Part shown: in pieces, positions 1-64,000 of the stretch
Layout of the letters: each line of letters starts with the position of its first letter
How positions within the stretch are numbered: the first letter of the stretch is position 1
Source: Bacillota bacterium
Lineage (GTDB): Bacteria > Bacillota > Sulfobacillia > JAJYWN01
Assembly: GCA_021791495.1 (NCBI GenBank)
Contig: JAJYWN010000081.1
Location: 1-64,000 of the forward strand
Length of the DNA stretch: 64,000 nucleotides
Direction: 5' to 3'
The notes under the pieces: generated by a model
What the model was told of the DNA's origin: nothing
Seen by the model: the letters and a program-made list of their open reading frames with translations, nothing else
The model's database searches: none
Position numbers and translations under genes: made by a program

Positions 1-717
1 GACCGGCCAGTGAGTCGGCGCCCATTCCGGCGCGAGCTGTGGGGAGAAGGCCTCCGGTTTCCATTCTAGCGTCGGGAGGGTGAACAAGAGGCGATCGTCC
101 ACGACGATCGGGTCGACAGTCGACAGCACGAGGGAACTGGGGATCAAGACGACGCGGGAGACTAACCACGCCCACGCCGGGTCTATCTCCGCTTCGTGGA
201 GGAATAGAGCGACATCGATCTCTCCCTTGACCGGGAGAAACTGCTGGACCAACGCCTGAGCGGCTGACATTTCCCGGAGAAGTCTTCTGTCCCAGGAGCG
301 CATGAACTGAGGTAACCAGACTTGTTCAAGGAAATGGGGGCTCCAGTAGATCGGTAACTCTCGTTCAATCTCTCGGATGAAAGCCATCACACCGTCAGCG
401 GTGGGCAAGTCGCGGTTCCTGCCCGCCAAGTCAATGGCAATCCCGATCATCTTCCGCACCGCACCCGAGTTGAGTTCCACCTGGAGGTCCACACTACCCG
501 AACAGGATACCTGTAGACCCTCGATAAGTTCGGTCAAGGCCGGTGAGGCAAACCCCGGCGTGTAGGTTGATGCCTGTATCAGACCGATTGCGAACTCGAC
601 TTCGGCACTGACCAGCACCGACACGGATTCCACGGGTAAGGTCCAAGGATACGGGTTCCGGTGCGGTGCCGGTCGCTCATACGCCAGTTCCCGGACGACC
701 TGAGGAGGTAGATTCAC
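1..717 (-). CDS. Unknown protein, C-terminus cut by window edge
   Basis: The minus strand is open for 239 codons from a GTG at 717 to base 1 with no stop, so the gene runs off the window. The start is chosen because an AAGGGGTG-like Shine-Dalgarno lies about 6 bases upstream and the intergenic gap begins there. The visible protein is soluble-looking, with motifs such as EVEFAIGLIQAS and IEGLQVSCSG, and shows no signal peptide or membrane segment. I do not recognise the family. The first 100 residues weakly resemble the helical sensory half of some ArsR-like regulators (DUF5937 type), but this is an impression only. A palindrome at 738-755 just upstream would suit an autoregulated gene. Confidence 0.6.
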   Translation of the reverse strand, partial: MNLPPQVVRELAYERPAPHRNPYPWTLPVESVSVLVSAEVEFAIGLIQASTYTPGFASPALTELIEGLQVSCSGSVDLQVELNSGAVRKMIGIAIDLAGRNRDLPTADGVMAFIREIERELPIYWSPHFLEQVWLPQFMRSWDRRLLREMSAAQALVQQFLPVKGEIDVALFLHEAEIDPAWAWLVSRVVLIPSSLVLSTVDPIVVDDRLLFTLPTLEWKPEAFSPQLAPEWAPTHWPV

Positions 718-737
718 TTTTCCAGCACCCCTTCACA

Positions 738-755
738 CTTACACAATTGTGAAAG
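738..755. promoter_or_regulatory. Palindromic operator candidate
   Basis: CACAATTGTG at 742-751 is a perfect 10-bp palindrome. It extends outward through one mismatch to CTT/AAG, giving 18 bp in all. It lies about 20 bases upstream of the GTG start of the minus-strand gene ending at base 1 and about 37 bases beyond the 3' end of the acetyltransferase gene. Its place in a promoter-sized gap suggests a repressor site; no protein can be assigned. Confidence 0.3.
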
Positions 756-823
756 CATGTTAGGTCGCCAGAAGGGACAACCTCCTACTCCCAGCGCCCT
801 TTGGCAAGTTTCTTGTCGCTATG

Positions 824-1701
824 CTAACTAGCTGGGGTGATGGGTGATTGGTAGACGGGCATGTCAAAGTATCTGGTGAAGCCGAGATTCCTCAGGATGG
901 GAGCAGATGTGCCTTGACGTGCCAGAACCGCTGCCAGCCGACAGCCTCGGGCTCGCGCTTGCGCCAATCGCCACTGGACCAAGGCGTGGAACACCCCGCG
1001 GCCGCGGAAGTACGGCAGCGTAGAGGCTCCGCTCAGGTAAATGGTGCGACCGTCACCACTGTACCTGTAGGAAGCCGTCCCGGCGGCCTGCCCTCCCACC
1101 ATCGCTAGCAGGTATCCGCCGCGCCGGTTCCGGATGCCTAGGTAACCCACCCGCTCGAGAACCAATTGCTCCTGCTGCTCGGGTGAGTATCCCCATACCG
1201 GCGCGCTCACGGCCACCGCTTGGCGAATCTCTTCTTCGGTCTCCGCCTGAAGCACTTCGACCCGGGCAGCGGTGACGGTGGTAGGAGTTATGGAGGTGCC
1301 TTCCGCGACCAGAGACAAGGGCAAGGCCAGCCCTTCATAGTTATCCAGTAGAACGAAGCATCCGATAGGAGGTGACCTGGCAGCTCTTTCGGGCGACTAC
1401 TCGGCCCGATCCACCACGTGAACCGGTGGCCCCTCTGGTTGAAGAAAGCCCGGACCTCATTCACTTCGGCAGGTACCCTGGCCGCAGGGAAGTTGACGCG
1501 GACGACCCTGTTGGCATAGGGGGAGTCACTGGCGCTGCTCCACATCAGGCAATCGCGGCGATCCACCAGAACTAAGCCCGCCGGGTCAGAGTCCGGCTCA
1601 TAGTCCCAAAGCATGGCTTCGATGGCTTTGATCGCCCCAGTCGCCTCGGCCCCTTCCGTACCTCCGGAGCCCCGCGGATGGATATCATTGCTGTCCGCCA
1701 T
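824..1701 (-). pseudogene. GNAT-family N-acetyltransferase, split by a frameshift
   Basis: Two overlapping minus-strand frames together make one protein of about 290 residues. The first (1701 to about 1350) encodes the N-terminal GNAT-like half, with WWIGPSSRPKELPGHLL. The second (about 1375 to 824) gives LLDNYEGLALPL, then the acetyl-CoA binding half with YLSGASTLPYFRGRGVFHALV, the motif A region holding an R/Q-x-x-G-x-G/A-like loop (RGRGVF). The link LLS-GCFVLLDNYEGLAL reads smoothly only if a base is missing near 1350-1365. The second half alone has no convincing start. The enzyme would acetylate an unknown amine. It could be a true pseudogene or an assembly error in an intact gene. Confidence 0.75.
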
Positions 1702-1857
1702 GGTTGGCCCTGCCTCTTGACCAGGCTCAGGTGTCCATTTCCACGCGCATGGATGGTTGGGTGCTAGCGTACATGATATCGCTCATCAAGATAGGGGCGT
1801 GCGCACGGATACCCTGTTCGTCCGTCGGGACGCTGAGCTGGATAGCAGTTGCGCCGC

Positions 1858-3876
1858 TTAGCCGGCACCGCCATCAGCGTCGACGCTGGCCTCGGCGTCT
1901 CCGGCCGCCCCCTCGCCCCCCACTTCTCCGGCCGCCCGTACCTCATCCTCCCAGTAAGAGAACTGGGCCCGGAGCATGCCGTAGTAAACTCCCTGCCTGG
2001 CCAGGAGCGTGTCGTGAGTGCCTTCTTCCACGATTTCGCCTTCGTCCAGGCAGATGATCTTGTCGGCTTCCCGGATGGTGGACAGGCGGTGGGCAATGAC
2101 GAAGGACGTCCGCCCCGCCAAGAGCCGCCGTAATGCCTGCTGCACCAGTAATTCCGTTTGGGTGTCGATGCTGGACGTAGCCTCGTCCAGGACTAGAATG
2201 CGCGGGTCGGCCAGTACGGCCCGGGCGAAGGAGAGCAGTTGCCGCTGTCCGATGGAGAGCCGCGACCCGCGTTCGCGCACCTCGGTCTCATACCCTTGGG
2301 GGAACGAGGCAATGAAATCGTGGGCGTAGACCGCCTTGGCCGCCGTCTCGACCTCCTCGTCCGTGGCGTCGGGCCGCCCGTAGCGAATGTTATCGCGGAT
2401 GGTCCCCGAGAACAGGAAAGTGTCCTGCAGGACGATGCCGACCTGGCTCCTCAAGGATTCCAACTCCACCGACCGCACGTCCCGCCCGTCGATGAGCACC
2501 CGCCCGCCCTGCACGTCGTAGAAGCGGGCGATGAGGCTGACGATGGACGTTTTCCCCGAGCCCGTGTGACCCACCAGGGCGATGGTCTGCCCCGGCTCTG
2601 CATCGAGGCAGATGTCGTGGAGTACCGGCCGCCCCTTCTCATACCCGAAGGTCACGTGGTCGAATTCGACCCGCCCCTCGATGCGCGGCATCTTCCCAGC
2701 TCCCGGCGTGTCCAGGACTTCCGGCTCGGTATCCAGGTACTCGAAAACCCGCTCGCTCGAAGCCATGGCCACCAGGAGCGTGGTGTAGAAGTTCGACAGG
2801 TTCGAGATGGGCTGCCAGAATCGCCCCTGGTAGCTGGTGAAGGCCACCAAGGTGCCCACGGTCAGGTGCCCGTGGATGAGAAGATAGGTGCCGTACCAGA
2901 ACACCACCGCCGTCCCCACGGCGCCCGTCAGTTCCACCAGGGGCCCGAAGATGGAGTTGACGCGGATGGCCTTCATCCAGTGCACCAGGTTGTCAAAGTT
3001 GATGTCGACGAAGTGCCGCTGGTTCTCCGGCTCGCGCACGAAAGCCTGGGTCACCCGAATGCCCGAAAGGCTCTCTTGGAGGTAGGCGTTGATGTTCGCC
3101 GTCTTCCGGCGGACCACGCGCCAGGCCTCGCGGATGAGACGCCGTAGCCGCGTCGACAGGAGGATGAGGAAGGGGAGGGTGACGAAGGAGGCGAGGGCCA
3201 ACCTTGTTTCCATGGAGATCATGATGCCGATGATTCCGGCCAGGGTCAGCGAGTCCGTCAGGACGTTAATGACGCCCGAACTGAGCAGTTGGTTCAAAGC
3301 GTTCACATCGTTAGTCAAGCGGACCATGATCTTGCCTGCCGGCCGCCCGTCATAGAACTTGAACGATAGCTTCTGAATGTGCGAGAACAGGGTGTGGCGC
3401 AGATCATGCAGGACGTTCTGGCCCACCTGAGCCATGATCTTCATGCGGTAGTGCATGGCCGCCCAGTTGATCAGATATATGACGCCCCAGAGCAGGCAGA
3501 TCAAGAGCAGCCCGTGGAAGTTCTTCGGCCCAATGTAGAAGTCGATGGCCACCTTCATCAAGTATGGGCCGGCCAGCCCTGCCGCCGACCCCACCACCAT
3601 CAGACAGATAGTGGTGACGACCCACCGCCGGTAGGGCTTGAGAAAGGCCATTAGCCGCAGGAACTGCTCGCGGTCGAAGGGGCGCTCGACGGTCTCCTCG
3701 CTGGGGTCGTAAGCACCGTAGCGGGGCATTTCTTCGCGGATACGGCTCTTCCCGGAGGCTTGACGGGGCGGCTGGGCCTGGGGGGCCTTTTCTTGGCCGG
3801 ACACGGGGGAGGCCGCTGCTCGGACGGGAGCCGTGCCGGGGGTCTTGGCTGGAGCCGACTTATCCGGTTCGCTCAT
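1858..3876 (-). CDS. ABC exporter subunit B (heterodimeric, consensus catalytic Walker B)
   Basis: This 672-residue half-transporter has a long charged N-terminal extension (about 70 residues), a six-helix ABC transmembrane domain from about residue 90 to 370, and an ATPase domain with Walker A GHTGSGKTS, signature LSIGQ, Walker B ILVLDEATS and H-loop AHR. The catalytic glutamate is present but the signature deviates from LSGGQ. It overlaps the preceding gene by 4 bases (ATGA), so the two are translated together. With its partner it fits the heterodimeric multidrug or lipid exporters (BmrCD, TM287/288 type) with one working and one degenerate ATP site. The substrate cannot be told from sequence. 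Confidence 0.92.
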   Translation of the reverse strand: MSEPDKSAPAKTPGTAPVRAAASPVSGQEKAPQAQPPRQASGKSRIREEMPRYGAYDPSEETVERPFDREQFLRLMAFLKPYRRWVVTTICLMVVGSAAGLAGPYLMKVAIDFYIGPKNFHGLLLICLLWGVIYLINWAAMHYRMKIMAQVGQNVLHDLRHTLFSHIQKLSFKFYDGRPAGKIMVRLTNDVNALNQLLSSGVINVLTDSLTLAGIIGIMISMETRLALASFVTLPFLILLSTRLRRLIREAWRVVRRKTANINAYLQESLSGIRVTQAFVREPENQRHFVDINFDNLVHWMKAIRVNSIFGPLVELTGAVGTAVVFWYGTYLLIHGHLTVGTLVAFTSYQGRFWQPISNLSNFYTTLLVAMASSERVFEYLDTEPEVLDTPGAGKMPRIEGRVEFDHVTFGYEKGRPVLHDICLDAEPGQTIALVGHTGSGKTSIVSLIARFYDVQGGRVLIDGRDVRSVELESLRSQVGIVLQDTFLFSGTIRDNIRYGRPDATDEEVETAAKAVYAHDFIASFPQGYETEVRERGSRLSIGQRQLLSFARAVLADPRILVLDEATSSIDTQTELLVQQALRRLLAGRTSFVIAHRLSTIREADKIICLDEGEIVEEGTHDTLLARQGVYYGMLRAQFSYWEDEVRAAGEVGGEGAAGDAEASVDADGGAG

Positions 3877-5723
3877 AGCGCCTGCTCCCCTCCGTTCGCC
3901 GCCTGTCCGGCTGCCGCCACCTGGTCGGTGGTGCCGCCCATCTTATCCATGATCTCTTCCTGATCACGGAACTGCACGTCGTAGATCTCCCTGTACCGGC
4001 CGCCCGCCGCCAAGAGCTCCTCGTGAGTGCCCCGCTCGACAATGCGCCCGCCGTCCATGACCAGGATCTGGCTGGCGCTCTTCACCGTGGACAGCCGGTG
4101 GGCGATGACGAAGGTCGTCCGGCCCCGCATTACTGCGGCCAGGTCCTTCTGAATAAGGAACTCGGTCTCCATGTCCACCGAGCTGGTGGAGTCGTCCAAG
4201 ATGAGGATGCGCGGGTCGATGAGCAAGGCCCGGGCGATAGCCACGCGCTGTTTCTGCCCGCCCGAAAGGCCGATGCCCCGTTCGCCCACCACCGTCTCAT
4301 ATCCCTGGGGCAGCTCCGTGATGAAGTCGTGGGCCTGCGCGATGCGTGCCGCCGCCTCGACTTCCGCCGCCGACGCTCCCTTGCGCCCGTAGGCGATGTT
4401 CTCCCTGATAGAGGCGGAGAACAGGAAAGTCTCCTGAAGGGCCAGGCCGATATGCGACCGTAGTCCGGCCAGCTTCACGTCCCGCACATCGTGCCCGTCC
4501 ACCGTGACGCGCCCCGCCGTGCAGTCGTAGAAGCGCGGGATGAGCGACACCAGGCTGCTCTTGCCGGCCCCCGTGGCGCCGACCAGAGCCACCATGCTTC
4601 CGGGCGGCGCGTCGAGGTCGATGTCCCGGAGGACCTCCGTCTTTCCGTCATAGGCGAAGCTGACATCCTCGAACCGGACGTGGCCGCGCAACTCAGGGGG
4701 CGGGGCGGCGCCGGCCGTGGCTGCCCTGCCTGCCAGTCCGAACTCATAGGCGTCCACCCTCTCCGCCAGGTTCGATGGCGTCTCCAGAATCTCTTCCAGC
4801 CGCTCCCCCGCCGCCAGCCCCTGCTCCAACTGGTTGATGAGCCACCCCAGGTCGCGCGTGGTCCAGATGAGCGTCCAGATGTAGCTGGTAAAGGCCACCA
4901 ACGTCCCCAGAGTGATGAGGCCGCGGATGTAGAACAGGCCGCCGAAAAGCAGCACCGTGGTGCTGGCCACGTTCGAAAAGAAATCCATGGCGGGAATGAA
5001 CCGCGCCCAGATGAAGGAGGCCTTCAGGTTGTCATCCATGAACCCGCGGTTACGCCCTTCGAACACCCCGACCTCATGCGTTTCTCTGGCGAAAGCTTTC
5101 ACCACCCGCACGCCCGTAATGTTCTCCTGGATCCGCGACGTCAGGGCCGACAAGGACTGTTGTACGACTTTGAACGCCGGACGGACCTGGCGGTCGAAGA
5201 TGATGACCACCAACGCCAGGAACGGCATGCCGGTCAGGCTGATGAGTGTTAGCTTCACGTCCAGGTAGAACAGGATTATCAGGACATACGTGAGCATGAA
5301 GAAGAAGTCCATGACATGGATGAACCCGAAGGACGTGAAGGCCCGCACCGCCTCCACGTCTCCCGTGAGGCGCGACATCAGGTCGCCCGTCTTGGCGTGG
5401 TCGTAGAAGTCGAAGGGCAGGCCTGACAAGTGCTCGTACAAGGCCGTCCGCAGGTCGAAGACCACGCGTTGCCCGAAAAGCTCCCCCAGATACAGCCGCG
5501 CGTAGTTGAAGACGCCCCGCCCCGCCGAGACCACGATGGTGGCCCCCGCCAACCACGGTAGCAGGGAGTACTCCCGCCCCGTGATGACACGGTCGATCAG
5601 TTCCTTGGTAAGGTAGGGCCGGATCATCCCCAAGGCCGACAGAACGGCCATTGCCAGGGTCGCCCACACTACCAGCACCAGGTGGCGGCGGGCGAAAGGC
5701 CATAGTTCACGGATTACACGCAT
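3873..5723 (-). CDS. ABC exporter subunit A (heterodimeric, degenerate Walker B)
   Basis: This 616-residue half-transporter has a six-helix transmembrane domain from about residue 15 to 300 and an ATPase domain with Walker A GATGAGKSS, canonical signature LSGGQKQRVAIARAL, and Walker B ILILDDSTSS, where aspartate replaces the catalytic glutamate. That change pairs with the atypical LSIGQ of its partner. In family terms the consensus ATP site is built from the partner's Walker motifs and this protein's LSGGQ, while the degenerate site is the reverse. It starts at ATG 5723 and is first in the two-gene operon. A GAGAPPPE-type low-complexity linker precedes the ATPase domain. Confidence 0.92.
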   Translation of the reverse strand: MRVIRELWPFARRHLVLVVWATLAMAVLSALGMIRPYLTKELIDRVITGREYSLLPWLAGATIVVSAGRGVFNYARLYLGELFGQRVVFDLRTALYEHLSGLPFDFYDHAKTGDLMSRLTGDVEAVRAFTSFGFIHVMDFFFMLTYVLIILFYLDVKLTLISLTGMPFLALVVIIFDRQVRPAFKVVQQSLSALTSRIQENITGVRVVKAFARETHEVGVFEGRNRGFMDDNLKASFIWARFIPAMDFFSNVASTTVLLFGGLFYIRGLITLGTLVAFTSYIWTLIWTTRDLGWLINQLEQGLAAGERLEEILETPSNLAERVDAYEFGLAGRAATAGAAPPPELRGHVRFEDVSFAYDGKTEVLRDIDLDAPPGSMVALVGATGAGKSSLVSLIPRFYDCTAGRVTVDGHDVRDVKLAGLRSHIGLALQETFLFSASIRENIAYGRKGASAAEVEAAARIAQAHDFITELPQGYETVVGERGIGLSGGQKQRVAIARALLIDPRILILDDSTSSVDMETEFLIQKDLAAVMRGRTTFVIAHRLSTVKSASQILVMDGGRIVERGTHEELLAAGGRYREIYDVQFRDQEEIMDKMGGTTDQVAAAGQAANGGEQAL

Positions 5724-6171
5724 ATATGTCTCCGTGCCATATTGAATGCTCCGAATTCTAGATGAAGATTGGCGAAACAGAGGTGAACCAGCAGCTAATT
5801 CGTTTCGTATCCCGAGAATCCTTTCAGAGCAAGTCAGAGAGCAAGAACCGTGCCAGCGCCCTCAGTCTCCGCGACCCACCGCCCGCCGGCCAGAGCGGCA
5901 GGGAGGCAGGGAGGCAGGGTGAGGAGGTTGGATTGGCGCCTCCTTTGCAGGAATTCCAGGCCTTCCCTGAGAAGCCCGCAAGGTCAGGGATAGGGAAGGC
6001 AGTGGAGTCAAGGGGAGGAGGTGACGGCCAGGGAGACACGGTCAATAACCAGGGGCGGCCCGCGGGCAAAGACAGGGGACAGGGCAAGACTAAAACCCTG
6101 CAACCGCGGGCAGCGGTACCAGTTACCACACAGGACTAGAAAATGGGAGTTAGATTCAGGGAGGTGTTCCT
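5724..6171. promoter_or_regulatory. Divergent 448-bp intergenic region with repeats and alternative stems
   Basis: No convincing gene lies between the exporter operon (minus) and the thiolase operon (plus). The region holds three tandem 8-bp units (GGCAGGGA, GGCAGGGA, GGCAGGGT) at 5897-5920. It also has a perfect 9-bp inverted repeat, GCCTTCCCT at 5960-5968 with AGGGAAGGC at 5992-6000. Nested inside, CCCTGA (5965-5970) can pair instead with TCAGGG (5984-5989). The two stems share bases and exclude each other, which is a feature of attenuators, but no T-run follows. Both promoters must lie here; I could not identify clear -35/-10 boxes. Confidence 0.35.
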
Positions 6172-7437
6172 GTGCCCAAAGGTTTCCGTGACGTTTACTT
6201 TGTGTCCGGCGGCATCACCCGCTTTAAGAAGGCTCAGCCGGACAAGGACTTCCGTTACATGGTCAAGGAAGCTTTCGATTACGCCATGGCGGATGTCCCC
6301 AACCTGACCGTCGACCGGATCGACGGCAGTGTGGCCTCCTACTTCTCCGATCACTTCACCCGCCAGCTCATGGCCGGCATCATGGTCCAGGATTACCTTG
6401 GCCTTTGCCCGAAACCGGGCCGCCGCATCGAGTCGGGCGGTGCCACCGGCGGCATGTGCTTCCAGTCGGCGTGGGAGGCGGTGGCCTCGGGGCGCATGGA
6501 CGTGTGCGTGGCCTTCGGCTTTGAGACCATGTCCCGCGTCAACACCTGGAAAGGCAACGAATTCATCGCCCTGGCCTCCGACACGAACTTCGACTACCCG
6601 GTGGGCGGCTTCTACACCGGGTACTACGCCATGATGGTCCGCCGTCACATGCACGAGTTCGGCACCACTGTGGAGCAGATGGCCCGCGTGTCGGTGAAGA
6701 ACCACGGCAACGCTCTCCATAACCCCTACTCTCAGTACCCCATGAAGCTGACGGTGGAGGACGTGCGCCGCTCGGAAATGGTATCCGACCCCCTTACCCG
6801 CTTGGACGTCTGCGTCATGAGCGACGGCGCCGCCTGCTGCGTCCTGGCCAGCGAGGAGATGGCGGCGAAACTGACCGACCGGCCCGTCAAGGTCACCGGC
6901 GTCGGCACCGGCACCGATACCATGCGCCTGGCCGACCGCCCCCACGGCGACGTCATCCTCCTGCCGCACGAGCGGCCAGAGGACTACAAGGGTCTCAAGT
7001 ACCCCGGTGTCCACTCCTTCCGCGGCGGGCGGATGGCGGCCAAGACGGCCTACGAGATGGCCGGCGTCACCAACCCCTTGGAGGAAGTGGATTTCGTCGA
7101 GCTCCACGACGCCTTCACCTCGTCCGAGATCCAGACCTACGAGGACCTGGGGCTATGCCGTTACGGCGAAGGAGGGCCGTTCGTCGAGGCCGGCCACGCC
7201 GACATTGGCGGCAAGGTCCCGGTGAACCCGTCCGGCGGTCTCCTGGCGTGCGGCCACCCCGTGGGCGCCACCGGCCTGATGCAGGCCGTGTTCGCCTTGT
7301 GGCAGCTCCAGGGGACCATCGGCAAGCACTTCGGCAACGACCGCCTGCAGATTCCCCGGGCCAGGCGCGGGCTGATTCACAGCCACGCCGGCACCGGCAC
7401 CTACATCACGGTGTCGGTGCTGGAAAGGGGGTTTTAG
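6172..7437 (+). CDS. Thiolase-fold protein lacking the usual nucleophilic cysteine
   Basis: This 421-residue protein starts at GTG 6172 with AGGGAGGTG just upstream. It has the SCP2/archaeal-type thiolase layout with HDAFT and a C-terminal CGHPVGATG (Cys-His active-site loop). Where thiolases carry the acylated cysteine (CATG or CSSG) it has SGGATGG at residues 88-94, with Gly90 in the cysteine position. Conserved His and the C-terminal Cys remain. The next gene encodes a DUF35 zinc-ribbon/OB-fold partner, as in BbsAB-type thiolases and in steroid side-chain retro-aldolases (Ltp2-ChsH2), where a thiolase fold works as a C-C lyase. I infer an acyl-CoA lyase or aldolase rather than a classical thiolase; the substrate is unknown. 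Confidence 0.85.
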   Translation: MPKGFRDVYFVSGGITRFKKAQPDKDFRYMVKEAFDYAMADVPNLTVDRIDGSVASYFSDHFTRQLMAGIMVQDYLGLCPKPGRRIESGGATGGMCFQSAWEAVASGRMDVCVAFGFETMSRVNTWKGNEFIALASDTNFDYPVGGFYTGYYAMMVRRHMHEFGTTVEQMARVSVKNHGNALHNPYSQYPMKLTVEDVRRSEMVSDPLTRLDVCVMSDGAACCVLASEEMAAKLTDRPVKVTGVGTGTDTMRLADRPHGDVILLPHERPEDYKGLKYPGVHSFRGGRMAAKTAYEMAGVTNPLEEVDFVELHDAFTSSEIQTYEDLGLCRYGEGGPFVEAGHADIGGKVPVNPSGGLLACGHPVGATGLMQAVFALWQLQGTIGKHFGNDRLQIPRARRGLIHSHAGTGTYITVSVLERGF

Positions 7438-7439
7438 CG

Positions 7440-7973
7440 GTGACTGACATGACTGAAAAGCCGGCCGGAGCGGGCGGGGCCGGCGAGGTGAAAGAGGCCA
7501 AGAAGATCAGGTTGCCGGAAACCGAAGAGGGCACCGTGGTCTTCAACATTGACCCCCTCATCGTCAAGGACCACTACGAGATCGACTACATCCACAGCTA
7601 CGCGCAAGATTCCCCCTTCTTCATCGGGCTGGCGTCGGGGAAGCTCCTGGGTTCTAAGTGCCCGGAGTGCGGCTACGCCTATGCCACGCCGCGCGGCCAC
7701 TGCATGGTCTGCGGCGCCAAGACGGAGTGGGTGGAGCTGCCGAAAGAAGGCCGGATCCACACTTGGACCACCTGCTATTTCGGGAGCGAGGCGTTCCTGA
7801 AAGAGACGCCCTTCACCCTCATCCTGGTCGAATTCGACGGGTTCGACACTCTCTTCTTGGCGCGCTTGGTGGGTGTGGAGCCCAGCCAAGCCCAGATCGG
7901 CACGAGAGTGAAGGCCCAGTTCCTCCGTAACTCCAAGTTCAAACCCACCGACGTCTACTTCGTCCCGGCTTAG
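7440..7973 (+). CDS. DUF35 OB-fold/zinc-ribbon acyl-CoA-associated protein
   Basis: The 177-residue product has a rubredoxin-like zinc ribbon (CPECG, then CMVCG about 16 residues later) followed by an OB-fold DUF35 domain (TPFTLILVEFDGFDT, IGTRVKAQF). Proteins of this family bind next to thiolase-fold enzymes and help hold or deliver the acyl-CoA. The GTG at 7440 lies 2 bases after the stop of the thiolase-like gene and has GGAAAGGGGG upstream; an ATG three codons later is an alternative. The next gene, an acyl-CoA dehydrogenase, follows after 16 bases, so the three form one operon. The N-terminal 25 residues are charged and probably disordered. Confidence 0.88.
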   Translation: MTDMTEKPAGAGGAGEVKEAKKIRLPETEEGTVVFNIDPLIVKDHYEIDYIHSYAQDSPFFIGLASGKLLGSKCPECGYAYATPRGHCMVCGAKTEWVELPKEGRIHTWTTCYFGSEAFLKETPFTLILVEFDGFDTLFLARLVGVEPSQAQIGTRVKAQFLRNSKFKPTDVYFVPA

Positions 7974-7989
7974 AAAGGGGGCGTCCGAA

Positions 7990-9207
7990 GTGTACTTGGG
8001 ACTGACGCCGAGGGAAGAAGAAATCCGCGCCGTGGCGCGGGAGTTCGCGGAGAAAGAAGTCCTTCCGGGCGCCGCCGAACGGGACCGGACCGGGGAGTTC
8101 CCGGCCGCCCTGGTGCGGCGTATGGGTGAGCTTGGGTTCTACGGATTACCCTACCCCAAGGAATACGGCGGAGGCGCCGAGGGGACCGTCGCCTACAGCC
8201 TGGCTGCCGCCGAGGTGGCCCGCTGTGATGCCGCCGTGGGCCTGACCATGGCAGTGAACGCCACCATTGGCACCTTGGCCGTGTTCCTCTTCGGCACCGA
8301 GGAGCAGAAACAGCGCTGGGTGCCGGGCGTGCTCCAGGGCAAGCTCATCTCGGCTTTCGGGCTCACAGAGGAGGGAGCCGGGTCCGATGCCGCGGCAGTG
8401 AAGACCGCGGCGGTGTGGGATGGCGGCGGGGGCGGGTCCAGCGTAGGGCAGGGAGTCGGCGGCGCCGGGCAGTGGATCATCAATGGGGAGAAGATCTTTA
8501 TCACCAACGGCTCGGTGGCCGACTTCGTGGTGGTGGCGGCCGTGACCGACCCGGAGCTGGGGTCGCGCGGCATCTCGTGCTTCATCGTCCCCACGGACAC
8601 GCCGGGCTTCCGGGTGGCCAAGAAGTTCACGAAGATGGGTCTACGCTGCTCTGACACGGCCCACCTGATCTTCGAAGATTGTCGTGTGCCGGCGGCCAAC
8701 CTCCTCGGCAAGCGGGGCGAGGGGTTGAAGATGTTCCTGACCGTGCTAGACACCGGGAGGGTGGGGGTCGCGGCCCTTTCGGTCGGCCTGGCCCAGGCGT
8801 GCCTGGAGGACTCCCTGGCCTATGCCAAGAACCGCGTGCAGTTCGGCCAGGCCATCGGGAAGAACCAAGCCGTCGCTTTCCGGTTGAGCGAGACCGCCAC
8901 GGAGGTCGAGGCGGCCCGGCTCTTGACCATCTCCGCCGCCCGTGCCAGGGATAAGGTCATGGAAGCGGCCGAAAAGGCGCCTGGGCAGGGCGGGGGCCGG
9001 TTCACGACGGAGGCGGCCATGGCGAAGATGTTCGCCTCGGAGACGGCTGTGCGGGCGGCGCTCACTACATTACAGGTACACGCCGGGCACGGATATTGCC
9101 TGGAATACCGGGCCGAACGGTTGTTCCGTGATGCCAAACTCATGGAAATCGGCGAAGGCACGTCAGAGGTTCAGCGGCTGGTCATTGCTCGCGGTCTCGG
9201 GCTCTGA
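7990..9207 (+). CDS. Acyl-CoA dehydrogenase
   Basis: This 405-residue flavoprotein has the ACAD order: N-terminal helical domain (REEEIRAVAREFAEKEV), middle beta domain (FGLTEEGAGSDAA, a flavin and substrate signature), and C-terminal helical domain ending EIGEGTSEVQRLVIARGL. The glutamate of GEGTSE is at the place of the catalytic base in short and medium-chain enzymes. It introduces an alpha-beta double bond into an acyl-CoA and passes electrons to ETF. A Gly/Ser-rich insertion of about 18 residues near 140-160 (DGGGGGSSVGQGVGG) is unlike the family. The start is GTG 7990 with AAAGGGGG upstream. It follows the thiolase-like and DUF35 genes closely. Confidence 0.92.
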   Translation: MYLGLTPREEEIRAVAREFAEKEVLPGAAERDRTGEFPAALVRRMGELGFYGLPYPKEYGGGAEGTVAYSLAAAEVARCDAAVGLTMAVNATIGTLAVFLFGTEEQKQRWVPGVLQGKLISAFGLTEEGAGSDAAAVKTAAVWDGGGGGSSVGQGVGGAGQWIINGEKIFITNGSVADFVVVAAVTDPELGSRGISCFIVPTDTPGFRVAKKFTKMGLRCSDTAHLIFEDCRVPAANLLGKRGEGLKMFLTVLDTGRVGVAALSVGLAQACLEDSLAYAKNRVQFGQAIGKNQAVAFRLSETATEVEAARLLTISAARARDKVMEAAEKAPGQGGGRFTTEAAMAKMFASETAVRAALTTLQVHAGHGYCLEYRAERLFRDAKLMEIGEGTSEVQRLVIARGLGL

Positions 9208-9371
9208 TCCTTCGTCGCCGTCAATATCTTCGGACCTGGCCTGACGAAGGTGTTTGTGCTAATGTTAGCTGGGCTTTCCGTGGAACCGTGGCGGACTTGA
9301 AGGTTTTTCAACCGTGATTGGCGTATTTCAGAAATCCCTGATATAAACAACCCGATCTCATTCACCGCATA

Positions 9372-9482
9372 AAGGCCTATCCGTAGCGATTCCCGCGAGG
9401 CCTTCCCAAGCCCCGGGACGACTCCGGCGGGCCTAGGTCCAGCCCCGGGGAACCGGTCTAACCCCCGGTCCCCGGGGCTTTT
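9372..9482 (+). promoter_or_regulatory. Structured leader upstream of the acyl-CoA ligase gene
   Basis: Within the 317-bp gap 9208-9524, AAGGCCT at 9372-9378 pairs with AGGCCTT at 9398-9404. AGCCCCGGGAC at 9409-9419 is a near copy of the 5' arm of the terminator stem that starts at 9441, so either copy could pair with the 3' arm at 9465-9479. This layout (stem, competing arm, terminator, then a start codon about 40 bases later) resembles a transcription attenuator. I match it to no known riboswitch, and simple termination of the upstream operon explains the last stem equally well. Bases 9208-9360 show nothing I can name. Confidence 0.35.
9441..9482 (+). terminator. Strong intrinsic terminator
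   Basis: A stem is formed by AGCCCCGGGGAACCGG at 9441-9456 and CCGGTCCCCGGGGCT at 9465-9479, pairing almost completely apart from one unpaired A, with a short loop, followed by TTTT and a T-rich stretch. It lies 234 bases after the acyl-CoA dehydrogenase stop and about 43 bases before the ligase start, so it can end the first operon or attenuate the second. Confidence 0.75.
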
Positions 9483-9524
9483 AGGTTTTCACCGCTGTTT
9501 GCCCACACCTCCGGGGGGTGGACC

Positions 9525-11507
9525 ATGGCCACTGAAGGAATCATCTGGAACCCCAGCGTCGATCAAGTCGCGTCCGCCAACATCACTCGCTTCATGTCCC
9601 TGGCCGGGGCGTCCTCTTTTGAGGAATTGCAGGCCAAGTCGGCCGCCGATCCGGGCTGGTTCTGGGACTTGGTGGTCAGGGACTTGGGTGTGGACTGGTA
9701 CGAGCCTTACCAGCAAGTCCTGGATCTGTCGCGGGGCGTGCCCTGGGCCACCTGGTTCCGGGGTGCCAAGATGAACCTGGCCCATGACTGCGTCGACAAA
9801 TGGGTCGACGCGGAAACCAACCGCGCCGACCAGCCGGCCGTGATCTACGAGGGCGAGGAAGGCCAGGTCCGGCGCTGGACCTACCGTGAACTCCAGGCGG
9901 AGGCGAACCGGCTGGCCCATGGGTTGCAGTCGCTCGGCATCACCAAGGGCGACCGCGTGGGCCTCTTCCTACCCATGATTCCGGAGATCGTGGCCGCCAT
10001 CATGGCCTTGGCCAAGGTGGGAACCGTTTTCGTGCCCATTTTCTCCGGGTTCGCTCCCCAGGCCGCCGCCAGCCGCCTGAACGACTGCGGCGCCCGCCTG
10101 CTCATCACGGCCGACGGTTTCTACCGGCGCGGCAGGGTGGTGGACATGAAGGCCGTGGCCGACCAGGCCTGCGCCCTGGCGCCATCGGTGGAGAAGGTTG
10201 TCGTGGTGCGGCGTTTGGGGCAGGCTGCTCCGGCCACTCCGGCTGCTTCTGTCGCCCCGTCCGTTCCCTGGACGCCCGGCCGGGACATCTGGTACCACGA
10301 CCTGGTCGCGGGCCGCCCGGCGGAGTTCGAGACGGCCCGCCTGGACCCCGAAGACCCCTTCATGATCATCTACACATCCGGCACCACCGGCCGTCCCAAG
10401 GGCGCCGTCCACGTGCACTGCGGTTTCCCCCTGAAGTCGGCCCAGGACATTTCGCATTGCTTCGACCTCAAACAGGGCGAGCTGATGATGTGGTTTACCG
10501 ACATCGGTTGGATGATGGGGCCGTGGCTCATCTTTGGCACCTTGGCCTTGGGTTCAGCCTGTTTCCTGTACGACGGCGCCCCCGACTGGCCCGACCCCGG
10601 GCGCATCTGGAGCATGGTCCAACGTCACCGCATCACGCACCTGGGCATTTCTCCGACACTCATCCGCGCCCTGATGCCCCACGGTACCGAATGGCCGGCG
10701 CGCTACGACCTGTCTTCTCTGCGCATGTTCGGCAGCACCGGCGAACCCTGGAACCCCGATCCCTACATGTGGCTGTTTGAGAAGGTCGGTGGCGGGCGGG
10801 CGCCTATCATCAACTACTCGGGTGGCACGGAAGTGTCCGGCGGCATCCTTGGGTGCATCCCCATCCGCCCCCTGCAAGCGTGCTCCTTCAACTGTGCCGT
10901 GCCGGGCATGGCCGTGGACGTGTTGAACGAAAATGCGCAGCCGGTCCGCGGGGAAGTGGGCGAACTGGTCATCAAGGGGCCCTGGGTCGGCATGACCCGC
11001 GGTTTCTGGCACGACCCCGACCGCTATCTGGACGCCTACTGGTCGCGGTGGGACGGCGTCTGGGTCCACGGAGACTGGGCCCTGGTGGACGACGACGGCT
11101 TCTGGTACATCTTAGGCCGCTCGGATGACACCATCAAGATCGCCGGCAAGCGCGTGGGCCCGGCCGAGTTTGAATCGGTATTGGTCGGCCACCCGGACGT
11201 GGCTGAGGCCGCGGCCATCGGCGTGCCGCACGAGGTGAAAGGCGAGGTGGCGGTATGTTTCGCCCTCCTGAAGCCGGGTGCCGTGGGCACTGAGGAGCTG
11301 CGTCAGGAGTTGAAGCAACGCGTCATCGCCGCTATGGGCAAGCCCCTGGCGCCCGAGGACGTACGGTTCGTTTCCGCCCTGCCGAAGACGCGTAACGCCA
11401 AGATCATGCGGCGCGTCATCCGCGCAGCTTATCTGGGGAAGAACCCGGGCGACGTGACCGCGTTGGAGGACCCCGGAGCCATTGAGGAGATCCGGCACGC
11501 CCGCTGA
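9525..11507 (+). CDS. Acetyl-CoA synthetase-like AMP-forming acyl-CoA ligase
   Basis: This 660-residue adenylate-forming enzyme has an ACAS-type N-terminal region (WFRGAKMNLAHDCVDKW), the phosphate loop YTSGTTGRPKG, the motif FTDIGWMMG, the hinge region GRSDDTIKIAGKRVGPAEFE and the catalytic lysine segment TRNAKIMRR, where relatives read TRSGKIMRR. It activates a carboxylic acid to acyl-AMP and then acyl-CoA. The acid may be short (acetate, propionate or a related acid); the family is broad. The start is ATG 9525 with GGGGGGTGG upstream. Its place after the acyl-CoA degradation operon suggests it loads that pathway's substrate. A Pro/Ala-rich insertion lies near residues 240-250. Confidence 0.9.
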   Translation: MATEGIIWNPSVDQVASANITRFMSLAGASSFEELQAKSAADPGWFWDLVVRDLGVDWYEPYQQVLDLSRGVPWATWFRGAKMNLAHDCVDKWVDAETNRADQPAVIYEGEEGQVRRWTYRELQAEANRLAHGLQSLGITKGDRVGLFLPMIPEIVAAIMALAKVGTVFVPIFSGFAPQAAASRLNDCGARLLITADGFYRRGRVVDMKAVADQACALAPSVEKVVVVRRLGQAAPATPAASVAPSVPWTPGRDIWYHDLVAGRPAEFETARLDPEDPFMIIYTSGTTGRPKGAVHVHCGFPLKSAQDISHCFDLKQGELMMWFTDIGWMMGPWLIFGTLALGSACFLYDGAPDWPDPGRIWSMVQRHRITHLGISPTLIRALMPHGTEWPARYDLSSLRMFGSTGEPWNPDPYMWLFEKVGGGRAPIINYSGGTEVSGGILGCIPIRPLQACSFNCAVPGMAVDVLNENAQPVRGEVGELVIKGPWVGMTRGFWHDPDRYLDAYWSRWDGVWVHGDWALVDDDGFWYILGRSDDTIKIAGKRVGPAEFESVLVGHPDVAEAAAIGVPHEVKGEVAVCFALLKPGAVGTEELRQELKQRVIAAMGKPLAPEDVRFVSALPKTRNAKIMRRVIRAAYLGKNPGDVTALEDPGAIEEIRHAR

Positions 11508-11594
11508 CTTCGACTAACCCTTGATGCCATCTTACGCTCCTAGCTTCACTGTGGCGGTTCGCAGCCTATCATCCGGCAATGCTAGGTACAGGAA

Positions 11595-12788
11595 GTGCAC
11601 AAGCGGGTGGGTGGAACGTCAACAGGTGAATCGTGGGGGGCCGCTGGGCTCGTGTACCGACAGGTCCGCCAGGTGTTTCCAATGGTGGACCGGGAGCTTG
11701 GGCGATGGGAGCAGGTGGCCCGGGCCATCCCCGACGGCGAATTGCGGCGTCAAGCTTTGGCGAGTCTCAAGCTCAAGCGGTTCCACTGCCTGGGCGGGGG
11801 CGTCTACGCCCTTCTGGCGCCGCCCGATCTGACGGCTGACCTCGTCCGGGTTATCGTGGCCATTCAGACTATCAGCGACTACCTGGACAACCTCTGTGAC
11901 CGGGCCGGGGTGCATGAAGAGCAGGCTTTCCGTACTCTGCACGAAGCCATGGTTGCCGCCGTCGATCCGGACCGCGCGCTGCCGCGACAAGGGTTCTACA
12001 GGGACTACCCCCTGACAGACGATGGCGGCTACTTGGACAAACTGGTTGCCACCAGCCGCCAAGTCCTACTGAGGCTGCCTGGATACTCTGGCTCTGGTGT
12101 GATGTCTGAGACGGGAGCTGTCCGCCTGGCTGCCACCGGGCTAGCCGGCCTATATTCCGACCTTCAAGTCTACAAGCACTTGGCCACTACGCCGGAAAGG
12201 GAAGCGCGCCTGGTAGCCTGGCACAGGGAACACTCGACGGGGGTCGCGGAGGCGGGGAGCGCGGAGATGAGGAGCGACGGGTCGGGCGCCCTGTTCGACG
12301 GCTGGGGGCTCTCGTGGTGGGAATTCGGAGCGGCCTGCGGGTCTACCCTGGGTATCTTCGTTCTGATGGCGATGGCGGCGGATCAGGAGCGGCGGCTGGA
12401 CACCGCATCCGTGGATGCCCTGGTGCGACTGTACTTTCCGGACATCTGTGGCCTGCATATCCTGCTGGACTACTTCATCGATCAGGACGAAGACCTGGGA
12501 GGGCGGGACTTGAATTTCGTCTCCTACTACCCTGATCCACCTTCTCGGGTTGAGGCCTTGGTACGGTTCACGCGCCGGTCTTTGGAGGGTAGTCGCCTGG
12601 TCCCGGACGCCTGGTTTCACCGTGCGGTGGTCCGCGGGCTCCTCGCCCTCTACCTCTCTGACCCCAAGGTAGAGACCGCGGGCCTCGGCCAGGATGTCCG
12701 TCGCGTTCTCCACGAAGCCGGTGGCGCCCAAGCCCGGCTCATGCACCGCGCTTGCCGCTATCTGCGTGCCAGGGGTGTCATTGCGTAG
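11595..12788 (+). CDS. ytpB: Tetraprenyl-beta-curcumene synthase family protein (DUF2600)
   Basis: This 397-residue product matches the YtpB family through motifs such as VFPMVDREL, IPDGELRRQAL, KRFHCLGGGVYALL, QTISDYLDNLCDR, DGGYLDKLV, LYSDLQVYKH and WWEFGAACGSTLGIF. In Bacillus the enzyme ionises heptaprenyl diphosphate to the monocyclic C35 terpene tetraprenyl-beta-curcumene. DYLDNLCD carries aspartates suited to metal-diphosphate binding. The GTG at 11595 gives a longer N-terminus than needed; a GTG near 11652 (VYRQVRQVFP) is a plausible start. Its neighbour on the opposite strand, ending 3 bases away, is a polyprenyl diphosphate synthase that would supply the substrate. No cyclase for the next step is seen in this window. 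Confidence 0.88.
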   Translation: MHKRVGGTSTGESWGAAGLVYRQVRQVFPMVDRELGRWEQVARAIPDGELRRQALASLKLKRFHCLGGGVYALLAPPDLTADLVRVIVAIQTISDYLDNLCDRAGVHEEQAFRTLHEAMVAAVDPDRALPRQGFYRDYPLTDDGGYLDKLVATSRQVLLRLPGYSGSGVMSETGAVRLAATGLAGLYSDLQVYKHLATTPEREARLVAWHREHSTGVAEAGSAEMRSDGSGALFDGWGLSWWEFGAACGSTLGIFVLMAMAADQERRLDTASVDALVRLYFPDICGLHILLDYFIDQDEDLGGRDLNFVSYYPDPPSRVEALVRFTRRSLEGSRLVPDAWFHRAVVRGLLALYLSDPKVETAGLGQDVRRVLHEAGGAQARLMHRACRYLRARGVIA

Positions 12789-12791
12789 GGC

Positions 12792-13790
12792 CTAGTTTGA
12801 CCTGGTAAGCACGTACTCCGTCAGCCCGCTCAGAACGTCTCTCTCCGGCACGGCGGGCAGGTCCGCCAGCGCCTCCTGCGCCTGCGCCACACATTGCCGG
12901 GCTACCTCGAAAGAGCGCCGGATAGCCCCGGACTCCTTCAATCCCTTGCGTACCTGGGCGATTACCGGAGCCGTCACGGCCCGCGCCGCGATCAATGGAG
13001 CCACCTTGGCCCGCCAGCCCTCGTCCTGGAGGAGGAAAACCACGGGGAGGGTCACAATGCCTTGCCGCAGGTCGGCGCCCACCGGTTTTCCCAGCACTTT
13101 GCGGTCGGCGGTCAGGTCCAAGAGGTCGTCCACGATCTGGTAGGCGTAGCCCATCTGCCGACCGTACACCTCCAGGGCATCCTGGACCGCGGCCGGCGCC
13201 CGGCTTACCGCCGCCCCGACCCGGCACGAAGCGGCCAGGAGGCGTGCCGTCTTCCTTTCCGCGCGCCGGAAATACTGGTCGAAAGTCAGGTCGCAGTCGT
13301 AAGCCTGCTCGGCTTGCTCGATCTCTCCTTCGCACATGATGGCAATGGTGGCGGAGGCGATCTCCACCACGCCGTACTGATTATGCCGCGTCAACAGGTT
13401 GAAGGCCTTGGCGAACAGGTAGTCGCCTGCCAGAACGGAAACGTGGTTGCCCCACAGGGCGTTGGCCGTAGGCTTACCGCGCCGGGTCCTGGAACGGTCG
13501 ATGATGTCGTCGTGGACCAAGGATGCCAAGTGGATGAGTTCGACGGCTGTAGCCACGTCCCTGATGGCGGCAGGGTCCGGACGGTGGTCCGCGCCGGCGA
13601 AGTTCCCACAAAGGTAAACCAGTCTGGGACGCAGTTTCTTCCCGCCACGGCCGCTCAGGTGATCGATGACTTCCTGCATGAGGGGCACCTGGGAAGCCAA
13701 CTCCGCTTTCAGACGCCGGTCCACTTCAAGGATCTCCGGCCATTCCCGGGTCAGTTCCTCCGCCAACGGTTGCAGATGGGCCAAGCGCAC
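12792..13790 (-). CDS. Long-chain polyprenyl diphosphate synthase (heptaprenyl type)
   Basis: This 332-residue trans-prenyltransferase has the first aspartate-rich motif DDIID at 94-98 and the second DDLLD at 221-225, plus GGKKLRPRLV near 49-58 and the K-G-D-L-R-Q-G-I-type region KPVGADLRQGIVTLP. Small residues before the first motif (HLASLVHDD) fit a long-chain product. It condenses isopentenyl diphosphate onto an allylic primer to make a menaquinone side chain or the C35 precursor for the adjacent YtpB-like enzyme. The start is GTG 13790 with GGGGAGG very close upstream. It converges with the YtpB gene and diverges from the reductase gene. No small regulatory HepS-type subunit is visible. 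Confidence 0.9.
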   Translation of the reverse strand: MRLAHLQPLAEELTREWPEILEVDRRLKAELASQVPLMQEVIDHLSGRGGKKLRPRLVYLCGNFAGADHRPDPAAIRDVATAVELIHLASLVHDDIIDRSRTRRGKPTANALWGNHVSVLAGDYLFAKAFNLLTRHNQYGVVEIASATIAIMCEGEIEQAEQAYDCDLTFDQYFRRAERKTARLLAASCRVGAAVSRAPAAVQDALEVYGRQMGYAYQIVDDLLDLTADRKVLGKPVGADLRQGIVTLPVVFLLQDEGWRAKVAPLIAARAVTAPVIAQVRKGLKESGAIRRSFEVARQCVAQAQEALADLPAVPERDVLSGLTEYVLTRSN

Positions 13791-13939
13791 GCCTCCCCGA
13801 AACGATTAACGCAGCTAGTATGGGCTGGAAGCTCTGGAGCCATTCTCCACTGGCTTTCGGGAAAGCTACCGGAGACAGCGATGTCAAGGTCAAGACGGCG
13901 GCGTGTGGTGGCCGCGTTGCACGGCGGGGGGCGGGGCGC

Positions 13940-15166
13940 GTGTACGACACCATTGTCATTGGGGCCGGCCCGGCCGGAGCGGTGGCCGCCGGCCGGTGTG
14001 CCGAACTCGGCCTCCGAACCCGGCTCTTGGACCGGCGGGAGTTCCCCCGCTTCAAAGCCTGTGGTGGCGGCGTGACCCGCGCCGCCCAGGAGTTATTGGG
14101 GGCGCGGCTTCCCAGGCGTGCCCTGGAAACCAACTGCGACCGTCTCATCGCCGACTTTGGCGGCAAGAGGGTGGATGTCCGCATGCCCAGGCCCTTCATG
14201 GCCACCGTAAGAAGAGAAGCCTTCGACGTCTGCCTAGTGGAAGCGGCCATCGCCGCCGGTGCGGAATTCACCCCCGGCCTGGAGGCGGAGGATGTGGAAG
14301 TGGGCACAGGGTACGCGGAAGTCCGCGTAAGGCGGGTGGGTGGTGGTGCGGGCGGGGGTGGGGTGCGGCCGGAGGGACCGACCGAATACGTCCGGGCGTC
14401 TGTCCTCATCGTCGCCGACGGAGTCATGGGCAGAATCAGCCAGCGTCTCGCCGGCGCGCCCGACCCGGCGGGTCTGGCTTTTTGCCTGGTGGCTGAAGCG
14501 GTACCGGACGACCGGGGCCTCACGGCCGTGCGGATGGGAAACTCTTTGGGCACGCCTGACGGCGGCGCCATTCAGTGTTTCTACGGCGAGGTCCTGGCCG
14601 GGTACGGCTGGATATTCCCGCTGAACGGGCACCTGAATGTGGGCCTGGGCGCCCCCGCCGGCCGCGCCGCCGATGTCTTGGCCCGGTGGCCGGCCTACCT
14701 CCAGAGTAATGGCCTGCGCCTTCTCGCGAAAGTCCGCGGGGCGCACATCCCCGTGGGGGGCCCGCGCCGGCGCCTCTCCGGTGACCGGTGGATGCTGGCG
14801 GGGGATTCCGCCGGGCTGGCCGACCCATTCTCGGGAGAAGGTCTCCGGTATGCGGCGGTCTCGGGTCACCTGGCCGGGGACATGGCGGCGGAAACCTTGG
14901 AGCGTGGAGACGGCCGGGCCCAGACGCTGCGGTCCTATGAAAGGCGGGTGGAGGGCGCCTGCGGGCAGGAGCTGCGGTTGGCCGCCAAGATACAGCGTTT
15001 GGTGGCTTTCCGGCCGCGCGTCATGGAAAACCTCTTCTTAGGGAATCCGAATGCTTTTCGCCATCTGCTGGGGATTCTCGATGGGACGGTGAGCTACCGG
15101 CAGATGCTCTCGCGTCTGATTCCGTTACTTCCCAGGGCTTACTGGGGCGCCGGGCTTAGCCCTTAG
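13940..15166 (+). CDS. Geranylgeranyl reductase family FAD-dependent oxidoreductase
   Basis: The 408-residue protein begins with an FAD-binding Rossmann motif, VIGAGPAGAVAAGRCAE, then LLDRREFPRFKACGGGV, and has GDSAGLADPFSGEGLRYA near residue 290, the hallmarks of the geranylgeranyl reductase family. The frame is open further upstream to 13820, but the region before GTG 13940 has no family-like sequence, so I choose GTG 13940. Such enzymes saturate isoprenoid double bonds in archaeal lipids, chlorophyll or menaquinone side chains. Beside a polyprenyl synthase and a sesquarterpene synthase it may reduce a C35 or quinone-linked isoprenoid; that is inference. A Gly-rich stretch near 135-145 (GGGAGGGG) is unusual. 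Confidence 0.85.
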   Translation: MYDTIVIGAGPAGAVAAGRCAELGLRTRLLDRREFPRFKACGGGVTRAAQELLGARLPRRALETNCDRLIADFGGKRVDVRMPRPFMATVRREAFDVCLVEAAIAAGAEFTPGLEAEDVEVGTGYAEVRVRRVGGGAGGGGVRPEGPTEYVRASVLIVADGVMGRISQRLAGAPDPAGLAFCLVAEAVPDDRGLTAVRMGNSLGTPDGGAIQCFYGEVLAGYGWIFPLNGHLNVGLGAPAGRAADVLARWPAYLQSNGLRLLAKVRGAHIPVGGPRRRLSGDRWMLAGDSAGLADPFSGEGLRYAAVSGHLAGDMAAETLERGDGRAQTLRSYERRVEGACGQELRLAAKIQRLVAFRPRVMENLFLGNPNAFRHLLGILDGTVSYRQMLSRLIPLLPRAYWGAGLSP

Positions 15167-15425
15167 CTCCGGTTTCCGTGCTGACTATCGTGATCAGATC
15201 AGACCTTTGGCATGTGGTTGCCGCGCGAGGAACAAGCCTTGGTAAGCCTGGCTTTCTTAAGCAGCGCCGACAAATGCTGACGGGCCGTTTTTTGCCCTGC
15301 AAGGCAGGTAGTTACGGCCAAATCATCGAAACCACAACGGCAAAGCACTCATCTTATGACATGCGAGTAGCGCATCCGCTTTCAAGTTATCGGAATCTCT
15401 GCCGGAGGGACAAGGAGAGCCACAG

Positions 15426-16256
15426 GTGCTGGCACAGTTACAGTTCTTAAGCATCTGGGATATTGTTATGGCCATCGTGGACATCGCCGTGGTGGCCTAT
15501 GTGCTTTACCGTGTCCTCGTGCTGATCCGCGGCACCCGTGCCGTACAATTGATCAAAGGCGTCATCCTCCTGCTCATCCTGGTCACGGCCAGCCGCTTTC
15601 TGCGCCTCTACACGGTGAACTGGCTGCTGGAGCAGGCCCAGGTGATGCTCCTGGTAGCCCTGCCCATCGTCTTTCAACCCGAATTGCGCCGCGCCCTGGA
15701 GCAGTTGGGCCGCGGCCGTCTCTTCGCACGCTCCTTCTTGATCATGGGTGAAGAGGAGTGGGCGCGCGTCATCAACGAGATCGTCCTGGCTGCCGAGACT
15801 CTGGCCAGTCATAAGCTGGGTGCGCTGATCGTCATCGAAAGGGAGACCGGCCTGAACGAAGTGGTGGAAACCGGGACGCGGCTGGAAAGCCTGGTATCGG
15901 CCGACCTGCTCATAAACCTTTTCGTCCCGAACACACCCCTTCACGACGGTGCCGTCATCATTCGTGGGGACCGGATCCTGGCGGCCGGCTGCTTCCTGCC
16001 CTTGACGGAGAACCCGGATATCGACCGCGCCATCGGCACGCGCCACCGCGCGGCCATCGGTATCACCGAACACTCGGACTGCGTGTCCGTGGTGGTTTCC
16101 GAAGAAACCGGCATCATCTCCCTGGCGAACGCCGGGAAGCTGGGACGCTACTTCGACGAGAAGACTCTGCGGGAAATGCTCACCGCCCTTTGCGCTCCCT
16201 CGCACCAGCCGGGCGGATTCCATCTTGGACTGGGGGGAGGCCGGGCCCATGGATAA
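15426..16256 (+). CDS. cdaA: Membrane-bound diadenylate cyclase CdaA
   Basis: The 276-residue protein has three N-terminal membrane helices (about 10-35, 40-57 and 66-85) and a DAC domain with the DGA motif at 174-176 (HDGAVIIRGD) and RHR at 206-208 (GTRHRAAIGITE). It condenses two ATP into cyclic di-AMP at the membrane. The start is GTG 15426, preceded by GGAGAG. The gene overlaps cdaR, and glmM follows, the standard CdaA-CdaR-GlmM order in Bacillota, where CdaR and GlmM modulate the cyclase. The C-terminus is Gly/His-rich. The 259-bp gap before it holds no gene or clear terminator that I can support. Confidence 0.97.
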   Translation: MLAQLQFLSIWDIVMAIVDIAVVAYVLYRVLVLIRGTRAVQLIKGVILLLILVTASRFLRLYTVNWLLEQAQVMLLVALPIVFQPELRRALEQLGRGRLFARSFLIMGEEEWARVINEIVLAAETLASHKLGALIVIERETGLNEVVETGTRLESLVSADLLINLFVPNTPLHDGAVIIRGDRILAAGCFLPLTENPDIDRAIGTRHRAAIGITEHSDCVSVVVSEETGIISLANAGKLGRYFDEKTLREMLTALCAPSHQPGGFHLGLGGGRAHG

Positions 16257-17451
16257 AATCCTGGAACGCGACCTCTCTCTGAAGATCCTGTCCGTGCTCC
16301 TGGCCGTCATTCTCTGGTTTCAGGTGGTCAGCCAGCAGAACCCAGAGCGGCAAGTCACCATAAAGAACGTTCCGGTGAGTTATGTAAAGGTCGACTCTTC
16401 CCTGGTCATCATGGACAAGAAACCGGACGTCATTGAAGTCCAGATCAAGGGGTACAAACGGTTCGTGGACACCGTCACCGCCGCCGACATCAAGGCCACG
16501 GTGGACCTCTCCGGCGCCTCCACCGGCAAGGATCTATACCCCATTGAAGTGACCATATCGAAGGACAAGGTCGAATTCGTCGAGGCCAGCCCGGCCCAGG
16601 CCACGGTCCGGTTCGAGAACCTGGTCACGAAGAGCGTGCCGGTGGAAGTGGTGGCGTCGAACCTTGATCCCGATTTCGCCAGTTCTCAGGTGACCGTGAG
16701 GCCGTCGGCGATATCCGTCAGCGGCCCGGCCTCGGTGGTGCAGCGGGTGGCCAGGATGGTGGCCGAGGTTGACCTGCGCGGCGCCACCGCCACGGTCCAG
16801 CAGCAGGTACAGGTCAGGCCGGTGGACGCCGACGGCAATGAAGTGAAGAACGTCAGTTTCACCAAGGCCCCCGTGGACGTCAGCGTGCCCATCCTTAAAC
16901 TGCCGCCCGCCAAGTCGGTTCAGGTTACTTTACCCAGCGTGGTGGGTTCGCCGGCCAAGGGTTTCCGCGTGGGCACCGTCACCGTGGAACCGTCTTCGGT
17001 GACCATCCGCGGCCTGCCGGCCCTGATCGAGGACATCACTTCGGTCACGGCGCAGGCGGTGGATGTCACCGGGGCCAGCGCCAATGTCATCAAAGAAGTG
17101 GCGGTGGTTGCGCCGCAGGGCGTCGAGATGGTGGAACCGCGGTCAATCCAGGTCACCGTGACCATCGTGCCGGAAACGGGCGCCACCAAGACTCTGGAAG
17201 TGCCGGTGAAAGTTGTGAACGGTGCCGCCAATCTGAAATACGCTTTGGAGGCCAGTACCGTGAAGGTTACGGTCAACGGTCTGGCCAGCGACATTGACAA
17301 CTTACGCGCCGATTCCATCGACGCGTCGGTGGACGTCACCGGCTTGGCCGCCGGCCACTATCAACAGAACGTCACCGTGCGCGTACCGGCCGGAATACAG
17401 GTCTCTTCAACTGACCCGGCCAATGTCGGTGTGACCGTCTCCGGGCCTTAG
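16249..17451 (+). CDS. cdaR: CdaA regulatory protein CdaR (YbbR-domain)
   Basis: The start is ATG 16249 with GGGGGGAGG upstream, overlapping cdaA by 8 bases; a longer in-frame TTG start at 16225 is less likely. The 400-residue protein has one N-terminal anchor (SLKILSVLLAVILWFQVV) and then about four YbbR repeats outside the membrane, each of the form V-x-V-x-x-x-x-x-G (for example VPVEVVAS, VSVPILKL, LEVPVKVV). In Bacillus and Staphylococcus this protein binds CdaA and alters its activity. Low Cys content and Val/Thr-rich beta strands fit an extracytoplasmic location. It sits 89 bases before glmM. Confidence 0.95.
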   Translation: MDKILERDLSLKILSVLLAVILWFQVVSQQNPERQVTIKNVPVSYVKVDSSLVIMDKKPDVIEVQIKGYKRFVDTVTAADIKATVDLSGASTGKDLYPIEVTISKDKVEFVEASPAQATVRFENLVTKSVPVEVVASNLDPDFASSQVTVRPSAISVSGPASVVQRVARMVAEVDLRGATATVQQQVQVRPVDADGNEVKNVSFTKAPVDVSVPILKLPPAKSVQVTLPSVVGSPAKGFRVGTVTVEPSSVTIRGLPALIEDITSVTAQAVDVTGASANVIKEVAVVAPQGVEMVEPRSIQVTVTIVPETGATKTLEVPVKVVNGAANLKYALEASTVKVTVNGLASDIDNLRADSIDASVDVTGLAAGHYQQNVTVRVPAGIQVSSTDPANVGVTVSGP

Positions 17452-17540
17452 GCCAGGTGCCTGTAGGGAGGCACGCTTCCTTGGGTCATCCGTCCAGAAC
17501 ACCTTTCGGTGCATACTCTAGAACCAGGTGAAGAGAAAAC

Positions 17541-18950
17541 ATGACAGACAGGATCTTTGGAACCGATGGCGTGCGCGGTGTCGCCAACCAGACGCTGAAC
17601 GCGGAACTAGCTCTGGCCCTGGGACGGGCGGGGACCAAACTCTTGGCCGGCGGGAAAGAACGTCCGGCCATTCTTGTGGGGCGCGACACGCGGCTATCGG
17701 GTGACATGCTGGAAGCCGCACTAGTGGCCGGTATCTGCTCGGCGGGAGGGGAAGCTCTTTTGCTCGGCGTGGTGTCCACGCCGGCGGTGGCTTACCTTAC
17801 CAAGGACGCCGGAGCGGCGGCGGGCGTGATGATTTCGGCCTCCCACAACCCCATCGAGGACAACGGCATCAAGTTCTTCTCCGGTGATGGATTCAAGCTC
17901 AGCGACGAGACGGAGGACCGTCTGGCGGAGCTGGCCTTCCGGCCTCTGGCAGAGCTGGGCTTGCCAGTGGGGACAGGCGTGGGACGCGCGCGGTCCGCGG
18001 CGAGTCTGATGGAACGCTATCTTGAGCATGCGGCCGGGCTGGTTTCCGGTGCCGGCGCCTCGGCCGGCGACTCGGCCGGCGCAGATGGCCGGGCGGCCGC
18101 CGGTGCAAGCGGAGAACCCCTGAAGGGTTTGAAAGTAGTCATCGACTGTGGTAACGGCAGCGCCTCGGCCTTCGCGCCCGCGCTGTTGCGGCGTTTGGGG
18201 GCGACGGTCTGGGCCTTGAACGATGCCGGCGACGGGGCCCTTATCAATGTAAGCAGCGGCTCCACGGCACCCGACACCATGGCGGCCGAAGTGGTGCGGC
18301 GGGGCGCGGACCTCGGTATCGCTCACGACGGCGACGCCGACCGGGTGTTCCTGGTGGACGAAAAGGGCCGCATCGTGGACGGCGACGGGATTATGGCCGT
18401 GTGCGGGCTGGATCTTTTGGAGCGCGGCGAGCTCCCGAAGAATACTGTGGTAGGGACAGTGATGAGTAATTTCGGGCTGGAGCTGGCTCTGAAAGAGCGG
18501 GGCGCAGTGCTCCGGCGCGCCAAGGTCGGTGACCGCTACGTCCTGGAAACCATGCTCCGCGATGGTTACACCTATGGCGGCGAGCAGTCGGGGCACGTCA
18601 TCAACCTGCGGCATAACACAACCGGCGACGGCGTTTTGACGGCTCTTCAGGTGATCGATGTGATGCGGCGGCGCGGTAAGCCCTTGTCGGAGCTGGCCGC
18701 CGTGGTGGAGAAGGTGCCCCAGCAGTTGTTAGAGGTGCCGGTGGCGGATAAGAGTCGCCTGGAGCACAGTGCTGGGGTGAAGGAAGCCGTCGGCCGGGCG
18801 GAAGCGAAGCTGAATGGAAGGGGGAGGGTGCTGGTACGGGCGTCGGGTACGCAACCGGTGATCCGCGTCATGGTCGAAGGGCCGGACGGCGGCCTGGTGG
18901 CGCAAGTGGCCCGCGAACTTGCTGATGCAGTGGACCGCAACATGAGGTAA
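17541..18950 (+). CDS. glmM: Phosphoglucosamine mutase GlmM
   Basis: The 469-residue enzyme converts glucosamine-6-phosphate to glucosamine-1-phosphate for UDP-GlcNAc and wall synthesis. It shows FGTDGVRG at 6-13, the phosphoserine loop ISASHNP with Ser101, the metal-binding DGDADR near 270 and the sugar-binding GEQSGH. The C-terminal phosphate loop is RASGTQPVIRVMVE, with Gln where relatives have Glu. An Ala/Gly/Ser-rich insertion near 172-190 (GAGASAGDSAGADG) makes it longer than the usual 445-450 residues. The start is ATG 17541 with AGGTGA upstream. It is third in the cdaA-cdaR-glmM operon, and GlmM also binds and inhibits CdaA in Bacillota. Confidence 0.97.
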   Translation: MTDRIFGTDGVRGVANQTLNAELALALGRAGTKLLAGGKERPAILVGRDTRLSGDMLEAALVAGICSAGGEALLLGVVSTPAVAYLTKDAGAAAGVMISASHNPIEDNGIKFFSGDGFKLSDETEDRLAELAFRPLAELGLPVGTGVGRARSAASLMERYLEHAAGLVSGAGASAGDSAGADGRAAAGASGEPLKGLKVVIDCGNGSASAFAPALLRRLGATVWALNDAGDGALINVSSGSTAPDTMAAEVVRRGADLGIAHDGDADRVFLVDEKGRIVDGDGIMAVCGLDLLERGELPKNTVVGTVMSNFGLELALKERGAVLRRAKVGDRYVLETMLRDGYTYGGEQSGHVINLRHNTTGDGVLTALQVIDVMRRRGKPLSELAAVVEKVPQQLLEVPVADKSRLEHSAGVKEAVGRAEAKLNGRGRVLVRASGTQPVIRVMVEGPDGGLVAQVARELADAVDRNMR

Positions 18951-18995
18951 GATAAGGACGTCGACGGAAACCGCGCGGAGCGGGAAAGCAATCGG

Positions 18996-19190
18996 ATAGC
19001 AAATTAGCGCCAGAACTCGCAGTGTGAGCAAGAAGCCTTGGCGCGAACCACGTGCCAGGGTGGCGAGTTGACGAGGTGGGGGATCTCGGATCATTCGGCG
19101 GGTGACCCCCGGCCTTCCAAGGCCGTTAGCTGGCCCTCCAAAAACGGCGGGTGACTGCCGCGGACAAAAGGGCCGCACTTGGACTCCGCG
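18996..19190 (+). ncRNA. glmS ribozyme: glmS self-cleaving ribozyme/riboswitch
   Basis: The region between glmM and glmS contains the conserved core of the glmS ribozyme. TTAGCGCCAGAACT spans 19004-19017, with the expected cleavage between A19006 and G19007. It is followed by AGTTGACGAGG, ATCTCGGATCATTCGGCGGG near 19083-19102 and a downstream GGCGGGTGACTGCC pseudoknot arm near 19144-19157. Glucosamine-6-phosphate acts as a cofactor for self-cleavage, which destabilises the glmS mRNA. Placement directly before glmS and element-by-element match to the Bacillus sequence make the assignment secure; the 3' boundary is approximate. Confidence 0.95.
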
Positions 19191-19264
19191 CAGCTTTTTC
19201 GGGGCGAGCGCGGTATTTTTGTGCCCGCCCGCGACCAAATACGCGCTGGAGGGAACATATCAGT

Positions 19265-21211
19265 ATGTGCGGCATTGTCGGCTACGTTGGGCCGAAGAAG
19301 GCCTTGCCCATCTTGATCGATGGGTTGAAACGCCTGGAGTACCGCGGTTACGACTCGGCGGGGGTCGCCGTGGTCACCCGGGTGCAAGATCACCCCACTC
19401 TCCGTCTGGATGACGGCGTTACGCGCACCAGCTTCCGTCCCACTATCGAAGTGGTAAAGACCAAGGGGCGGATGACGGACCTGGAAGCCAAGATCGGCGA
19501 AAGCCGCCTGGACGAACGGGCTCGGCCCGGTGTGGTGGCTATGGGTCATACACGGTGGGCCACCCACGGGGTGCCCTCGGACCGTAACGCCCACCCCCAC
19601 ACCGGCTGCGACGGCCAGTTCGCCGTGGTGCATAACGGGATCATCGAGAACTATGCTGCTTTGAAAGAAGAGCTCCAGAAGGAAGGTCACACTTTCCGAT
19701 CCGAGACCGACACCGAAGTGGTGCCTCACCTCTTGGAGAAGTACTATCAAGGCGACCTCGAAGAAGCCGTCCGCGCTACCGTGCGGCGGTTGAAGGGCGC
19801 GTTCGCCTTGGTCATCGCTTCCGCCGAACAGCCGGACCGCCTCGTCGTCGTGAAGAGCTCCAGCCCGCTCGTGATGGGGCTGGGCGACGGCGAGAACATC
19901 GTCGCCTCCGACATCCAAGCCCTGCTCCCGCACACGCGGCGTGTGGTGGTGCTGGATGAGGGCGAGATGGCTGTGGTGCGGCGTGACGGCGTGGACGTGA
20001 CGACCTTCACCGGCGTGCCGGTGGAGAAGAAAGTGTGGGAGGTGCCCTGGGATCCGATTCAGGCCGAACTGGGCACCTTTCCCCACTTCATGCTGAAGGA
20101 AATCCATGAACAGCCGCGCGCTCTCCGTGATACTCTGGCGGGGCGGGTGTCGGAAGATGGCGACATCGACCTTGGCCTGAAGATGAGCGACGCGGAGCTG
20201 GCGGCGGCCGAGCGCATCTACCTGGTGGCTTGCGGCACCGCCTACCACGCCGGGCTGGTGGGGCGTTACCTGATCGAGCGGTTGGCGCGGACGGCGGCCG
20301 AGGCCGATGTGGCCTCGGAGTTCCGCTACCGTGACCCCATCCTGCGGCCCGGCAAGGACCTAATGGTGGTCATCAGCCAGTCGGGCGAGACGGCCGACAC
20401 TCTGGCGGCGCTGAGAGAGGCGAAACGGCAGGGTGTCAAGGTCGTCGCCATCACGAACGTGCGCGGCAGTTCGGTGGACCGCGAGGCCGACGAGACCATT
20501 CACACTTGGGCGGGGCCGGAGATCGCCGTGGCCTCGACCAAGGCTTACACGACACAGATCGCCGTGCTGACTGCCTTCGCCCTCTATCTGGCGAGGGCCA
20601 AGGGCACTATCGATGTGGGCGACGGCCGCGGTGCCGGCGATGGCGAGGGCCACGGCGACGGCGGCGAACTGTGGCGGCGGCTCGCCGGCGACCTGCGGGC
20701 CCTTCCTCAGAAGGCCCAGGCCATGCTGGCACACGAGGCAGCGGTCAAGGAGTTCGCCCGCGAGTGCGTCCAGTGGCACGACGTTTTCTTCATCGGCCGC
20801 GGGCTGGACTATTCCGTGGCCATGGAAGGGCAACTGAAGCTGAAAGAGATCTCCTACATCCACGCCGAGGCGTACGCGGCGGGCGAGTTGAAGCACGGCA
20901 CGCTGGCCCTCATCGTGGAGGGGGTGCCGGTGGTGGCCCTGGCCACGCAGGACGCCTTGAAGGATAAGACGGCCAGCAACATCCAGGAGGTCAAGGCGCG
21001 CGGCGCCACCGTCCTGACGCTGGTCAAGGATACCGACAAGGAGATCACCCAACAGTCCAACCGGGTCATCCCCGTGCCCGATACCCACGACTACTTGATG
21101 CCGGCGCTGACGGCTATCCCGCTGCAGCTCCTGGCCTACCACGCCGCTATCCTCCGGGGCTGCGACGTGGATAAGCCGCGGAATCTGGCTAAGTCGGTGA
21201 CGGTGGAATAG
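19265..21211 (+). CDS. glmS: Glutamine-fructose-6-phosphate aminotransferase GlmS
   Basis: The start is ATG 19265 with GGAGGG upstream, so the mature N-terminus is the catalytic cysteine of MCGIVGYVG. The glutaminase domain (about 1-240, with RGYDSAG and HTRWATHG) releases ammonia, which the two SIS domains (ACGTAYHAG, SQSGETADT, CGTA-like sugar-phosphate loops) transfer to fructose-6-phosphate. The C-terminus LAKSVTVE is canonical. At 648 residues it is longer than the usual 600-610 because of a Gly/Asp/His-rich insertion near 455-475 (DVGDGRGAGDGEGHGDGG) and a loop near 45-60. It is controlled by the upstream ribozyme. An in-frame extension to 19151 runs through the ribozyme and is rejected. 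Confidence 0.98.
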   Translation: MCGIVGYVGPKKALPILIDGLKRLEYRGYDSAGVAVVTRVQDHPTLRLDDGVTRTSFRPTIEVVKTKGRMTDLEAKIGESRLDERARPGVVAMGHTRWATHGVPSDRNAHPHTGCDGQFAVVHNGIIENYAALKEELQKEGHTFRSETDTEVVPHLLEKYYQGDLEEAVRATVRRLKGAFALVIASAEQPDRLVVVKSSSPLVMGLGDGENIVASDIQALLPHTRRVVVLDEGEMAVVRRDGVDVTTFTGVPVEKKVWEVPWDPIQAELGTFPHFMLKEIHEQPRALRDTLAGRVSEDGDIDLGLKMSDAELAAAERIYLVACGTAYHAGLVGRYLIERLARTAAEADVASEFRYRDPILRPGKDLMVVISQSGETADTLAALREAKRQGVKVVAITNVRGSSVDREADETIHTWAGPEIAVASTKAYTTQIAVLTAFALYLARAKGTIDVGDGRGAGDGEGHGDGGELWRRLAGDLRALPQKAQAMLAHEAAVKEFARECVQWHDVFFIGRGLDYSVAMEGQLKLKEISYIHAEAYAAGELKHGTLALIVEGVPVVALATQDALKDKTASNIQEVKARGATVLTLVKDTDKEITQQSNRVIPVPDTHDYLMPALTAIPLQLLAYHAAILRGCDVDKPRNLAKSVTVE

Positions 21212-21263
21212 GGCCGGACGATTGGCAGAAAAGGGCCAGATCAGACAAGCTGGACAGGGATCT

Positions 21264-21289
21264 GAGGCCGGGCAATGACGCCCGGCCTC
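21264..21289 (+). terminator. Hairpin after glmS, terminator-like
   Basis: GAGGCCGGGC at 21264-21273 and GCCCGGCCTC at 21280-21289 form a perfect 10-bp stem with a 6-base loop, 52 bases after the glmS stop. No T-run follows, so it may act with Rho or as an RNA 3'-end stabiliser. Confidence 0.5.
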
Positions 21290-21412
21290 TGGCTGCTGAC
21301 AAAGAGGTCAGCCAATCCGCAAACCACCTCATCTGAACTGTGCCTGTCGCGGCCGGGAGGGTGTGTGTAGTCGTTATCGGGGGGTGGGGGGTATCCGCCG
21401 CCATGGGGTCGC

Positions 21413-21753
21413 GGGAGTCAACTCGGGATACACTTCCGAGACCGACAGGGTATCTTGGGTTTACCCCCGGCGATTGAGCCGGCTTTCACGAGAAGGCAGC
21501 AGGTCTCTCGAGGTGAGGATCGCCCGGCCTTGCCTTCTTTTCTGCTGCTTGAAAGCGCGGGTCCACATTCGCGCTCCCGGGCGGCGCGATAGCCCGGGGG
21601 ACAGTGGGTTCCGATGGGGCACGGGTGGGTTTCGACAGTCGGCGGGTAAGGCCCGAAAGGGCTCTCTAATACCCCCCTGGGGTATGGTTCGGCGAAGGGG
21701 AGTAAACCCAAGACACCCTGTCAATTCGCCGAAGGTATCTGGGATTGACTCCA
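21413..21753. repeat. Inverted-repeat element with four alternating GGTATC-type units
   Basis: A 61-base left arm (21413-21473) and a right arm (21693-21753) are imperfect inverted repeats. Their best-matching inner part (ACAGGGTATCTTGGGTTTAC, right arm differing at one base) spans 21445-21464. Each arm itself consists of two oppositely oriented copies of a shorter unit close to GGTATCTTGGGTTTACCCC, so four units alternate in direction. A further palindrome, ATACCCC-CCT-GGGGTAT, lies at 21669-21685. The core between the arms has no believable gene. The layout fits a small non-autonomous mobile element (MITE-like) or a multi-site regulatory array. I saw no clear target-site duplication. Confidence 0.5.
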
Positions 21754-21924
21754 CCTGTGGTTGCTACCGCGCCTTGGTGAAACCGCCGGCGGGAGGCTTC
21801 GGCTTCCGGTTGTCGAAAGACCAGTCGGTTATTTCCCCTCCTCAGTCTGAAACGCGGGAGGTCGGTCGACACTAGGGAAGCTGCACTTACGCGGAATGCG
21901 GGACTTCAGGCGCAGATCCAGGAC

Positions 21925-22311
21925 TTGTTCAGGGAGGTCAATTCTCTGCGCGCTGAGAAGAACCGGCTGGCCGACCAAGTAAGTGCGCTTACAGCCAAGC
22001 TTCACTCCGAGTCCGTCACGCCCCTCGTTCTTAACAGTGACAGTGTGCTGCGGTACCTGAGAGAACAGGGGCTCGACGACCCAGTCAACCAGGTCTTGAC
22101 GGATCTCAAGAAACGCCCGGACTTGATTCCCTTCGATGCTGAGTTAGGCGGCACGATGGCTTTCCGGGACACCGCGAAGTGGATCCTGACGGAGAAGTGG
22201 GTCTTGGCGTACTTTGAAGACGGGCATGTCGGCGGCCGAGCCCTGCTTGAGTACTCGGTAGCTAACGGGAAACTCGTGTGGAGGCGCGTGGCCGCATACT
22301 TGATCCGTTGA
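21925..22311 (+). CDS. Unknown coiled-coil protein, probably 5'-incomplete
   Basis: The frame encodes an N-terminal coiled coil (LFREVNSLRAEKNRLADQVS) and a C-terminal globular part ending in WRRVAAYLIR. The only good start is TTG 21925 (128 residues), with no strong ribosome site. The coiled coil clearly begins about 15 residues earlier in frame (TREAALTRNAGLQAQIQDL), and no ATG, GTG or TTG precedes it before the stop at 21778. The upstream end, including perhaps a membrane anchor, may have been lost when the inverted-repeat element next to it arrived. I do not recognise the family. It is followed after 16 bases by another unknown gene. Confidence 0.55.
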   Translation: MFREVNSLRAEKNRLADQVSALTAKLHSESVTPLVLNSDSVLRYLREQGLDDPVNQVLTDLKKRPDLIPFDAELGGTMAFRDTAKWILTEKWVLAYFEDGHVGGRALLEYSVANGKLVWRRVAAYLIR

Positions 22312-22327
22312 AAGGGAGGGTAGGGCG

Positions 22328-22933
22328 TTGGGCAGGCTGAAGGTGGCCTTGTCATGGAAGGCCTGGATCTTGGTGGCCGTGTCTGCTCTCGCCCTCGCGG
22401 TGGCGGCCTTCGTCGTGGCTTACTGGGCTTTGTCCTTCCTCATCCCATCGAGCAGGCCGGTCGCCACTCTGGCCCAGGGAGGCGTCTGGGCAACGGATAG
22501 CGCAACCGGGCGGCCCCCAGAGGCGCTCCTCCTTGTCATCCCGTCCGGGGAAAGCGGGTCGGATCGCGACCGGTACGTAACGTACACGGACAAGGCTCAG
22601 ATCGAGGCCATCCACCGGCGTTTCCAAGGGCTCACGGCCAGGCGGGTATCGGATTCCGTGGGCAACAGGCTGGAGGCCACGGGTAGGGGGCTCCACCTGT
22701 GCTACAACGACGACAAGGGCCGCGACATCCTCATCACCGAAGAGGGGCGAGTCATTGTGCTGGTCGACGGCGGGGAGATCCGCAACCGGTCGCGACTCAC
22801 CTGGCTCTGGTGGCGCCTGGACAAGCTCAGAGGGCGCTCCACGGCAGTCTACTACGTGACCGCCCCCGACTCGTCCGTACTGGAATGGGCCCGGACCGTG
22901 AAAGCCGAAGCCCTGAAGAGTTTCACCAAGTAG
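22328..22933 (+). CDS. Unknown single-pass membrane protein
   Basis: The start is TTG 22328, chosen because GGGAGGG lies 8 bases upstream. The 201-residue protein has a short cytoplasmic tail, one strong membrane helix (residues 12-38, LVAVSALALAVAAFVVAYWA) and a soluble domain that should lie outside the cell. The soluble part has mixed alpha/beta character (YVTYTDKAQIEAIHRRF, DILITEEGRVIVLVDGGEI) and one Cys. I do not recognise it. It sits between a coiled-coil gene and a lipoprotein gene, all plus strand with short gaps, followed by an ABC exporter, suggesting a shared envelope role. Confidence 0.7.
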   Translation: MGRLKVALSWKAWILVAVSALALAVAAFVVAYWALSFLIPSSRPVATLAQGGVWATDSATGRPPEALLLVIPSGESGSDRDRYVTYTDKAQIEAIHRRFQGLTARRVSDSVGNRLEATGRGLHLCYNDDKGRDILITEEGRVIVLVDGGEIRNRSRLTWLWWRLDKLRGRSTAVYYVTAPDSSVLEWARTVKAEALKSFTK

Positions 22934-22997
22934 CGCCACTTGATCATCCCAAAGATGGGCGGCGGCAGCACGAACGCGAGGGGGAGGAGAGGCACCT

Positions 22998-24116
22998 GTG
23001 CGTAAGTTCCTAATCCCAAGCCTGGCCCTGATTCCAACTCTGGCCCTTTCGCTAATGCTGGTGACGTCTTGCGCCAAGTCTTCCCAACCCCCTCCCAGCC
23101 AGGAAGTGTATTACTATCGTGGCCCCGGACCGGGGAACGACGGTCGTCCATACGTTTTACCCACTCTTGAACAGCTGAAGCGGGAAGGCGCAGGCCTGAC
23201 CCGTGTCTACCCCAAGCAAGTCCGAGGGGTGTGGAACCCGTCTCCCATCTTCGCCTACTTGATGGTCCGGGACGATCTGGAAAAGCTGAAAGACCTGGGG
23301 GTCAACACGATTTACGTAAACCTTCTCTACCAGTATGTTGGCGGGAAGTTCGTTCTCCAGTCGTTTCCCGGCATACCGCTGGAAAAGGCGGAGAGGGAGT
23401 ATATCGACCGGATCGTCAAGATCAAGAAAGCGGGGTTCTCGGTAGCCCTTCTACCCCATTTTGGCTCGTTCGCCGGTCAAGCGGAGCGTATTCCCGCGCT
23501 CGACGCGGCTTCCCAGGATGCCCTGGAACAGGCAAAGAAGTGGGCCGAGATCTGCGAGGAATATAAGGTGGAGTACTTCGCGCCCGCCAACGAGTACGAG
23601 TGGTGGCTGGGCGGTGCTCAAGGTCTATCAAGAAATGAGGCGGTGCAGCGGAGCAGCCGGTGGAACGCCGAGGCGCTGGCGGCTGTCAGGAAAGTCTATA
23701 AAGGCAAGGTCATGTTCCGGGCGTCCGAGTACGCTCTGAACGCCGAGCCATTGCCCTCCGCGGCTGGGTTTGACGTACTAGGTTTCGCGCTGACACTGCA
23801 GGGCCGCGACCGCAAACAAGATCAGGACCACATACAGAAGGTGTTCGCCAACGCCCGGAAGGTTGCCGAGAAAGACCACCTGGCCTGGAGGGTGGACGAG
23901 TTCTTCCTCTTTTCCAAGGACCACACTGCACAAGAGATGAGTGACCTGTACATGGTGGTCCTTGACGAGTACCGCCAGGCTATGAAGAGTGATACGCCCC
24001 CTGAGGGCTTTACTTTTTTCGGGTGGAACATGCCCGACTGTGCTATCCGCGGTACCGCTGTGGCTGAGACCGTTAGGCGCTACTTCACTGACCCAGATGG
24101 ACTCGGAACCAAGTAG
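22998..24116 (+). CDS. Lipoprotein with glycoside-hydrolase-like TIM barrel
   Basis: The start is GTG 22998 with GGAGGAGAGG upstream. A signal peptide ends in the lipobox LVTSC (Cys25), so the protein is anchored to the outer face of the membrane. The mature part looks like an (alpha/beta)8 glycosidase of the GH-A type: LGVNTIYVNLLYQY, GFSVALLPHFGSF, YFAPANEYEWW (an Asn-Glu pair at the end of a strand, where the acid/base sits in that clan), WRVDEFFLF and EGFTFFGWN. It could be a glycosidase (GH53/GH113-like layout) or a barrel that only binds sugar. The polysaccharide is unknown. It precedes an ABC exporter gene in the same direction. Confidence 0.75.
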   Translation: MRKFLIPSLALIPTLALSLMLVTSCAKSSQPPPSQEVYYYRGPGPGNDGRPYVLPTLEQLKREGAGLTRVYPKQVRGVWNPSPIFAYLMVRDDLEKLKDLGVNTIYVNLLYQYVGGKFVLQSFPGIPLEKAEREYIDRIVKIKKAGFSVALLPHFGSFAGQAERIPALDAASQDALEQAKKWAEICEEYKVEYFAPANEYEWWLGGAQGLSRNEAVQRSSRWNAEALAAVRKVYKGKVMFRASEYALNAEPLPSAAGFDVLGFALTLQGRDRKQDQDHIQKVFANARKVAEKDHLAWRVDEFFLFSKDHTAQEMSDLYMVVLDEYRQAMKSDTPPEGFTFFGWNMPDCAIRGTAVAETVRRYFTDPDGLGTK

Positions 24117-24199
24117 ACCTGAACCAAGGGAGGTTGACTGGCCCACCCCCGGACAGCTAGCATGGAACAGGATGCTGTCTCGGCGGGAGGGTCTGGCCT

Positions 24200-25969
24200 A
24201 TGAGGTCTCCGCTCCGGCTCCTGTCCTATTTGAAACCGCAGCTACCGGTTCATCTCCTTGGCATGTTCTGCTATGTCGCGTATTCTGCCGCCCAGCTTGG
24301 CTTTCCCCTGGTCGAACGGCGCATCATCGACGAGGTCCTGGTGAACGGGCAATACCGGCAGCTCGTGCTCGTCGCGTTCCAACTGCTGGTGCTGGCCTTA
24401 GCCTACGTGTTCTTCGGGGTAACCCACCACCTGGCATTCACCTACGCCTCCGAGAAGTCGGCGTGCGCAATCCGAAACGACCTCCTTAGGAAGACGTTGT
24501 GGTTGCCTTTGGAAGCATCTCATCGCATCGGGAACGGGAGAATCGTGGCCCTGTTCACGTCGGACCTGCCCGCGGCCCAGCAGGCTTTTCGCTCTCTGGG
24601 CGGTGAGACCCTCGTCCAGCTTCTGTACGGTGTAGCCATTGCAGGCATGTTGACCTGGATCACACCTGTCCTGGGACTCATCAGCCTGCCCCTGGCATTC
24701 ATTTACGGGCTCATCCCCACCGTGTTAAGCCCGCGCCTCCGCAGGCTCGGAGCGGCGGTTCAGAGCGACCAGGCCCAGGTGACCGGAGTGGTCCATGAGA
24801 CGCTGGGCGGGCTAAAAGACATCAAGTCTCTGTCCGCGCAGGACATGGTCTCCGACCGAGCCCGCCCTGTCCTGACCGCCCTGATCAGGTCAAAGACCAA
24901 ACGTGCCACTTTGGAGTCGGTTTCCGCGGTATCCATGGTACTGTACTGGTTGGCGACGGCCCTGATCTACATCGAGGGAGGCAGGCGCTACTTCGCTGGC
25001 GCTCTGACCTTGGGCAGCCTTGTGGCTGCCGTCCACTACTTCAGCAGCCTGGCTGGGGTCGCGGGGCGCCTGGTGCAGGTACACACCCAAGTCCAGTCGT
25101 CCCTGGCGGCGGCGGACCGAATCTGGAGCTTCCTCGACGAAAGGGAGGAGCCGACGGAATCGTCAAGGGCGCCGGGCGCGGTGCCCGAGATGTCCGCCGA
25201 GACGGCGACACCTCACGGTGCCGGCGTGCCCCGCGGTGCCGGCGTGACTACCGGCGCCGACGGACCCGCCGGAGCGGTGATGTGCAGAGACCTGTCGCTG
25301 TCATATCCCGATGGCACCGAGGCCCTGCAGAAGGTGGACCTTTCCGTTGGAGCCGGCCGGTTCATCGGTCTGGTAGGTCCCAACGGCTCTGGGAAGAGCT
25401 CTCTAGCCAATGTCCTGGCGGGCTTTGTCCGGCCTCAGAGCGGGCTGGTCTCCCTCGATGGATACGACCTCGGGACCATGAGCCCGACGACCATCCGGAA
25501 GAGAGTACTTCTCCTCGGACCGGAACCTTTCATCATGCGCGGCACTGTGGAAGAAAACATTCGCCTGGGTCCAAACGAGTTTGCGGCCATTGATCGGACG
25601 GAAATCGAGCTGGCTGCCCAACTGTCGGGAGCCCGCGACTTCATCGACCAGCTGCCTAACAAATATGGGACTCTCCTGGGCGAGCAGGGGCACGTTCTGT
25701 CGACAGGGCAGCGGCAGATGATCGGCTTGGCGCGGGCCTTCCTAAGGCACCCGAAGCTCTTTATCCTCGACGAGGCCACCGCCTCACTTCACCCGGACTC
25801 CGAGCGCCTGGTGCTGACTGAACTGCGGGCCAGTCGTCCGGACAGCACCATCGTCCTTATCACACACCGGCCGTCCAGCCTGGAACTGGTGGAGGAAGTT
25901 ATCTCGTTCGAAGACGGCGCGGTCCAGCCCCAGACTCAATTGGCTACTGCATCGACTCCGCCATCTTGA
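24200..25969 (+). CDS. ABC exporter (half-transporter, likely homodimer)
   Basis: This 589-residue protein has a six-helix transmembrane domain (about 15-300), a Gly/Ala/Pro-rich linker of about 40 residues (HGAGVPRGAGVTTGADG), and an ATPase domain with Walker A GPNGSGKSS, signature LSTGQ, Walker B LFILDEATAS and H-loop THR. The catalytic glutamate is present. The start is ATG 24200 with GGGAGGG upstream. It is the last of four plus-strand genes that include a coiled-coil protein and a glycosidase-like lipoprotein, so it may export a peptide, lipid or glycan handled by them. Its 3' end overlaps by 26 bases the open frame at 25944-26120 on the other strand. Confidence 0.88.
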   Translation: MRSPLRLLSYLKPQLPVHLLGMFCYVAYSAAQLGFPLVERRIIDEVLVNGQYRQLVLVAFQLLVLALAYVFFGVTHHLAFTYASEKSACAIRNDLLRKTLWLPLEASHRIGNGRIVALFTSDLPAAQQAFRSLGGETLVQLLYGVAIAGMLTWITPVLGLISLPLAFIYGLIPTVLSPRLRRLGAAVQSDQAQVTGVVHETLGGLKDIKSLSAQDMVSDRARPVLTALIRSKTKRATLESVSAVSMVLYWLATALIYIEGGRRYFAGALTLGSLVAAVHYFSSLAGVAGRLVQVHTQVQSSLAAADRIWSFLDEREEPTESSRAPGAVPEMSAETATPHGAGVPRGAGVTTGADGPAGAVMCRDLSLSYPDGTEALQKVDLSVGAGRFIGLVGPNGSGKSSLANVLAGFVRPQSGLVSLDGYDLGTMSPTTIRKRVLLLGPEPFIMRGTVEENIRLGPNEFAAIDRTEIELAAQLSGARDFIDQLPNKYGTLLGEQGHVLSTGQRQMIGLARAFLRHPKLFILDEATASLHPDSERLVLTELRASRPDSTIVLITHRPSSLELVEEVISFEDGAVQPQTQLATASTPPS

Positions 25970-26120
25970 CCAGCGCGTTCACGTCGCCCATACGTTCCCG
26001 CAGCTCGTAGACCCAGTTGCCGTCATGGATCCTGAGTTCGGCCTCGGCTTTCTTGGCCGCGTCTTTCCTGGTCAGCTTCACGATCTGCGCTGTCCGGCCG
26101 TCGATGTCCCGTTCAGTGAC
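25944..26120 (-). other. Coding-like tail out of frame with the MFS gene
   Basis: Downstream of and overlapping the MFS stop, another minus-strand frame encodes 58 residues that look like real protein: DIDGRTAQIVKLTRKDAAKK, HDGNWVYELRERMGDV and NALVKMAESMQ, with strongly GC-ending codons like the neighbouring genes. No start codon with a ribosome site precedes it. The simplest reading is that a single-base change truncated the MFS protein and that this is its original cytoplasmic C-terminal tail. A separate small gene or gene remnant is possible. Confidence 0.45.
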
Positions 26121-27355
26121 TCGGTCTGGGGCCCGACGAGGAGGACGGCGCCCAAGACGACGAGGGACATGACTCCACCCGCCAAGAAGCCTGCCTCCGC
26201 ACCCCACCGGCTCATCACGGCGCCGGCGAATGCGTTGCCGACCGGCATCGTCCCCATATCTACCAGGACGTAAGCGCTCATCACCCGCCCGCGCAGGGCC
26301 TGGTCGGCGGTGGACTGCACGGTGGAACTGGCGGCGTTGGTGAAGAGGATGCTTGCGCAGCCCAAGGCGATCAGGAGGGTGGTGCTGGTCCACAAAGCGG
26401 CGCTCGCCCGGAAGGCGGCGGTCCATGCCACAAGGAGGTGGATGACCCCGATAGCCAGTCCGTTCACCACGAAGAGCCGCCCGTTGATCCCTGGGCGGTG
26501 ACTCGTCGCGGTGCTGACGAGGGCTCCGACCAAGGCACCGAATCCCCAGGCGGACAGCAATGTGCCGTAGCCTGTGACTCCCATGTGCAGGACGCGGTCT
26601 GCGAACACGGGAGCCAACACGTTCTCGTTCATTCCGAAGATCAGGATGGCCATAGCGCCAGCCATGGTCACTCGGAGGGTGTCAGTCCGCCAAATGTACC
26701 GCAAACCTTCAACGACCTGGCTGCCCACGCGCTTTTGGGCGGGCTGAGCGGGAACCGGACACCCATCAACGCTTATCTTAAGCAAGGCAATGATGGGCGC
26801 CAGGTATGTCGCCGCGTTCAACATAAAACACCAGCCCGCGCCTACCTTGGCTATCACTAGGGCAGCAAGCGACGGACCGACCACCCGAGCCACGCTGAAG
26901 ACGGTCGAGCTCAGTGAGACGGCATTGGTGAGATCATCCTTCCCGACCAGGTCCATCAGGAAAGCCCGCCGGCCCGGACTATCGAAGGCCTGGGTGACGC
27001 CGTATATGGCCGACAGCGGCAGAATGATCTGGTAGGTCGCGTGGCCCGAGAATGCCAGCGCGGAAAGGGCTGCGGCCTGTAGCAGAAAAACCGTCTGCGT
27101 CGCGATGAGCACCTTGCGCTTAGGCCAGTGATCGATGAAGACCCCAGCCGGCAGGACCAGGAGGATGAGGGGACCGAGTTGGAAAAGGGCCAGCGTGCCA
27201 AGGAAAAGCGGCGAACCGGTGACGGCATACACCAGCCAGGCCAGGGCGGCCGACTGCATCATGGTTCCTACGACGGAAACGCACTGGCCGAGCCAGTAAA
27301 GACGGAAATCGCGGTGTCTTAAGGCAGCGAAGGTTCGACCAGAAGTCATCCCCAT
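26078..27355 (-). CDS. MFS transporter (MFS_3/EntS-like)
   Basis: The 425-residue protein begins FAALRHRDFRLYWLGQCVSVVG, typical of the MFS_3 exporters (enterobactin exporter and macrolide-efflux relatives), and has about 12 membrane helices. The cytoplasmic loop DHWPKRKVLI after helix 2 and the central VDGCPVPAQPAQKR loop fit the family. It would export a small molecule by proton antiport; the substrate is unknown. The last helix is followed by GPQTESLNGTSTAGQRRS, after which the frame stops, while a coding-like tail continues in another frame. It converges with the ABC exporter gene. Confidence 0.85.
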   Translation of the reverse strand: MGMTSGRTFAALRHRDFRLYWLGQCVSVVGTMMQSAALAWLVYAVTGSPLFLGTLALFQLGPLILLVLPAGVFIDHWPKRKVLIATQTVFLLQAAALSALAFSGHATYQIILPLSAIYGVTQAFDSPGRRAFLMDLVGKDDLTNAVSLSSTVFSVARVVGPSLAALVIAKVGAGWCFMLNAATYLAPIIALLKISVDGCPVPAQPAQKRVGSQVVEGLRYIWRTDTLRVTMAGAMAILIFGMNENVLAPVFADRVLHMGVTGYGTLLSAWGFGALVGALVSTATSHRPGINGRLFVVNGLAIGVIHLLVAWTAAFRASAALWTSTTLLIALGCASILFTNAASSTVQSTADQALRGRVMSAYVLVDMGTMPVGNAFAGAVMSRWGAEAGFLAGGVMSLVVLGAVLLVGPQTESLNGTSTAGQRRS

Positions 27356-27425
27356 GCTTGCGGCAGCTCCTTGAGATCAGTCGTCCAGCCTAATCTAGTT
27401 CAAGCAAGGAACGTGCCACTAAGGC

Positions 27426-29834
27426 TCACTGCGGTCCGCGGACACCCCCTTCGAGAACGGTCCAGCTTTCGCCACCGTCGTCGGTAGCGAGCCGCAATCT
27501 CGGTTCGCTGTGGTCCGTCTTGCTCTCGAGGAAGATGAGATATCTGGGGCTGTGCCCAGTTGTGGACCTTTGCCGGGTGGCCGGATCCGAAGGTCCAAGG
27601 GGGTTTGGGAAGACCATCCCCGTGGAGATGAACCGCCCCTCCAGCGCCTGGCTCAGGCTGACGTCCGGATTCACGGCCTGCCAGGTCCGCCCGCCGTCAG
27701 TCGTGTGGAACACTTCTTGGCCATTGGTCTGCCAGCCTTCATCCGGGCCGGCAAAGGCGGGCCAGTTCCCCACGTTCAGCGAGCCGCGAACCGACCACGT
27801 CTTCCCGGAATCACCGGTGACGTATAGGACGTTCGAGTTTCCCGCGCGTCCGTTGTAGTTCACGGCGATGAACCCGAGCCGGCCAAAGAACGCCGGTTGC
27901 GAGACGTTCGTTGTGTCTTCTTCGTGCCCGGCCGGCGCCTCCAATCGTACCTCGGACCAAGACCGGCCGCCATCCACGCTCTTGAACAGATATAGAAATC
28001 CGGGTCCGCCTCCGGAGGCCCGTTGTCCGCCGTTCAGCCACAGCGTCCCGTCAGGCTGAACGGTGATAGTGCCGCCGAAAGGCAGTTCACCGGGCGTGCC
28101 CTTGAAGGGCATTTCGGAGGCCCAGCCACCCTTCGCCACCAGCTCCCAGGTCCGCCCGCCGTCCGTGGTGCGCAGAAGTTCACCGCTATGCTGGCCCATG
28201 CCGGCCGACCGGATCAGGACCCAGCCACGTTGGGCGTCGGCGAAAGCCACCGACATGTTGCCGTCGCCGGTCTTGACCGGCACCGTGGCGAGGGTGGACC
28301 AGGACCGGCCGCCATCCTCGGTGCCGCAGACCGTCAGGTCTTTCCCGGAATACAGGCGAAACGCCAAACCGGCCTTCTCGTCCATGAAGTAGCCTGAAGT
28401 CATGGCGTAACTGTCGCCGGCCCAGTCCACCGGAGTGACGTCGGTCCAGGTGGTCCCTTGGTCGAAAGTGACCCAAATGGGATTGCCGCCCCACACCGCC
28501 TGCCACGTCCGCCCGCCGTCCGCCGTGCGCAGGAGGGACCCGTTCAGCACCGCCCAGCCGCGCTCAGGGGAAACGAAGGCGATCTGCGTCGTTTCCACCG
28601 CTCCGCGCCAGGGTGTAGGGCGATCGAGGGCGGGGCGCGGTTGGAGCGACGTCCAGGTCTTCCCACCGTCCCTTGTCACCCAGAGGGTGTTCGAGTCGGG
28701 GACGTAGTCCCAGAACGTCTTTTCGTCCACGATGGACGTGAACTGCCACGTGTCTGTGCCCGTCGCGGCGATGTGACCCGCGAAGGCCCAGGTGGCGCCA
28801 CCGTCGTGCGTGGTGTAGAACAAGGCCTGATGGCTCCCGCCACTGGCGACGGTCACCGGCAACAAGCCGTCAAAGCTGTTGGCAGGGAAAGGCCTGGATA
28901 CTCCATGGGGCACGGAGACGACACTGGGTGTGAACTGCGGCAGGCCATAGTAGAACTGGGGCGGGGATTCTGTGTTGAAAACGCGAGGCGGCAAGGGTTG
29001 CGGCGCCCACGTCCTGCCGCCGTCTCGGGTGACGTAGAGCGGTGGCGGGGACGTGTCGCTGGCCTCTGGGTCCGGCCGGAGCCACCCCAATTCCTTCACG
29101 GCTGGGCTGAAGACGATGTCGCCGCCATAGGGTAAGGCGTTTGTAGCGGTCCCTGTCCTGGAAACAGCCCGCCACGTCAGACCGCCGTCGGTTGTGCGGA
29201 ACAACTCGCCGCGCCTCCGGTGCTCACCACTGGAGACCAGGAGCCATCCCTGTTGTTCGGAGATGAAAGCCAGCGAGGCGCCACTGACGGCCCAACCCCC
29301 CTCGGCGCTACCGGGAATGGGGGGGCCGGGGACGATGGTGCCAAGACCGCTAGCGCGGGGACCTGTGGTTCCGAGATCAGTGATGGCGAGCTTGGGCGGA
29401 GTGCCCTTCTGCCAGTGCCGGCCTCCGTCCAACGTCCGGTACACGGTGTCCATCCTCGCGTCGAGAAACCAAGCCACCTCGGCATTATCCAGGAGAAAAG
29501 CAGTGACGTTATCGCGGTGAGACGGTCCAGGCTCGGGCGCGTAGGACGGCCAGGACGGCCCCACTTGATACCATGTGACCCCGCCGTCCGTTGTCCGCAG
29601 AACGTGGCCGTAAATGCCCGTGGCCCATCCTAATCGGTCATCGACCATCCGGACTTCCCGCAACGGCTCGGTCGACGCCATTTGGGGTTGTATGTCCAGA
29701 ACCGTAGAAGGGGATGCGGGCAAGACACTAGCCGGGATCGTGCCCCCGCCTGGAGCAGCCCTGCCGCCAAGAATGCCCAGGATGGAAAGGGCGGCAAGGC
29801 CGAAAGCGACCACCGCGTTTCTCATCCGTCTCAT
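27426..29834 (-). CDS. Secreted or anchored tandem beta-propeller protein A (14 Asp-box repeats)
   Basis: The 802-residue protein has an N-terminal membrane segment or signal (about 6-25) with no cytoplasmic domain before it. I count 14 Asp-box-type motifs of the form T-x-D-G-G-x-T-W (for example TTDGGVTW, TRDGGKTW, TADGGRTW, TGDSGKTW), which suits two seven-bladed propellers as in Ycf48, BNR and GH74-like folds. It shares unusual strings with protein C at 37754-40348 (QKGTPPKL, LPYGG near GLGWLRPD/ELGWLRPD), so the two are paralogues. It lies 140 bases downstream of the transglutaminase gene on the same strand and may be read from that operon. No catalytic residues can be assigned. Confidence 0.85.
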   Translation of the reverse strand: MRRMRNAVVAFGLAALSILGILGGRAAPGGGTIPASVLPASPSTVLDIQPQMASTEPLREVRMVDDRLGWATGIYGHVLRTTDGGVTWYQVGPSWPSYAPEPGPSHRDNVTAFLLDNAEVAWFLDARMDTVYRTLDGGRHWQKGTPPKLAITDLGTTGPRASGLGTIVPGPPIPGSAEGGWAVSGASLAFISEQQGWLLVSSGEHRRRGELFRTTDGGLTWRAVSRTGTATNALPYGGDIVFSPAVKELGWLRPDPEASDTSPPPLYVTRDGGRTWAPQPLPPRVFNTESPPQFYYGLPQFTPSVVSVPHGVSRPFPANSFDGLLPVTVASGGSHQALFYTTHDGGATWAFAGHIAATGTDTWQFTSIVDEKTFWDYVPDSNTLWVTRDGGKTWTSLQPRPALDRPTPWRGAVETTQIAFVSPERGWAVLNGSLLRTADGGRTWQAVWGGNPIWVTFDQGTTWTDVTPVDWAGDSYAMTSGYFMDEKAGLAFRLYSGKDLTVCGTEDGGRSWSTLATVPVKTGDGNMSVAFADAQRGWVLIRSAGMGQHSGELLRTTDGGRTWELVAKGGWASEMPFKGTPGELPFGGTITVQPDGTLWLNGGQRASGGGPGFLYLFKSVDGGRSWSEVRLEAPAGHEEDTTNVSQPAFFGRLGFIAVNYNGRAGNSNVLYVTGDSGKTWSVRGSLNVGNWPAFAGPDEGWQTNGQEVFHTTDGGRTWQAVNPDVSLSQALEGRFISTGMVFPNPLGPSDPATRQRSTTGHSPRYLIFLESKTDHSEPRLRLATDDGGESWTVLEGGVRGPQ

Positions 29835-29974
29835 GGGGTTCTCGTGACCCGCTCCCCACGCCTTGTCCTCAATGTGGCCAACCTCGCTTCCATGGTCTTA
29901 CACTTCCCTGAGCTCACACCTGCATAGTTAGGCGTACGAAAAAGCCTTCCTGTTCCACGAGCAGGTCGGAATAC

Positions 29975-32068
29975 CTAGGCGTGCCGTGTGCCGGCAGAAG
30001 CCCGCGCTGATTCGCGCAGTGAAGCGTGAAGGGTCAGTTTCGCGGCGGCGATGTCGGCGGCCGCTACCTTCTCGTCACCATACCAGACTCTCTCTAATAG
30101 GTTTATCGCTGCGGCAACGGATGGCCGGATTCCCGCTGGAGCCATTCTTAGCAGCTCCCGCGGCGTCAGGGAGTCTGCCTTGCGCGCACTGAATGCCGGG
30201 TCAAGACCGGACTCGGCTCGGGCGGCGACCTGGACCAGGCTTCTCCACAAGCGGTCGGCCCCCATCGCGGCGGGGCTCCCGGGACCTTTCGATCTCCAGC
30301 GCCGCCGACGCTCTATTACCGCCACCAAGATTGCCGCGGCCAAGATAGCGATAACAGCTAGGATTGCTCCTCCGATGCCTGCCTCAAACACGGAACGCGA
30401 CCCCGTCGCGCCAGTCGGCAGTTCAGAAGAGCCGGGGTTAGTGCCACCGCCGCTCTGGGACGAATTTGGGGTTGAGCCGCCTTCATCGGCCGTTGAACCC
30501 GAACCTGAGCCGCCCACGCCGCCATCCGGCGAGGTGGAAGCAGTGGGCGCAAGATAGGACCCGGCGACCTGGCCCCCCGGTGTGGGGTCGATGGGCACCC
30601 AGCCCAAGGGGGTGACGTGGACCTCGGCCCAGGAGTGGGCATTGGAGGCATGTACCACGTAGGTCTTTCCGCCATCGCTGCCGCTGCCGCCATTGCCGCC
30701 GTTGGCATTGCCGGTCGTGGAACCGCGGTCGTTCTCCCCGACCTTGTAGCCCACGACCCAGCGGGCCGGCACGCCCAGCTCCCGCATGAGCACAATGAAG
30801 CTGGTGGAGAACTGGTCGCAGAAACCGCGCTCATCGCCCAAAAGGAACTGGTTCACCGCGTTGCCATCGCCGGGCGACCGAGATGCTGGTGACAACTGAG
30901 TCGTGTAGGTCCCGTGAACCTTGAGGTAATCGGCCACCATCTGAGCCGCATTCCACGGGCCCGTGGCGCCCGAAACGATAGACCTGGCCAATTCGCCGAC
31001 CTTGGGCGAGGTGTTCGCGGGAATGGCGAGATCCCTTTCCAGTCCGGCCACCTTCTGACTGGCGAACCCGACGCCGGCCAGGGCTTCGACGTCGACGCTG
31101 GGCACCGTCAGCTTGACGGTATAGGAACGCGCCCCCGGCGCCGAGAGGGCTTGCAGCCCCCGGTCTACCTGTACGGCAGTCGCACCGGTCAGTCCGCTTA
31201 GCGCCGTGGGAGCCCCCGTGTAGATGAGCGGCACGTTGGTCCGGGTCGAGCGGTGCACGGTGACATTCCACGTTTGGACTGTCGAGACGGACGGGGCCGC
31301 AGGGGAAAGGGCAGGGGGAAGGAGATCCCCAAGGGCTACGCCGCCATCCCGTGGGTTGACGATGACCACGTCGGAAGCAGCAGCCGCGCCGGTCCAAGAC
31401 CGGCCATCAAAATTATCGTACTTGGCGACGCTCCAGTAGGCGGCCGTGGGGGCACCGGAGATGGTCAGGATGGCCATGTCTGACAGGGTCACCGGCCGGT
31501 TGATATCGATCTGGCTCAGCGACCGCAAGCTGCCGTCCGGATCAGTCGCGCCGCCTTGCGAACCTGGCACAGTTCCAAGACCACGAAGGTGCGTCGACGC
31601 CAAAGCCGGTGAGAAGCCAAAACCCAGCCAGGTCGACGCAGCCCCGGCCGCCGCCACGGGTACGAAGACCAGGCACGCCGCTGTGGCGGCCGCCAGGACG
31701 CGATTGGTTTGAAGCGAACCAAGCACTACCAAACCTACCACAAGGTAACCGAAAAGAGACACGACCGGGAGAGCCATGGCTTTGGCTACCTCGCCGTCCG
31801 CCGCGGACAAGATGCGGGAGAGCAATACCGCCGACCCCAGAAAACCGAGCCACAGCACCTGACCACGCGTGGTGGCGGTGCGGAAAACCGTCCAGGCAAC
31901 CAGCGACAGGGCGACGAGGGCCAAGACCACTCCGGCGCGCCCTGCCGTCGATGCCGGCCAGAGAGGAGGCCGCATGACGAAAGGCGACAGCAGGATAGCC
32001 AGCCACAGGCCGCGCAAGAGCGAGGCCCACGGCATTGTCCGTCGTCTCGCGTCCCCTGAAGCCCTCAT
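29975..32068 (-). CDS. Transglutaminase-like membrane protein (TgpA type)
   Basis: The 697-residue protein has about five to six N-terminal membrane helices (about 15-140), an extracytoplasmic region, a transglutaminase core with GFCDQF (Cys417), NAHSWAEVHV (His478) and PIDPTP (Asp494) forming the papain-like triad, then a Ser/Gly-rich linker and one more helix near 575-598 with a cytoplasmic tail. Proteins of this kind (DUF3488/TgpA) accompany MoxR ATPases and DUF58 proteins; the activity in the cell is poorly known. The ATG overlaps the DUF58 stop by 4 bases. A Gly/Asn-rich insertion (GNANGGNGGSGSDGG) lies between Cys and His. Confidence 0.9.
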   Translation of the reverse strand: MRASGDARRRTMPWASLLRGLWLAILLSPFVMRPPLWPASTAGRAGVVLALVALSLVAWTVFRTATTRGQVLWLGFLGSAVLLSRILSAADGEVAKAMALPVVSLFGYLVVGLVVLGSLQTNRVLAAATAACLVFVPVAAAGAASTWLGFGFSPALASTHLRGLGTVPGSQGGATDPDGSLRSLSQIDINRPVTLSDMAILTISGAPTAAYWSVAKYDNFDGRSWTGAAAASDVVIVNPRDGGVALGDLLPPALSPAAPSVSTVQTWNVTVHRSTRTNVPLIYTGAPTALSGLTGATAVQVDRGLQALSAPGARSYTVKLTVPSVDVEALAGVGFASQKVAGLERDLAIPANTSPKVGELARSIVSGATGPWNAAQMVADYLKVHGTYTTQLSPASRSPGDGNAVNQFLLGDERGFCDQFSTSFIVLMRELGVPARWVVGYKVGENDRGSTTGNANGGNGGSGSDGGKTYVVHASNAHSWAEVHVTPLGWVPIDPTPGGQVAGSYLAPTASTSPDGGVGGSGSGSTADEGGSTPNSSQSGGGTNPGSSELPTGATGSRSVFEAGIGGAILAVIAILAAAILVAVIERRRRWRSKGPGSPAAMGADRLWRSLVQVAARAESGLDPAFSARKADSLTPRELLRMAPAGIRPSVAAAINLLERVWYGDEKVAAADIAAAKLTLHASLRESARASAGTRHA

Positions 32069-33063
32069 AGTGGTTCCTCCCCGGCTACCCGAAGTACCAC
32101 AGCGTCCGAGCCCCTATCTACCGTGTCTGGGTCATCGGTGACCTGGGCCAGAGCCAGCACGCGCATGAGGCGCCTCAGGTGGGCCGGGCCGCTGCCCGCC
32201 GGCACGTGGTCGGCCGCTGTAGTGAGAGCCACGGAATGCCCGTGGTGTAGGCCCCACTCCACGAGGGCGGCGGCCCGGGAAAGAGCCCGCTCCAGGTAGG
32301 TCGGTTCGCTTTCCGCCTCTACCACCACATGCAGGGCGACAGGGCGGTTCTCGAATTGCCGGACCAGGAGGCGCCCGGTCTTGGCCGTGGCCGGCCAGTG
32401 CACAAGGCGCAGCGCGTCGCCCGGCGCGTAGACGCGAACGCCGCGCGTTTGGCCGTACAAAGCGCCTGCATCACGGGGGAGATGCTCCCGGACGGTTGCG
32501 CCACCGGTGGTGGATAGCAGCCTCTGGACATCGGCGGCGGGTGCGGCGATCGGCCACACCTCAAGTTCACCCGGGATGCTCAGCCGGCGCTGCCTTCGTA
32601 CCAAGCCGAAGGGATCGGTGGCGGTCAGAATGACGGTGTCAAACCGATGAACCCCACGCGTTACGCCGGGAAGGCGACGACCGACCTGAGCCGACCGGCG
32701 TAGAAGCAATGACAGACGGCCGCCATCCGGTCCGGCCTCGGGGGCCGTGTCCAGCCCCGCATCCTCCATACTCAAGGAGAACCAGGGCCACCACCGGATC
32801 GCGCTGACTCGCCACGATATGTCAACTGGATCACCCACACGCACGGCCTTGTCTGGGAGGAGACGTTCCACCTTGACGGACTCTAGCGGCCCCCACACAG
32901 CCAACGCTATAACCGCGGCCAGCCCCAAGGCCAGCCCGAAGAGGGCCATCCCGACCGGGCCGCCCAAAAGGACGCCCGCCGCGACGACCCAGGCCAGGGT
33001 GAGCCCGCTGGTGAGCCCGCCCGTCAGCCCTCCGGCTAGCCTACCGGACACCCGGCCTTTCAC
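32065..33063 (-). CDS. DUF58 domain protein
   Basis: This 332-residue protein has two N-terminal membrane helices (about 12-45, with the repeat GGLTGGLTSGLT) and then a DUF58 region with the diagnostic GALYGQTRGVRVYAPGDALR and VHWPATAKTGRLLVRQFE. DUF58 has a von Willebrand A-like fold and is almost always next to a MoxR AAA ATPase. It overlaps moxR by 4 bases upstream and the transglutaminase gene by 4 bases downstream, so the three are translationally coupled. By analogy it links ATPase-driven remodelling to the membrane transglutaminase; the target is unknown. Confidence 0.88.
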   Translation of the reverse strand: MKGRVSGRLAGGLTGGLTSGLTLAWVVAAGVLLGGPVGMALFGLALGLAAVIALAVWGPLESVKVERLLPDKAVRVGDPVDISWRVSAIRWWPWFSLSMEDAGLDTAPEAGPDGGRLSLLLRRSAQVGRRLPGVTRGVHRFDTVILTATDPFGLVRRQRRLSIPGELEVWPIAAPAADVQRLLSTTGGATVREHLPRDAGALYGQTRGVRVYAPGDALRLVHWPATAKTGRLLVRQFENRPVALHVVVEAESEPTYLERALSRAAALVEWGLHHGHSVALTTAADHVPAGSGPAHLRRLMRVLALAQVTDDPDTVDRGSDAVVLRVAGEEPL

Positions 33064-34067
33064 CGTACGACCTCGCCCCTTGGCACCGGCACACTGTCCA
33101 ACACGTCGTCGATGATAGTTTCGGGCTCGACGCCGGCCTTAGCGCGCAATCGGTGTACCAACACCGGGACGGCCAGTTCACGGATGTCGTCGGGGATCAC
33201 GTAGGAGCGGCCGCGCATCAAGGCCCGAGCTCTGGCGGCTCTCATCCACAGCGCCCCGGCTCGCGGGCTGGCTCCCAGGGCCACCCGCGCGTCGTTCCGC
33301 GTTGCCCGGAGCACTTCGGCCAGGTAGTGCAGGAGCCGGTCCGATACGTGGATCCGCGAACTCTCCGCCTGGAGTGCCAAAAGACCGTCGCGGTCGATCA
33401 CCGGCTGGGACAGACTCGACACCCGCTCCGACACCCGATCGGGCTCCTGACCCCGCGCCTCAGGCTTGGAACCGGCCGGCGCCTGCCGCAAGATCTCTAC
33501 CTCGTCCTCCGGTTCGGGATACCCGATGGACAGGCGGAAAAGGAAGCGGTCCAACTGCGAAGTGGGCAAGGGGAAGGCGTCGTCGGCGTCCAGCGGGTTC
33601 TCCGTGGCCAGGACGATGAAGGGTTCCTCCAGGGTGTGCGTTTGCCCGTCCACCGTGACCTGCCGCTCTTCCATGGCTTCAAGGAGGGCCGATTGCGACC
33701 GTGGCGACGCGCGGTTAATCTCGTCGACCAGGACCAGATTGGCGAAGATTGGGCCAGGGCGGAAGCGGAACTCGCCGTCCTGCGGGTGGAAGATGCTTGT
33801 CCCAACGATGTCCGACGGAAGCAGGTCCGTGGTGCATTGGACGCGCGCATACTTCAGGTCGGTGACGGCGGCGAGGGCCTTGGCCACCAGGGTTTTCCCG
33901 ATGCCGGGGATGTCCTCGATCAACACGTGTCCGCCCGCAATCATGGCGCACACCAGCAGCTCGCTGACCTCACGTTTGCCGACCGTCAGCGATTCAAGGG
34001 CATCGAGAATCCGCCTAACCCGGGCGTCTCCAGGATCCAAACCGTAATCCGACCTGCTGTTCAACAC
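33060..34067 (-). CDS. MoxR-family AAA+ ATPase
   Basis: The 335-residue protein shows Walker A in EDIPGIGKTLVAKAL, Walker B LVLVDEINRA, sensor 1 ATENP and the typical MoxR strings QCTTDLLPSDIVG and PLPTSQLDRFL. MoxR ATPases act as chaperones that mature or insert metal cofactors, or activate vWA-domain partners. Here the partner is the DUF58 gene that follows with a 4-base overlap. The start is GTG 34067 with GGAGG upstream. A hydrophilic insertion near 198-215 (GSKPEARGQEPDRVSERV) is unusual. The promoter probably lies at 34125-34130 with two palindromes upstream. Confidence 0.92.
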   Translation of the reverse strand: MLNSRSDYGLDPGDARVRRILDALESLTVGKREVSELLVCAMIAGGHVLIEDIPGIGKTLVAKALAAVTDLKYARVQCTTDLLPSDIVGTSIFHPQDGEFRFRPGPIFANLVLVDEINRASPRSQSALLEAMEERQVTVDGQTHTLEEPFIVLATENPLDADDAFPLPTSQLDRFLFRLSIGYPEPEDEVEILRQAPAGSKPEARGQEPDRVSERVSSLSQPVIDRDGLLALQAESSRIHVSDRLLHYLAEVLRATRNDARVALGASPRAGALWMRAARARALMRGRSYVIPDDIRELAVPVLVHRLRAKAGVEPETIIDDVLDSVPVPRGEVVR

Positions 34068-34124
34068 GTTGCCGCCTCCGCGCTAGTTCGATTTCCACCC
34101 GCGTGCCTCGGTTTGTCCAGTTCA

Positions 34125-34130
34125 AGTATA
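34125..34130 (-). promoter_or_regulatory. -10 box candidate for the moxR operon
   Basis: On the minus strand the bases read TATACT, one mismatch from the consensus, 57 bases before the GTG of moxR. No good -35 hexamer sits 17 bases upstream, so an activator may be needed; the palindromes at 34161-34193 lie at about -45 to -75. Confidence 0.4.
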
Positions 34131-34160
34131 CTGCGCGCTCTCGGCGCCAAGGCCAGCCGA

Positions 34161-34193
34161 GTCTTGCCAAGACTGGTTGGTAAGCTCAGCTTA
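34161..34193. promoter_or_regulatory. Pair of 13-bp palindromes, 20 bp centre to centre
   Basis: GTCTTGCCAAGAC (34161-34173) and TAAGCTCAGCTTA (34181-34193) are each perfect palindromes around a single central base. Their centres lie 20 bp apart, close to two helical turns. They sit upstream of the likely moxR -10 box. The two sequences differ from each other, so they may bind different proteins or be hairpins in a read-through transcript. Confidence 0.35.
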
Positions 34194-34280
34194 GCGCGCG
34201 GCGCGGGGCGCACCTGACGTCTCATGCGCGCCCCATCGCCGTTCGCCTGCAGTCAACCATAGTTCACATTGCTTCGAGAT

Positions 34281-36920
34281 CTACCGAGCCGCTGCGGGAA
34301 CTACGGCCCACGTTTGCCCACCGTCCTGAGTCTCGAGCAGTTGTGACGTCTGGTTGGATAGCTGCAGCAGGATCCATCCCACCTTCGGTGTGACGAAAGT
34401 GGTGGACGCCAGCGAGAAGTTCCCGGCGGTCAGCTCCGCGAGCTTGGGCGAGTTCACCAGGTTCCAAGTGGCCCCACCGTCGCTCGTGGCGAACAACCCC
34501 TTCGAGGTGGCGGCAAAACCGTCGCGGGCGGTCAGGAAGGTGGGAACCACGAAGTCCGGAATCAACCCACCCGCAAAGCGCCAGGACGAACCCCCATCGT
34601 CGGACACGTAGGCGCCGCCGAAGATCACGCCCGCGTTGGGCTTACCGAAGTTGACCGGCAGGACTGTTTCCTTTCCGGTTCCGGCAGTCCCGAATACCTT
34701 TGGCAGCTCGATGCGGTTAACCCAGCCCCCTGGAATGGATGCCGGCACGGGCAGGTCCACCTTGTTCCAGGTCTTGCCTCCGTCCGTCGTCCGGTACAGG
34801 TAATCCTGGGTGGTGCTAGTTTGACTGCCCACCAACCAGCCGTCCGTCGTACTGGTGAAAAGGATACTGCCGCCGAAAGGCATGTCTCCCGGGTTCGGCC
34901 CGTCGTGGGTCACTTCGGTCCAGGTCTTCCCGCCGTCGTTGGTGGCCAGGAGTTCACCAGGTTCTGAGTTCATTCCGTGTTCGGGCGAGACCATCAGCCA
35001 GCCGTGAACTGCGTCGACGAAACTGACGGCACCTGGGTGGACAGGAATCCCGTTGGTGTATCCGGTCGCGACGGTGGTGGTTTGCCATGTCGCGCCGCCG
35101 TCCGTCGTATGGTAGAGGATGACATCGCTGGTGCCTTGCTTGCTCGTGCCGGCCCACAATTCATTGCCGGGCCCGGCAGGGCCCGCAACAGGATTGAAGC
35201 TGAATCCCCCAGCAGGCAGCTGGTCACCGCTGGGAAGCGAGACCTTGGTCCAGGTCCGGCCACCGTCAGCCGTCCGGTAAAGGTATCCGGCCGTCTGGGT
35301 CCACTGGATGCCCCAGCCGTCTGTCGGGTCCATCATCCGGATGACAGAGAGCGACAGTTGGGCCGTTGACGACGGGGACGTGGAGTCGGAAGGTCCGCTG
35401 ACCTGTGCGCCCAGGGGAACCCAGGTTGCGCCACCATCGGTGGATTTCACGAGTTCACGGGCGCTTGATAGTCCCAAACCCGTCGTGGCGGATCCGAACG
35501 AAACACCGGCCAGGTCTTGCCCGGCACTGGTCTTACTCCACGTCTTGCCGCCATCCTGAGTCCGGTAAAGCACGCCGCCATGAGCCACAATCCAAAGGTG
35601 CTGCGAATCCACCCCAAGGAGTCTGCCGTCCACCGCACTACCGGACGACAATTCGGGCGCTTCGACTGCCCCGCCGAAGGACCAGGTGCGCCCACCGTCC
35701 TTGGTTTGGAAAACCGCAACGCTGTATGAATCTCCAGAACGAAGGCCGACCGGCAACACTCCATCCAGACGCTTTGGGCCAAAGAAAATGGGGCTGATGC
35801 CGTTGCCGTGGGTGTTCGGCGTCTTCAAGTTCGCGGGGATGTCCAGGTTCTGGAGAGTCCACGACTTTCCGCCGTCATTCGTGCGGTAGACGGGAATCAG
35901 GTCGTTGCCATGATAGCTGCCCGTTACCCACCCGCTGACGTTGTTTTGGAAGGCCATTCCGGTAGTGTACATCCCGCCCGTCAGCCATGACCCGCCCCCA
36001 GCGGACAAGGCCGGGGGAGTGGTGCCGGACCCCGGGAAACCACTGGCCACCAGCACCCACGACTGGCCGCCATCTTCCGAATGGTAAATCGCCTTGCTCA
36101 TCTGACCTGCCGCCGCATCGCTGGATACCAGTAACCACCCATCGGTAGCCGACGTGAAGTCCAGATTGACCGTCGCCGCCCAATTGCTTCCCAGCACCAG
36201 GTTGGCGTGAGTCCAGGTACTGCCGCCATCCTTCGTGGACCAGATTGCCCCGGAGTTTCCCTGGGTATCTTCCTCCACCACCCACAAATGGTCACGATCC
36301 AGGGCGGTCGAGGCCATCCACCGGGCGTTCGCATCCGCGCTGTGGAACCGGAACTCCGTCCAGCTATTTCCCCCATCCACCGTGCGGTACGCCACTCCCG
36401 CTCCAGTGGCCCACGCTGTTTGCGCGTCGATCATCTGGATCGTTCGAACCACCCCGTCGAGCTTGGTGCCGCTCAGCGGGGTCGACCCGCCGTGGCTCGT
36501 CGGCGCGAAGGGGAGACCCGGCACCCTACCCAGCGCGCCAAGGATAATGAAGGCCAAAAGCCCGGCGGCGACGACCACCGTTCCCACCCACCAGATCCGG
36601 TTTCTGCGGTCGCCCCCGGCACCTCCACCGGCCCCGGCAACCCCTGCCTTGGCCCCGGCAGCCCTTGCCTTGACGCCGGCCACCTTCGCCGCGCGCTCGG
36701 CACGCACCATGCCCAGCGTCCTGGCCTTGATCCGGGCTGCCGCCTCCCGGTCGGGTCGCGGTCCGGCGACGAGCGCTACCTCGGGCAGGTCGTCGGACAG
36801 GCCCAAACCCTTTAGCGCCTGCTCCAAGTCGTGCGCCTCCTCCGCGCTCATTTCCTCCGCGCTCAGGTTATTTTCCGTCATTCCGGTGTCTTGGCCAACG
36901 TCCTTGCTCACGTCCTTCAT
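34281..36920 (-). CDS. Membrane-anchored tandem beta-propeller protein B, putative anti-sigma sensor
   Basis: The start is ATG 36920 in a TGATG junction with the sigma-factor stop, with GGGGAGGG upstream; a longer frame to 36983 lies inside the sigma gene. The 879-residue protein has a cytoplasmic N-terminal region (1-108, acidic then Ala/Gly/Lys-rich), one membrane helix (about 109-130) and an external part with 14 Asp-box motifs (such as TVDGGNSW, SEDGGQSW, TTDGGKTW), suiting two seven-bladed propellers. Coupling to an ECF sigma gene and single-pass topology fit an anti-sigma factor whose sensor is the propeller. The cytoplasmic part has no recognisable zinc anti-sigma motif, so this is inference. 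Confidence 0.82.
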   Translation of the reverse strand: MKDVSKDVGQDTGMTENNLSAEEMSAEEAHDLEQALKGLGLSDDLPEVALVAGPRPDREAAARIKARTLGMVRAERAAKVAGVKARAAGAKAGVAGAGGGAGGDRRNRIWWVGTVVVAAGLLAFIILGALGRVPGLPFAPTSHGGSTPLSGTKLDGVVRTIQMIDAQTAWATGAGVAYRTVDGGNSWTEFRFHSADANARWMASTALDRDHLWVVEEDTQGNSGAIWSTKDGGSTWTHANLVLGSNWAATVNLDFTSATDGWLLVSSDAAAGQMSKAIYHSEDGGQSWVLVASGFPGSGTTPPALSAGGGSWLTGGMYTTGMAFQNNVSGWVTGSYHGNDLIPVYRTNDGGKSWTLQNLDIPANLKTPNTHGNGISPIFFGPKRLDGVLPVGLRSGDSYSVAVFQTKDGGRTWSFGGAVEAPELSSGSAVDGRLLGVDSQHLWIVAHGGVLYRTQDGGKTWSKTSAGQDLAGVSFGSATTGLGLSSARELVKSTDGGATWVPLGAQVSGPSDSTSPSSTAQLSLSVIRMMDPTDGWGIQWTQTAGYLYRTADGGRTWTKVSLPSGDQLPAGGFSFNPVAGPAGPGNELWAGTSKQGTSDVILYHTTDGGATWQTTTVATGYTNGIPVHPGAVSFVDAVHGWLMVSPEHGMNSEPGELLATNDGGKTWTEVTHDGPNPGDMPFGGSILFTSTTDGWLVGSQTSTTQDYLYRTTDGGKTWNKVDLPVPASIPGGWVNRIELPKVFGTAGTGKETVLPVNFGKPNAGVIFGGAYVSDDGGSSWRFAGGLIPDFVVPTFLTARDGFAATSKGLFATSDGGATWNLVNSPKLAELTAGNFSLASTTFVTPKVGWILLQLSNQTSQLLETQDGGQTWAVVPAAAR

Positions 36921-37492
36921 CACAGCCGACCCTCCCCACTTCCGAATCCGAGCGCGGACCGCAATGCCTGCCGTGCTCGCCACAGACGGTTGTCCGCCGC
37001 CTGCCTGGTCAAGCCGTAGAAGGCGGCCAGGTCGGCGACCTTCTCGTCCAGGAAGTACCGCCGGTAGACCAGTTCCCGCTCCAGGGGCGGCAGCTGGTCA
37101 AGGGCGGATTGGAGCCGCCGCCGTTCTTCGGCGCTGGCCAAGGCCTCGTCCGGCAGCCCGCTCTCATCCTCGTCGGGTTGCTCTTCGGCAGCTAGACCCG
37201 GGGATTCGTGACGATGGGCCAGTTCCCGCCGCCGACCCAGCGCCACATACTTGGCCTGCATTAGGAGCCAGGTGCGCAGGGGTGCCCGGTCCGGACGGTA
37301 ATCGGAGATGTTCTGCCAAGCGGCGTAGAACGCGTCACTGACGCATTCTTCGATGTCTTGGGTCGAGCCGATTCCGTGCAGGATCCGGGCGGACAGGGCG
37401 TAAACGGGGTCCATATACTTGTCCATCAGCGCCGATAGTGCGGCAGGGTTCCGGCGGAGCAGGCCGGCATGCAAGTCCTTGTCTTGCACCAC
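36920..37492 (-). CDS. ECF-type RNA polymerase sigma factor (190 aa)
   Basis: Region 2 is DPVYALSARILHGIGSTQDI followed by ECVSDAFYAAWQ, and region 4 is LPPLERELVYRRYFLDEKVA then LTRQAADNRLWRARQALRSA, giving the two-domain ECF layout. There is a hydrophilic linker of about 40 residues rich in Glu and Ser. The start is GTG 37492 (or the next codon, also GTG), with GAGGGAGAT upstream. The stop shares one base with the start of propeller protein B, so the two are coupled. An inverted repeat at 37567-37602 lies 75 bases upstream. Target promoters cannot be predicted from sequence. Confidence 0.9.
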   Translation of the reverse strand: MVQDKDLHAGLLRRNPAALSALMDKYMDPVYALSARILHGIGSTQDIEECVSDAFYAAWQNISDYRPDRAPLRTWLLMQAKYVALGRRRELAHRHESPGLAAEEQPDEDESGLPDEALASAEERRRLQSALDQLPPLERELVYRRYFLDEKVADLAAFYGLTRQAADNRLWRARQALRSALGFGSGEGRL

Positions 37493-37566
37493 ATGTCATC
37501 TCCCTCTTTCACCCCGTACTATGGCGCCGGAAGTGGGAATCTCCCAAGACGGTCGGTGCATCTCCG

Positions 37567-37602
37567 CAGCTACTTGCCGGCAGCGTTGCCGGCAAGTAGC
37601 TG
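37567..37602. repeat. Perfect 16-bp stem, 4-base loop, upstream of the sigma gene
   Basis: CAGCTACTTGCCGGCA at 37567-37582 and TGCCGGCAAGTAGCTG at 37587-37602 are exact inverted repeats around GCGT. The stem lies between the end of propeller gene C (stop at 37754) and the sigma gene (start 37492), both minus strand. No T-run follows on either side. It may end transcription of the first operon with Rho, stabilise an RNA end, or be a binding site in the sigma gene promoter. The rest of the 261-bp gap shows no gene. Confidence 0.6.
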
Positions 37603-37753
37603 GCAGCGACGGCTTCCAGGTGGGCGTGACCGTCAACCAAATGAGTGCGGTCGTCACTGCCCCCGGGAAGCCGCCGGTGCTGTCGTCTTTCAGGCCAGGT
37701 CCAGCCTGCTTGCCCAATCCGTTACTTCACTGTCAGGGCCAACAGGTCTCTGT

Positions 37754-40348
37754 CTAGTTCGACCCGACGCTGCTCCACGTCTGACCGCCGTCGTCGGTGA
37801 CCAACAAGACGCTGCCGGCATTCCCGCTCTTGCTCCAACCGTTCAGGATCATCAGGCCGACTTGGCCGTCGGACGTGCTCCGGAAGTTGGGGAAAACCAG
37901 TCTCCAGATGGTCCGACCCGCCAGGACGTTCTGCAGCGAGGCGTCCGCGGGAACCTCCCGCCAGGTGCCGCCGCCGTCGGAGGTCCCGAAAAGCTTCTGG
38001 CCGTCGGTCTCCCAGCCAAGGTTCGGGTTAGCGAAGACCGGCCACCCTCCGATGTTCGAGGGGTTCCGCAGTGACCACGTCTGTCCCGAGTCAGTGGTAG
38101 CGTACAGCACACTGGCGGATGTGGTCTGGCCGACAAAGGTCACACTGACGAATCCGGATTTCCCGAAAAACGCCGGGTTGGAGACGTTCGTCGTGTCCTG
38201 TTCCCGGCCAGCCGGCTTGGGCAGACTCACCTGAGTCCAGGACTTGCCGCCGTCGGTGCTCTTGAACAGGTACAGGAAGCCGGAGCCGCCGCCGGTGGCC
38301 CGCTGGCTGCCGCTGAGCCAGAGGGTGCCGTCAGCCTGCGCCGTGATGTCGCCGCCGAAGGGCAGGTCGCCGGGTGCGCCAGTGGCGGAAGTGTTGACCG
38401 CGCCGGTCTCCGCCACCCGCGTCCAGGTCTGACCGCCATCCGTCGTGGCCAGCAGTTCCCCGGCGAGTTGACCCATGCCCGCCGTGCGGACCAGCATCCA
38501 GCCGTGCGCCGCATCGGAGAAGGTGACGAACATGTTGCCGTCACCGTACTTGACCGGCGGGGCCGCCAGTTTAGACCAGGACCTGCCGCCGTCTTTGGTG
38601 CCGTAGACCGTGACATCCTGGGCCGTGTGAAGGTTGAAGGCCCAACCGGTCTTGGCGTCGATGAAGTACCCCTTGACGATGTCGGTGTTGTTCCCAGCCA
38701 GGTTTCTCGGCGTGACGTCGGTCCAGGTGGCGCCGCCGTCGACCGTGGTCATGATGGGATGGCCGTCCACCGAACCGTACCCGTGGGACTGGTCGAACAT
38801 GACCAGGTCTTGCGGAACTTCTTTCACGGCGGTGCCCACGGAGAGGATGCCGCCAGGCTGCGGTCCCGGACCTCGGTTAGCCGCCTGTCCCAGCGCCGTC
38901 CAGGTCCGCCCTCCGTCCGCGGTACGGAAGAGCGCGCCGTTCACCGCGGCCCAGCCCTGGTCCCAGGAGACGAAGTTGATCCTTGTCATCAAGGGCGTGC
39001 CGTTCACCGGCTGGTAATCGTAGAGGCTCGGCTCCGGATGGCGCAGGGTCCAAGTCTTCGCGCCGTCCTGTGTGGCCCAAAGGGTGTTGCCGTCCGGCAC
39101 GTACGCGAAGAAGGTCAGAGAGTCCGAGATCGAAGTGATCAGCGCCGTGCTGGACCCGACGTTACTGAGCAATCCGCCCAGGTTCCAGGTGGTCCCACCG
39201 TCAGTCGTGATGTAGAGCAGGCCCATGTTCGACCTACCGTTCATGAGCGTCACCGGGATCATGCCTTCCAGGCCGTCTTGCGCGGGGCCGTGCTTGGCGG
39301 TGTTGCGGGACGCGAATTGCGGCAGCTGGACGTAGACCTGGTTGGAAGTGTACCCCGTAGAGGGGTCAGGAAGTGTCAACTGCAGGGGCGCCCATGTCTT
39401 GCCGCCATCGCGCGTCTCGTAGAGGGGCGGCATACCGTTCGAATTGGCCTGGAAGTCGGGACGCAGCCACCCAAGGCCGCTGACCACACGACTGAAGGTG
39501 ATGTGGCCACCATAGGGCAGCCCGTTACCGTTGGCGCCGGTACCATTTCCGCCGGCGCTGGCGGCACCGCCGGTACTTCCGCTGTTGCCGCCGACCGTCT
39601 GAGACACCGGCTGCCAGGTCAGACCACCGTTGGCTGTCTTGAATAGCTGCCCGATCTGGCTATGCGTCCCACCGGACACCATGAGCCACCCCTGGTTCTG
39701 AGAGGCGAAGGACATAGACACTCCGCCATCGTTGGCGATGTCCAGCTTCGGCGGCGTGCCCTTTTGCCAATGCTTACCTCCATCCACCGTGCGGTACACG
39801 GTATCGGTCCTCATATCTAACAGCCACGCCGCCTGCGAATCATCCGGAAGGAAGACGGGCACGGTCGGGGTGGTGCCGGCGGCGGCCTTGGGCAGGTCGA
39901 CCGGGCTCACGTCGCGCCAGGTCGCCCCGCCGTCCTGGGTGCGCAGGACGTTGCCGTTCAGACTGGCGGCCCAGCCCACCTGGGCGTTAACCATCTGGAT
40001 GTTGACGATGGGTTCGGAGGAGGCGACGTACCGTCCGGCGCCCTGGGAAGTCGGTTGGATGGGGGGAATCGGACCGATTCCCTTTCCAAGGGCGCCGATG
40101 ACGACGAAAGCGATAAGCGCGGCGGCAACCACGCCGGTCCCCGCCCACCACAGCAGATTTGGCGACCGCGGGGACGCTGGGATCCGGTTTACCGGGCGCC
40201 GCCGCGTCACGGATTCTCGCAGCTCCGCGTGTTCCTCCATTTCCGCCGCCGCCTGGTCCAGCGCCTGACGCACCCGCGCCTTGACCCTGGCGGGCATCCT
40301 TACCTCCGACAATGGTGCGTAGGTTTCTTTCCAATCCTTAACGCCCAT
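37754..40348 (-). CDS. Membrane-anchored tandem beta-propeller protein C, putative anti-sigma sensor
   Basis: The start is ATG 40348 with GGAGAAGG upstream, overlapping the sigma gene by 11 bases. The 864-residue protein has a cytoplasmic N-terminus (1-64, with WKETYAPLSEVRMPARVKAR and a predicted helix rich in Ala/Glu), one membrane helix (about 65-87) and an external region with 14 Asp-box motifs (TQDGGATW, TTDGGTTW, TKDGGRSW, TTDSGQTW and others), suiting two seven-bladed propellers. It is a close paralogue of protein A (802 residues), which lacks the cytoplasmic part. A Gly/Asn/Ser-rich insertion (GGNSGSTGGAASAGG) lies in an early blade. An anti-sigma role is inferred from gene order and topology. 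Confidence 0.83.
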   Translation of the reverse strand: MGVKDWKETYAPLSEVRMPARVKARVRQALDQAAAEMEEHAELRESVTRRRPVNRIPASPRSPNLLWWAGTGVVAAALIAFVVIGALGKGIGPIPPIQPTSQGAGRYVASSEPIVNIQMVNAQVGWAASLNGNVLRTQDGGATWRDVSPVDLPKAAAGTTPTVPVFLPDDSQAAWLLDMRTDTVYRTVDGGKHWQKGTPPKLDIANDGGVSMSFASQNQGWLMVSGGTHSQIGQLFKTANGGLTWQPVSQTVGGNSGSTGGAASAGGNGTGANGNGLPYGGHITFSRVVSGLGWLRPDFQANSNGMPPLYETRDGGKTWAPLQLTLPDPSTGYTSNQVYVQLPQFASRNTAKHGPAQDGLEGMIPVTLMNGRSNMGLLYITTDGGTTWNLGGLLSNVGSSTALITSISDSLTFFAYVPDGNTLWATQDGAKTWTLRHPEPSLYDYQPVNGTPLMTRINFVSWDQGWAAVNGALFRTADGGRTWTALGQAANRGPGPQPGGILSVGTAVKEVPQDLVMFDQSHGYGSVDGHPIMTTVDGGATWTDVTPRNLAGNNTDIVKGYFIDAKTGWAFNLHTAQDVTVYGTKDGGRSWSKLAAPPVKYGDGNMFVTFSDAAHGWMLVRTAGMGQLAGELLATTDGGQTWTRVAETGAVNTSATGAPGDLPFGGDITAQADGTLWLSGSQRATGGGSGFLYLFKSTDGGKSWTQVSLPKPAGREQDTTNVSNPAFFGKSGFVSVTFVGQTTSASVLYATTDSGQTWSLRNPSNIGGWPVFANPNLGWETDGQKLFGTSDGGGTWREVPADASLQNVLAGRTIWRLVFPNFRSTSDGQVGLMILNGWSKSGNAGSVLLVTDDGGQTWSSVGSN

Positions 40349-40877
40349 GATAGCTACCTTCTCCCTCCGGTAACGGTTCGACTGACACGAGTAGTCGTCC
40401 CAGCGCTTTCAAAGCCCGATGAAGTGTGACTCGCACCCGTATGTCTGACCAGCCAAGGACCCTGGCTGTCTCCGCTGTTGACTTGTCCTGGATCATTCTC
40501 AGAGTGAAGACCTGCCTCTGCTCGATGGATAAGTGCTGGAGGCTTCGTTCAAGATCGACGATGGCATCGGGGTCCGACGGAGCGGCGCCCGCAAGGCTAT
40601 CCATGTCGACCCCGCTTTCCTCATGGCCACCCCGCCGACCTTGGCGCCGGATCTGATCCTGCAACCGGTGCCTGGCGATGGACCAGAGCCAGGTTCTCTC
40701 CGAAGAGTCCCCACGAAAGTCCTGCCAGGAACGGAGGGCCTGCAAGAAAACATCTTGCACCACGTCTTCGGCTTCGGCCAAGTCAGCCAGGCTGAAGCGC
40801 GCGAATTGGTAAACCTCATCTCCGTATCGCTCGAACAGCCGGTCGATGGCCTCTCGGGCGCTTTGACCGCTATTCAT
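40338..40877 (-). CDS. ECF-type RNA polymerase sigma factor (179 aa)
   Basis: Region 2 reads DEVYQFARFSLADLAEAEDV then VQDVFLQALRSWQDF, with RTWLWSIARHRLQDQIRR; region 4 reads LSIEQRQVFTLRMIQDKSTA and RVLGWSDIRVRVTLHRALKA. I choose ATG 40877, with GAGGTGA 7 bases upstream; a TTG one codon earlier is also possible. The 3' end overlaps the propeller gene C start by 11 bases. Only 40 bases separate the start from TTGAT at 40917, where the IS element begins, so the original promoter has been displaced or replaced. Confidence 0.9.
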   Translation of the reverse strand: MNSGQSAREAIDRLFERYGDEVYQFARFSLADLAEAEDVVQDVFLQALRSWQDFRGDSSERTWLWSIARHRLQDQIRRQGRRGGHEESGVDMDSLAGAAPSDPDAIVDLERSLQHLSIEQRQVFTLRMIQDKSTAETARVLGWSDIRVRVTLHRALKALGRLLVSVEPLPEGEGSYHGR

Positions 40878-41066
40878 CAACCTTCACCTCTAAGGTCAGT
40901 GTCGTATCTTGCTCGCTTGATTAGTCGTATGAAGTGCGTGTTTTGTTACCAGAAAATCGCCGTAAAGCCTCTGTCTCTTGGGCATGGGGATATAAGGCGT
41001 GTCCCGTCGTTTCCTTCCGAAAATCTCCAATGCAGAAGCGGCAATTAGACACAGCGTTGGTGTACA

Positions 41067-41216
41067 ATGGAAGGTGCTAGAGGCGTGGATGATCGGTTGA
41101 AGGAGGTGCTCCGAGAGGTAGCCGCCGAGACCAAATCCGAGATCATGGAAATGGAAATCATGTCTAGTCACGTACACCTGCTGGTCGAGGTTGACCCACA
41201 GTTCGGCATCCATTGA
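41067..41216 (+). pseudogene. tnpA: Remnant of IS200 TnpA (Y1 HUH transposase)
   Basis: A 49-codon frame reads DDRLKEVLREVAAETKSEIM and then SHVHLLVEVDPQ, the centre of IS200-like TnpA with its HUH-type metal motif HVH. The first beta strand and helix and the C-terminal part with the catalytic tyrosine (normally near residue 127 of about 140) are both missing. The protein cannot be active. Its stop lies 32 bases before the tnpB start. Confidence 0.85.
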
Positions 41217-41248
41217 ATCGCGGAAGCGCGGCGAAGGGATGTAGAGCG

Positions 41249-42313
41249 ATGCGCAAGACCTACAAGTTCCAGATCGACCCGACCCCACGACAAGCAAAGG
41301 TTTTGGACCGCTGGCTCTACCTTTGTCGCCGCCTCTATAACGCCATGCTTGAGCAACGCATCATCGCTTGGCGGCAGCACCGCAAACACATCAGCCAGTA
41401 TGACCAGATGCGGGAACTAAGCGAACTGAAGGCGGAGTTGCCAGAGTACATGGAGGTCGGGGCACAGGTACTCCAGGACGTGGCCAAGCGGCTGAATAGG
41501 AGCTTTCAGCGGTTCTTCAAGTTGGGCACGGGCTTTCCGAAGTTCCAGGGGCGCAACCGCTACGACTCTTTCACCTATACGCAGGCTGGCTGGAAATTCA
41601 AAGACGGTCGCCTCGCGCTGTCCAAGTGCGGGCCGATCAAGGTGCGCTGGAGCCGGGTAATTGAAGGGGACATCAAGACCGTCACGATCAAGCGTAGGGC
41701 GGGACATTGGTTCGTCTGCTTCTCATGTGACGACGTACCCACACCGGTCTATCCCGCGGCCGAAAGGAAGGTGGGCATCGACCTCGGCCTTGAAGCCCTG
41801 GCAACCACTAGCGACGGCGAACGACTGGAAAACGCCCAGTATCTCAAAGGTAAATTGAAGCGTCTGCGCCGCCTGCAGCGCCACCTCGCCCGTCAAAAGA
41901 AGGGTAGCAACCGCCGCATAAAGACGGTACACCAGCTTCAGCGGCTGCACGCCAAGATTGCCAACCAACGAGCGGATGCGCACCACAAGGCGAGCACCAA
42001 ATTGGTGCGGGAGTATGCGGAGATCCACATGGAGCGCATCGATCCACAGTTCATGCTCGCTAATCGCCGCACGGCAAGGGCGGCGGCTGATGTGGGCTGG
42101 AGCCAGTTCAAGACCTTCTTGCAGAGTAAAGCCGCGGCAGCGGGCAGGAAGATCGTCGAGAAGTCGGCTCGCGACACATCGCGGGAATGCAGCGGGTGTG
42201 GGCAGCTTGTGCCAAAAAAGCCGCGCGACCGCTGGCATACCTGTCCCCACTGCGGCACTAGCCTGCATCGGGACCACAACGCAGCCATCGTCATCCTAAA
42301 CCGTGCTTCCTAG
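41249..42313 (+). CDS. tnpB: TnpB RNA-guided nuclease of an IS605-type element
   Basis: The start is ATG 41249 (RKTYKFQIDPTPRQ), which opens like other TnpB proteins; the frame extends 12 codons upstream without a ribosome site. The 354-residue protein keeps the RuvC triad, with Asp178 (KVGIDLGLEAL), Glu262 (EIHMERID) and Asp342 (LHRDHNAA), and a four-Cys zinc ribbon (CSGCG, CPHCG). TnpB cuts DNA next to a TAM under guidance of an omega RNA made from the right end and helps retain the element. With tnpA broken, the element can move only if TnpA is supplied elsewhere, yet TnpB may still be active. Confidence 0.93.
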   Translation: MRKTYKFQIDPTPRQAKVLDRWLYLCRRLYNAMLEQRIIAWRQHRKHISQYDQMRELSELKAELPEYMEVGAQVLQDVAKRLNRSFQRFFKLGTGFPKFQGRNRYDSFTYTQAGWKFKDGRLALSKCGPIKVRWSRVIEGDIKTVTIKRRAGHWFVCFSCDDVPTPVYPAAERKVGIDLGLEALATTSDGERLENAQYLKGKLKRLRRLQRHLARQKKGSNRRIKTVHQLQRLHAKIANQRADAHHKASTKLVREYAEIHMERIDPQFMLANRRTARAAADVGWSQFKTFLQSKAAAAGRKIVEKSARDTSRECSGCGQLVPKKPRDRWHTCPHCGTSLHRDHNAAIVILNRAS

Positions 42314-42426
42314 CGAATCTTCTGGGGTCGGGCAGACCCTTCGGATGCTAAGCTGGCCGCTAGGCTGGTTTGTCCGAGAATCCCCCGCCCTTAGGCGTGG
42401 GGAGTGTCAAAAAGCCAATTCATGGG
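42230..42426 (+). ncRNA. Candidate omega RNA (reRNA) with guide
   Basis: In this family the guide RNA scaffold covers the 3' end of tnpB and the right end of the element, and the guide is the flanking DNA. Here the scaffold would end with the hairpin at 42382-42402 and TCAA at 42407-42410, and the guide would begin near 42411 (AAAGCCAATTCATGGG). The hairpin is seen; the transcript and its 5' end are inferred. Confidence 0.45.
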
Positions 42427-42474
42427 CATTGACTCGCCCGCGACTGCAGCGGCGAAAAGGAGCGAGTACGGGCA

Positions 42475-42541
42475 CGGGGCGGAGCAGGGGAGGGGAGCGG
42501 GGGGGAGGGCGGGGGACGGACGCGGACAAGAAGGGGGGGGG
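42475..42541 (+). repeat. G-rich low-complexity tract
   Basis: The plus strand has many runs of three to nine G with short spacers, including G4 and G5-G7 runs in a row, enough for G-quadruplexes. It lies just beyond the right end of the IS element in a 447-bp gap (42411-42857) without a believable gene. It may be a slippage product or an RNA/DNA structure; no function can be given. Confidence 0.5.
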
Positions 42542-42751
42542 AGTACCGAAAGAACCTGTTTTTGACTTTGTGAAAACCGAAGAATCAGGACACGGAGCCG
42601 GCTGGAGCCAGATCGGCAGTGGTTTTCAGGCACGGACAGATGGCTTTCAAGGAAAAAGCGGCAAAATGATGGTCATTACGTTAACGCACCGCCTTATTCT
42701 GTCAACTTGCAGACCTCTTTCCGCGTTTTCTGAACCTTTTTAGGCCGGGGT

Positions 42752-42799
42752 GTACGGAATTTCCGGTTTTTCCAAACTGAAAAACCGGAAATTCCGTAC
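42752..42799. terminator. Perfect 21-bp stem, possible bidirectional terminator
   Basis: Arms at 42752-42772 and 42779-42799 are exact inverted repeats of 21 bases around CAAACT. Each arm contains TTCCGG and an A5/T5 run near the loop. It lies 58 bases downstream of the cyclopropane-synthase stop (minus strand). No T-run follows the stem, but the T5 inside the stem could act as the release tract for a shorter hairpin. Confidence 0.55.
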
Positions 42800-42857
42800 G
42801 CTCCCCTCCGGCTCGGTCCGGCCCACCATCCGCACGCCACATCTTTAGCGGGTTGCG

Positions 42858-44324
42858 TCAGCGGCGTTCACCCTTGCACCCTTGCACCCTCGCACGCTTG
42901 CACCCTTGCTCCGTTGCACCTGCGTACCAATCGCCACGGGTCAGAGGCTGGCGCGATGCCCCGCGCGCATCGGGCTTCACCAGGAGGGCCTGGTAAACGT
43001 TGAGAAGCCCGGTTTCGAACCCGTAGGCTCCGCCGGACATGAAGGTCCGCCAGACGCGGTAGGTAGGCTCTTCCACGTGGCGGAGCGCTTCTTCATGATT
43101 CTGCTCCAAACGGCGTACCCAGTGTTTCAGGGTCAAGGCGTAGTGTTCGCGTAGGCTTTCCAGGTCGCGGACCTCGAACCCGGCCTCACCGGCGGCCCGC
43201 AAGGTTTCGGCGATAGGCACCAACTCGCCGTCGGGAAAGACGTACTTCTCGCTGAATGAGGGGCCGCGCCGGGTGATCTTCCGAACGCCGGAGCTAATCC
43301 CGTGATTGAGGAAGACTCCGCCCGGCTTGAGCAGGGAATAGGCCTGGCCGAAGTATTTCGGCAAGAGGGCACCACCCACATGCTCGAACATCCCCACGCT
43401 GACCAGGGCGTCAAAAGACTCCGGCCCCGCGACTTCACGGTAGTCCCGAACGAACACCGACGCGTGGTCCGACAGCCCGGCCTGCGCGATCCATTCATTG
43501 GCCAACTCGGCCTGGGGGCGGCTGAGGGTGATGCCGGTGGCATCCACGCCGTATTCGCGTGCGGCATGCCGGACCAGCCCGCCCCAGCCGCAGCCCACGT
43601 CTAGCAGCCGTTGGCCGGGGCGCAGCCGGAGTTTCCGGCAAATGTGGTCTAGCTTCGCTGCCTGGGCCCGGTCCAACGGATCGTCAGGCGACCGGAAATA
43701 CGCGCACGAATACTGCATCCGCTCGTCAAGCCAGAGAGCGTAGAAATCGTTGGACACATCGTAGTGGTAGGAGATGGCCTGTTTGTCCCGGGCGACCGAA
43801 TGCCGGCGTCCTTGAAGTGCGGCCGGACCCCGGCCGGCTGGGCGGTCTTGGGCAGAAGGCGACGGCGACGCCGGCCGCGGCGACGGGGCCGGACGGGGAA
43901 GCTGCATCAAGAGATTAGCTACCCGGAGCTTCGTGCTCCAACCCGCCACCACTTTCTCGAAAGCTCCGGCACACTCGAACAGCGCCCAGATGTCGCCCTC
44001 CACGTCGAAATCGTCACGCAGGTAGGCTTCTGCCAGCGCCAGCTCGGTCCCAGCCGCCAGCATCGCCCGCAACGCACCTGGATGCTTCAGCACGATGGTT
44101 GTTCTCGCCGACGTCCGCCCCGCGTGCCAGAACGAGCCGTCCCATAACCGGACGCGGATAGAGCTTGGAGGATCGCCGGCGAAAAGCAGATTGAGCAGGG
44201 CGGTTGTCACCGCGGTCGGGCGTCCCGCCGGTCCCGCCGGACGGCCCCTGTCGTGTCCAGTCTCATTCTCGGAGGATCTTACCGGTTCTCGCGAAAGCAC
44301 TGGAGGCCACACCCTTTCACCCAT
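42858..44324 (-). CDS. Cyclopropane-fatty-acyl-phospholipid synthase family methyltransferase
   Basis: This 488-residue protein has a substrate-binding N-terminal part and a SAM-dependent methyltransferase domain with LLDVGCGWGGLVRHAAREYG and VSVGMFEHVG, like Cfa enzymes. It also has YHYDVSNDFYALWLDERMQY and YSCAYF, the lipid-binding signature. It would add a methylene to unsaturated acyl chains of membrane lipids. A Pro/Ser/Arg-rich linker of about 35 residues (PRPAPSPRPASPSPSAQ) interrupts the early part. The start is ATG 44324, but GTG near 44210 (TTALLNLLF) is possible. The last 16 residues are encoded by 8-bp repeats (42869-42916), so the C-terminus has been extended or altered. Confidence 0.9.
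   Translation of the reverse strand: MGERVWPPVLSREPVRSSENETGHDRGRPAGPAGRPTAVTTALLNLLFAGDPPSSIRVRLWDGSFWHAGRTSARTTIVLKHPGALRAMLAAGTELALAEAYLRDDFDVEGDIWALFECAGAFEKVVAGWSTKLRVANLLMQLPRPAPSPRPASPSPSAQDRPAGRGPAALQGRRHSVARDKQAISYHYDVSNDFYALWLDERMQYSCAYFRSPDDPLDRAQAAKLDHICRKLRLRPGQRLLDVGCGWGGLVRHAAREYGVDATGITLSRPQAELANEWIAQAGLSDHASVFVRDYREVAGPESFDALVSVGMFEHVGGALLPKYFGQAYSLLKPGGVFLNHGISSGVRKITRRGPSFSEKYVFPDGELVPIAETLRAAGEAGFEVRDLESLREHYALTLKHWVRRLEQNHEEALRHVEEPTYRVWRTFMSGGAYGFETGLLNVYQALLVKPDARGASRQPLTRGDWYAGATEQGCKRARVQGCKGERR
42869..42916. repeat. Six 8-bp tandem units (CACCCTTG)
   Basis: The units are CACCCTTG, CACCCTTG, CACCCTCG, CACGCTTG, CACCCTTG and CTCCGTTG in a row. They lie in the 3' end of the cyclopropane-synthase-like gene and, because three units make eight codons, give the degenerate peptide repeat QGCKRARV/QGCKGERR. 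Slippage here would shift the reading frame near the stop. Confidence 0.7.
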
Positions 44325-44575
44325 GACCGGCTCCCGTGAGGCGTTTGGTGTCCTTATCCGGCCGATGTGGCATATCCTGGCACACCGGCTTCCAGCCTAT
44401 GCGTGGACCTAATCTCCACACGGCCTACCGCCCGTGTTTCCCGTCCCCCGCGGCCCTACCTGCCCCCGCCCTCGTGCGTTTCGCCATGTCACTTGACGAC
44501 AACGGTGGAACCGAACCTTGACCTTTCAAGCCAAAGGTGAAAGCGCCGAATCGGCGAGAATAGCGTGGGCCGAGG

Positions 44576-44612
44576 CATGGTCCGAAACATTGAAACATGG
44601 TTCGAACATGGT
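44576..44612. repeat. Three CATGGT copies upstream of the M24 peptidase
   Basis: CATGGT occurs at 44576-44581, 44596-44601 and 44607-44612, with the first two followed by CCGAA and TCGAA. The cluster ends about 22 bases before the GTG at 44635. Just upstream, TTGACCTTTCA (44519-44529) includes a TTGAC box and an inverted CTTTCA/TGAAAG pair. These could be a promoter and an operator; nothing else is seen in the 310-bp gap 44325-44634. Confidence 0.35.
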
Positions 44613-44634
44613 CTAAGCGGAGGAGGGGGTCTCT

Positions 44635-44711
44635 GTGTCCGAAACCTACGGCGCCAGCAAAGTCCCCTATACGTGGGATAACCGCCAACGCTGGTTGGAC
44701 CTCCCATTCCC
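44635..44711 (+). other. Displaced N-terminus of the M24 peptidase (frameshift)
   Basis: GTG 44635, with GGAGGAGGGGG upstream, opens a frame reading SETYGASKVPYTWDNRQRWL and then DLPFP. This matches the N-terminus of the paralogue at 54224 (VPWDWGTRQKHMVLHFP) and runs into MEEYEDRVARLRQ only if a base is added near 44707 in the CCC of ATTCCCATGG. The gene is therefore frameshifted at codon 26, or one C is missing from the assembly. Confidence 0.7.
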
Positions 44712-45854
44712 ATGGAGGAGTATGAAGACCGGGTCGCCCGGCTGCGCCAAGCGATGGCGGCCGAAGACCTGGACGCCCTCCTTATCTACGGAGGCCCCAC
44801 CGACCAGGGCTATGTCCGCTGGATCTCCAATTTCCCCACCTTTTTTGGATACACGTTCGTCCTCCTGGGCCGCCAGGGCGACCCGATCCTCGTTACGAAC
44901 TCGGTGATGCACAGCGAGCCCATGCACACCCAGATTTGGACGACTTGGATAAAGGACATCCGCTGGGGCCATCACCCGGCCACCGTGCGGAAAGCCGAGA
45001 ACATCACCGACTTCGTCCGCGATGGTCTCGCGGAACTCGGGTGCCTCGGTGGGAAGGTTGGACTGGTCGGTGAACGCGGGGTCACCCATTGGATGATGAC
45101 CGACCTGGTCGGCCGCCTTGGCGCCACCCAGATGGTCCCCGCGACCGGCCTTTTCGTACACACCAAGCGCATCCGCAGCCCCCGGGAGATCGAATACCTG
45201 CGCCAAGCGGCCCAGCAGGCCTCGCGCGGTTTGGACGCCGTGATGGACCAGGTCCGGCCCGGCCTGTCCGAATACGAATTGGCCGGGGCCGCGGCCCAAG
45301 CCATCTTCGCCGCTGGTGCTCAGGAGCTGGCCTTTCCGCCTGCCGTCACCGCCGGCCCCCGCACTGGGCTGAAACATTCCTATCCGACCGGACGGAAGGT
45401 CGAAGAAGGAGACATGTTCTTCGTCGACTTGGGCGCGGTCTGCCAGGGGTACCTCAGCGACGTCTGCCGCACCTTCGTGGTGGGCCGACCCGACGCCACG
45501 CAACGGAAGATGCAGGAGACGGCTCTCCTGATGGAAGAGAGCTTCATCGCCCATGCCCGGCCCGGCGCCCGCATCTGTGACCTCCAGCGCCTGTGCGAGG
45601 ACATCGCCGCCAAGGCCGGATACGCCGACTACTACTACCCGACCGGCATCGGCCACGGCATCGCCACCTCCATCGCCGAAATTCCGGTCCTCTTCCCTGA
45701 TAACGAAGCCCAGCTCGAGGCCGGCATGACCTTCGCCCTGGAGCCCATGATCGTCGTCGAAGGCCTGGGCTCCTCGGTCTATGAGGATGTCATCTTGGTC
45801 GCCGAGAATGGGGCGGAACCGCTCTCCGACGCCCGCAAGGTCATCGCATGCTAA
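44712..45854 (+). CDS. M24 family metallopeptidase (Xaa-Pro peptidase-like)
   Basis: The in-frame part is 380 residues. It has a creatinase/prolidase N-terminal domain and a C-terminal pita-bread domain that keeps all five metal ligands: Asp in FFVDLGAV, Asp in YLSDVCRT, His in GIGHGIA, Glu in FALEPMI and Glu in VYEDVIL. It should cleave an N-terminal bond before proline or a related amide. True creatinases usually lack the metal ligands, so that reading is disfavoured. ATG 44712 has no ribosome site, and the natural N-terminus lies in another frame from GTG 44635. It is a paralogue of the gene at 54224 and is followed after 15 bases by an aminoketone synthase. Confidence 0.88.
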   Translation: MEEYEDRVARLRQAMAAEDLDALLIYGGPTDQGYVRWISNFPTFFGYTFVLLGRQGDPILVTNSVMHSEPMHTQIWTTWIKDIRWGHHPATVRKAENITDFVRDGLAELGCLGGKVGLVGERGVTHWMMTDLVGRLGATQMVPATGLFVHTKRIRSPREIEYLRQAAQQASRGLDAVMDQVRPGLSEYELAGAAAQAIFAAGAQELAFPPAVTAGPRTGLKHSYPTGRKVEEGDMFFVDLGAVCQGYLSDVCRTFVVGRPDATQRKMQETALLMEESFIAHARPGARICDLQRLCEDIAAKAGYADYYYPTGIGHGIATSIAEIPVLFPDNEAQLEAGMTFALEPMIVVEGLGSSVYEDVILVAENGAEPLSDARKVIAC

Positions 45855-45869
45855 TTAGGAACGGGAGGC

Positions 45870-47111
45870 GTGTCCGTGAGTGATGGGCAACGAGTGAACC
45901 AGGCTCTTCTTGAGAAGAGTCTGACCGGCGTTCGCGAATTCACGGTCGACGGTGTCTTGCGCCGCTGGGAGGTCCTGGATGGCCCTCAGGGACCGCGGGT
46001 CCGCATCGACGGCAAGGACCTGATCATGCTGGCCTCCAACAACTATCTGGACCTGATGTCCCGCCCCGAAGTGCACCAGGCGGCGATCGAGGCCATTAAT
46101 CAGTACGGAGTGGGGATGGCAGCCGGCCGGACGCTCTGCGGGACCAATGCTTTGCACGAGAAGCTCGAGGCGAAGCTGGCGGCCCTCTCCGGGACCGACG
46201 GCGCGCTGCTTTACCACTCGGCCTATTCGGCCAACATCGGGGCCATCTCGGCCCTGGCCGGGCAGGGGGACATGATTTTCAGCGACCAGCTCAATCACGC
46301 CAGCCTGATCGACGGCTGCCGGATGAGCCGGGCGGTCACCAGGATCTACCCGCACGGCGACATGAAGGCCCTTGAATCCATGCTCCGGGAGGCCGACGCT
46401 GTTTCTCCCCCGGCCGCCGGCACCGCCACCGCTCGGGTCAGACTGATCGTGACGGACGGCGTCTTCAGCTTCGACGGGGACCTGGCCCCTCTCCCCGACA
46501 TCGTTGAACTGGCCCGCCGTTACTCGGCAGCGGTTCTGTGCGACGACGCCCACTCCGCCGGAGTGATGGGACCGACCGGAGGCGGCACGCCCGAATACTT
46601 CGGACTGAAGGGTGAGGTCGACGTCATCACCGGCACCCTGGGGAAAGCCCTCGGGGGGACGGTCGGCGGCTACGTCGCCACCCAGCGCGACGTGGTGGAC
46701 TATATGATCACCCACTCAAGGAGTTTCATCTTCACCAACGCTCTTCCACCGGCGGTGGTCGCCGCGAACATCGCCGTTCTCGACCTCCTGGCGGGAGATC
46801 CGTCCATTCTGGCGCGCCTGCACTCGAACGCCCGACTCCTCCGTGACCTTCTGGCGGGAGCCGGCTTCGAACTCCTCGGTTCGGGTACGCCCATCTGCCC
46901 GGTGCTCCTCCGCGATTCGGATCTGACGGTGAGGTTCGGCCGGCGGCTCTTCGATGAAGGTGTCTTCGCCCCCGGTTTCGGCTACCCCGTCGCCCCGCGG
47001 GGTCAGGCCCGGATCAGGACCATCATGAACGCCAACCTGACCACAGAGGACATCCTCTTCGCGGCGGCGGCTTTCGTTAAGGTCGGGCGGGAAATGGGCG
47101 TCGTGAAGTGA
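45870..47111 (+). CDS. PLP-dependent alpha-oxoamine synthase (2-amino-3-ketobutyrate CoA ligase/AONS-like)
   Basis: The 413-residue aminotransferase-fold enzyme has the PLP aspartate and histidine in CDDAHSAGVMGPTGGG and the Schiff-base lysine in TGTLGKALGGTVGGY. It also has SNNYLDLMSRPEV and GTNALHEKLEAKLA, which match glycine C-acetyltransferase, 8-amino-7-oxononanoate synthase and similar enzymes. It joins an amino acid to an acyl-CoA with loss of CO2, or runs the reverse thiolysis of 2-amino-3-ketobutyrate. The context of peptide and amino-acid catabolism favours the threonine/glycine reaction. GTG 45876 is a better start than GTG 45870 because GGGAGG then lies 7 bases away. The next gene overlaps (GTGA). 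Confidence 0.87.
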   Translation: MSVSDGQRVNQALLEKSLTGVREFTVDGVLRRWEVLDGPQGPRVRIDGKDLIMLASNNYLDLMSRPEVHQAAIEAINQYGVGMAAGRTLCGTNALHEKLEAKLAALSGTDGALLYHSAYSANIGAISALAGQGDMIFSDQLNHASLIDGCRMSRAVTRIYPHGDMKALESMLREADAVSPPAAGTATARVRLIVTDGVFSFDGDLAPLPDIVELARRYSAAVLCDDAHSAGVMGPTGGGTPEYFGLKGEVDVITGTLGKALGGTVGGYVATQRDVVDYMITHSRSFIFTNALPPAVVAANIAVLDLLAGDPSILARLHSNARLLRDLLAGAGFELLGSGTPICPVLLRDSDLTVRFGRRLFDEGVFAPGFGYPVAPRGQARIRTIMNANLTTEDILFAAAAFVKVGREMGVVK

Positions 47112-48160
47112 GCGGCGAATGGCGGCACTCCCTAGCCCTGGGCCTGGTCCACTACATGGCCTACCCAGAGCTGATGTCGGGGACCGGTCCCATCGTCGAG
47201 AAGCTGGCGGCGACCGCTCTGGACGCGACCCTCTCGGTCATCGAGGTCACCCACATGGATGACCGGAAAGTCAGGAATGAGGCGCGCATGGCCCTACAGG
47301 CCGCCGGGGTCCGGGTGGTTTTCGCCGGCACGGTACCGCTGGCCCATTCGGGTCTCGCCCTTTCCGCCACCGACCCGGCGGACCGCCGTCGCGCCGTGGA
47401 CTTCGCCTGCTCTTTGGTGGACGAAGCGCGGGAAGTCGGAGCCGAGCTCTTCTACCTCATCAGCGGACCCGATCCCGGTCCGGCCAAACGGGCCCAGGCC
47501 TACCGGGCGCTGCATAGATCCATCCGTGACGTCTGTCGCTACGCCCGGCAGCACTCCGACCCCGGCCAGGACCCAGGCCAGGACTCAGGCCAGGACTCAG
47601 GCCACGACCCGGCGCTCATCGCGGCCGTGGCCCGTTCGCGGCCCCTGCGGCTGGCCTTGGAGCCGGCCGACCGGGACGTCGACCACCGCGAACTGACCGG
47701 CCCCTACGACGAAGTCATCCCCATCATCGAGGATGTCCGCCGGGACTTCCCGGAGTTCGGCCTGGTGGTCGACCAGTCTCACCTCTTACAGCTGGGAGAG
47801 GACCCTGCCAAGGTCATCCCGCGCTGTGCGCCTTTCACATGGGATTACCATCTGGCCAACGTGATCCTCGATGATCCCGGCCACCCGCAGTATGGCGACA
47901 AGCACCCCGGCTTCGGCGTGCCGGGCAGCCGGGTGGGTCTCCGTGAACTGGCGAGCTACATCGGCCTAATCGTGAGAACCAACTCCGCTCTCGGGCTCGC
48001 CAGGCCCATCGTGGACTTGGAAGTCCGGACCGCCCCCGGAGAGGTGCCCGACCAGGTGGTAGCCGCCGCCAAACAGTCCTTCCTTGATGCCTGGGCGCTC
48101 CGCACCAGCTTGGCACACTCCGGCGACACGATACACTTTGGGAGTACGCCACACCCGTAG
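47108..48160 (+). CDS. Xylose-isomerase-like TIM barrel protein
   Basis: The 350-residue product looks like an AP endonuclease family 2/xylose isomerase barrel: VIEVTHMDD, ELFYLISGPD, LRLALEPADRD, FGLVVDQSHLLQLGED and YHLANVILDDPGHPQYGDKHPGFG carry acidic and His residues that fit metal-dependent sugar isomerases. The reaction is unknown. It starts at GTG 47108, sharing bases with the stop of the aminoketone synthase gene, so the two are coupled. A 12-bp tandem repeat (47558-47605) inserts DPGQDPGQDSGQDSGH in a loop. I cannot link it to a specific substrate. Confidence 0.75.
   Translation: MSGEWRHSLALGLVHYMAYPELMSGTGPIVEKLAATALDATLSVIEVTHMDDRKVRNEARMALQAAGVRVVFAGTVPLAHSGLALSATDPADRRRAVDFACSLVDEAREVGAELFYLISGPDPGPAKRAQAYRALHRSIRDVCRYARQHSDPGQDPGQDSGQDSGHDPALIAAVARSRPLRLALEPADRDVDHRELTGPYDEVIPIIEDVRRDFPEFGLVVDQSHLLQLGEDPAKVIPRCAPFTWDYHLANVILDDPGHPQYGDKHPGFGVPGSRVGLRELASYIGLIVRTNSALGLARPIVDLEVRTAPGEVPDQVVAAAKQSFLDAWALRTSLAHSGDTIHFGSTPHP
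47558..47605 (+). repeat. Four 12-bp tandem units in a coding loop
   Basis: Four in-frame 12-bp units encode DPGQ, DPGQ, DSGQ and DSGH within the TIM-barrel gene. The third base changes are few, suggesting recent slippage. The insertion lies between two core elements and so should be tolerated. Confidence 0.8.
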
Positions 48161-48318
48161 CACAGAGGCAGCTTACGCCCGCAACTTGGCGCCCACACTT
48201 TGTCCTCGCCGGACAATTACTCGGACTCCTTTCGTCTTTGAAGATCCGAGGTCTGGCGCCGGGCGTGTCCAATTCAGTGGGCACAGTTGTCCGCCTTCGA
48301 AGGAGACCTCTCGCGCCA

Positions 48319-49614
48319 TTGCCCAAGATTCCGTCGGAAAAGGAGATCAAGACTATCATCGCCGCGAAACGCGGCTCGATGGTGGAGTTTCTGCGCCTCG
48401 CCGTAACTCATTCGAACCCCTGCATGCCTGAAAACGAGGGCGGCGACGGCCCCAACGCCCAGGACCTTGTTGTCGCCAAACTGCGCCAATTGGGGCTGGA
48501 GCCTGAGGTCCGCCCTCTGGCCGGCGGCGACTCCGGCAGAGGTCCCAGCGTGGCCCCGGCCGCCGCCGGCACCGGCCTGGACTACACCGACCGGCGCAAC
48601 GTCATTGCCGTATGGAAAGGCCGCGGGTCCGGCCGGTCCCTGACCCTTAACTCCCACGCCGACATCGTCGGCCCGGCCGACCGTGCGGCCTGGAAGCACC
48701 CGCCCTTCTCCGCCCACTTTGAAGAAGGCGTCATTCTCGGACGCGGGTCGTGCGACGCCAAGGGTTCGCTGACCACCTACCTCTACGCCATCGAGTGCCT
48801 CAGGGAACTGGGCTTCGAACCTTCCGGCGATATAGTCTTCGAATCGGTACCCGACGAGGAAGGGGGAGGGCTGGGGGCCGTGGACGGTGCCCAGCATTTC
48901 CCGACCGACGGCGTCCTCATCGGCGAACCCACCGACCTCGACGTCATGCCGGGCACCCGCGGAGCCTGCGGCCTCTACATCAGAGTCCGTGGCCGGGAAG
49001 CCCATTCCGGCGTAGCCTTCCTGGGCGTGAACGCCATACTGAATGCCCAGAAGTACATTTCGGCCATCACCGATCTTCAGCGCCGGCTCGACCTGGAGCA
49101 CCGCCACCCTCTCTGGGACACCTACCCGGTGGCTCACGTCTTCAACATCGCCACCATCAAGGGCGGCAAGTTCGGCGGTGTCGTCCCCGAACAATGCGAT
49201 ATCGGCGTGACCTGCGGGTGCATCGGCGGCGAGACGACCGCCGACCTCCGGGCTTGGGTGCAAGCCGCTCTGGACGATGTCACCCAGCAAGACTCCTGGC
49301 TGAGGGACCACCCGCCCGAGATAACCTGGACGCGGCCATCCTTCGAGCCCAGCGCCTGCCCGCCCGACCACCCGCTGGTCCAGTTGCTGGCCAGGGCGGT
49401 TGAGGAAGCCTCGGGCCGGGCTCCGTCGGTGCGGGCCATGACGGCCGGCACCGATCTGCGTGCCTTTGCCGAGCGCGGCATCGCCGGAGCGAATTTCGGC
49501 CCGGGCCGTCTGGACCAGGGGCACGCCGCCAATGAGCGCATCGCCGTCGCCGACATGGAGAGAGCCTTGGCGGCCTTGCTCCGTTTCATTCCGCGGTGGA
49601 CCAATACGGGATAG
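48319..49614 (+). CDS. M20 family peptidase (ArgE/DapE-like)
   Basis: The protein of 431 residues keeps the M20 zinc site: His and Asp in LNSHADIVGP, the bridging Asp of GSCDAKGS, the catalytic Glu pair in PDEEGGG, GEPT and a late His in GRLDQGHAANE. I choose TTG 48319 (PKIPSEKEIKTII), which matches the length of the paralogue at 58368 and has GAAGGAGA about 13 bases upstream; the frame extends to 48238 without a ribosome site. It should hydrolyse an N-acyl amino acid or a small peptide. A Gly/Pro/Ala-rich insertion near 75-90 (GGDSGRGPSVAPAAAG) is unusual. It lies in the catabolic cluster after the TIM-barrel gene. Confidence 0.9.
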   Translation: MPKIPSEKEIKTIIAAKRGSMVEFLRLAVTHSNPCMPENEGGDGPNAQDLVVAKLRQLGLEPEVRPLAGGDSGRGPSVAPAAAGTGLDYTDRRNVIAVWKGRGSGRSLTLNSHADIVGPADRAAWKHPPFSAHFEEGVILGRGSCDAKGSLTTYLYAIECLRELGFEPSGDIVFESVPDEEGGGLGAVDGAQHFPTDGVLIGEPTDLDVMPGTRGACGLYIRVRGREAHSGVAFLGVNAILNAQKYISAITDLQRRLDLEHRHPLWDTYPVAHVFNIATIKGGKFGGVVPEQCDIGVTCGCIGGETTADLRAWVQAALDDVTQQDSWLRDHPPEITWTRPSFEPSACPPDHPLVQLLARAVEEASGRAPSVRAMTAGTDLRAFAERGIAGANFGPGRLDQGHAANERIAVADMERALAALLRFIPRWTNTG

Positions 49615-49798
49615 TCGGACCAAAAGCTACCACGACAGCAAGTGGAGGATTATGTTAACAGGACGACTAAAGCCCACACAGAGAAGGGGGTGTCGAGCAG
49701 CGAATTGACGGTGCGAGCCAATGCCGCTCTTTCGTTGACCTTGCGTGTTTGAAACCCGATCCTCGCCCGAACGGCGAGGGGAAAAGGGAGGGCAAATC

Positions 49799-51352
49799 AT
49801 GAAGCGCTGGAAAGTAGCGATCTCAGCTATTACGATTCTTGTCATAGTGCTTACATTGGCCCTGACCGGGTGCTCCAAGGCACCTCAGGTCTCACGGGAA
49901 TTGAAGGTCCGGTTGCCTGAGTTCGGGACCGGCTACGACCCCGCCCAGCTGGGTATCCTCATCGACTTCCCCGTGGCCAACAACATCTTCAACGCCTTGC
50001 TGAAGTTCAAGGCCGGGACGACCGAACTCGTGCCGGACCTGGCCACCGCCATGCCCACGGTTTCCGACGACCACCTAACCTACACCTTCAAGCTCCGCCA
50101 GGGGGTCAAGTGGCAGAAGGGTTACGGCGAACTGACCTCCGACGACGTCAAGTTCACCTTCGAGCGGATCAAGGACCCGGCCACCAAGGCCCGTAACGCC
50201 AGCCAGTACGCGGTCATCAAGTCCATCGACACGCCGGACAAGTATACCGTGGTCTTCCATCTGACCAAGCCCGACCCCACCTTCCTCACGAAGGTAGCCA
50301 ACCTGCGCCAGGGCTTCATCGTCTCCAAGGCCGCCGTCCAGAAGCTGGGTGCGGACTACAACCGCAACCCCGTCGGCACCGGCCCCTTCCAAATGGACCA
50401 TTGGACCGATAAGACCGAAGTCGTCCTGACCGCGAATAAGGATTACTTCGAAGGCGCTCCATGGCTCCAGAAGATCACCTACCTGCCCATCGCCGACGAC
50501 TCCGTGGCCGCCATGTCTCTGCAGAAGGGCGAGACCGACGTCTTCATTTACGTCGCCTCCCCCGACACGCTGACCAAGCTAAAGAGCGACCCCAACGTCA
50601 AGATCAGCGTCCTGCCCAGCCCGGGCGGCGACCTTCTAGCGTTCAACGTCAAGCAGAAGCCCTTCAACGACATCAAAGTTCGCCAAGCCATCGCCTACGC
50701 CATCAATATCGACGAGTTCCTCTCCAAGGTCATCGGACCCCTGGGCGTTAAGGGCTATGGGCCCCTGGGCGAAGGTATGATGGGCTTCACCAAGGATGTC
50801 AAACAGTATCCCTATGACCCCGAAAAGGCCAAGCAGCTCTTAAAGGACGCCGGATACGCTAACGGGCTCTCTTTCGAAATCACCCTACCGTCCGCCGACG
50901 CCTTCACCATTCCCTACACCGCCATCCAGGGGTACCTTAAGGCCGTCGGCATCGACATGAAGATGAACCTGGTCGACTCCGGTGCTTGGGTGGCGGCCAT
51001 GGGTTCCGGGAAGTTGCTGGCCAGCGACTTGGGCTATGGTGCCCGGCCCGACCCCGAGGTCCTGCTGCGGCAGTTCTATCACTCCAGCGCGTTCCCGCCC
51101 GGATCGAACTTCATGTACTATGACGGCGCCGATGCCCTGATCGACCAGGGCGCCAACGAGTTCGACCAGTCCAAACGGGCTGACATCTACAAGAAAGTCC
51201 AGCAGAAAGTAATGGAAGATCTGCCGGTCATCCCGCTCTACTTCGCGGCGGAGACCGACGCCTACCGGAGCGACATTCAAGGCTTCCAGGCAGGTATCTT
51301 CTTCGACTACAACTTCTACAACGTCAAGCGCGTTCCGCCCACCAAGAAGTAA
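49799..51352 (+). CDS. Dipeptide/oligopeptide ABC transporter substrate-binding lipoprotein
   Basis: The start is ATG 49799 with AGGGAGGG upstream; an 18-codon upstream extension to 49745 is not needed. The 517-residue protein has a signal peptide with lipobox LTGCS and a family-5 solute-binding domain (FPVANNIFNALLKF, YTFKLRQGVKWQKGYGELTS, NPVGTGPFQM, VRQAIAYAINIDEF). It captures peptides or similar amides outside the membrane for the permeases that follow. A short GC stem (CCTCGCC/GGCGAGG, 49761-49779) lies just before the ribosome site. Its 3' neighbour is a pair of strong hairpins, which may raise its mRNA level over the permeases. Confidence 0.93.
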   Translation: MKRWKVAISAITILVIVLTLALTGCSKAPQVSRELKVRLPEFGTGYDPAQLGILIDFPVANNIFNALLKFKAGTTELVPDLATAMPTVSDDHLTYTFKLRQGVKWQKGYGELTSDDVKFTFERIKDPATKARNASQYAVIKSIDTPDKYTVVFHLTKPDPTFLTKVANLRQGFIVSKAAVQKLGADYNRNPVGTGPFQMDHWTDKTEVVLTANKDYFEGAPWLQKITYLPIADDSVAAMSLQKGETDVFIYVASPDTLTKLKSDPNVKISVLPSPGGDLLAFNVKQKPFNDIKVRQAIAYAINIDEFLSKVIGPLGVKGYGPLGEGMMGFTKDVKQYPYDPEKAKQLLKDAGYANGLSFEITLPSADAFTIPYTAIQGYLKAVGIDMKMNLVDSGAWVAAMGSGKLLASDLGYGARPDPEVLLRQFYHSSAFPPGSNFMYYDGADALIDQGANEFDQSKRADIYKKVQQKVMEDLPVIPLYFAAETDAYRSDIQGFQAGIFFDYNFYNVKRVPPTKK

Positions 51353-51392
51353 AACCGCGGGACCAGCAGAAAACACCGTAGTGCACGAAGTC

Positions 51393-51461
51393 GGTCTGTC
51401 GGGGGCGGCCCGGAGTCGCCCCTGACAGACCCCGATGCGATTTACGCATTCGGGGCGTTTT
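51393..51461 (+). terminator. Two hairpins between binding protein and permease genes
   Basis: GGTCTGTC at 51393-51400 pairs with GACAGACC at 51424-51431, with GGGGCG/CGCCCC inside. A second stem, CCCCGATGCG at 51430-51439 with CGCATTCGGGG at 51445-51455, is followed by CGTTTTC. The second is a weak terminator. This arrangement is common behind binding-protein genes, allowing fewer transcripts to continue into the permeases. Confidence 0.6.
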
Positions 51462-51493
51462 CACCGTGAACTCCGCCCAGAAGGGGTCTACTG

Positions 51494-52435
51494 ATGTTCA
51501 GGTATGCGGTCAGAAAACTGCTCTTGGCCATACCGACCATTCTCGGTATCCTGACGCTGGTCTTCATCCTCCTGAGGGTGGTGCCGGGCGACCCCGTCCG
51601 CCTCATGATGGGCGATGTGGCCATGCCGGCCGATGTCGCCGCTCTCAGGCACCAATTCGGCCTGGACCGGCCCCTTTGGGTGCAATACGTGGACTACCTC
51701 ACCCACGCCGTCCGCGGCGACTTCGGCCTGGCGCTGAAATCCGGGTTACCGGTCATCGGCGAGATACTAAGGGTCTTCCCGCACACAGTGTTGCTGGCGG
51801 TAGTCGGGCTATTGATCACCGTGGCCTTGGGCTTGCCAGTGGGAGTCCTCTCCGCCGTGCGGGCCGGGTCGTTCTGGGATTACGGGTCGATGGCCGTCTC
51901 GCTGTTGGGCTTGTCGTTGCCCACCTTCTGGCTGGCCATCCTGATGATCCTGCTGTTCTCGGTGAAACTGTCCTGGCTGCCGATCACCGGAGCCGGGAAC
52001 TTCTCTCAACCGGGTGATCTCTTGGTCCGTCTGATCTTACCGGCGTTGACACTCGGCATCTCCACGGCTGCCTTTGCCGCTCGGATGACCCGCTCGTGCA
52101 TGCTCGAAGTCTTAGCTCAGGACTACGTACGCACTGCCCGGGCTAAGGGAGTGCCCCAGCGGTCGGTCATCTACCGCCACGCCTTGAAGAACGCGGCCAT
52201 CCCCATCGTCACCACCATGGGCATTCTGCTCAGCCGGCTATTGGGCGGGGCAGTGGTTATCGAGATGGTTTTCTCCCGGCCCGGCATCGGACAGCTCATT
52301 GTCTCCGGCATCTTGGCCCGCGACTACCCGCTGGTCCAGGGGACGGTCTCTTTCTTCGCCTTCACTCTGATCGCGGTGAACCTGGGGGTGGACTTGGTCT
52401 ATGGGTATCTCGACCCGACCATCAGGTTCGACTGA
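51494..52435 (+). CDS. Peptide ABC transporter permease, DppB type
   Basis: The 313-residue protein begins MFRYAVRKLLLAIPTILGIL and has LRVVPGDPVRLMMG, typical of DppB/OppB. It has about six membrane helices and the EAA loop (DYVRTARAKGVPQRSVIYRH) that docks the ATPase. It starts at ATG 51494 with an AGAAGGGG-like site upstream. It overlaps the next permease by 35 bases. It forms the channel for the peptide delivered by the preceding lipoprotein. No ATPase gene (DppD/DppF) is near, so the energy subunits must be encoded elsewhere. Confidence 0.93.
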   Translation: MFRYAVRKLLLAIPTILGILTLVFILLRVVPGDPVRLMMGDVAMPADVAALRHQFGLDRPLWVQYVDYLTHAVRGDFGLALKSGLPVIGEILRVFPHTVLLAVVGLLITVALGLPVGVLSAVRAGSFWDYGSMAVSLLGLSLPTFWLAILMILLFSVKLSWLPITGAGNFSQPGDLLVRLILPALTLGISTAAFAARMTRSCMLEVLAQDYVRTARAKGVPQRSVIYRHALKNAAIPIVTTMGILLSRLLGGAVVIEMVFSRPGIGQLIVSGILARDYPLVQGTVSFFAFTLIAVNLGVDLVYGYLDPTIRFD

Positions 52436-53363
52436 ACCGGCGCGGGCCCAGACCCATGGGCCGGCCCAGCCGCAGGCTCAGCCGCGAGTCCAGGCGCAGG
52501 CCCCGGTACGGCGCCCCCGGTGGAAGCCGCCCCGGACCCTCCGGGCGCTTCTGCGGAACCCAGGGGCTCTCCTGGCATTGTTGGTCATGGTCTTCCTGGC
52601 CTTCGTGCTGGTTTCGCCCGGCAGCCTGACCTCCTTTGACCCGACCCTGATGTCCCTGCCCGAAAAATACGCGCCCCCCAGCCGAATACACATCTTTGGC
52701 GCGGACCAGTTGGGCCGCGACGTCTTTGCCCGGGTAGTCTACGGCACCCGCATTTCCCTGGGGATCGGTTTTGGTTCGACCATCCTGTCGCTCATCGCCG
52801 GCTCCTTCATCGGGATAGTCGCCGGCTACTACGGTGGTTGGTTCGACAAGACCCTGATGACCCTGATGGACATGCTGATGGCTTTCCCGTCCATCCTGCT
52901 GGCCCTGGTCATGGTGGCCTCCCTGGGGACCGGCGCCATCAACACCATCATCGCCCTGGCCGTGGCCATGACACCGAATTTCGCTCGCCAGGCGCGGGCC
53001 TCGGTCCTTTCCGTCAGGGAGAAGCAGTATATCCAGGCGGCCCACTCCGTCGGGCTGGCGTCCTGGTACATTATGTTGAGGCACATCCTGCCGAACATCC
53101 TGGCGCCCCTCCTTATCACCGCCAGCCTGTCCATCGGCGTGGCCATCCTCAGTGAGGCCAGCCTGAGTTACCTCGGGTTGGGGGTGCCGCCGCCAGCTCC
53201 GTCCTGGGGGACTATTGTGAACGAGGGCAAGAACGCCATCGGCCTGGCTCCATGGGTCGCCACCGCCGGAGGCGGGGCGGTGACCGTTGCCGTCCTGGCG
53301 GTCAACCTCCTCGGTGACTTCCTGCGCGACGCCTATGACCCGCGGCTCAGGGGCCTAAGATAA
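52401..53363 (+). CDS. Peptide ABC transporter permease, DppC type
   Basis: The 320-residue protein has a Pro/Gln/Ala-rich N-terminal tail (about 40 residues, including QPQAQPRVQAQAP) and then the DppC pattern of about six helices with HIFGADQLGRDVFARVVYGT and the EAA loop (SVREKQYIQAAHSVGLASWY). It starts inside the DppB gene (35-base overlap) and is translationally coupled to it. The start could lie later, since the tail has no family match. It pairs with DppB in the membrane. A creatininase-family gene follows after 36 bases. Confidence 0.92.
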   Translation: MGISTRPSGSTEPARAQTHGPAQPQAQPRVQAQAPVRRPRWKPPRTLRALLRNPGALLALLVMVFLAFVLVSPGSLTSFDPTLMSLPEKYAPPSRIHIFGADQLGRDVFARVVYGTRISLGIGFGSTILSLIAGSFIGIVAGYYGGWFDKTLMTLMDMLMAFPSILLALVMVASLGTGAINTIIALAVAMTPNFARQARASVLSVREKQYIQAAHSVGLASWYIMLRHILPNILAPLLITASLSIGVAILSEASLSYLGLGVPPPAPSWGTIVNEGKNAIGLAPWVATAGGGAVTVAVLAVNLLGDFLRDAYDPRLRGLR

Positions 53364-53399
53364 GACCAATCTTCACAGACTTCCCGGAGGTGTAACGAA

Positions 53400-54227
53400 A
53401 TGAGCGGAAAAGAGCGCCGGTACTGGCTGCACGAGATGACCCGGCCGGCTTTCGAGGAGTACCTGAGAAGCGAACCGAAACCCGTGGCTTTGATCCCGCT
53501 GGGTTCGATCGAGCAGCACGGTCCGCACCTCCCCCTGGGCACCGACATTCTCGGCGCCCTGCACGTCACCGAATTGACGGCGAAGAAGGGTAACGCCGTC
53601 GGGGTGTTCTGCACTCTGCCGGCCTACTCGCCACACCACATGGGCTTCAAGGGGACTATTACTCTTCGCCCCGAGACCCTCATCGCCTACCTGACCGACG
53701 TCATCGGTAGCCTGGCCCATCACGGAATCAAGCGGATCATGATCCTGAACTCGCACGGCGGAAACGAGGAGATCGTCGCGACCGTCGCCAAGACCGTGGG
53801 CCGGGAATTCGGTGTCAAGATAGCCAAACCCCGCTCCCGCACTTTCACCATCACCCCGGAGTTGGTCGCCACCCTCGACATTCACTCAGGCGAAATGGAA
53901 ACCGGCGACATGCTGGCGGTTGCCCCCCATCTCGTCGAGATGGAGCGGGTCAAGGACCACCGGCCTACCGAGAACTTGCCGCCCGACGTGATGGCCCTCC
54001 TCGATGCCAAGCGGCCCGATGCCTTCCTGGCTCAGCAAGTGGCCATGCTGCACATCGGCGATACCCATACGCACACCTCATCCGGGGTGTACGGTTTCAA
54101 GCGGCCTCAGGACGGCAGCGCCGAGGCGGGGCACCAGTTCAACGAAGACCTGTCCGACGAATACGCTGAGTTCATTCGCATCTGGCGGACCGTGGACATT
54201 CCCGGCGAAGGAGGCGCCGCCAGATGA
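53400..54227 (+). CDS. Creatininase family amidohydrolase
   Basis: The 275-residue protein carries the creatininase metal site: GSIEQHGPHLPLGTD (Glu, His, Asp), NSHGGNEE (His) and DIHSGEMETGDML (Glu). Family members hydrolyse cyclic amides such as creatinine or formyl-amine precursors. The next gene is an M24 peptidase that overlaps by 4 bases, and an amidohydrolase follows, so a ring-opening step for a cyclic amide or imide is plausible. The start is ATG 53400 with GGAGGTG upstream. The specific substrate cannot be read from sequence. Confidence 0.9.
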   Translation: MSGKERRYWLHEMTRPAFEEYLRSEPKPVALIPLGSIEQHGPHLPLGTDILGALHVTELTAKKGNAVGVFCTLPAYSPHHMGFKGTITLRPETLIAYLTDVIGSLAHHGIKRIMILNSHGGNEEIVATVAKTVGREFGVKIAKPRSRTFTITPELVATLDIHSGEMETGDMLAVAPHLVEMERVKDHRPTENLPPDVMALLDAKRPDAFLAQQVAMLHIGDTHTHTSSGVYGFKRPQDGSAEAGHQFNEDLSDEYAEFIRIWRTVDIPGEGGAAR

Positions 54228-55435
54228 GTCTGGTGAAAGCGAGCGTCCCGTGGGATTGGGGGACGCGCCAGAAACACATGGTGCTTCATTTTCCAGTTTC
54301 CGAATACCGGGACCGGATCGCCAAGGTTCGGCGGGAGATGGAGGAGCGCGGTCTCACGCACCTGATCGCGTATTCCAACTTCGCCGACCCGGCCGACGTG
54401 CGGTGGTTGTCTGGTTTCAATACCAGCCACGGGGACTCGTTCGTGGTCATCGCTCCCGACCGCGAACCGGCCCTGGTGACCAACTGGATCATGCACGACG
54501 AACCGATGCACTCGGAGATATGGACCTCCTGGATGGAGGACACGCGGGCCTGCCCGCCCTTCAGCAATAGCCTCATCGATGAGGTGGCGGCGGCGGCCAA
54601 GGCCGATGGCGACCCACGGCCCGGCCGGATCGGGCTCTCGGGGCAACGGGTGATGCCGGCCCGCATCCTCACCCCTCTGTTGCAGGCTTGCGGCCTGGAG
54701 AGCTTCGCCAATGGCGATGCGGTCACCGCGGCGGCCCGGCGCATCAAATCCCCCCTCGAAATCGAAATGGTGCGCCGGGCCAGCCGGGCCGCAGGGGCGG
54801 GCATTGGGGCAGCCTTGGCCGCCCTCGAACCGGGCGTGACGGAGCAGGCGGCGACGTCCATCGCCCACGGCACGATGTTCGCGGCGGGCGCTGAGCAGCT
54901 GGCCTTCGAGTCCTCTTTCTCCAGCGGAGGCGCCAGGGCCGGGATGAAGCACTGCACACCGTCGTGGAAGCCTTTCGAGGCCGGTGACGCGGTCTTCATC
55001 GACATGGGAGCCATCGTCCACGGCTACTACAGTGACGTCAGCCGGTGCGCGGCTGTGGGCGAGCCGTCGCCCGAGTTGAGACGCCTTCTGGCGGCCGGGG
55101 AGGTCCTTTTCGAGGAGCTGGTCAAGCTGGCCAAGCCCGGCCGGTCCTTCGCCGACCTGCATGAGGACGCCATTCGGATCGCCCGGGACCTGGGTTACGA
55201 GAAGTACTACATGCCCGGTGGGTTTGGCCACGGGGTGGGGTGCATGCTGTTCGAACGGCCCAGCCTCCGGTACCGGGAGACCACCGATATCTTGGAGGTC
55301 GGGATGACCTTCGCCTTCGAGCCCATGTTCGTTCAGTACGGCGTGGGGACCGCCGTAGTGGAAGACACCATGCTGGTGACGGAGAAGGGCATCGAGCCGT
55401 TGTCGGGGCTACCGACTAAGGTCTATGCCGGCTAA
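54224..55435 (+). CDS. M24 family metallopeptidase (Xaa-Pro peptidase-like)
   Basis: The 403-residue protein has an N-terminal creatinase/prolidase domain and a catalytic domain with the five metal ligands conserved: Asp in FIDMGAI, Asp in YYSDVSR, His in GFGHGVG, Glu in FAFEPMF and Glu in VVEDTML. This argues for a metallopeptidase over a metal-free creatinase. It overlaps the creatininase gene by 4 bases (ATGA) and the amidohydrolase by 11 bases. Its N-terminus is intact, which shows that the paralogue at 44712 lost its own to a frameshift. Confidence 0.92.
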   Translation: MSLVKASVPWDWGTRQKHMVLHFPVSEYRDRIAKVRREMEERGLTHLIAYSNFADPADVRWLSGFNTSHGDSFVVIAPDREPALVTNWIMHDEPMHSEIWTSWMEDTRACPPFSNSLIDEVAAAAKADGDPRPGRIGLSGQRVMPARILTPLLQACGLESFANGDAVTAAARRIKSPLEIEMVRRASRAAGAGIGAALAALEPGVTEQAATSIAHGTMFAAGAEQLAFESSFSSGGARAGMKHCTPSWKPFEAGDAVFIDMGAIVHGYYSDVSRCAAVGEPSPELRRLLAAGEVLFEELVKLAKPGRSFADLHEDAIRIARDLGYEKYYMPGGFGHGVGCMLFERPSLRYRETTDILEVGMTFAFEPMFVQYGVGTAVVEDTMLVTEKGIEPLSGLPTKVYAG

Positions 55436-56618
55436 GTCCGAAGGCCAACCCGGCAAGACTATCCTGTGCGGCCGTCTGATCGACGGCACGGGCAGGGCGC
55501 CAGTGGACGGAGCGGTGGTCCGGCTCGATGCCGCGGGCCGGATCACCGCCGTCCTGACCGGAGCCCGAGAGGTGGCGGCAGCCTCCGCCTCCACCGGCGA
55601 GGTCATTGACTGGAGCAGCTACACGGTGATTCCGGGTCTGGTGGATGCCCACAATCACCTGGGCATGAACAGCGGCGGAGACATGCTGGCCATGGCCACA
55701 GAACCGGACGTGCGCAAGGTCATCCGCGCCGCGGCTAACGCCCGAGTGGACCTGGAATCCGGCATCACCACCTTGCGGGTATGCGGCGAGAAAGCCCAAG
55801 TGGACCTGGAGTGGCGCGCCGCCGCGGCGGACGGACTGTTCTTCGCCCCCCGATTGGTGGTTTCCGGAGAGTTCATCTGCCCGACCTCGGGTCATGCCGC
55901 TTTCTACGGCGCGAACTGCGATGGCCCGGAAGAGGTCCGTCGCGGGGTCCGGCGCCAGATCGCCGCCGGGGCCGACTTCATCAAAGTGATGGTCAGCGGG
56001 GGAGCCCAGGAAGCTCCTCCGGGGCCGATGGACCCCGAATACACGCCCGACGAACTGCGGGCCGCCATCGATGAGGCCCATCGCGGGCACCGGCGGGTGG
56101 CCGGACACTGTTTCGGCGGGCCCGGCGCCGACGTGGCCATCGAGGCCGGCATAGACAGCATCGAACACGGGACACACCTAACCGGGGAGCAGTTGGCCCG
56201 GATGGCGGCCAAAGGCATCGGCCTGGTCGTCACGGCCGGGGTCTTCATGGTCGAAGCCGAGCTTCCGTCGCCTACCCCGGCGGAGAGGGCCTTGACGGTA
56301 GGGTTCAGAGACCGCTACCCCGAAGTCATCGCGCAGGCGAAACGCGCAGGCGTCCCTTTGGCCGTGGGCGGCGACTTTCTTCATGGCCGGCTGGACCTCG
56401 AGGTGGAGATGTTGGTCAAGGGAGGCCTCACCCCCATGGAAGCTCTCCTGGCGGCGACCTCCAGCGGCGCGGCTGCGCTCGGTCTGTCGAAAGAGATCGG
56501 CTCGATCGTGCCGGGCAAACAAGGTGACTTAGTGGCCTTGGGTGGCGACCCTCTGGCTTCGTGGGCGGCGCTGCGGGACGTCCGTGGGGTCATCCAACGT
56601 GGCGTACCGAGGGCTTGA
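55425..56618 (+). CDS. Metal-dependent amidohydrolase (imidazolonepropionase/prolidase-like)
   Basis: The 397-residue enzyme has the amidohydrolase barrel: VIPGLVDAHNHLGM (two metal-binding His), FIKVMVSGGAQ (the strand where a lysine bridges metals), AGHCFGGPG and IEHGTHL (His ligands), and LAVGGDFLHG (catalytic Asp). It resembles the Xaa-Pro dipeptidase and organophosphate-hydrolase-like branch. It overlaps the M24 gene by 11 bases. It would hydrolyse a small peptide, hydantoin-like or lactam compound; the branch is broad and the substrate is unknown. It is followed closely by a PucR regulator gene. Confidence 0.9.
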   Translation: MPAKSEGQPGKTILCGRLIDGTGRAPVDGAVVRLDAAGRITAVLTGAREVAAASASTGEVIDWSSYTVIPGLVDAHNHLGMNSGGDMLAMATEPDVRKVIRAAANARVDLESGITTLRVCGEKAQVDLEWRAAAADGLFFAPRLVVSGEFICPTSGHAAFYGANCDGPEEVRRGVRRQIAAGADFIKVMVSGGAQEAPPGPMDPEYTPDELRAAIDEAHRGHRRVAGHCFGGPGADVAIEAGIDSIEHGTHLTGEQLARMAAKGIGLVVTAGVFMVEAELPSPTPAERALTVGFRDRYPEVIAQAKRAGVPLAVGGDFLHGRLDLEVEMLVKGGLTPMEALLAATSSGAAALGLSKEIGSIVPGKQGDLVALGGDPLASWAALRDVRGVIQRGVPRA

Positions 56619-56649
56619 CTTACTGCCCAGGGCCCGAGGAGATGAGTGT

Positions 56650-58341
56650 TTGCGTTCGGTGAAGGTGGCGGACCTATTGACTCATCCTTCCCTTGCCGGG
56701 ACCACTGTCGTGGCAGGGAGAACTGGGTTGCGCCAGACCGTGCGCTCCATCAGCCTTGTCCGCACCCCATCGCCGGCGCCCTTTCCCGCTCACGCCATCG
56801 TGGTGGCCGACGGTGCGCTTTTCGTCGACCAGCAGTCGTACCTCGCTCCCTTGATCGCGTTATGCCGCCGCTCTCAGGAAGCGGCGTTGGCCATCGCGCC
56901 CACGCACGGCCTGGAGCGACTGCCCGAGGAGGCGCGGTTGGCGGCCGACCAAGGAGGACTGCCGGTCCTGCAGATTCCGGCAGGCATGCGGGTCGAGGAC
57001 TGGGCCATCGCCGCGGCCAACGCCTTGGTCGAAATCCAGGACGGTGATTTCCACCAGTCCCAGCGCCTGAACCGGCGGCTCCTGGACCTGGTGCTGGGCG
57101 GGTACGGTCCCGACCGGGTCGCGGCGACTTTGGCCGGCGTGGTCCACAACCCGATCATCCTGGTGGACTCGTCGGGGGCTGTGGTGGCGTTGGGGCTGCC
57201 GTCCGAACTCCAGTCCATCAAGCCCGCCGCTTTCGAACCGAAGGGACTACCATATGAGCAAGTCGAAGCGGCCCTGGTCCGGGGCTACGCCGACCGTGGG
57301 CGGCGCCGGGGATGGAGCGGTCTCCAGACCCAGGCCGCGAGCGCCAGACCGGACCATCCTCCCCAATCCTTCAAGCGCACCATAACAGCGGCCGGCCGCC
57401 CTGTGGGAGCCCTACGGGTCCTGGAGCTGACCCGGGCGGTGGAGGAAGCGGAGATCGGTGCACTGGAGAACGCGTCCATCGCCTTCGCCCTGGAAGCGGT
57501 GAAACAGATGGCCGTGCAGGAAGTCGACCGCCGTTCGCGGACGCAGTTCATCGAGGACCTGGTGTCCGGCCGCCTCCAGTCCGAGGAGGACTTGCGCCTC
57601 AGGATGACCCTGCTGGGGTGGCGGGTCAAGTTGCCGGCCACGGTCCTGGCGGTAGACATCGAGCGCTTCGGTGAATGGCAGCAGCACTCGGAATCCGAGG
57701 CCAAGGTCCAGGAGAAGAAGGCCCAGATGTACGACGCCGTCGATCTCTACATGAAAAGGCAGGACCTCCCGCCGGCCGTCGGCCTGCGCAGCGATAGCCT
57801 GACCGTGGTGATCTTCGGAGCCGTCTCCGTAGAGGAGGCGGACAGGCGCGCCCGGGAGATAAAGTCCGTCTGCGATGGGGCGCTGAAGGATCTGACTGTG
57901 TCAGTGGGCGTCGGGAACCCCCGGGCGGCTCTGGCTGATCTGAAAGATAGCCATGCCGAAGCCTGGCAGTCGCTGGAGCTGGGGCGACGCCTCTGGGGAG
58001 CCAACCGGGTGACCCATGTGATCGACCTGGGAGCCTACCGCGTACTCGCTCAGATGAGCCGGGAGCAGCTGCGGTCGCTGGTCTTGACCACGTTGGTTCC
58101 CCTGGGCCTGGCGGTGGAAGGTGACGATGAGTTGCGCCGGACCGTCTCCGCCTACCTGCGGAGTGACGGCTCCATCAATGAAGCGGCGGCGGCGCTGGGT
58201 GTCCATCCGAACACGGTGAAGTACCGGCTGTCCAAGGTCTGGAGCGGCAACCGCCCGACCTTCGCCGAGAAGGTGAACCTGTTCCTAGCTCTCTTGGCGG
58301 ACTCGTTCATGCGCTCGCCAAACGGGGACGACCAGGAGTGA
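56650..58341 (+). CDS. PucR-type transcriptional regulator
   Basis: The start is TTG 56650 with GAGGAG 8 bases upstream, giving 563 residues; the frame is open to 56542 but overlaps the amidohydrolase gene. Domain order is an N-terminal PucR sensory domain (1-125, VADLLTHPSLAGTTVV), a middle CdaR GGDEF-like domain (about 300-430) and a C-terminal PucR helix-turn-helix (SINEAAAALGVHPNTVKYRL). Such proteins usually activate purine, amino-acid or peptide catabolic genes. It likely controls this cluster. The next gene overlaps its stop or starts 26 bases later. Confidence 0.9.
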   Translation: MRSVKVADLLTHPSLAGTTVVAGRTGLRQTVRSISLVRTPSPAPFPAHAIVVADGALFVDQQSYLAPLIALCRRSQEAALAIAPTHGLERLPEEARLAADQGGLPVLQIPAGMRVEDWAIAAANALVEIQDGDFHQSQRLNRRLLDLVLGGYGPDRVAATLAGVVHNPIILVDSSGAVVALGLPSELQSIKPAAFEPKGLPYEQVEAALVRGYADRGRRRGWSGLQTQAASARPDHPPQSFKRTITAAGRPVGALRVLELTRAVEEAEIGALENASIAFALEAVKQMAVQEVDRRSRTQFIEDLVSGRLQSEEDLRLRMTLLGWRVKLPATVLAVDIERFGEWQQHSESEAKVQEKKAQMYDAVDLYMKRQDLPPAVGLRSDSLTVVIFGAVSVEEADRRAREIKSVCDGALKDLTVSVGVGNPRAALADLKDSHAEAWQSLELGRRLWGANRVTHVIDLGAYRVLAQMSREQLRSLVLTTLVPLGLAVEGDDELRRTVSAYLRSDGSINEAAAALGVHPNTVKYRLSKVWSGNRPTFAEKVNLFLALLADSFMRSPNGDDQE

Positions 58342-58367
58342 AAAGTCAGATGACCGGGGAAGGACAA

Positions 58368-59774
58368 ATGAACATCGACACTGCGAAGCTGAATGCTCTT
58401 ATCGACTCTAAGCGGCAGGCGGTCCTGGAGTTTCTCCGCGAGGCCGTCTCCTGCTCGACTCCGTGCAATCCCGAGGAGTCGGGCTTTCACGGGCCCAACT
58501 TCCAGCACCTTGTGGCTTCCAAACTCACGGACATGGGCTTCGTTCCAAGAGTTTGGATCCCCGAAGTGAAAGCCATCCGCAGCCATTATCCGACCATGGG
58601 CCATACCTTCACTTACGAAAGCCGGCCCAATGTGGTGGCGGTTTGGCGCGGGACCGCTTCGAGTGGAGGTGGCGGTAACGGTGGCAGCGGGGGTGGCAAC
58701 GGTGCCGGCAGCGGCGTTGGCGGCAACGCGGATCGCGGCGCCGGTCGCGGGCGTTCGCTGGTCCTGAACACGCACGCCGATGTTTACGGCCCAGGCAACG
58801 TCGATAGCTGGGCCTATCCGCCTTTCGCCGGACGAGTCGAAGGGGGACGTGTCCACGGGCGGGGAACGGTGGATGCGAAAGGTTCCGTCACCGCCTATTT
58901 GTTCGCCCTGCAGTGCCTCCGGGAAGCCGGTTTCGAACCGGCCGGCGACATCACCTTCCAGTCCGTGGCCGATGAAGAGGGCGGCGGCAACGGGACCATG
59001 GCCTGCATACTTGAAGGTTACACCGGGGACGCGGTGCTTATGGGTGAACCGACCGGCCTGGCCATCAGTCCGGGGAGCCGTGGAGCGACTCACCTGCGGT
59101 TACGAGTGGTCGGACAGGAAGCCCACGCCGGACTGGCCTACGAGGGAGTCAACGCCATCGCCAAGACCACCCTCTACATGCAGGCCCTCTGGCAGCTAGA
59201 GGGGGAACTGGACGCCAAGTTCAAACACCCCTTGTGGGACCCGTTCCCCAAAGCCCACACCATGAATGTGGAATGGATCCACTCCGGCGGTTTCGGCGGC
59301 GTCGTCCCCGGTTTCAGTGAGGCTCTCATGGCCGTCGGATGCATCGGCGGAGAGAGCATCGCCGACGTCAGACGCTGGGTAACCGAGGCTTTCGCCAAGG
59401 TAACGGAGGCCGACCCCTGGCTGCGGGAACACCCTCCAGAACTGATCTGGGGTCCGCTGGCCTTCGAACCTTCGGCCACCGACCCGCGGCACCCCTTCGT
59501 CCAGACGGCCGTCAGAGCCGCCCGCGAGGTACTCGGCCGTGATGTCCCCGTCCACGCCCTTTCGGCCGGTTCCGACATGCGTTTCTTCTGCAATCAGGCC
59601 GGCCTGCCGGGACTCCACTTCGGCCCGGGCGACCTGCGGCTGGCGCACAGCACCCGCGAGTTCGTGGAGCTTGACGAGGTCATGGCGGCCATCAAGGTGC
59701 TGATACGCCTGATCCCCGATTGGACCATGGGGCGCCATGAGGAAGACGCCGCCGGGAGCGGGAGGGCCAGCTAG
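58368..59774 (+). CDS. M20 family peptidase (ArgE/DapE-like)
   Basis: I choose ATG 58368 because GGGGAAGGA lies just upstream; GTG 58338 overlaps the PucR stop. The 468-residue protein keeps His/Asp (LNTHADVYGP), bridging Asp (GTVDAKGS), Glu pair (ADEEGGG), GEPTGL and FGPGDLRLAHS (His). It is a clear paralogue of the gene at 48319. A Gly/Asn-rich insertion near 95-125 (SSGGGGNGGSGGGNGAGSG and more) breaks the early part of the catalytic domain. It should hydrolyse an N-acylated or small peptide substrate. It converges with the minus-strand operon that starts at the right edge. Confidence 0.9.
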   Translation: MNIDTAKLNALIDSKRQAVLEFLREAVSCSTPCNPEESGFHGPNFQHLVASKLTDMGFVPRVWIPEVKAIRSHYPTMGHTFTYESRPNVVAVWRGTASSGGGGNGGSGGGNGAGSGVGGNADRGAGRGRSLVLNTHADVYGPGNVDSWAYPPFAGRVEGGRVHGRGTVDAKGSVTAYLFALQCLREAGFEPAGDITFQSVADEEGGGNGTMACILEGYTGDAVLMGEPTGLAISPGSRGATHLRLRVVGQEAHAGLAYEGVNAIAKTTLYMQALWQLEGELDAKFKHPLWDPFPKAHTMNVEWIHSGGFGGVVPGFSEALMAVGCIGGESIADVRRWVTEAFAKVTEADPWLREHPPELIWGPLAFEPSATDPRHPFVQTAVRAAREVLGRDVPVHALSAGSDMRFFCNQAGLPGLHFGPGDLRLAHSTREFVELDEVMAAIKVLIRLIPDWTMGRHEEDAAGSGRAS

Positions 59775-59811
59775 GGGACGAGGCCGCCGTCGGCCCACGT
59801 TCTGCGGAGGC

Positions 59812-60546
59812 TTACTCTCCAGGGCCTGACCCCGGACGACCCAGACCGGCGTTTACCTTGGAATGTGGTCCAACCGCGAAATCAGGGTCACCCCATCCCC
59901 GGACCTGGTCGAGGGCCGGCACGTGGTCGCCGTCTTCCATCCGGCAGATGACCCCCACCGAGAAGACCGTGTCCACCACGGGGGCGACAGCTTGCAAGGC
60001 TTCCAAAACGCCCCTCAGCTTCTCCGGCGGAATGGTGAACTCCACCACGGCCGAAACTACCCGCTCGCTCAGTACGGCCGGATCCAACTGCCCGCTGGCG
60101 CGGTCGCGCATAACGTAAGTGACCGGGTTCTTTCCCTCAAACTCGACTCCCAGCGGCGCCACAGCCCGCGTAATCACCTCGACGTCTTTCAAAGTGGCGC
60201 CAACGTTGGGCCTGCCCACATCCACGCACACCCCCAACATGCTGGACCGGAACCGGCCGGTGACATCGTTAGTCTTCATCTCCTCGGTGCCGCGGCCGGT
60301 GACGCCCGTTTCCTTGAACTCGGTCAAGGGGTTCGAGAAGATGCTCCTAATAGAGCGGGGCCAGGCCAGTTCCCGAGCCGGCTCGAAAGCGTCCTCCGTG
60401 CAGACTCCCACCCGGTAGCAGACCTCGCATTCAGCACATAGATCCTGGTCTACGCGGGCTTTCCTGGCCGTAATCTTGATGGCCCGCATGGGGCAGTGCT
60501 TCAGGCACAGGCCACAACCCGTGCACCGTTCGGCCATAACGTTCAT
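59812..60546 (-). CDS. Ferredoxin-like protein with a C-terminal unknown domain
   Basis: The start is ATG 60546, overlapping the upstream stop by 4 bases; the longer frame to 60801 is a shadow. The 244-residue protein begins with a 2[4Fe-4S]-type pattern: CTGCGLCLKHC and CAECEVCYRVGVC. The second cluster has extra spacing. The rest (about 70-244, SSMLGVCVDVGRPNVGATLK, VVDTVFSVGVICRM) is unlike ferredoxins and may be an alpha/beta ligand-binding domain. It is last in the TctA/TctB operon. It may move electrons for a reaction by the TIM-barrel or Cys-rich neighbours; I do not recognise the full architecture. Confidence 0.75.
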   Translation of the reverse strand: MNVMAERCTGCGLCLKHCPMRAIKITARKARVDQDLCAECEVCYRVGVCTEDAFEPARELAWPRSIRSIFSNPLTEFKETGVTGRGTEEMKTNDVTGRFRSSMLGVCVDVGRPNVGATLKDVEVITRAVAPLGVEFEGKNPVTYVMRDRASGQLDPAVLSERVVSAVVEFTIPPEKLRGVLEALQAVAPVVDTVFSVGVICRMEDGDHVPALDQVRGWGDPDFAVGPHSKVNAGLGRPGSGPGE

Positions 60547-61256
60547 GACCGGCCACCCCCGTCGTCTGGCGCAATTTCCGTTACGCCGGCCGGGGGCGGA
60601 CCGTCCGCGGTCGCCACCCCCGCCGCTCGGCGCCGCCGGCAGATTTCGGTCAACAGCGCCTCCGCCCGGCTGGGGTTGAACATGGCGCAAGTGCAGGGCC
60701 GGGCCAGTTCCACCGCCCCGTCCCGCGCCGACATCCGCCCACCCCGCACCTGCCGCAGCACATATCCCACATGGTCCGGGCAGACCATGGCGTGCCCGCA
60801 CATGCTGGTGATATCCAGCACTTCGGGCGCCGGCAGCTTCTCCACCTTTCCCATGTAGCCCAGTGACATATTAACAGTATGCGGCGTCAGACCGGCCCGC
60901 TGGAGCAGGTCGAAGACGACCTCACGCTCCCCGGTGACCACCACGGACAAACCGAGATTGACCGCCTTTAGCTCCCTTAGCGCCGCCTCGGCCTGCTCCC
61001 GGTCGTCGTAGACTGCCGCCATGTAGGACTTTCCGTTGGCGTGGGATAGGATCTCTTCCACCGTCCGTCCGGTGAGGATACCGCCGATGTTATCGTCGCC
61101 CGCGTTGACCGGCCGGTGCTTCAACATGATCCGGAAGGTCTCACGGAACTTATCTTCCGAACCCCGATTGTTGTATCCCTGGGCGGCCATGGACAGGAGG
61201 ATGAACTCCTCCCCCTGGCCGGCCAGGTTCCTGGTCCGGTGAAGAGTGTGGGTCAT
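60543..61256 (-). CDS. Unknown protein with a late Cys cluster
   Basis: The start is ATG 61256, 2 bases after the upstream stop; the longer frame to 61457 lies inside the neighbour. The 237-residue protein has motifs such as EEFILLSMAAQGYNNRGSED and VNMSLGYMGKVEKLPAPEV. It also has two Cys groups, SMCGHAMVCPDH and ARPCTCAMFNP, which could bind an Fe-S cluster or metal. No membrane segment is visible. I do not recognise it. Its coupling to a ferredoxin-like protein and a TIM-barrel-like protein suggests a multi-subunit enzyme. Confidence 0.65.
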   Translation of the reverse strand: MTHTLHRTRNLAGQGEEFILLSMAAQGYNNRGSEDKFRETFRIMLKHRPVNAGDDNIGGILTGRTVEEILSHANGKSYMAAVYDDREQAEAALRELKAVNLGLSVVVTGEREVVFDLLQRAGLTPHTVNMSLGYMGKVEKLPAPEVLDITSMCGHAMVCPDHVGYVLRQVRGGRMSARDGAVELARPCTCAMFNPSRAEALLTEICRRRRAAGVATADGPPPAGVTEIAPDDGGGRS

Positions 61257-61258
61257 GG

Positions 61259-62194
61259 CTAGGCTACCGGCACGGCCAGGTCTGGGCTTCCCGCCGGCGA
61301 ACACCGGACCGACGCCGGGCCGTACGCGTCGATGATCTCCCGCACGATGGTGGCGTACTTGACCTTCTCGCGGCACATGTGCCGGTGAAAGTCCTCCGGG
61401 TTCCAAGGGGCATAAACCGCTTCCTCCGACGGCCCCGGCTCGAACTTGAAGTAGCAAGGGGAGGCGATCCGCGCGATTTCGCCCGCCTCATAGAACCGGT
61501 TGAACCCGCCCATGGCCTCGACCAGGAACAGATAGACATCCATGGGGATACGCACCGCCGCTCGGATGGAGGCCAGCATGGGCAGGGACAAGTCGGCCAA
61601 AGGGTTGAAACTGTTGGCCCCCAAGGACTCCACCAATCTCGCGCCCGCCGGGGAACCGTGACCCGCGAAAACCGAAACCTTGAAGACCGTTTCCTTGGGG
61701 ATGAAGCCACTCTCGCGTAGCTGGTTATATACCGTCATCATGCCCTCGTCGGGAGCTAGGAAACCACGGAACCCCGCGTCCAGGCACCGGTCCAGGTCCC
61801 GCATGAGGCTGACCATATTGTCCACGCCCCGGACCCGCATGCCGGAAACCAGCCCTTCCTTCGTGGAGATCTGCCTCCCGGAATCCCACGCCCGCCGCGG
61901 CCCAAGGGTGACGACGATCTCCACCTTAGCGTCGTGGGCCAGTTGGGCGAAGCGCCGCAGTTCCGCTTTGGTGAGATAGGTGGCCCCACCCACGGTGGCG
62001 ATGACCCGGTGGATCGCGGTCCCTCGCTTTTGCGACTCCTCCATCATGGCCTCGAAGGCCGAGGCCCTCTCCACCCCGGCGATCTCGATGCGGTAATTCC
62101 CCCCGTCAGGGAAAGTCTGATCGGAGCTGGGTAGATCGTAGGAGTCTCTGGGGCCCATGCCCAGGGATTCGAGGCCCTTTTCCACGCTGAACAC
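61259..62194 (-). CDS. Unknown TIM-barrel-like protein (U32-like?)
   Basis: I choose GTG 62194 because GGGGAGG lies 9 bases upstream; TTG 62212 is in frame but overlaps that site. The 311-residue protein reads as alternating helices and strands (VEIVVTLGPRRAW, LDAGFRGFLAPDEGMMTVY, TVFKVSVFAGHGSPAGARLV, IPMDVYLFLVEAMGGFNRFY), fitting an (alpha/beta)8 barrel. Some strings recall U32-type peptidases, but the Cys motif of that family is not evident. It lies 42 bases after tctA and 2 bases before the Cys-rich gene, so its substrate may be what the transporter imports. Confidence 0.6.
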   Translation of the reverse strand: MFSVEKGLESLGMGPRDSYDLPSSDQTFPDGGNYRIEIAGVERASAFEAMMEESQKRGTAIHRVIATVGGATYLTKAELRRFAQLAHDAKVEIVVTLGPRRAWDSGRQISTKEGLVSGMRVRGVDNMVSLMRDLDRCLDAGFRGFLAPDEGMMTVYNQLRESGFIPKETVFKVSVFAGHGSPAGARLVESLGANSFNPLADLSLPMLASIRAAVRIPMDVYLFLVEAMGGFNRFYEAGEIARIASPCYFKFEPGPSEEAVYAPWNPEDFHRHMCREKVKYATIVREIIDAYGPASVRCSPAGSPDLAVPVA

Positions 62195-62236
62195 TGTTTT
62201 TTGCCTCCCCAATGTGCAGTTACTTACGAAATGCAG

Positions 62237-63748
62237 TCACTCTTGAGAAGCGTGATTCTTGCGCCCTTTCCCCAACAGGGTAGGGGCAAACAGCGAAACC
62301 AGGCTGAGTATCAGGAGAAAGGCGGTAATGGGCTCGGTGATGACACCCCAAACGTTATCCGAGATAATCAAGGCCCGGCGGAACGAACTCTCCATGATGG
62401 GCCCCAGGACCATTCCAAGGATGATGGGCGAGGTCGGGAAACCGCCCTTGTCCATGAGGAAACTCAGCAGGGCAAAGCCAATGGCCAGATAGAGCCCAAA
62501 CAGGTCTCCCATGGAGAGAGCCCCCACGGCACAGAAAGCCACGATGCCAGCGGCCACTACGGGGTAGGGCAATCCCAGAAGACGTATGAAAGGCCGGACC
62601 ATGATCAGGGCCAGCCCCAGAAAGGCGAGGGCGGAAACGATGACCGACGCCATGCTGGCGTAGGCCATCTGGGCTTGCTCGACCATGAGCAGAGGGCCGG
62701 GTTTGAGGCCGTGCAGCATAAAGGCGCCCAACATCACGGCGGTGGTGGCGCTCCCCGGAATGCCAAGGGCCAGGAGGGGTACCATGGCGCCGCCCACGGC
62801 GGCATTGTTCGACGTCTCCGAAGCCACGATTCCGCGCGGGTCCCCAGTCCCAAACTTCTCCGGATCCTTGGAGAGACGTGCCGTCTGGCTATAACCGACG
62901 ATGGCGGCCGTGGTCGCTCCGACCCCCGGTAACACCCCGATCCAGGTCCCGATCAGGGCCGTCCCCAGAGAGATCCATTTGAAGCTCTTTACCTCCGCCC
63001 AACTCGGCAGACGGATGCGGAGGCGCTTCATCTCTTCTTTCGATACGGCCGCCTCGGCCACCGTCCCGGTAATGCCCTGCTTGACGGTCTGGTTAAGGAC
63101 CTCGGCCAAGGCGAATAGACCGATCACCACCGGGATAAACCCCACCCCATTGGCCAATTCCAATCGCCCGAAGGTGAACCTCTCCATCCCGGTGATCTGA
63201 TCCATCCCCACCGTGGCGATGAGTAGCCCGAAGAGGCCGCTGATGAGGGACTTGATGGGGGACTTACCCCCCAGTCCGGCCATAGCGGTCATACCCAGAA
63301 AACCCAAGGCAAAATACTCGGACGGCCCGAACTGCAGAGCCATGGCCGCCAGGGCCGGCGCCAGAAAGAGGAGGCACAGACCGCCGAAGATGTTTCCGAA
63401 AACTGAGTAGAAGAGGCCCAACCCCAAAGCCCGGTCGGCCTGGCCCTTCTGAGCCATAGGATAGCCGTCCAGGGTGGTCATCACCGCCTCCGGCGCGCCT
63501 GGAATCCGGAAAAGGATGGCCGGGATCTGCCCCCCGTAGACAGCGCCTCCGTACATGCCAACGAGAAAAACCAGGGCGACGGTGGGAGACATGGCATAGG
63601 TCACGGGGATAAACAGCGCGGCCCCGACCGTAGAGTCGAGGCCGGGAAAGGCGCCGAGAATCAGGCCCACCGCCGTCCCGGCAACGATCCACAGCAAGTT
63701 GACGGGGGCAAGGGTCACCGCAAAACCTTGGAAGATGTGAGTGAGCAT
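62237..63748 (-). CDS. tctA: Tripartite tricarboxylate transporter large permease TctA
   Basis: The 503-residue membrane protein has about 11-12 helices and the TctA signatures GAFPGLDSTVGAALFIPVTY, GGAVYGGQIPAILFRIPGAP and VLPGVGATTAAIVGYSQTARL, with LLALGIPGSATTAVMLGAF. TctA is the transport subunit of the TTT family, working with a small TctB and a periplasmic-type binding protein TctC. A TctB gene lies upstream at the window edge; no TctC is visible here. The substrate (citrate or another carboxylate in known cases) is unknown. The start is ATG 63748 with AAAGAGGTAAT upstream. Confidence 0.93.
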   Translation of the reverse strand: MLTHIFQGFAVTLAPVNLLWIVAGTAVGLILGAFPGLDSTVGAALFIPVTYAMSPTVALVFLVGMYGGAVYGGQIPAILFRIPGAPEAVMTTLDGYPMAQKGQADRALGLGLFYSVFGNIFGGLCLLFLAPALAAMALQFGPSEYFALGFLGMTAMAGLGGKSPIKSLISGLFGLLIATVGMDQITGMERFTFGRLELANGVGFIPVVIGLFALAEVLNQTVKQGITGTVAEAAVSKEEMKRLRIRLPSWAEVKSFKWISLGTALIGTWIGVLPGVGATTAAIVGYSQTARLSKDPEKFGTGDPRGIVASETSNNAAVGGAMVPLLALGIPGSATTAVMLGAFMLHGLKPGPLLMVEQAQMAYASMASVIVSALAFLGLALIMVRPFIRLLGLPYPVVAAGIVAFCAVGALSMGDLFGLYLAIGFALLSFLMDKGGFPTSPIILGMVLGPIMESSFRRALIISDNVWGVITEPITAFLLILSLVSLFAPTLLGKGRKNHASQE

Positions 63749-63787
63749 GGCATTACCTCTTTCAAGCCAGCCTCGTCGGCGGTCCGC

Positions 63788-64000
63788 TTAGTAAAAAAGT
63801 CGGCTGAAGGCAAGGAACGGCCCCACACCGCGGGGCAAGGGCATGTTCAGGAGTCGGATGAACAGGATGTAAATGACGGTGGTGAGAAGGAGAGGTACTC
63901 CGAACATCACTCTCCCGGAGCGGGCCGACAGGACCCAGAGGACGGCCACCTGTACAAGGAAAGTGGCCAGCAGGAAGCCCAGGACGGACGCCAGGACCGC
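63788..64000 (-). CDS. tctB: Tripartite tricarboxylate transporter small subunit TctB (partial)
   Basis: The C-terminal 70 codons are in the window, ending GPFLAFSRLFY at the TAA (63788-63790). Two hydrophobic segments (LGFLLATFLVQVAVLWVL and LLLTTVIYILFIRLL) match the last helices of TctB-type proteins. It precedes tctA by 39 bases on the same strand. The N-terminal part and any TctC gene lie beyond the right edge. Confidence 0.8.
   Translation of the reverse strand, partial: AVLASVLGFLLATFLVQVAVLWVLSARSGRVMFGVPLLLTTVIYILFIRLLNMPLPRGVGPFLAFSRLFY

Follow-up and report, generated by a model that had tools for sequence, protein, structure and literature searches.

The window analyzed here is a 64,000-nucleotide stretch of a Bacillota bacterium contig (JAJYWN010000081.1, positions 1 to 64,000), and five minus-strand genes are found at its end (Table 1). 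Two of them encode the TctA and TctB subunits of a tripartite tricarboxylate transporter (TTT), and the others encode a TIM-barrel-type protein, a protein with conserved cysteine motifs (CYS) and its partner, a ferredoxin-domain protein (FDC). The original prediction had described these genes as a tightly packed run, and the layout was confirmed from the sequence. TctB and TctA are separated by 39 bases, TctA and the TIM-barrel gene by 42, and the TIM-barrel gene and CYS by 2, while CYS and FDC overlap by 4 bases. The transporter was assigned to the TTT class from matches to PF01970 (TctA) and PF03401, with TctB between them, all in one operon with TctC.

Beyond the window, the minus-strand run continues on the same contig (C56) with TctC, an arginase-family hydrolase, an IclR gene and a second CYS-FDC pair (L010). 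The order of transcription is FDC2, CYS2, IclR, arginase-family hydrolase, TctC, TctB, TctA, TIM-barrel protein, CYS and FDC. CYS2 and FDC2 also overlap by 4 bases, and they share 39% and 47% identity with the CYS and FDC of the window, respectively. A separate plus-strand cluster at 50003-59774 of the window converges on this run. It encodes OppBC-like permeases, a creatininase family protein, an M24 creatinase/prolidase, an amidohydrolase, a PucR-type regulator and an M20 peptidase, and looks like a cluster for amide or creatinine-type catabolism; four of its genes have Pfam support.

Table 1. Coordinates of the genes and motifs at the locus (window positions)
Feature	Position	Strand	Basis or remark
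FDC	59812..60546	-	Pfam Fer4 4Fe-4S ferredoxin domain plus uncharacterized C-terminal domain
FDC, two 4Fe-4S motifs (residues 8-49)	60400..60525	-	CxxCxxCxxxC, then CxxCxxCx5C
FDC, C-terminal domain motif GRGTEEMKTND (residues 84-94)	60265..60297	-	Alignments
CYS, partner of FDC (CGHAMVC, CTC)	60543..61256	-	No known family
CYS, CGH motif (C153-G-H155)	60792..60800	-	133/133 pairs
CYS, CxC...N motif (C188, C190, N194)	60675..60695	-	100% of 133 pairs
TIM-barrel-type protein	61259..62194	-	Distant U32 relative; GTG start preceded by a GGGGAGG site
TctA, TTT membrane subunit	62237..63748	-	PF01970, E 5.2e-139
TctB, 3' part in the window	63788..64000	-	Whole gene reaches contig position 64321

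CYS and FDC form an obligate pair

A domain search found the C-terminal domain of FDC in 25 of 398 Bacillota genomes. A profile search with CYS over the same genomes gave 27 positives that included all 25 FDC genomes, and the two genomes with a CYS match and without FDC were 84-85% complete and held only partial CYS matches (Fisher p about 1e-37 for co-occurrence over genomes). Among 80 FDC loci of named genomes, 78 also contain CYS, and the two genes are each other's neighbors in nearly all neighborhoods. Up to eight copies of the pair occur per genome, eight being the number in the organism of the window. The 80 named-genome loci represent Bacillota, Deltaproteobacteria, Chloroflexi, Bacteroidales, Sutterellaceae, Lokiarchaeota and Bathyarchaeota; at least 479 relatives were confirmed in a scan. 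The relatives are mostly MAGs, with genes called by a simple ORF rule; the named cultured relatives are anaerobes. Desulfosporosinus, Desulfotruncus and Mesosutterella are among the carriers that can be cultured. In a mirror-tree comparison, distances among the CYS proteins followed those among the FDC domains (r 0.72), and permuted data did not exceed 0.11. The pairing is obligate, and no description of the pair was found in a full-text literature search.

FDC begins with 55 residues that match Fer4 families, and the uncharacterized domain makes up the following 180. Each of the eight cysteines is conserved in 95-99% of 133 pairs. The G, R, G, E, K, N, R and P residues of FDC are nearly 100% conserved; in the alignment numbering of the 133 pairs, positions at about 100% are G101, R102, G103, E106, K108, G128, R129, P158, K247, G251 and G253. 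Since the 80 named-genome loci were collected with the pattern EE[MVI]KTN[DE][VI], conservation of the EE-KTN stretch is biased in that set. The GRGTEEMKTND residues were also invariant or nearly so in alignment A4, which came from a pattern-free search with the whole domain. The motifs of CYS are untouched by this bias, and in addition to those in Table 1, a THxLHR-type start is present in 128 of 133 pairs.

Neither CYS nor the C-terminal domain of FDC gave a credible match in Pfam, NCBIfam or the PDB, the only reference libraries used for these proteins, with single sequences or with profiles. Scattered matches of single CYS or FDC members in Pfam and NCBIfam (E 0.0003-0.1) were treated as noise. 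Kinship of CYS with DUF2099 (PF09872), raised by one weak Pfam match, was rejected because no CYS locus was positive in 16 genomes. The AlphaFold models were confident, with pLDDT values of 91.9 for CYS and 91.0 for FDC. By their best Foldseek matches, none of them significant, both most resemble small regulators with an alpha/beta ferredoxin fold: the N-terminal half of CYS looks PII-like, with a helical C-terminal half that bears the cysteines, and the C-terminal domain of FDC looks ACT/PII-like. The ferredoxin domain of FDC superposes on clostridial ferredoxin at 1.5 Å. Neither a flavin site nor a site for another organic cofactor was recognized.

One FDC homolog, in a Dehalococcoides sp. 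JdFR-56 MAG (L149:7414-9537), carries a Fer4_20/Pyr_redox_2 NAD(P)H-FAD domain between the ferredoxin and C-terminal domains. Other apparent FDC fusions (L047, L052, L053, L084 and a 329-aa ORF of the window) were judged to be overlong reading frames.

Neighboring genes and the function of the pair

The original prediction had tied the locus to an imported carboxylate, and the tie to the transporter was borne out well beyond the window. TctA lies within 6 kb of 29 of 51 distinct FDC loci, where the number of TctA genes and the size of the genomes predict 1.0, and the maximum over 20,000 simulations was seven loci. A TTT or TRAP gene is present in 52 of 114 pair operons; the other 62 have neither, though other transporter types occur. 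Redox enzymes are linked to the pair as well. Among the 114 operons, 23 have a HycB-type ferredoxin, 20 an FNOR, 10 an aldehyde:ferredoxin oxidoreductase (AOR) and 20 a prismane/CODH-family protein, the last being a PF03063 protein of roughly 510 aa and of the mini-CooS type that is not in the window. FNOR, the HycB-type ferredoxin and the prismane/CODH-family protein occur together in 17 of 114 loci. Dehydrogenases (Zn-ADH, HIBADH) and C-C lyases (PanB, DapA-like) are also recurrent, and the neighboring enzymes as a whole are too diverse for any one reaction to cover.

A module of HycB-type ferredoxin, short prismane/CODH-family protein, FDC, CYS and FNOR was seen at L054:7727-12285 and at 16 other loci. 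The excerpts of the CODH context studies PMC8776680, PMC13056359 and PMC6344411 contain no mention of the pair.

A redox-linked role for CYS and FDC is well supported, and the pair itself is probably the catalyst. We give about an even chance to the reading that they are two subunits of an uncharacterized Fe-S oxidoreductase of anaerobes, whose substrates would be imported carboxylates or products made from them. Its basis is the observed obligate pairing, co-inheritance, motif conservation, transporter linkage, redox neighbors and single reductase fusion. For the cluster type, the direction of electron flow, the reaction and the substrate, we infer the following scheme. The two 4Fe-4S clusters of FDC would take up electrons, supplied by NAD(P)H or by a ferredoxin, and hand them on to CYS, at a putative metal site with C153, H155, C188 and C190 as ligands. 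If this site is a 4Fe-4S cluster, its three cysteines would leave one iron free for substrate, and the carboxylate imported by TctABC, or a breakdown product of it, would be reduced or dehydrated there. Alternatively, the CGH and CxC motifs could bind zinc. The many paralogs might be explained by each copy serving a different carboxylate and moving with its transporter. The wider proposal falls just short of an even chance: a new two-subunit, ferredoxin-dependent Fe-S family with two unrecognized catalytic domains, whose paralogs, spread across anaerobic bacteria and the Asgard and Bathyarchaeota lineages, would each handle one carboxylate.

Another possible explanation is that the pair is not the catalyst but delivers electrons to, or activates, a neighboring enzyme such as AOR, a CODH-like protein, the TIM-barrel protein or a 2-oxoacid oxidoreductase, and so holds it in a reduced or active state. 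This would suit the ferredoxin domain of FDC, the reductase fusion in L149 and the frequent oxidoreductase neighbors. However, no client enzyme is common to all loci, and TctA and TctC are the only tracked neighbors in 21 of 114 operons. There are invariant polar residues outside the ferredoxin part, which suggests that the pair has an active site of its own. We consider a delivery role unlikely, though it is the strongest of the alternatives.

A role as a redox-responsive regulator of carboxylate uptake, in the manner of PII-family proteins that act on transporters, is less probable again. The strong TTT linkage would agree with it, as would the nearest folds in Foldseek, which were the PII-like SbtB for CYS (E 0.04, probability up to 0.99) and ACT/PII-type domains for the C-terminal domain of FDC (best E 5e-3, TM <=0.35). 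Neither fold match is significant, however, and rmsd values were mostly 5-12 Å. More than half of the pair operons (62 of 114) have no TTT or TRAP gene, although other transporter types occur, a sensor has no obvious place for a reductase fusion, and invariance of CGH and CxC would be unusual in a pure sensor.

The TIM-barrel protein and comparison with known systems

None of the three proteins next to the transporter had been recognized as a known enzyme in the original prediction, and this held: CYS and the C-terminal domain of FDC gave no significant match in profile and structure searches, and the TIM-barrel protein was placed only as a distant relative of peptidase family U32 (PF01136). 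Five of ten members of its family match PF01136 weakly (best E 1.1e-5); the window protein itself gave no match, and two plasmid-borne relatives are annotated as 'U32 family peptidase'. The predicted barrel fold rests on this relationship. Conserved residues of the family include two Lys along with several Asp, Glu and Arg, a set that by inference fits a lyase. A likeness to fructose-bisphosphate aldolase (E 0.0016-0.004, mainly in the N-terminal third) was left as an unused lead.

The original prediction had also credited all three proteins with Fe-S features and had joined them in one oxygen-sensitive enzyme. Motifs of the Fe-S type are present in the ferredoxin and in CYS and are conserved in the 133 pairs, whereas the TIM-barrel protein has no conserved cysteine. 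A single three-subunit Fe-S enzyme would fit the order TIM-CYS-FDC, found also in L085 and L086. Against it, 32 of the 398 genomes have a full-length TIM-barrel relative, and of these seven have FDC and 25 lack the pair; most pair loci have no TIM-barrel gene. The relatives also have other contexts (PanB with glutamate dehydrogenase; fumarase with Ldh2) and are found in Thermomicrobium, Nonomuraea, Streptomyces and Enterobacter records. Independent occurrence was therefore seen for the TIM-barrel protein and not for CYS plus FDC. As a general rule, three Fe-S proteins in one enzyme were rejected since the TIM-barrel protein is separable and has no conserved cysteine.

The clade of the window pair (six loci, support 0.95) has the rarer gene order, CYS-FDC, wherever CYS is visible; the L131 contig ends before CYS. 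In five of the six loci (window, L085, L086, L131 and L201) the TIM-barrel gene is in the operon, and we therefore regard its product as a dedicated partner in this subtype. For the remaining locus, L097, no TIM-barrel gene was found anywhere in the genome, which is a further point against a three-subunit enzyme, a reading that we hold to be slightly less probable than the regulator. The TIM-barrel protein is separable from the pair generally, yet a dedicated partner in the subtype of the window, where it would be added as a U32-related, lyase-like protein for the next or previous step. The finding is more general than the window shows; the earlier reading was right in spirit for CYS-FDC and wrong on the set of three genes. 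Chance adjacency of unrelated genes can be set aside as extremely improbable: short gaps are the sole link inside the window, but the arrangement recurs in independent genomes and is enriched over random placement.

Two branches of TIM-barrel relatives were seen in conserved surroundings. One lies with a glutamate-type dehydrogenase, and mostly also with a PanB-like hydroxymethyltransferase, in a conserved cluster (L168, L170, L177, L178, L182-L185). The other lies beside class I fumarase/tartrate dehydratase genes (L186, L188, L190, L191), with an Ldh2-type dehydrogenase in three of the four. A further relative, on an Enterobacter chuandaensis plasmid (L014:7935-8873), is in a possible biosynthetic cluster with genes for a phosphotransferase, an aminotransferase, an iron-containing redox enzyme and an MFS protein.

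The arginase-family gene of the run, whose closest PDB structures are agmatinase and guanidinobutyrase, hints that the substrate of the window copy may be a guanidino-carboxylate such as 4-guanidinobutanoate. An arginase-family relative is also present in L086, along with a class-III aminotransferase and AOR, and L201 has an indolepyruvate-type 2-oxoacid oxidoreductase and two genes identified by eye as ADP-forming acyl-CoA synthetase subunits. These neighbors would be consistent with a route in which a guanidino-carboxylate is turned into an amino acid, an aldehyde and a 2-oxo acid. No supporting evidence was found for a match to 6-hydroxynicotinate reductase.

If CYS-FDC is an enzyme, a large share of anaerobic carboxylate breakdown has gone unseen, with neither a family model nor an assigned chemistry. 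Assignment of the reaction would make transporter-linked clusters readable in syntrophs, sulfate reducers, Chloroflexi and Asgard archaea.

IspH, NadA and 2-hydroxyacyl-CoA dehydratase are Fe-S dehydratases or reductases with an open cluster iron. They offer a parallel in working only, through three conserved cysteines and a low-potential electron donor; no similarity of sequence or fold to CYS-FDC was found, and no ATPase activator was seen beside the pair. U32 oxidases (UbiU/UbiV, RlhA, TrhP) are distant kin of the TIM-barrel protein, but their cluster motif, CX6CX15CX3C (PMC11574389), is absent from all 32 aligned TIM-barrel members. The family of the window protein also differs from U32 in its size of about 310 aa and its gene neighbors. 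The domain inserted in the L149 homolog is of the GltD/NfnB NAD(P)H-FAD reductase type and has no counterpart in the window pair. The N-terminal part of FDC is like 2[4Fe-4S] ferredoxins of the RnfB, HgcB and VhuB type in its Fer4 match and two four-cysteine motifs, whereas the spacing of its second motif and the extra 180-residue domain set it apart from them.
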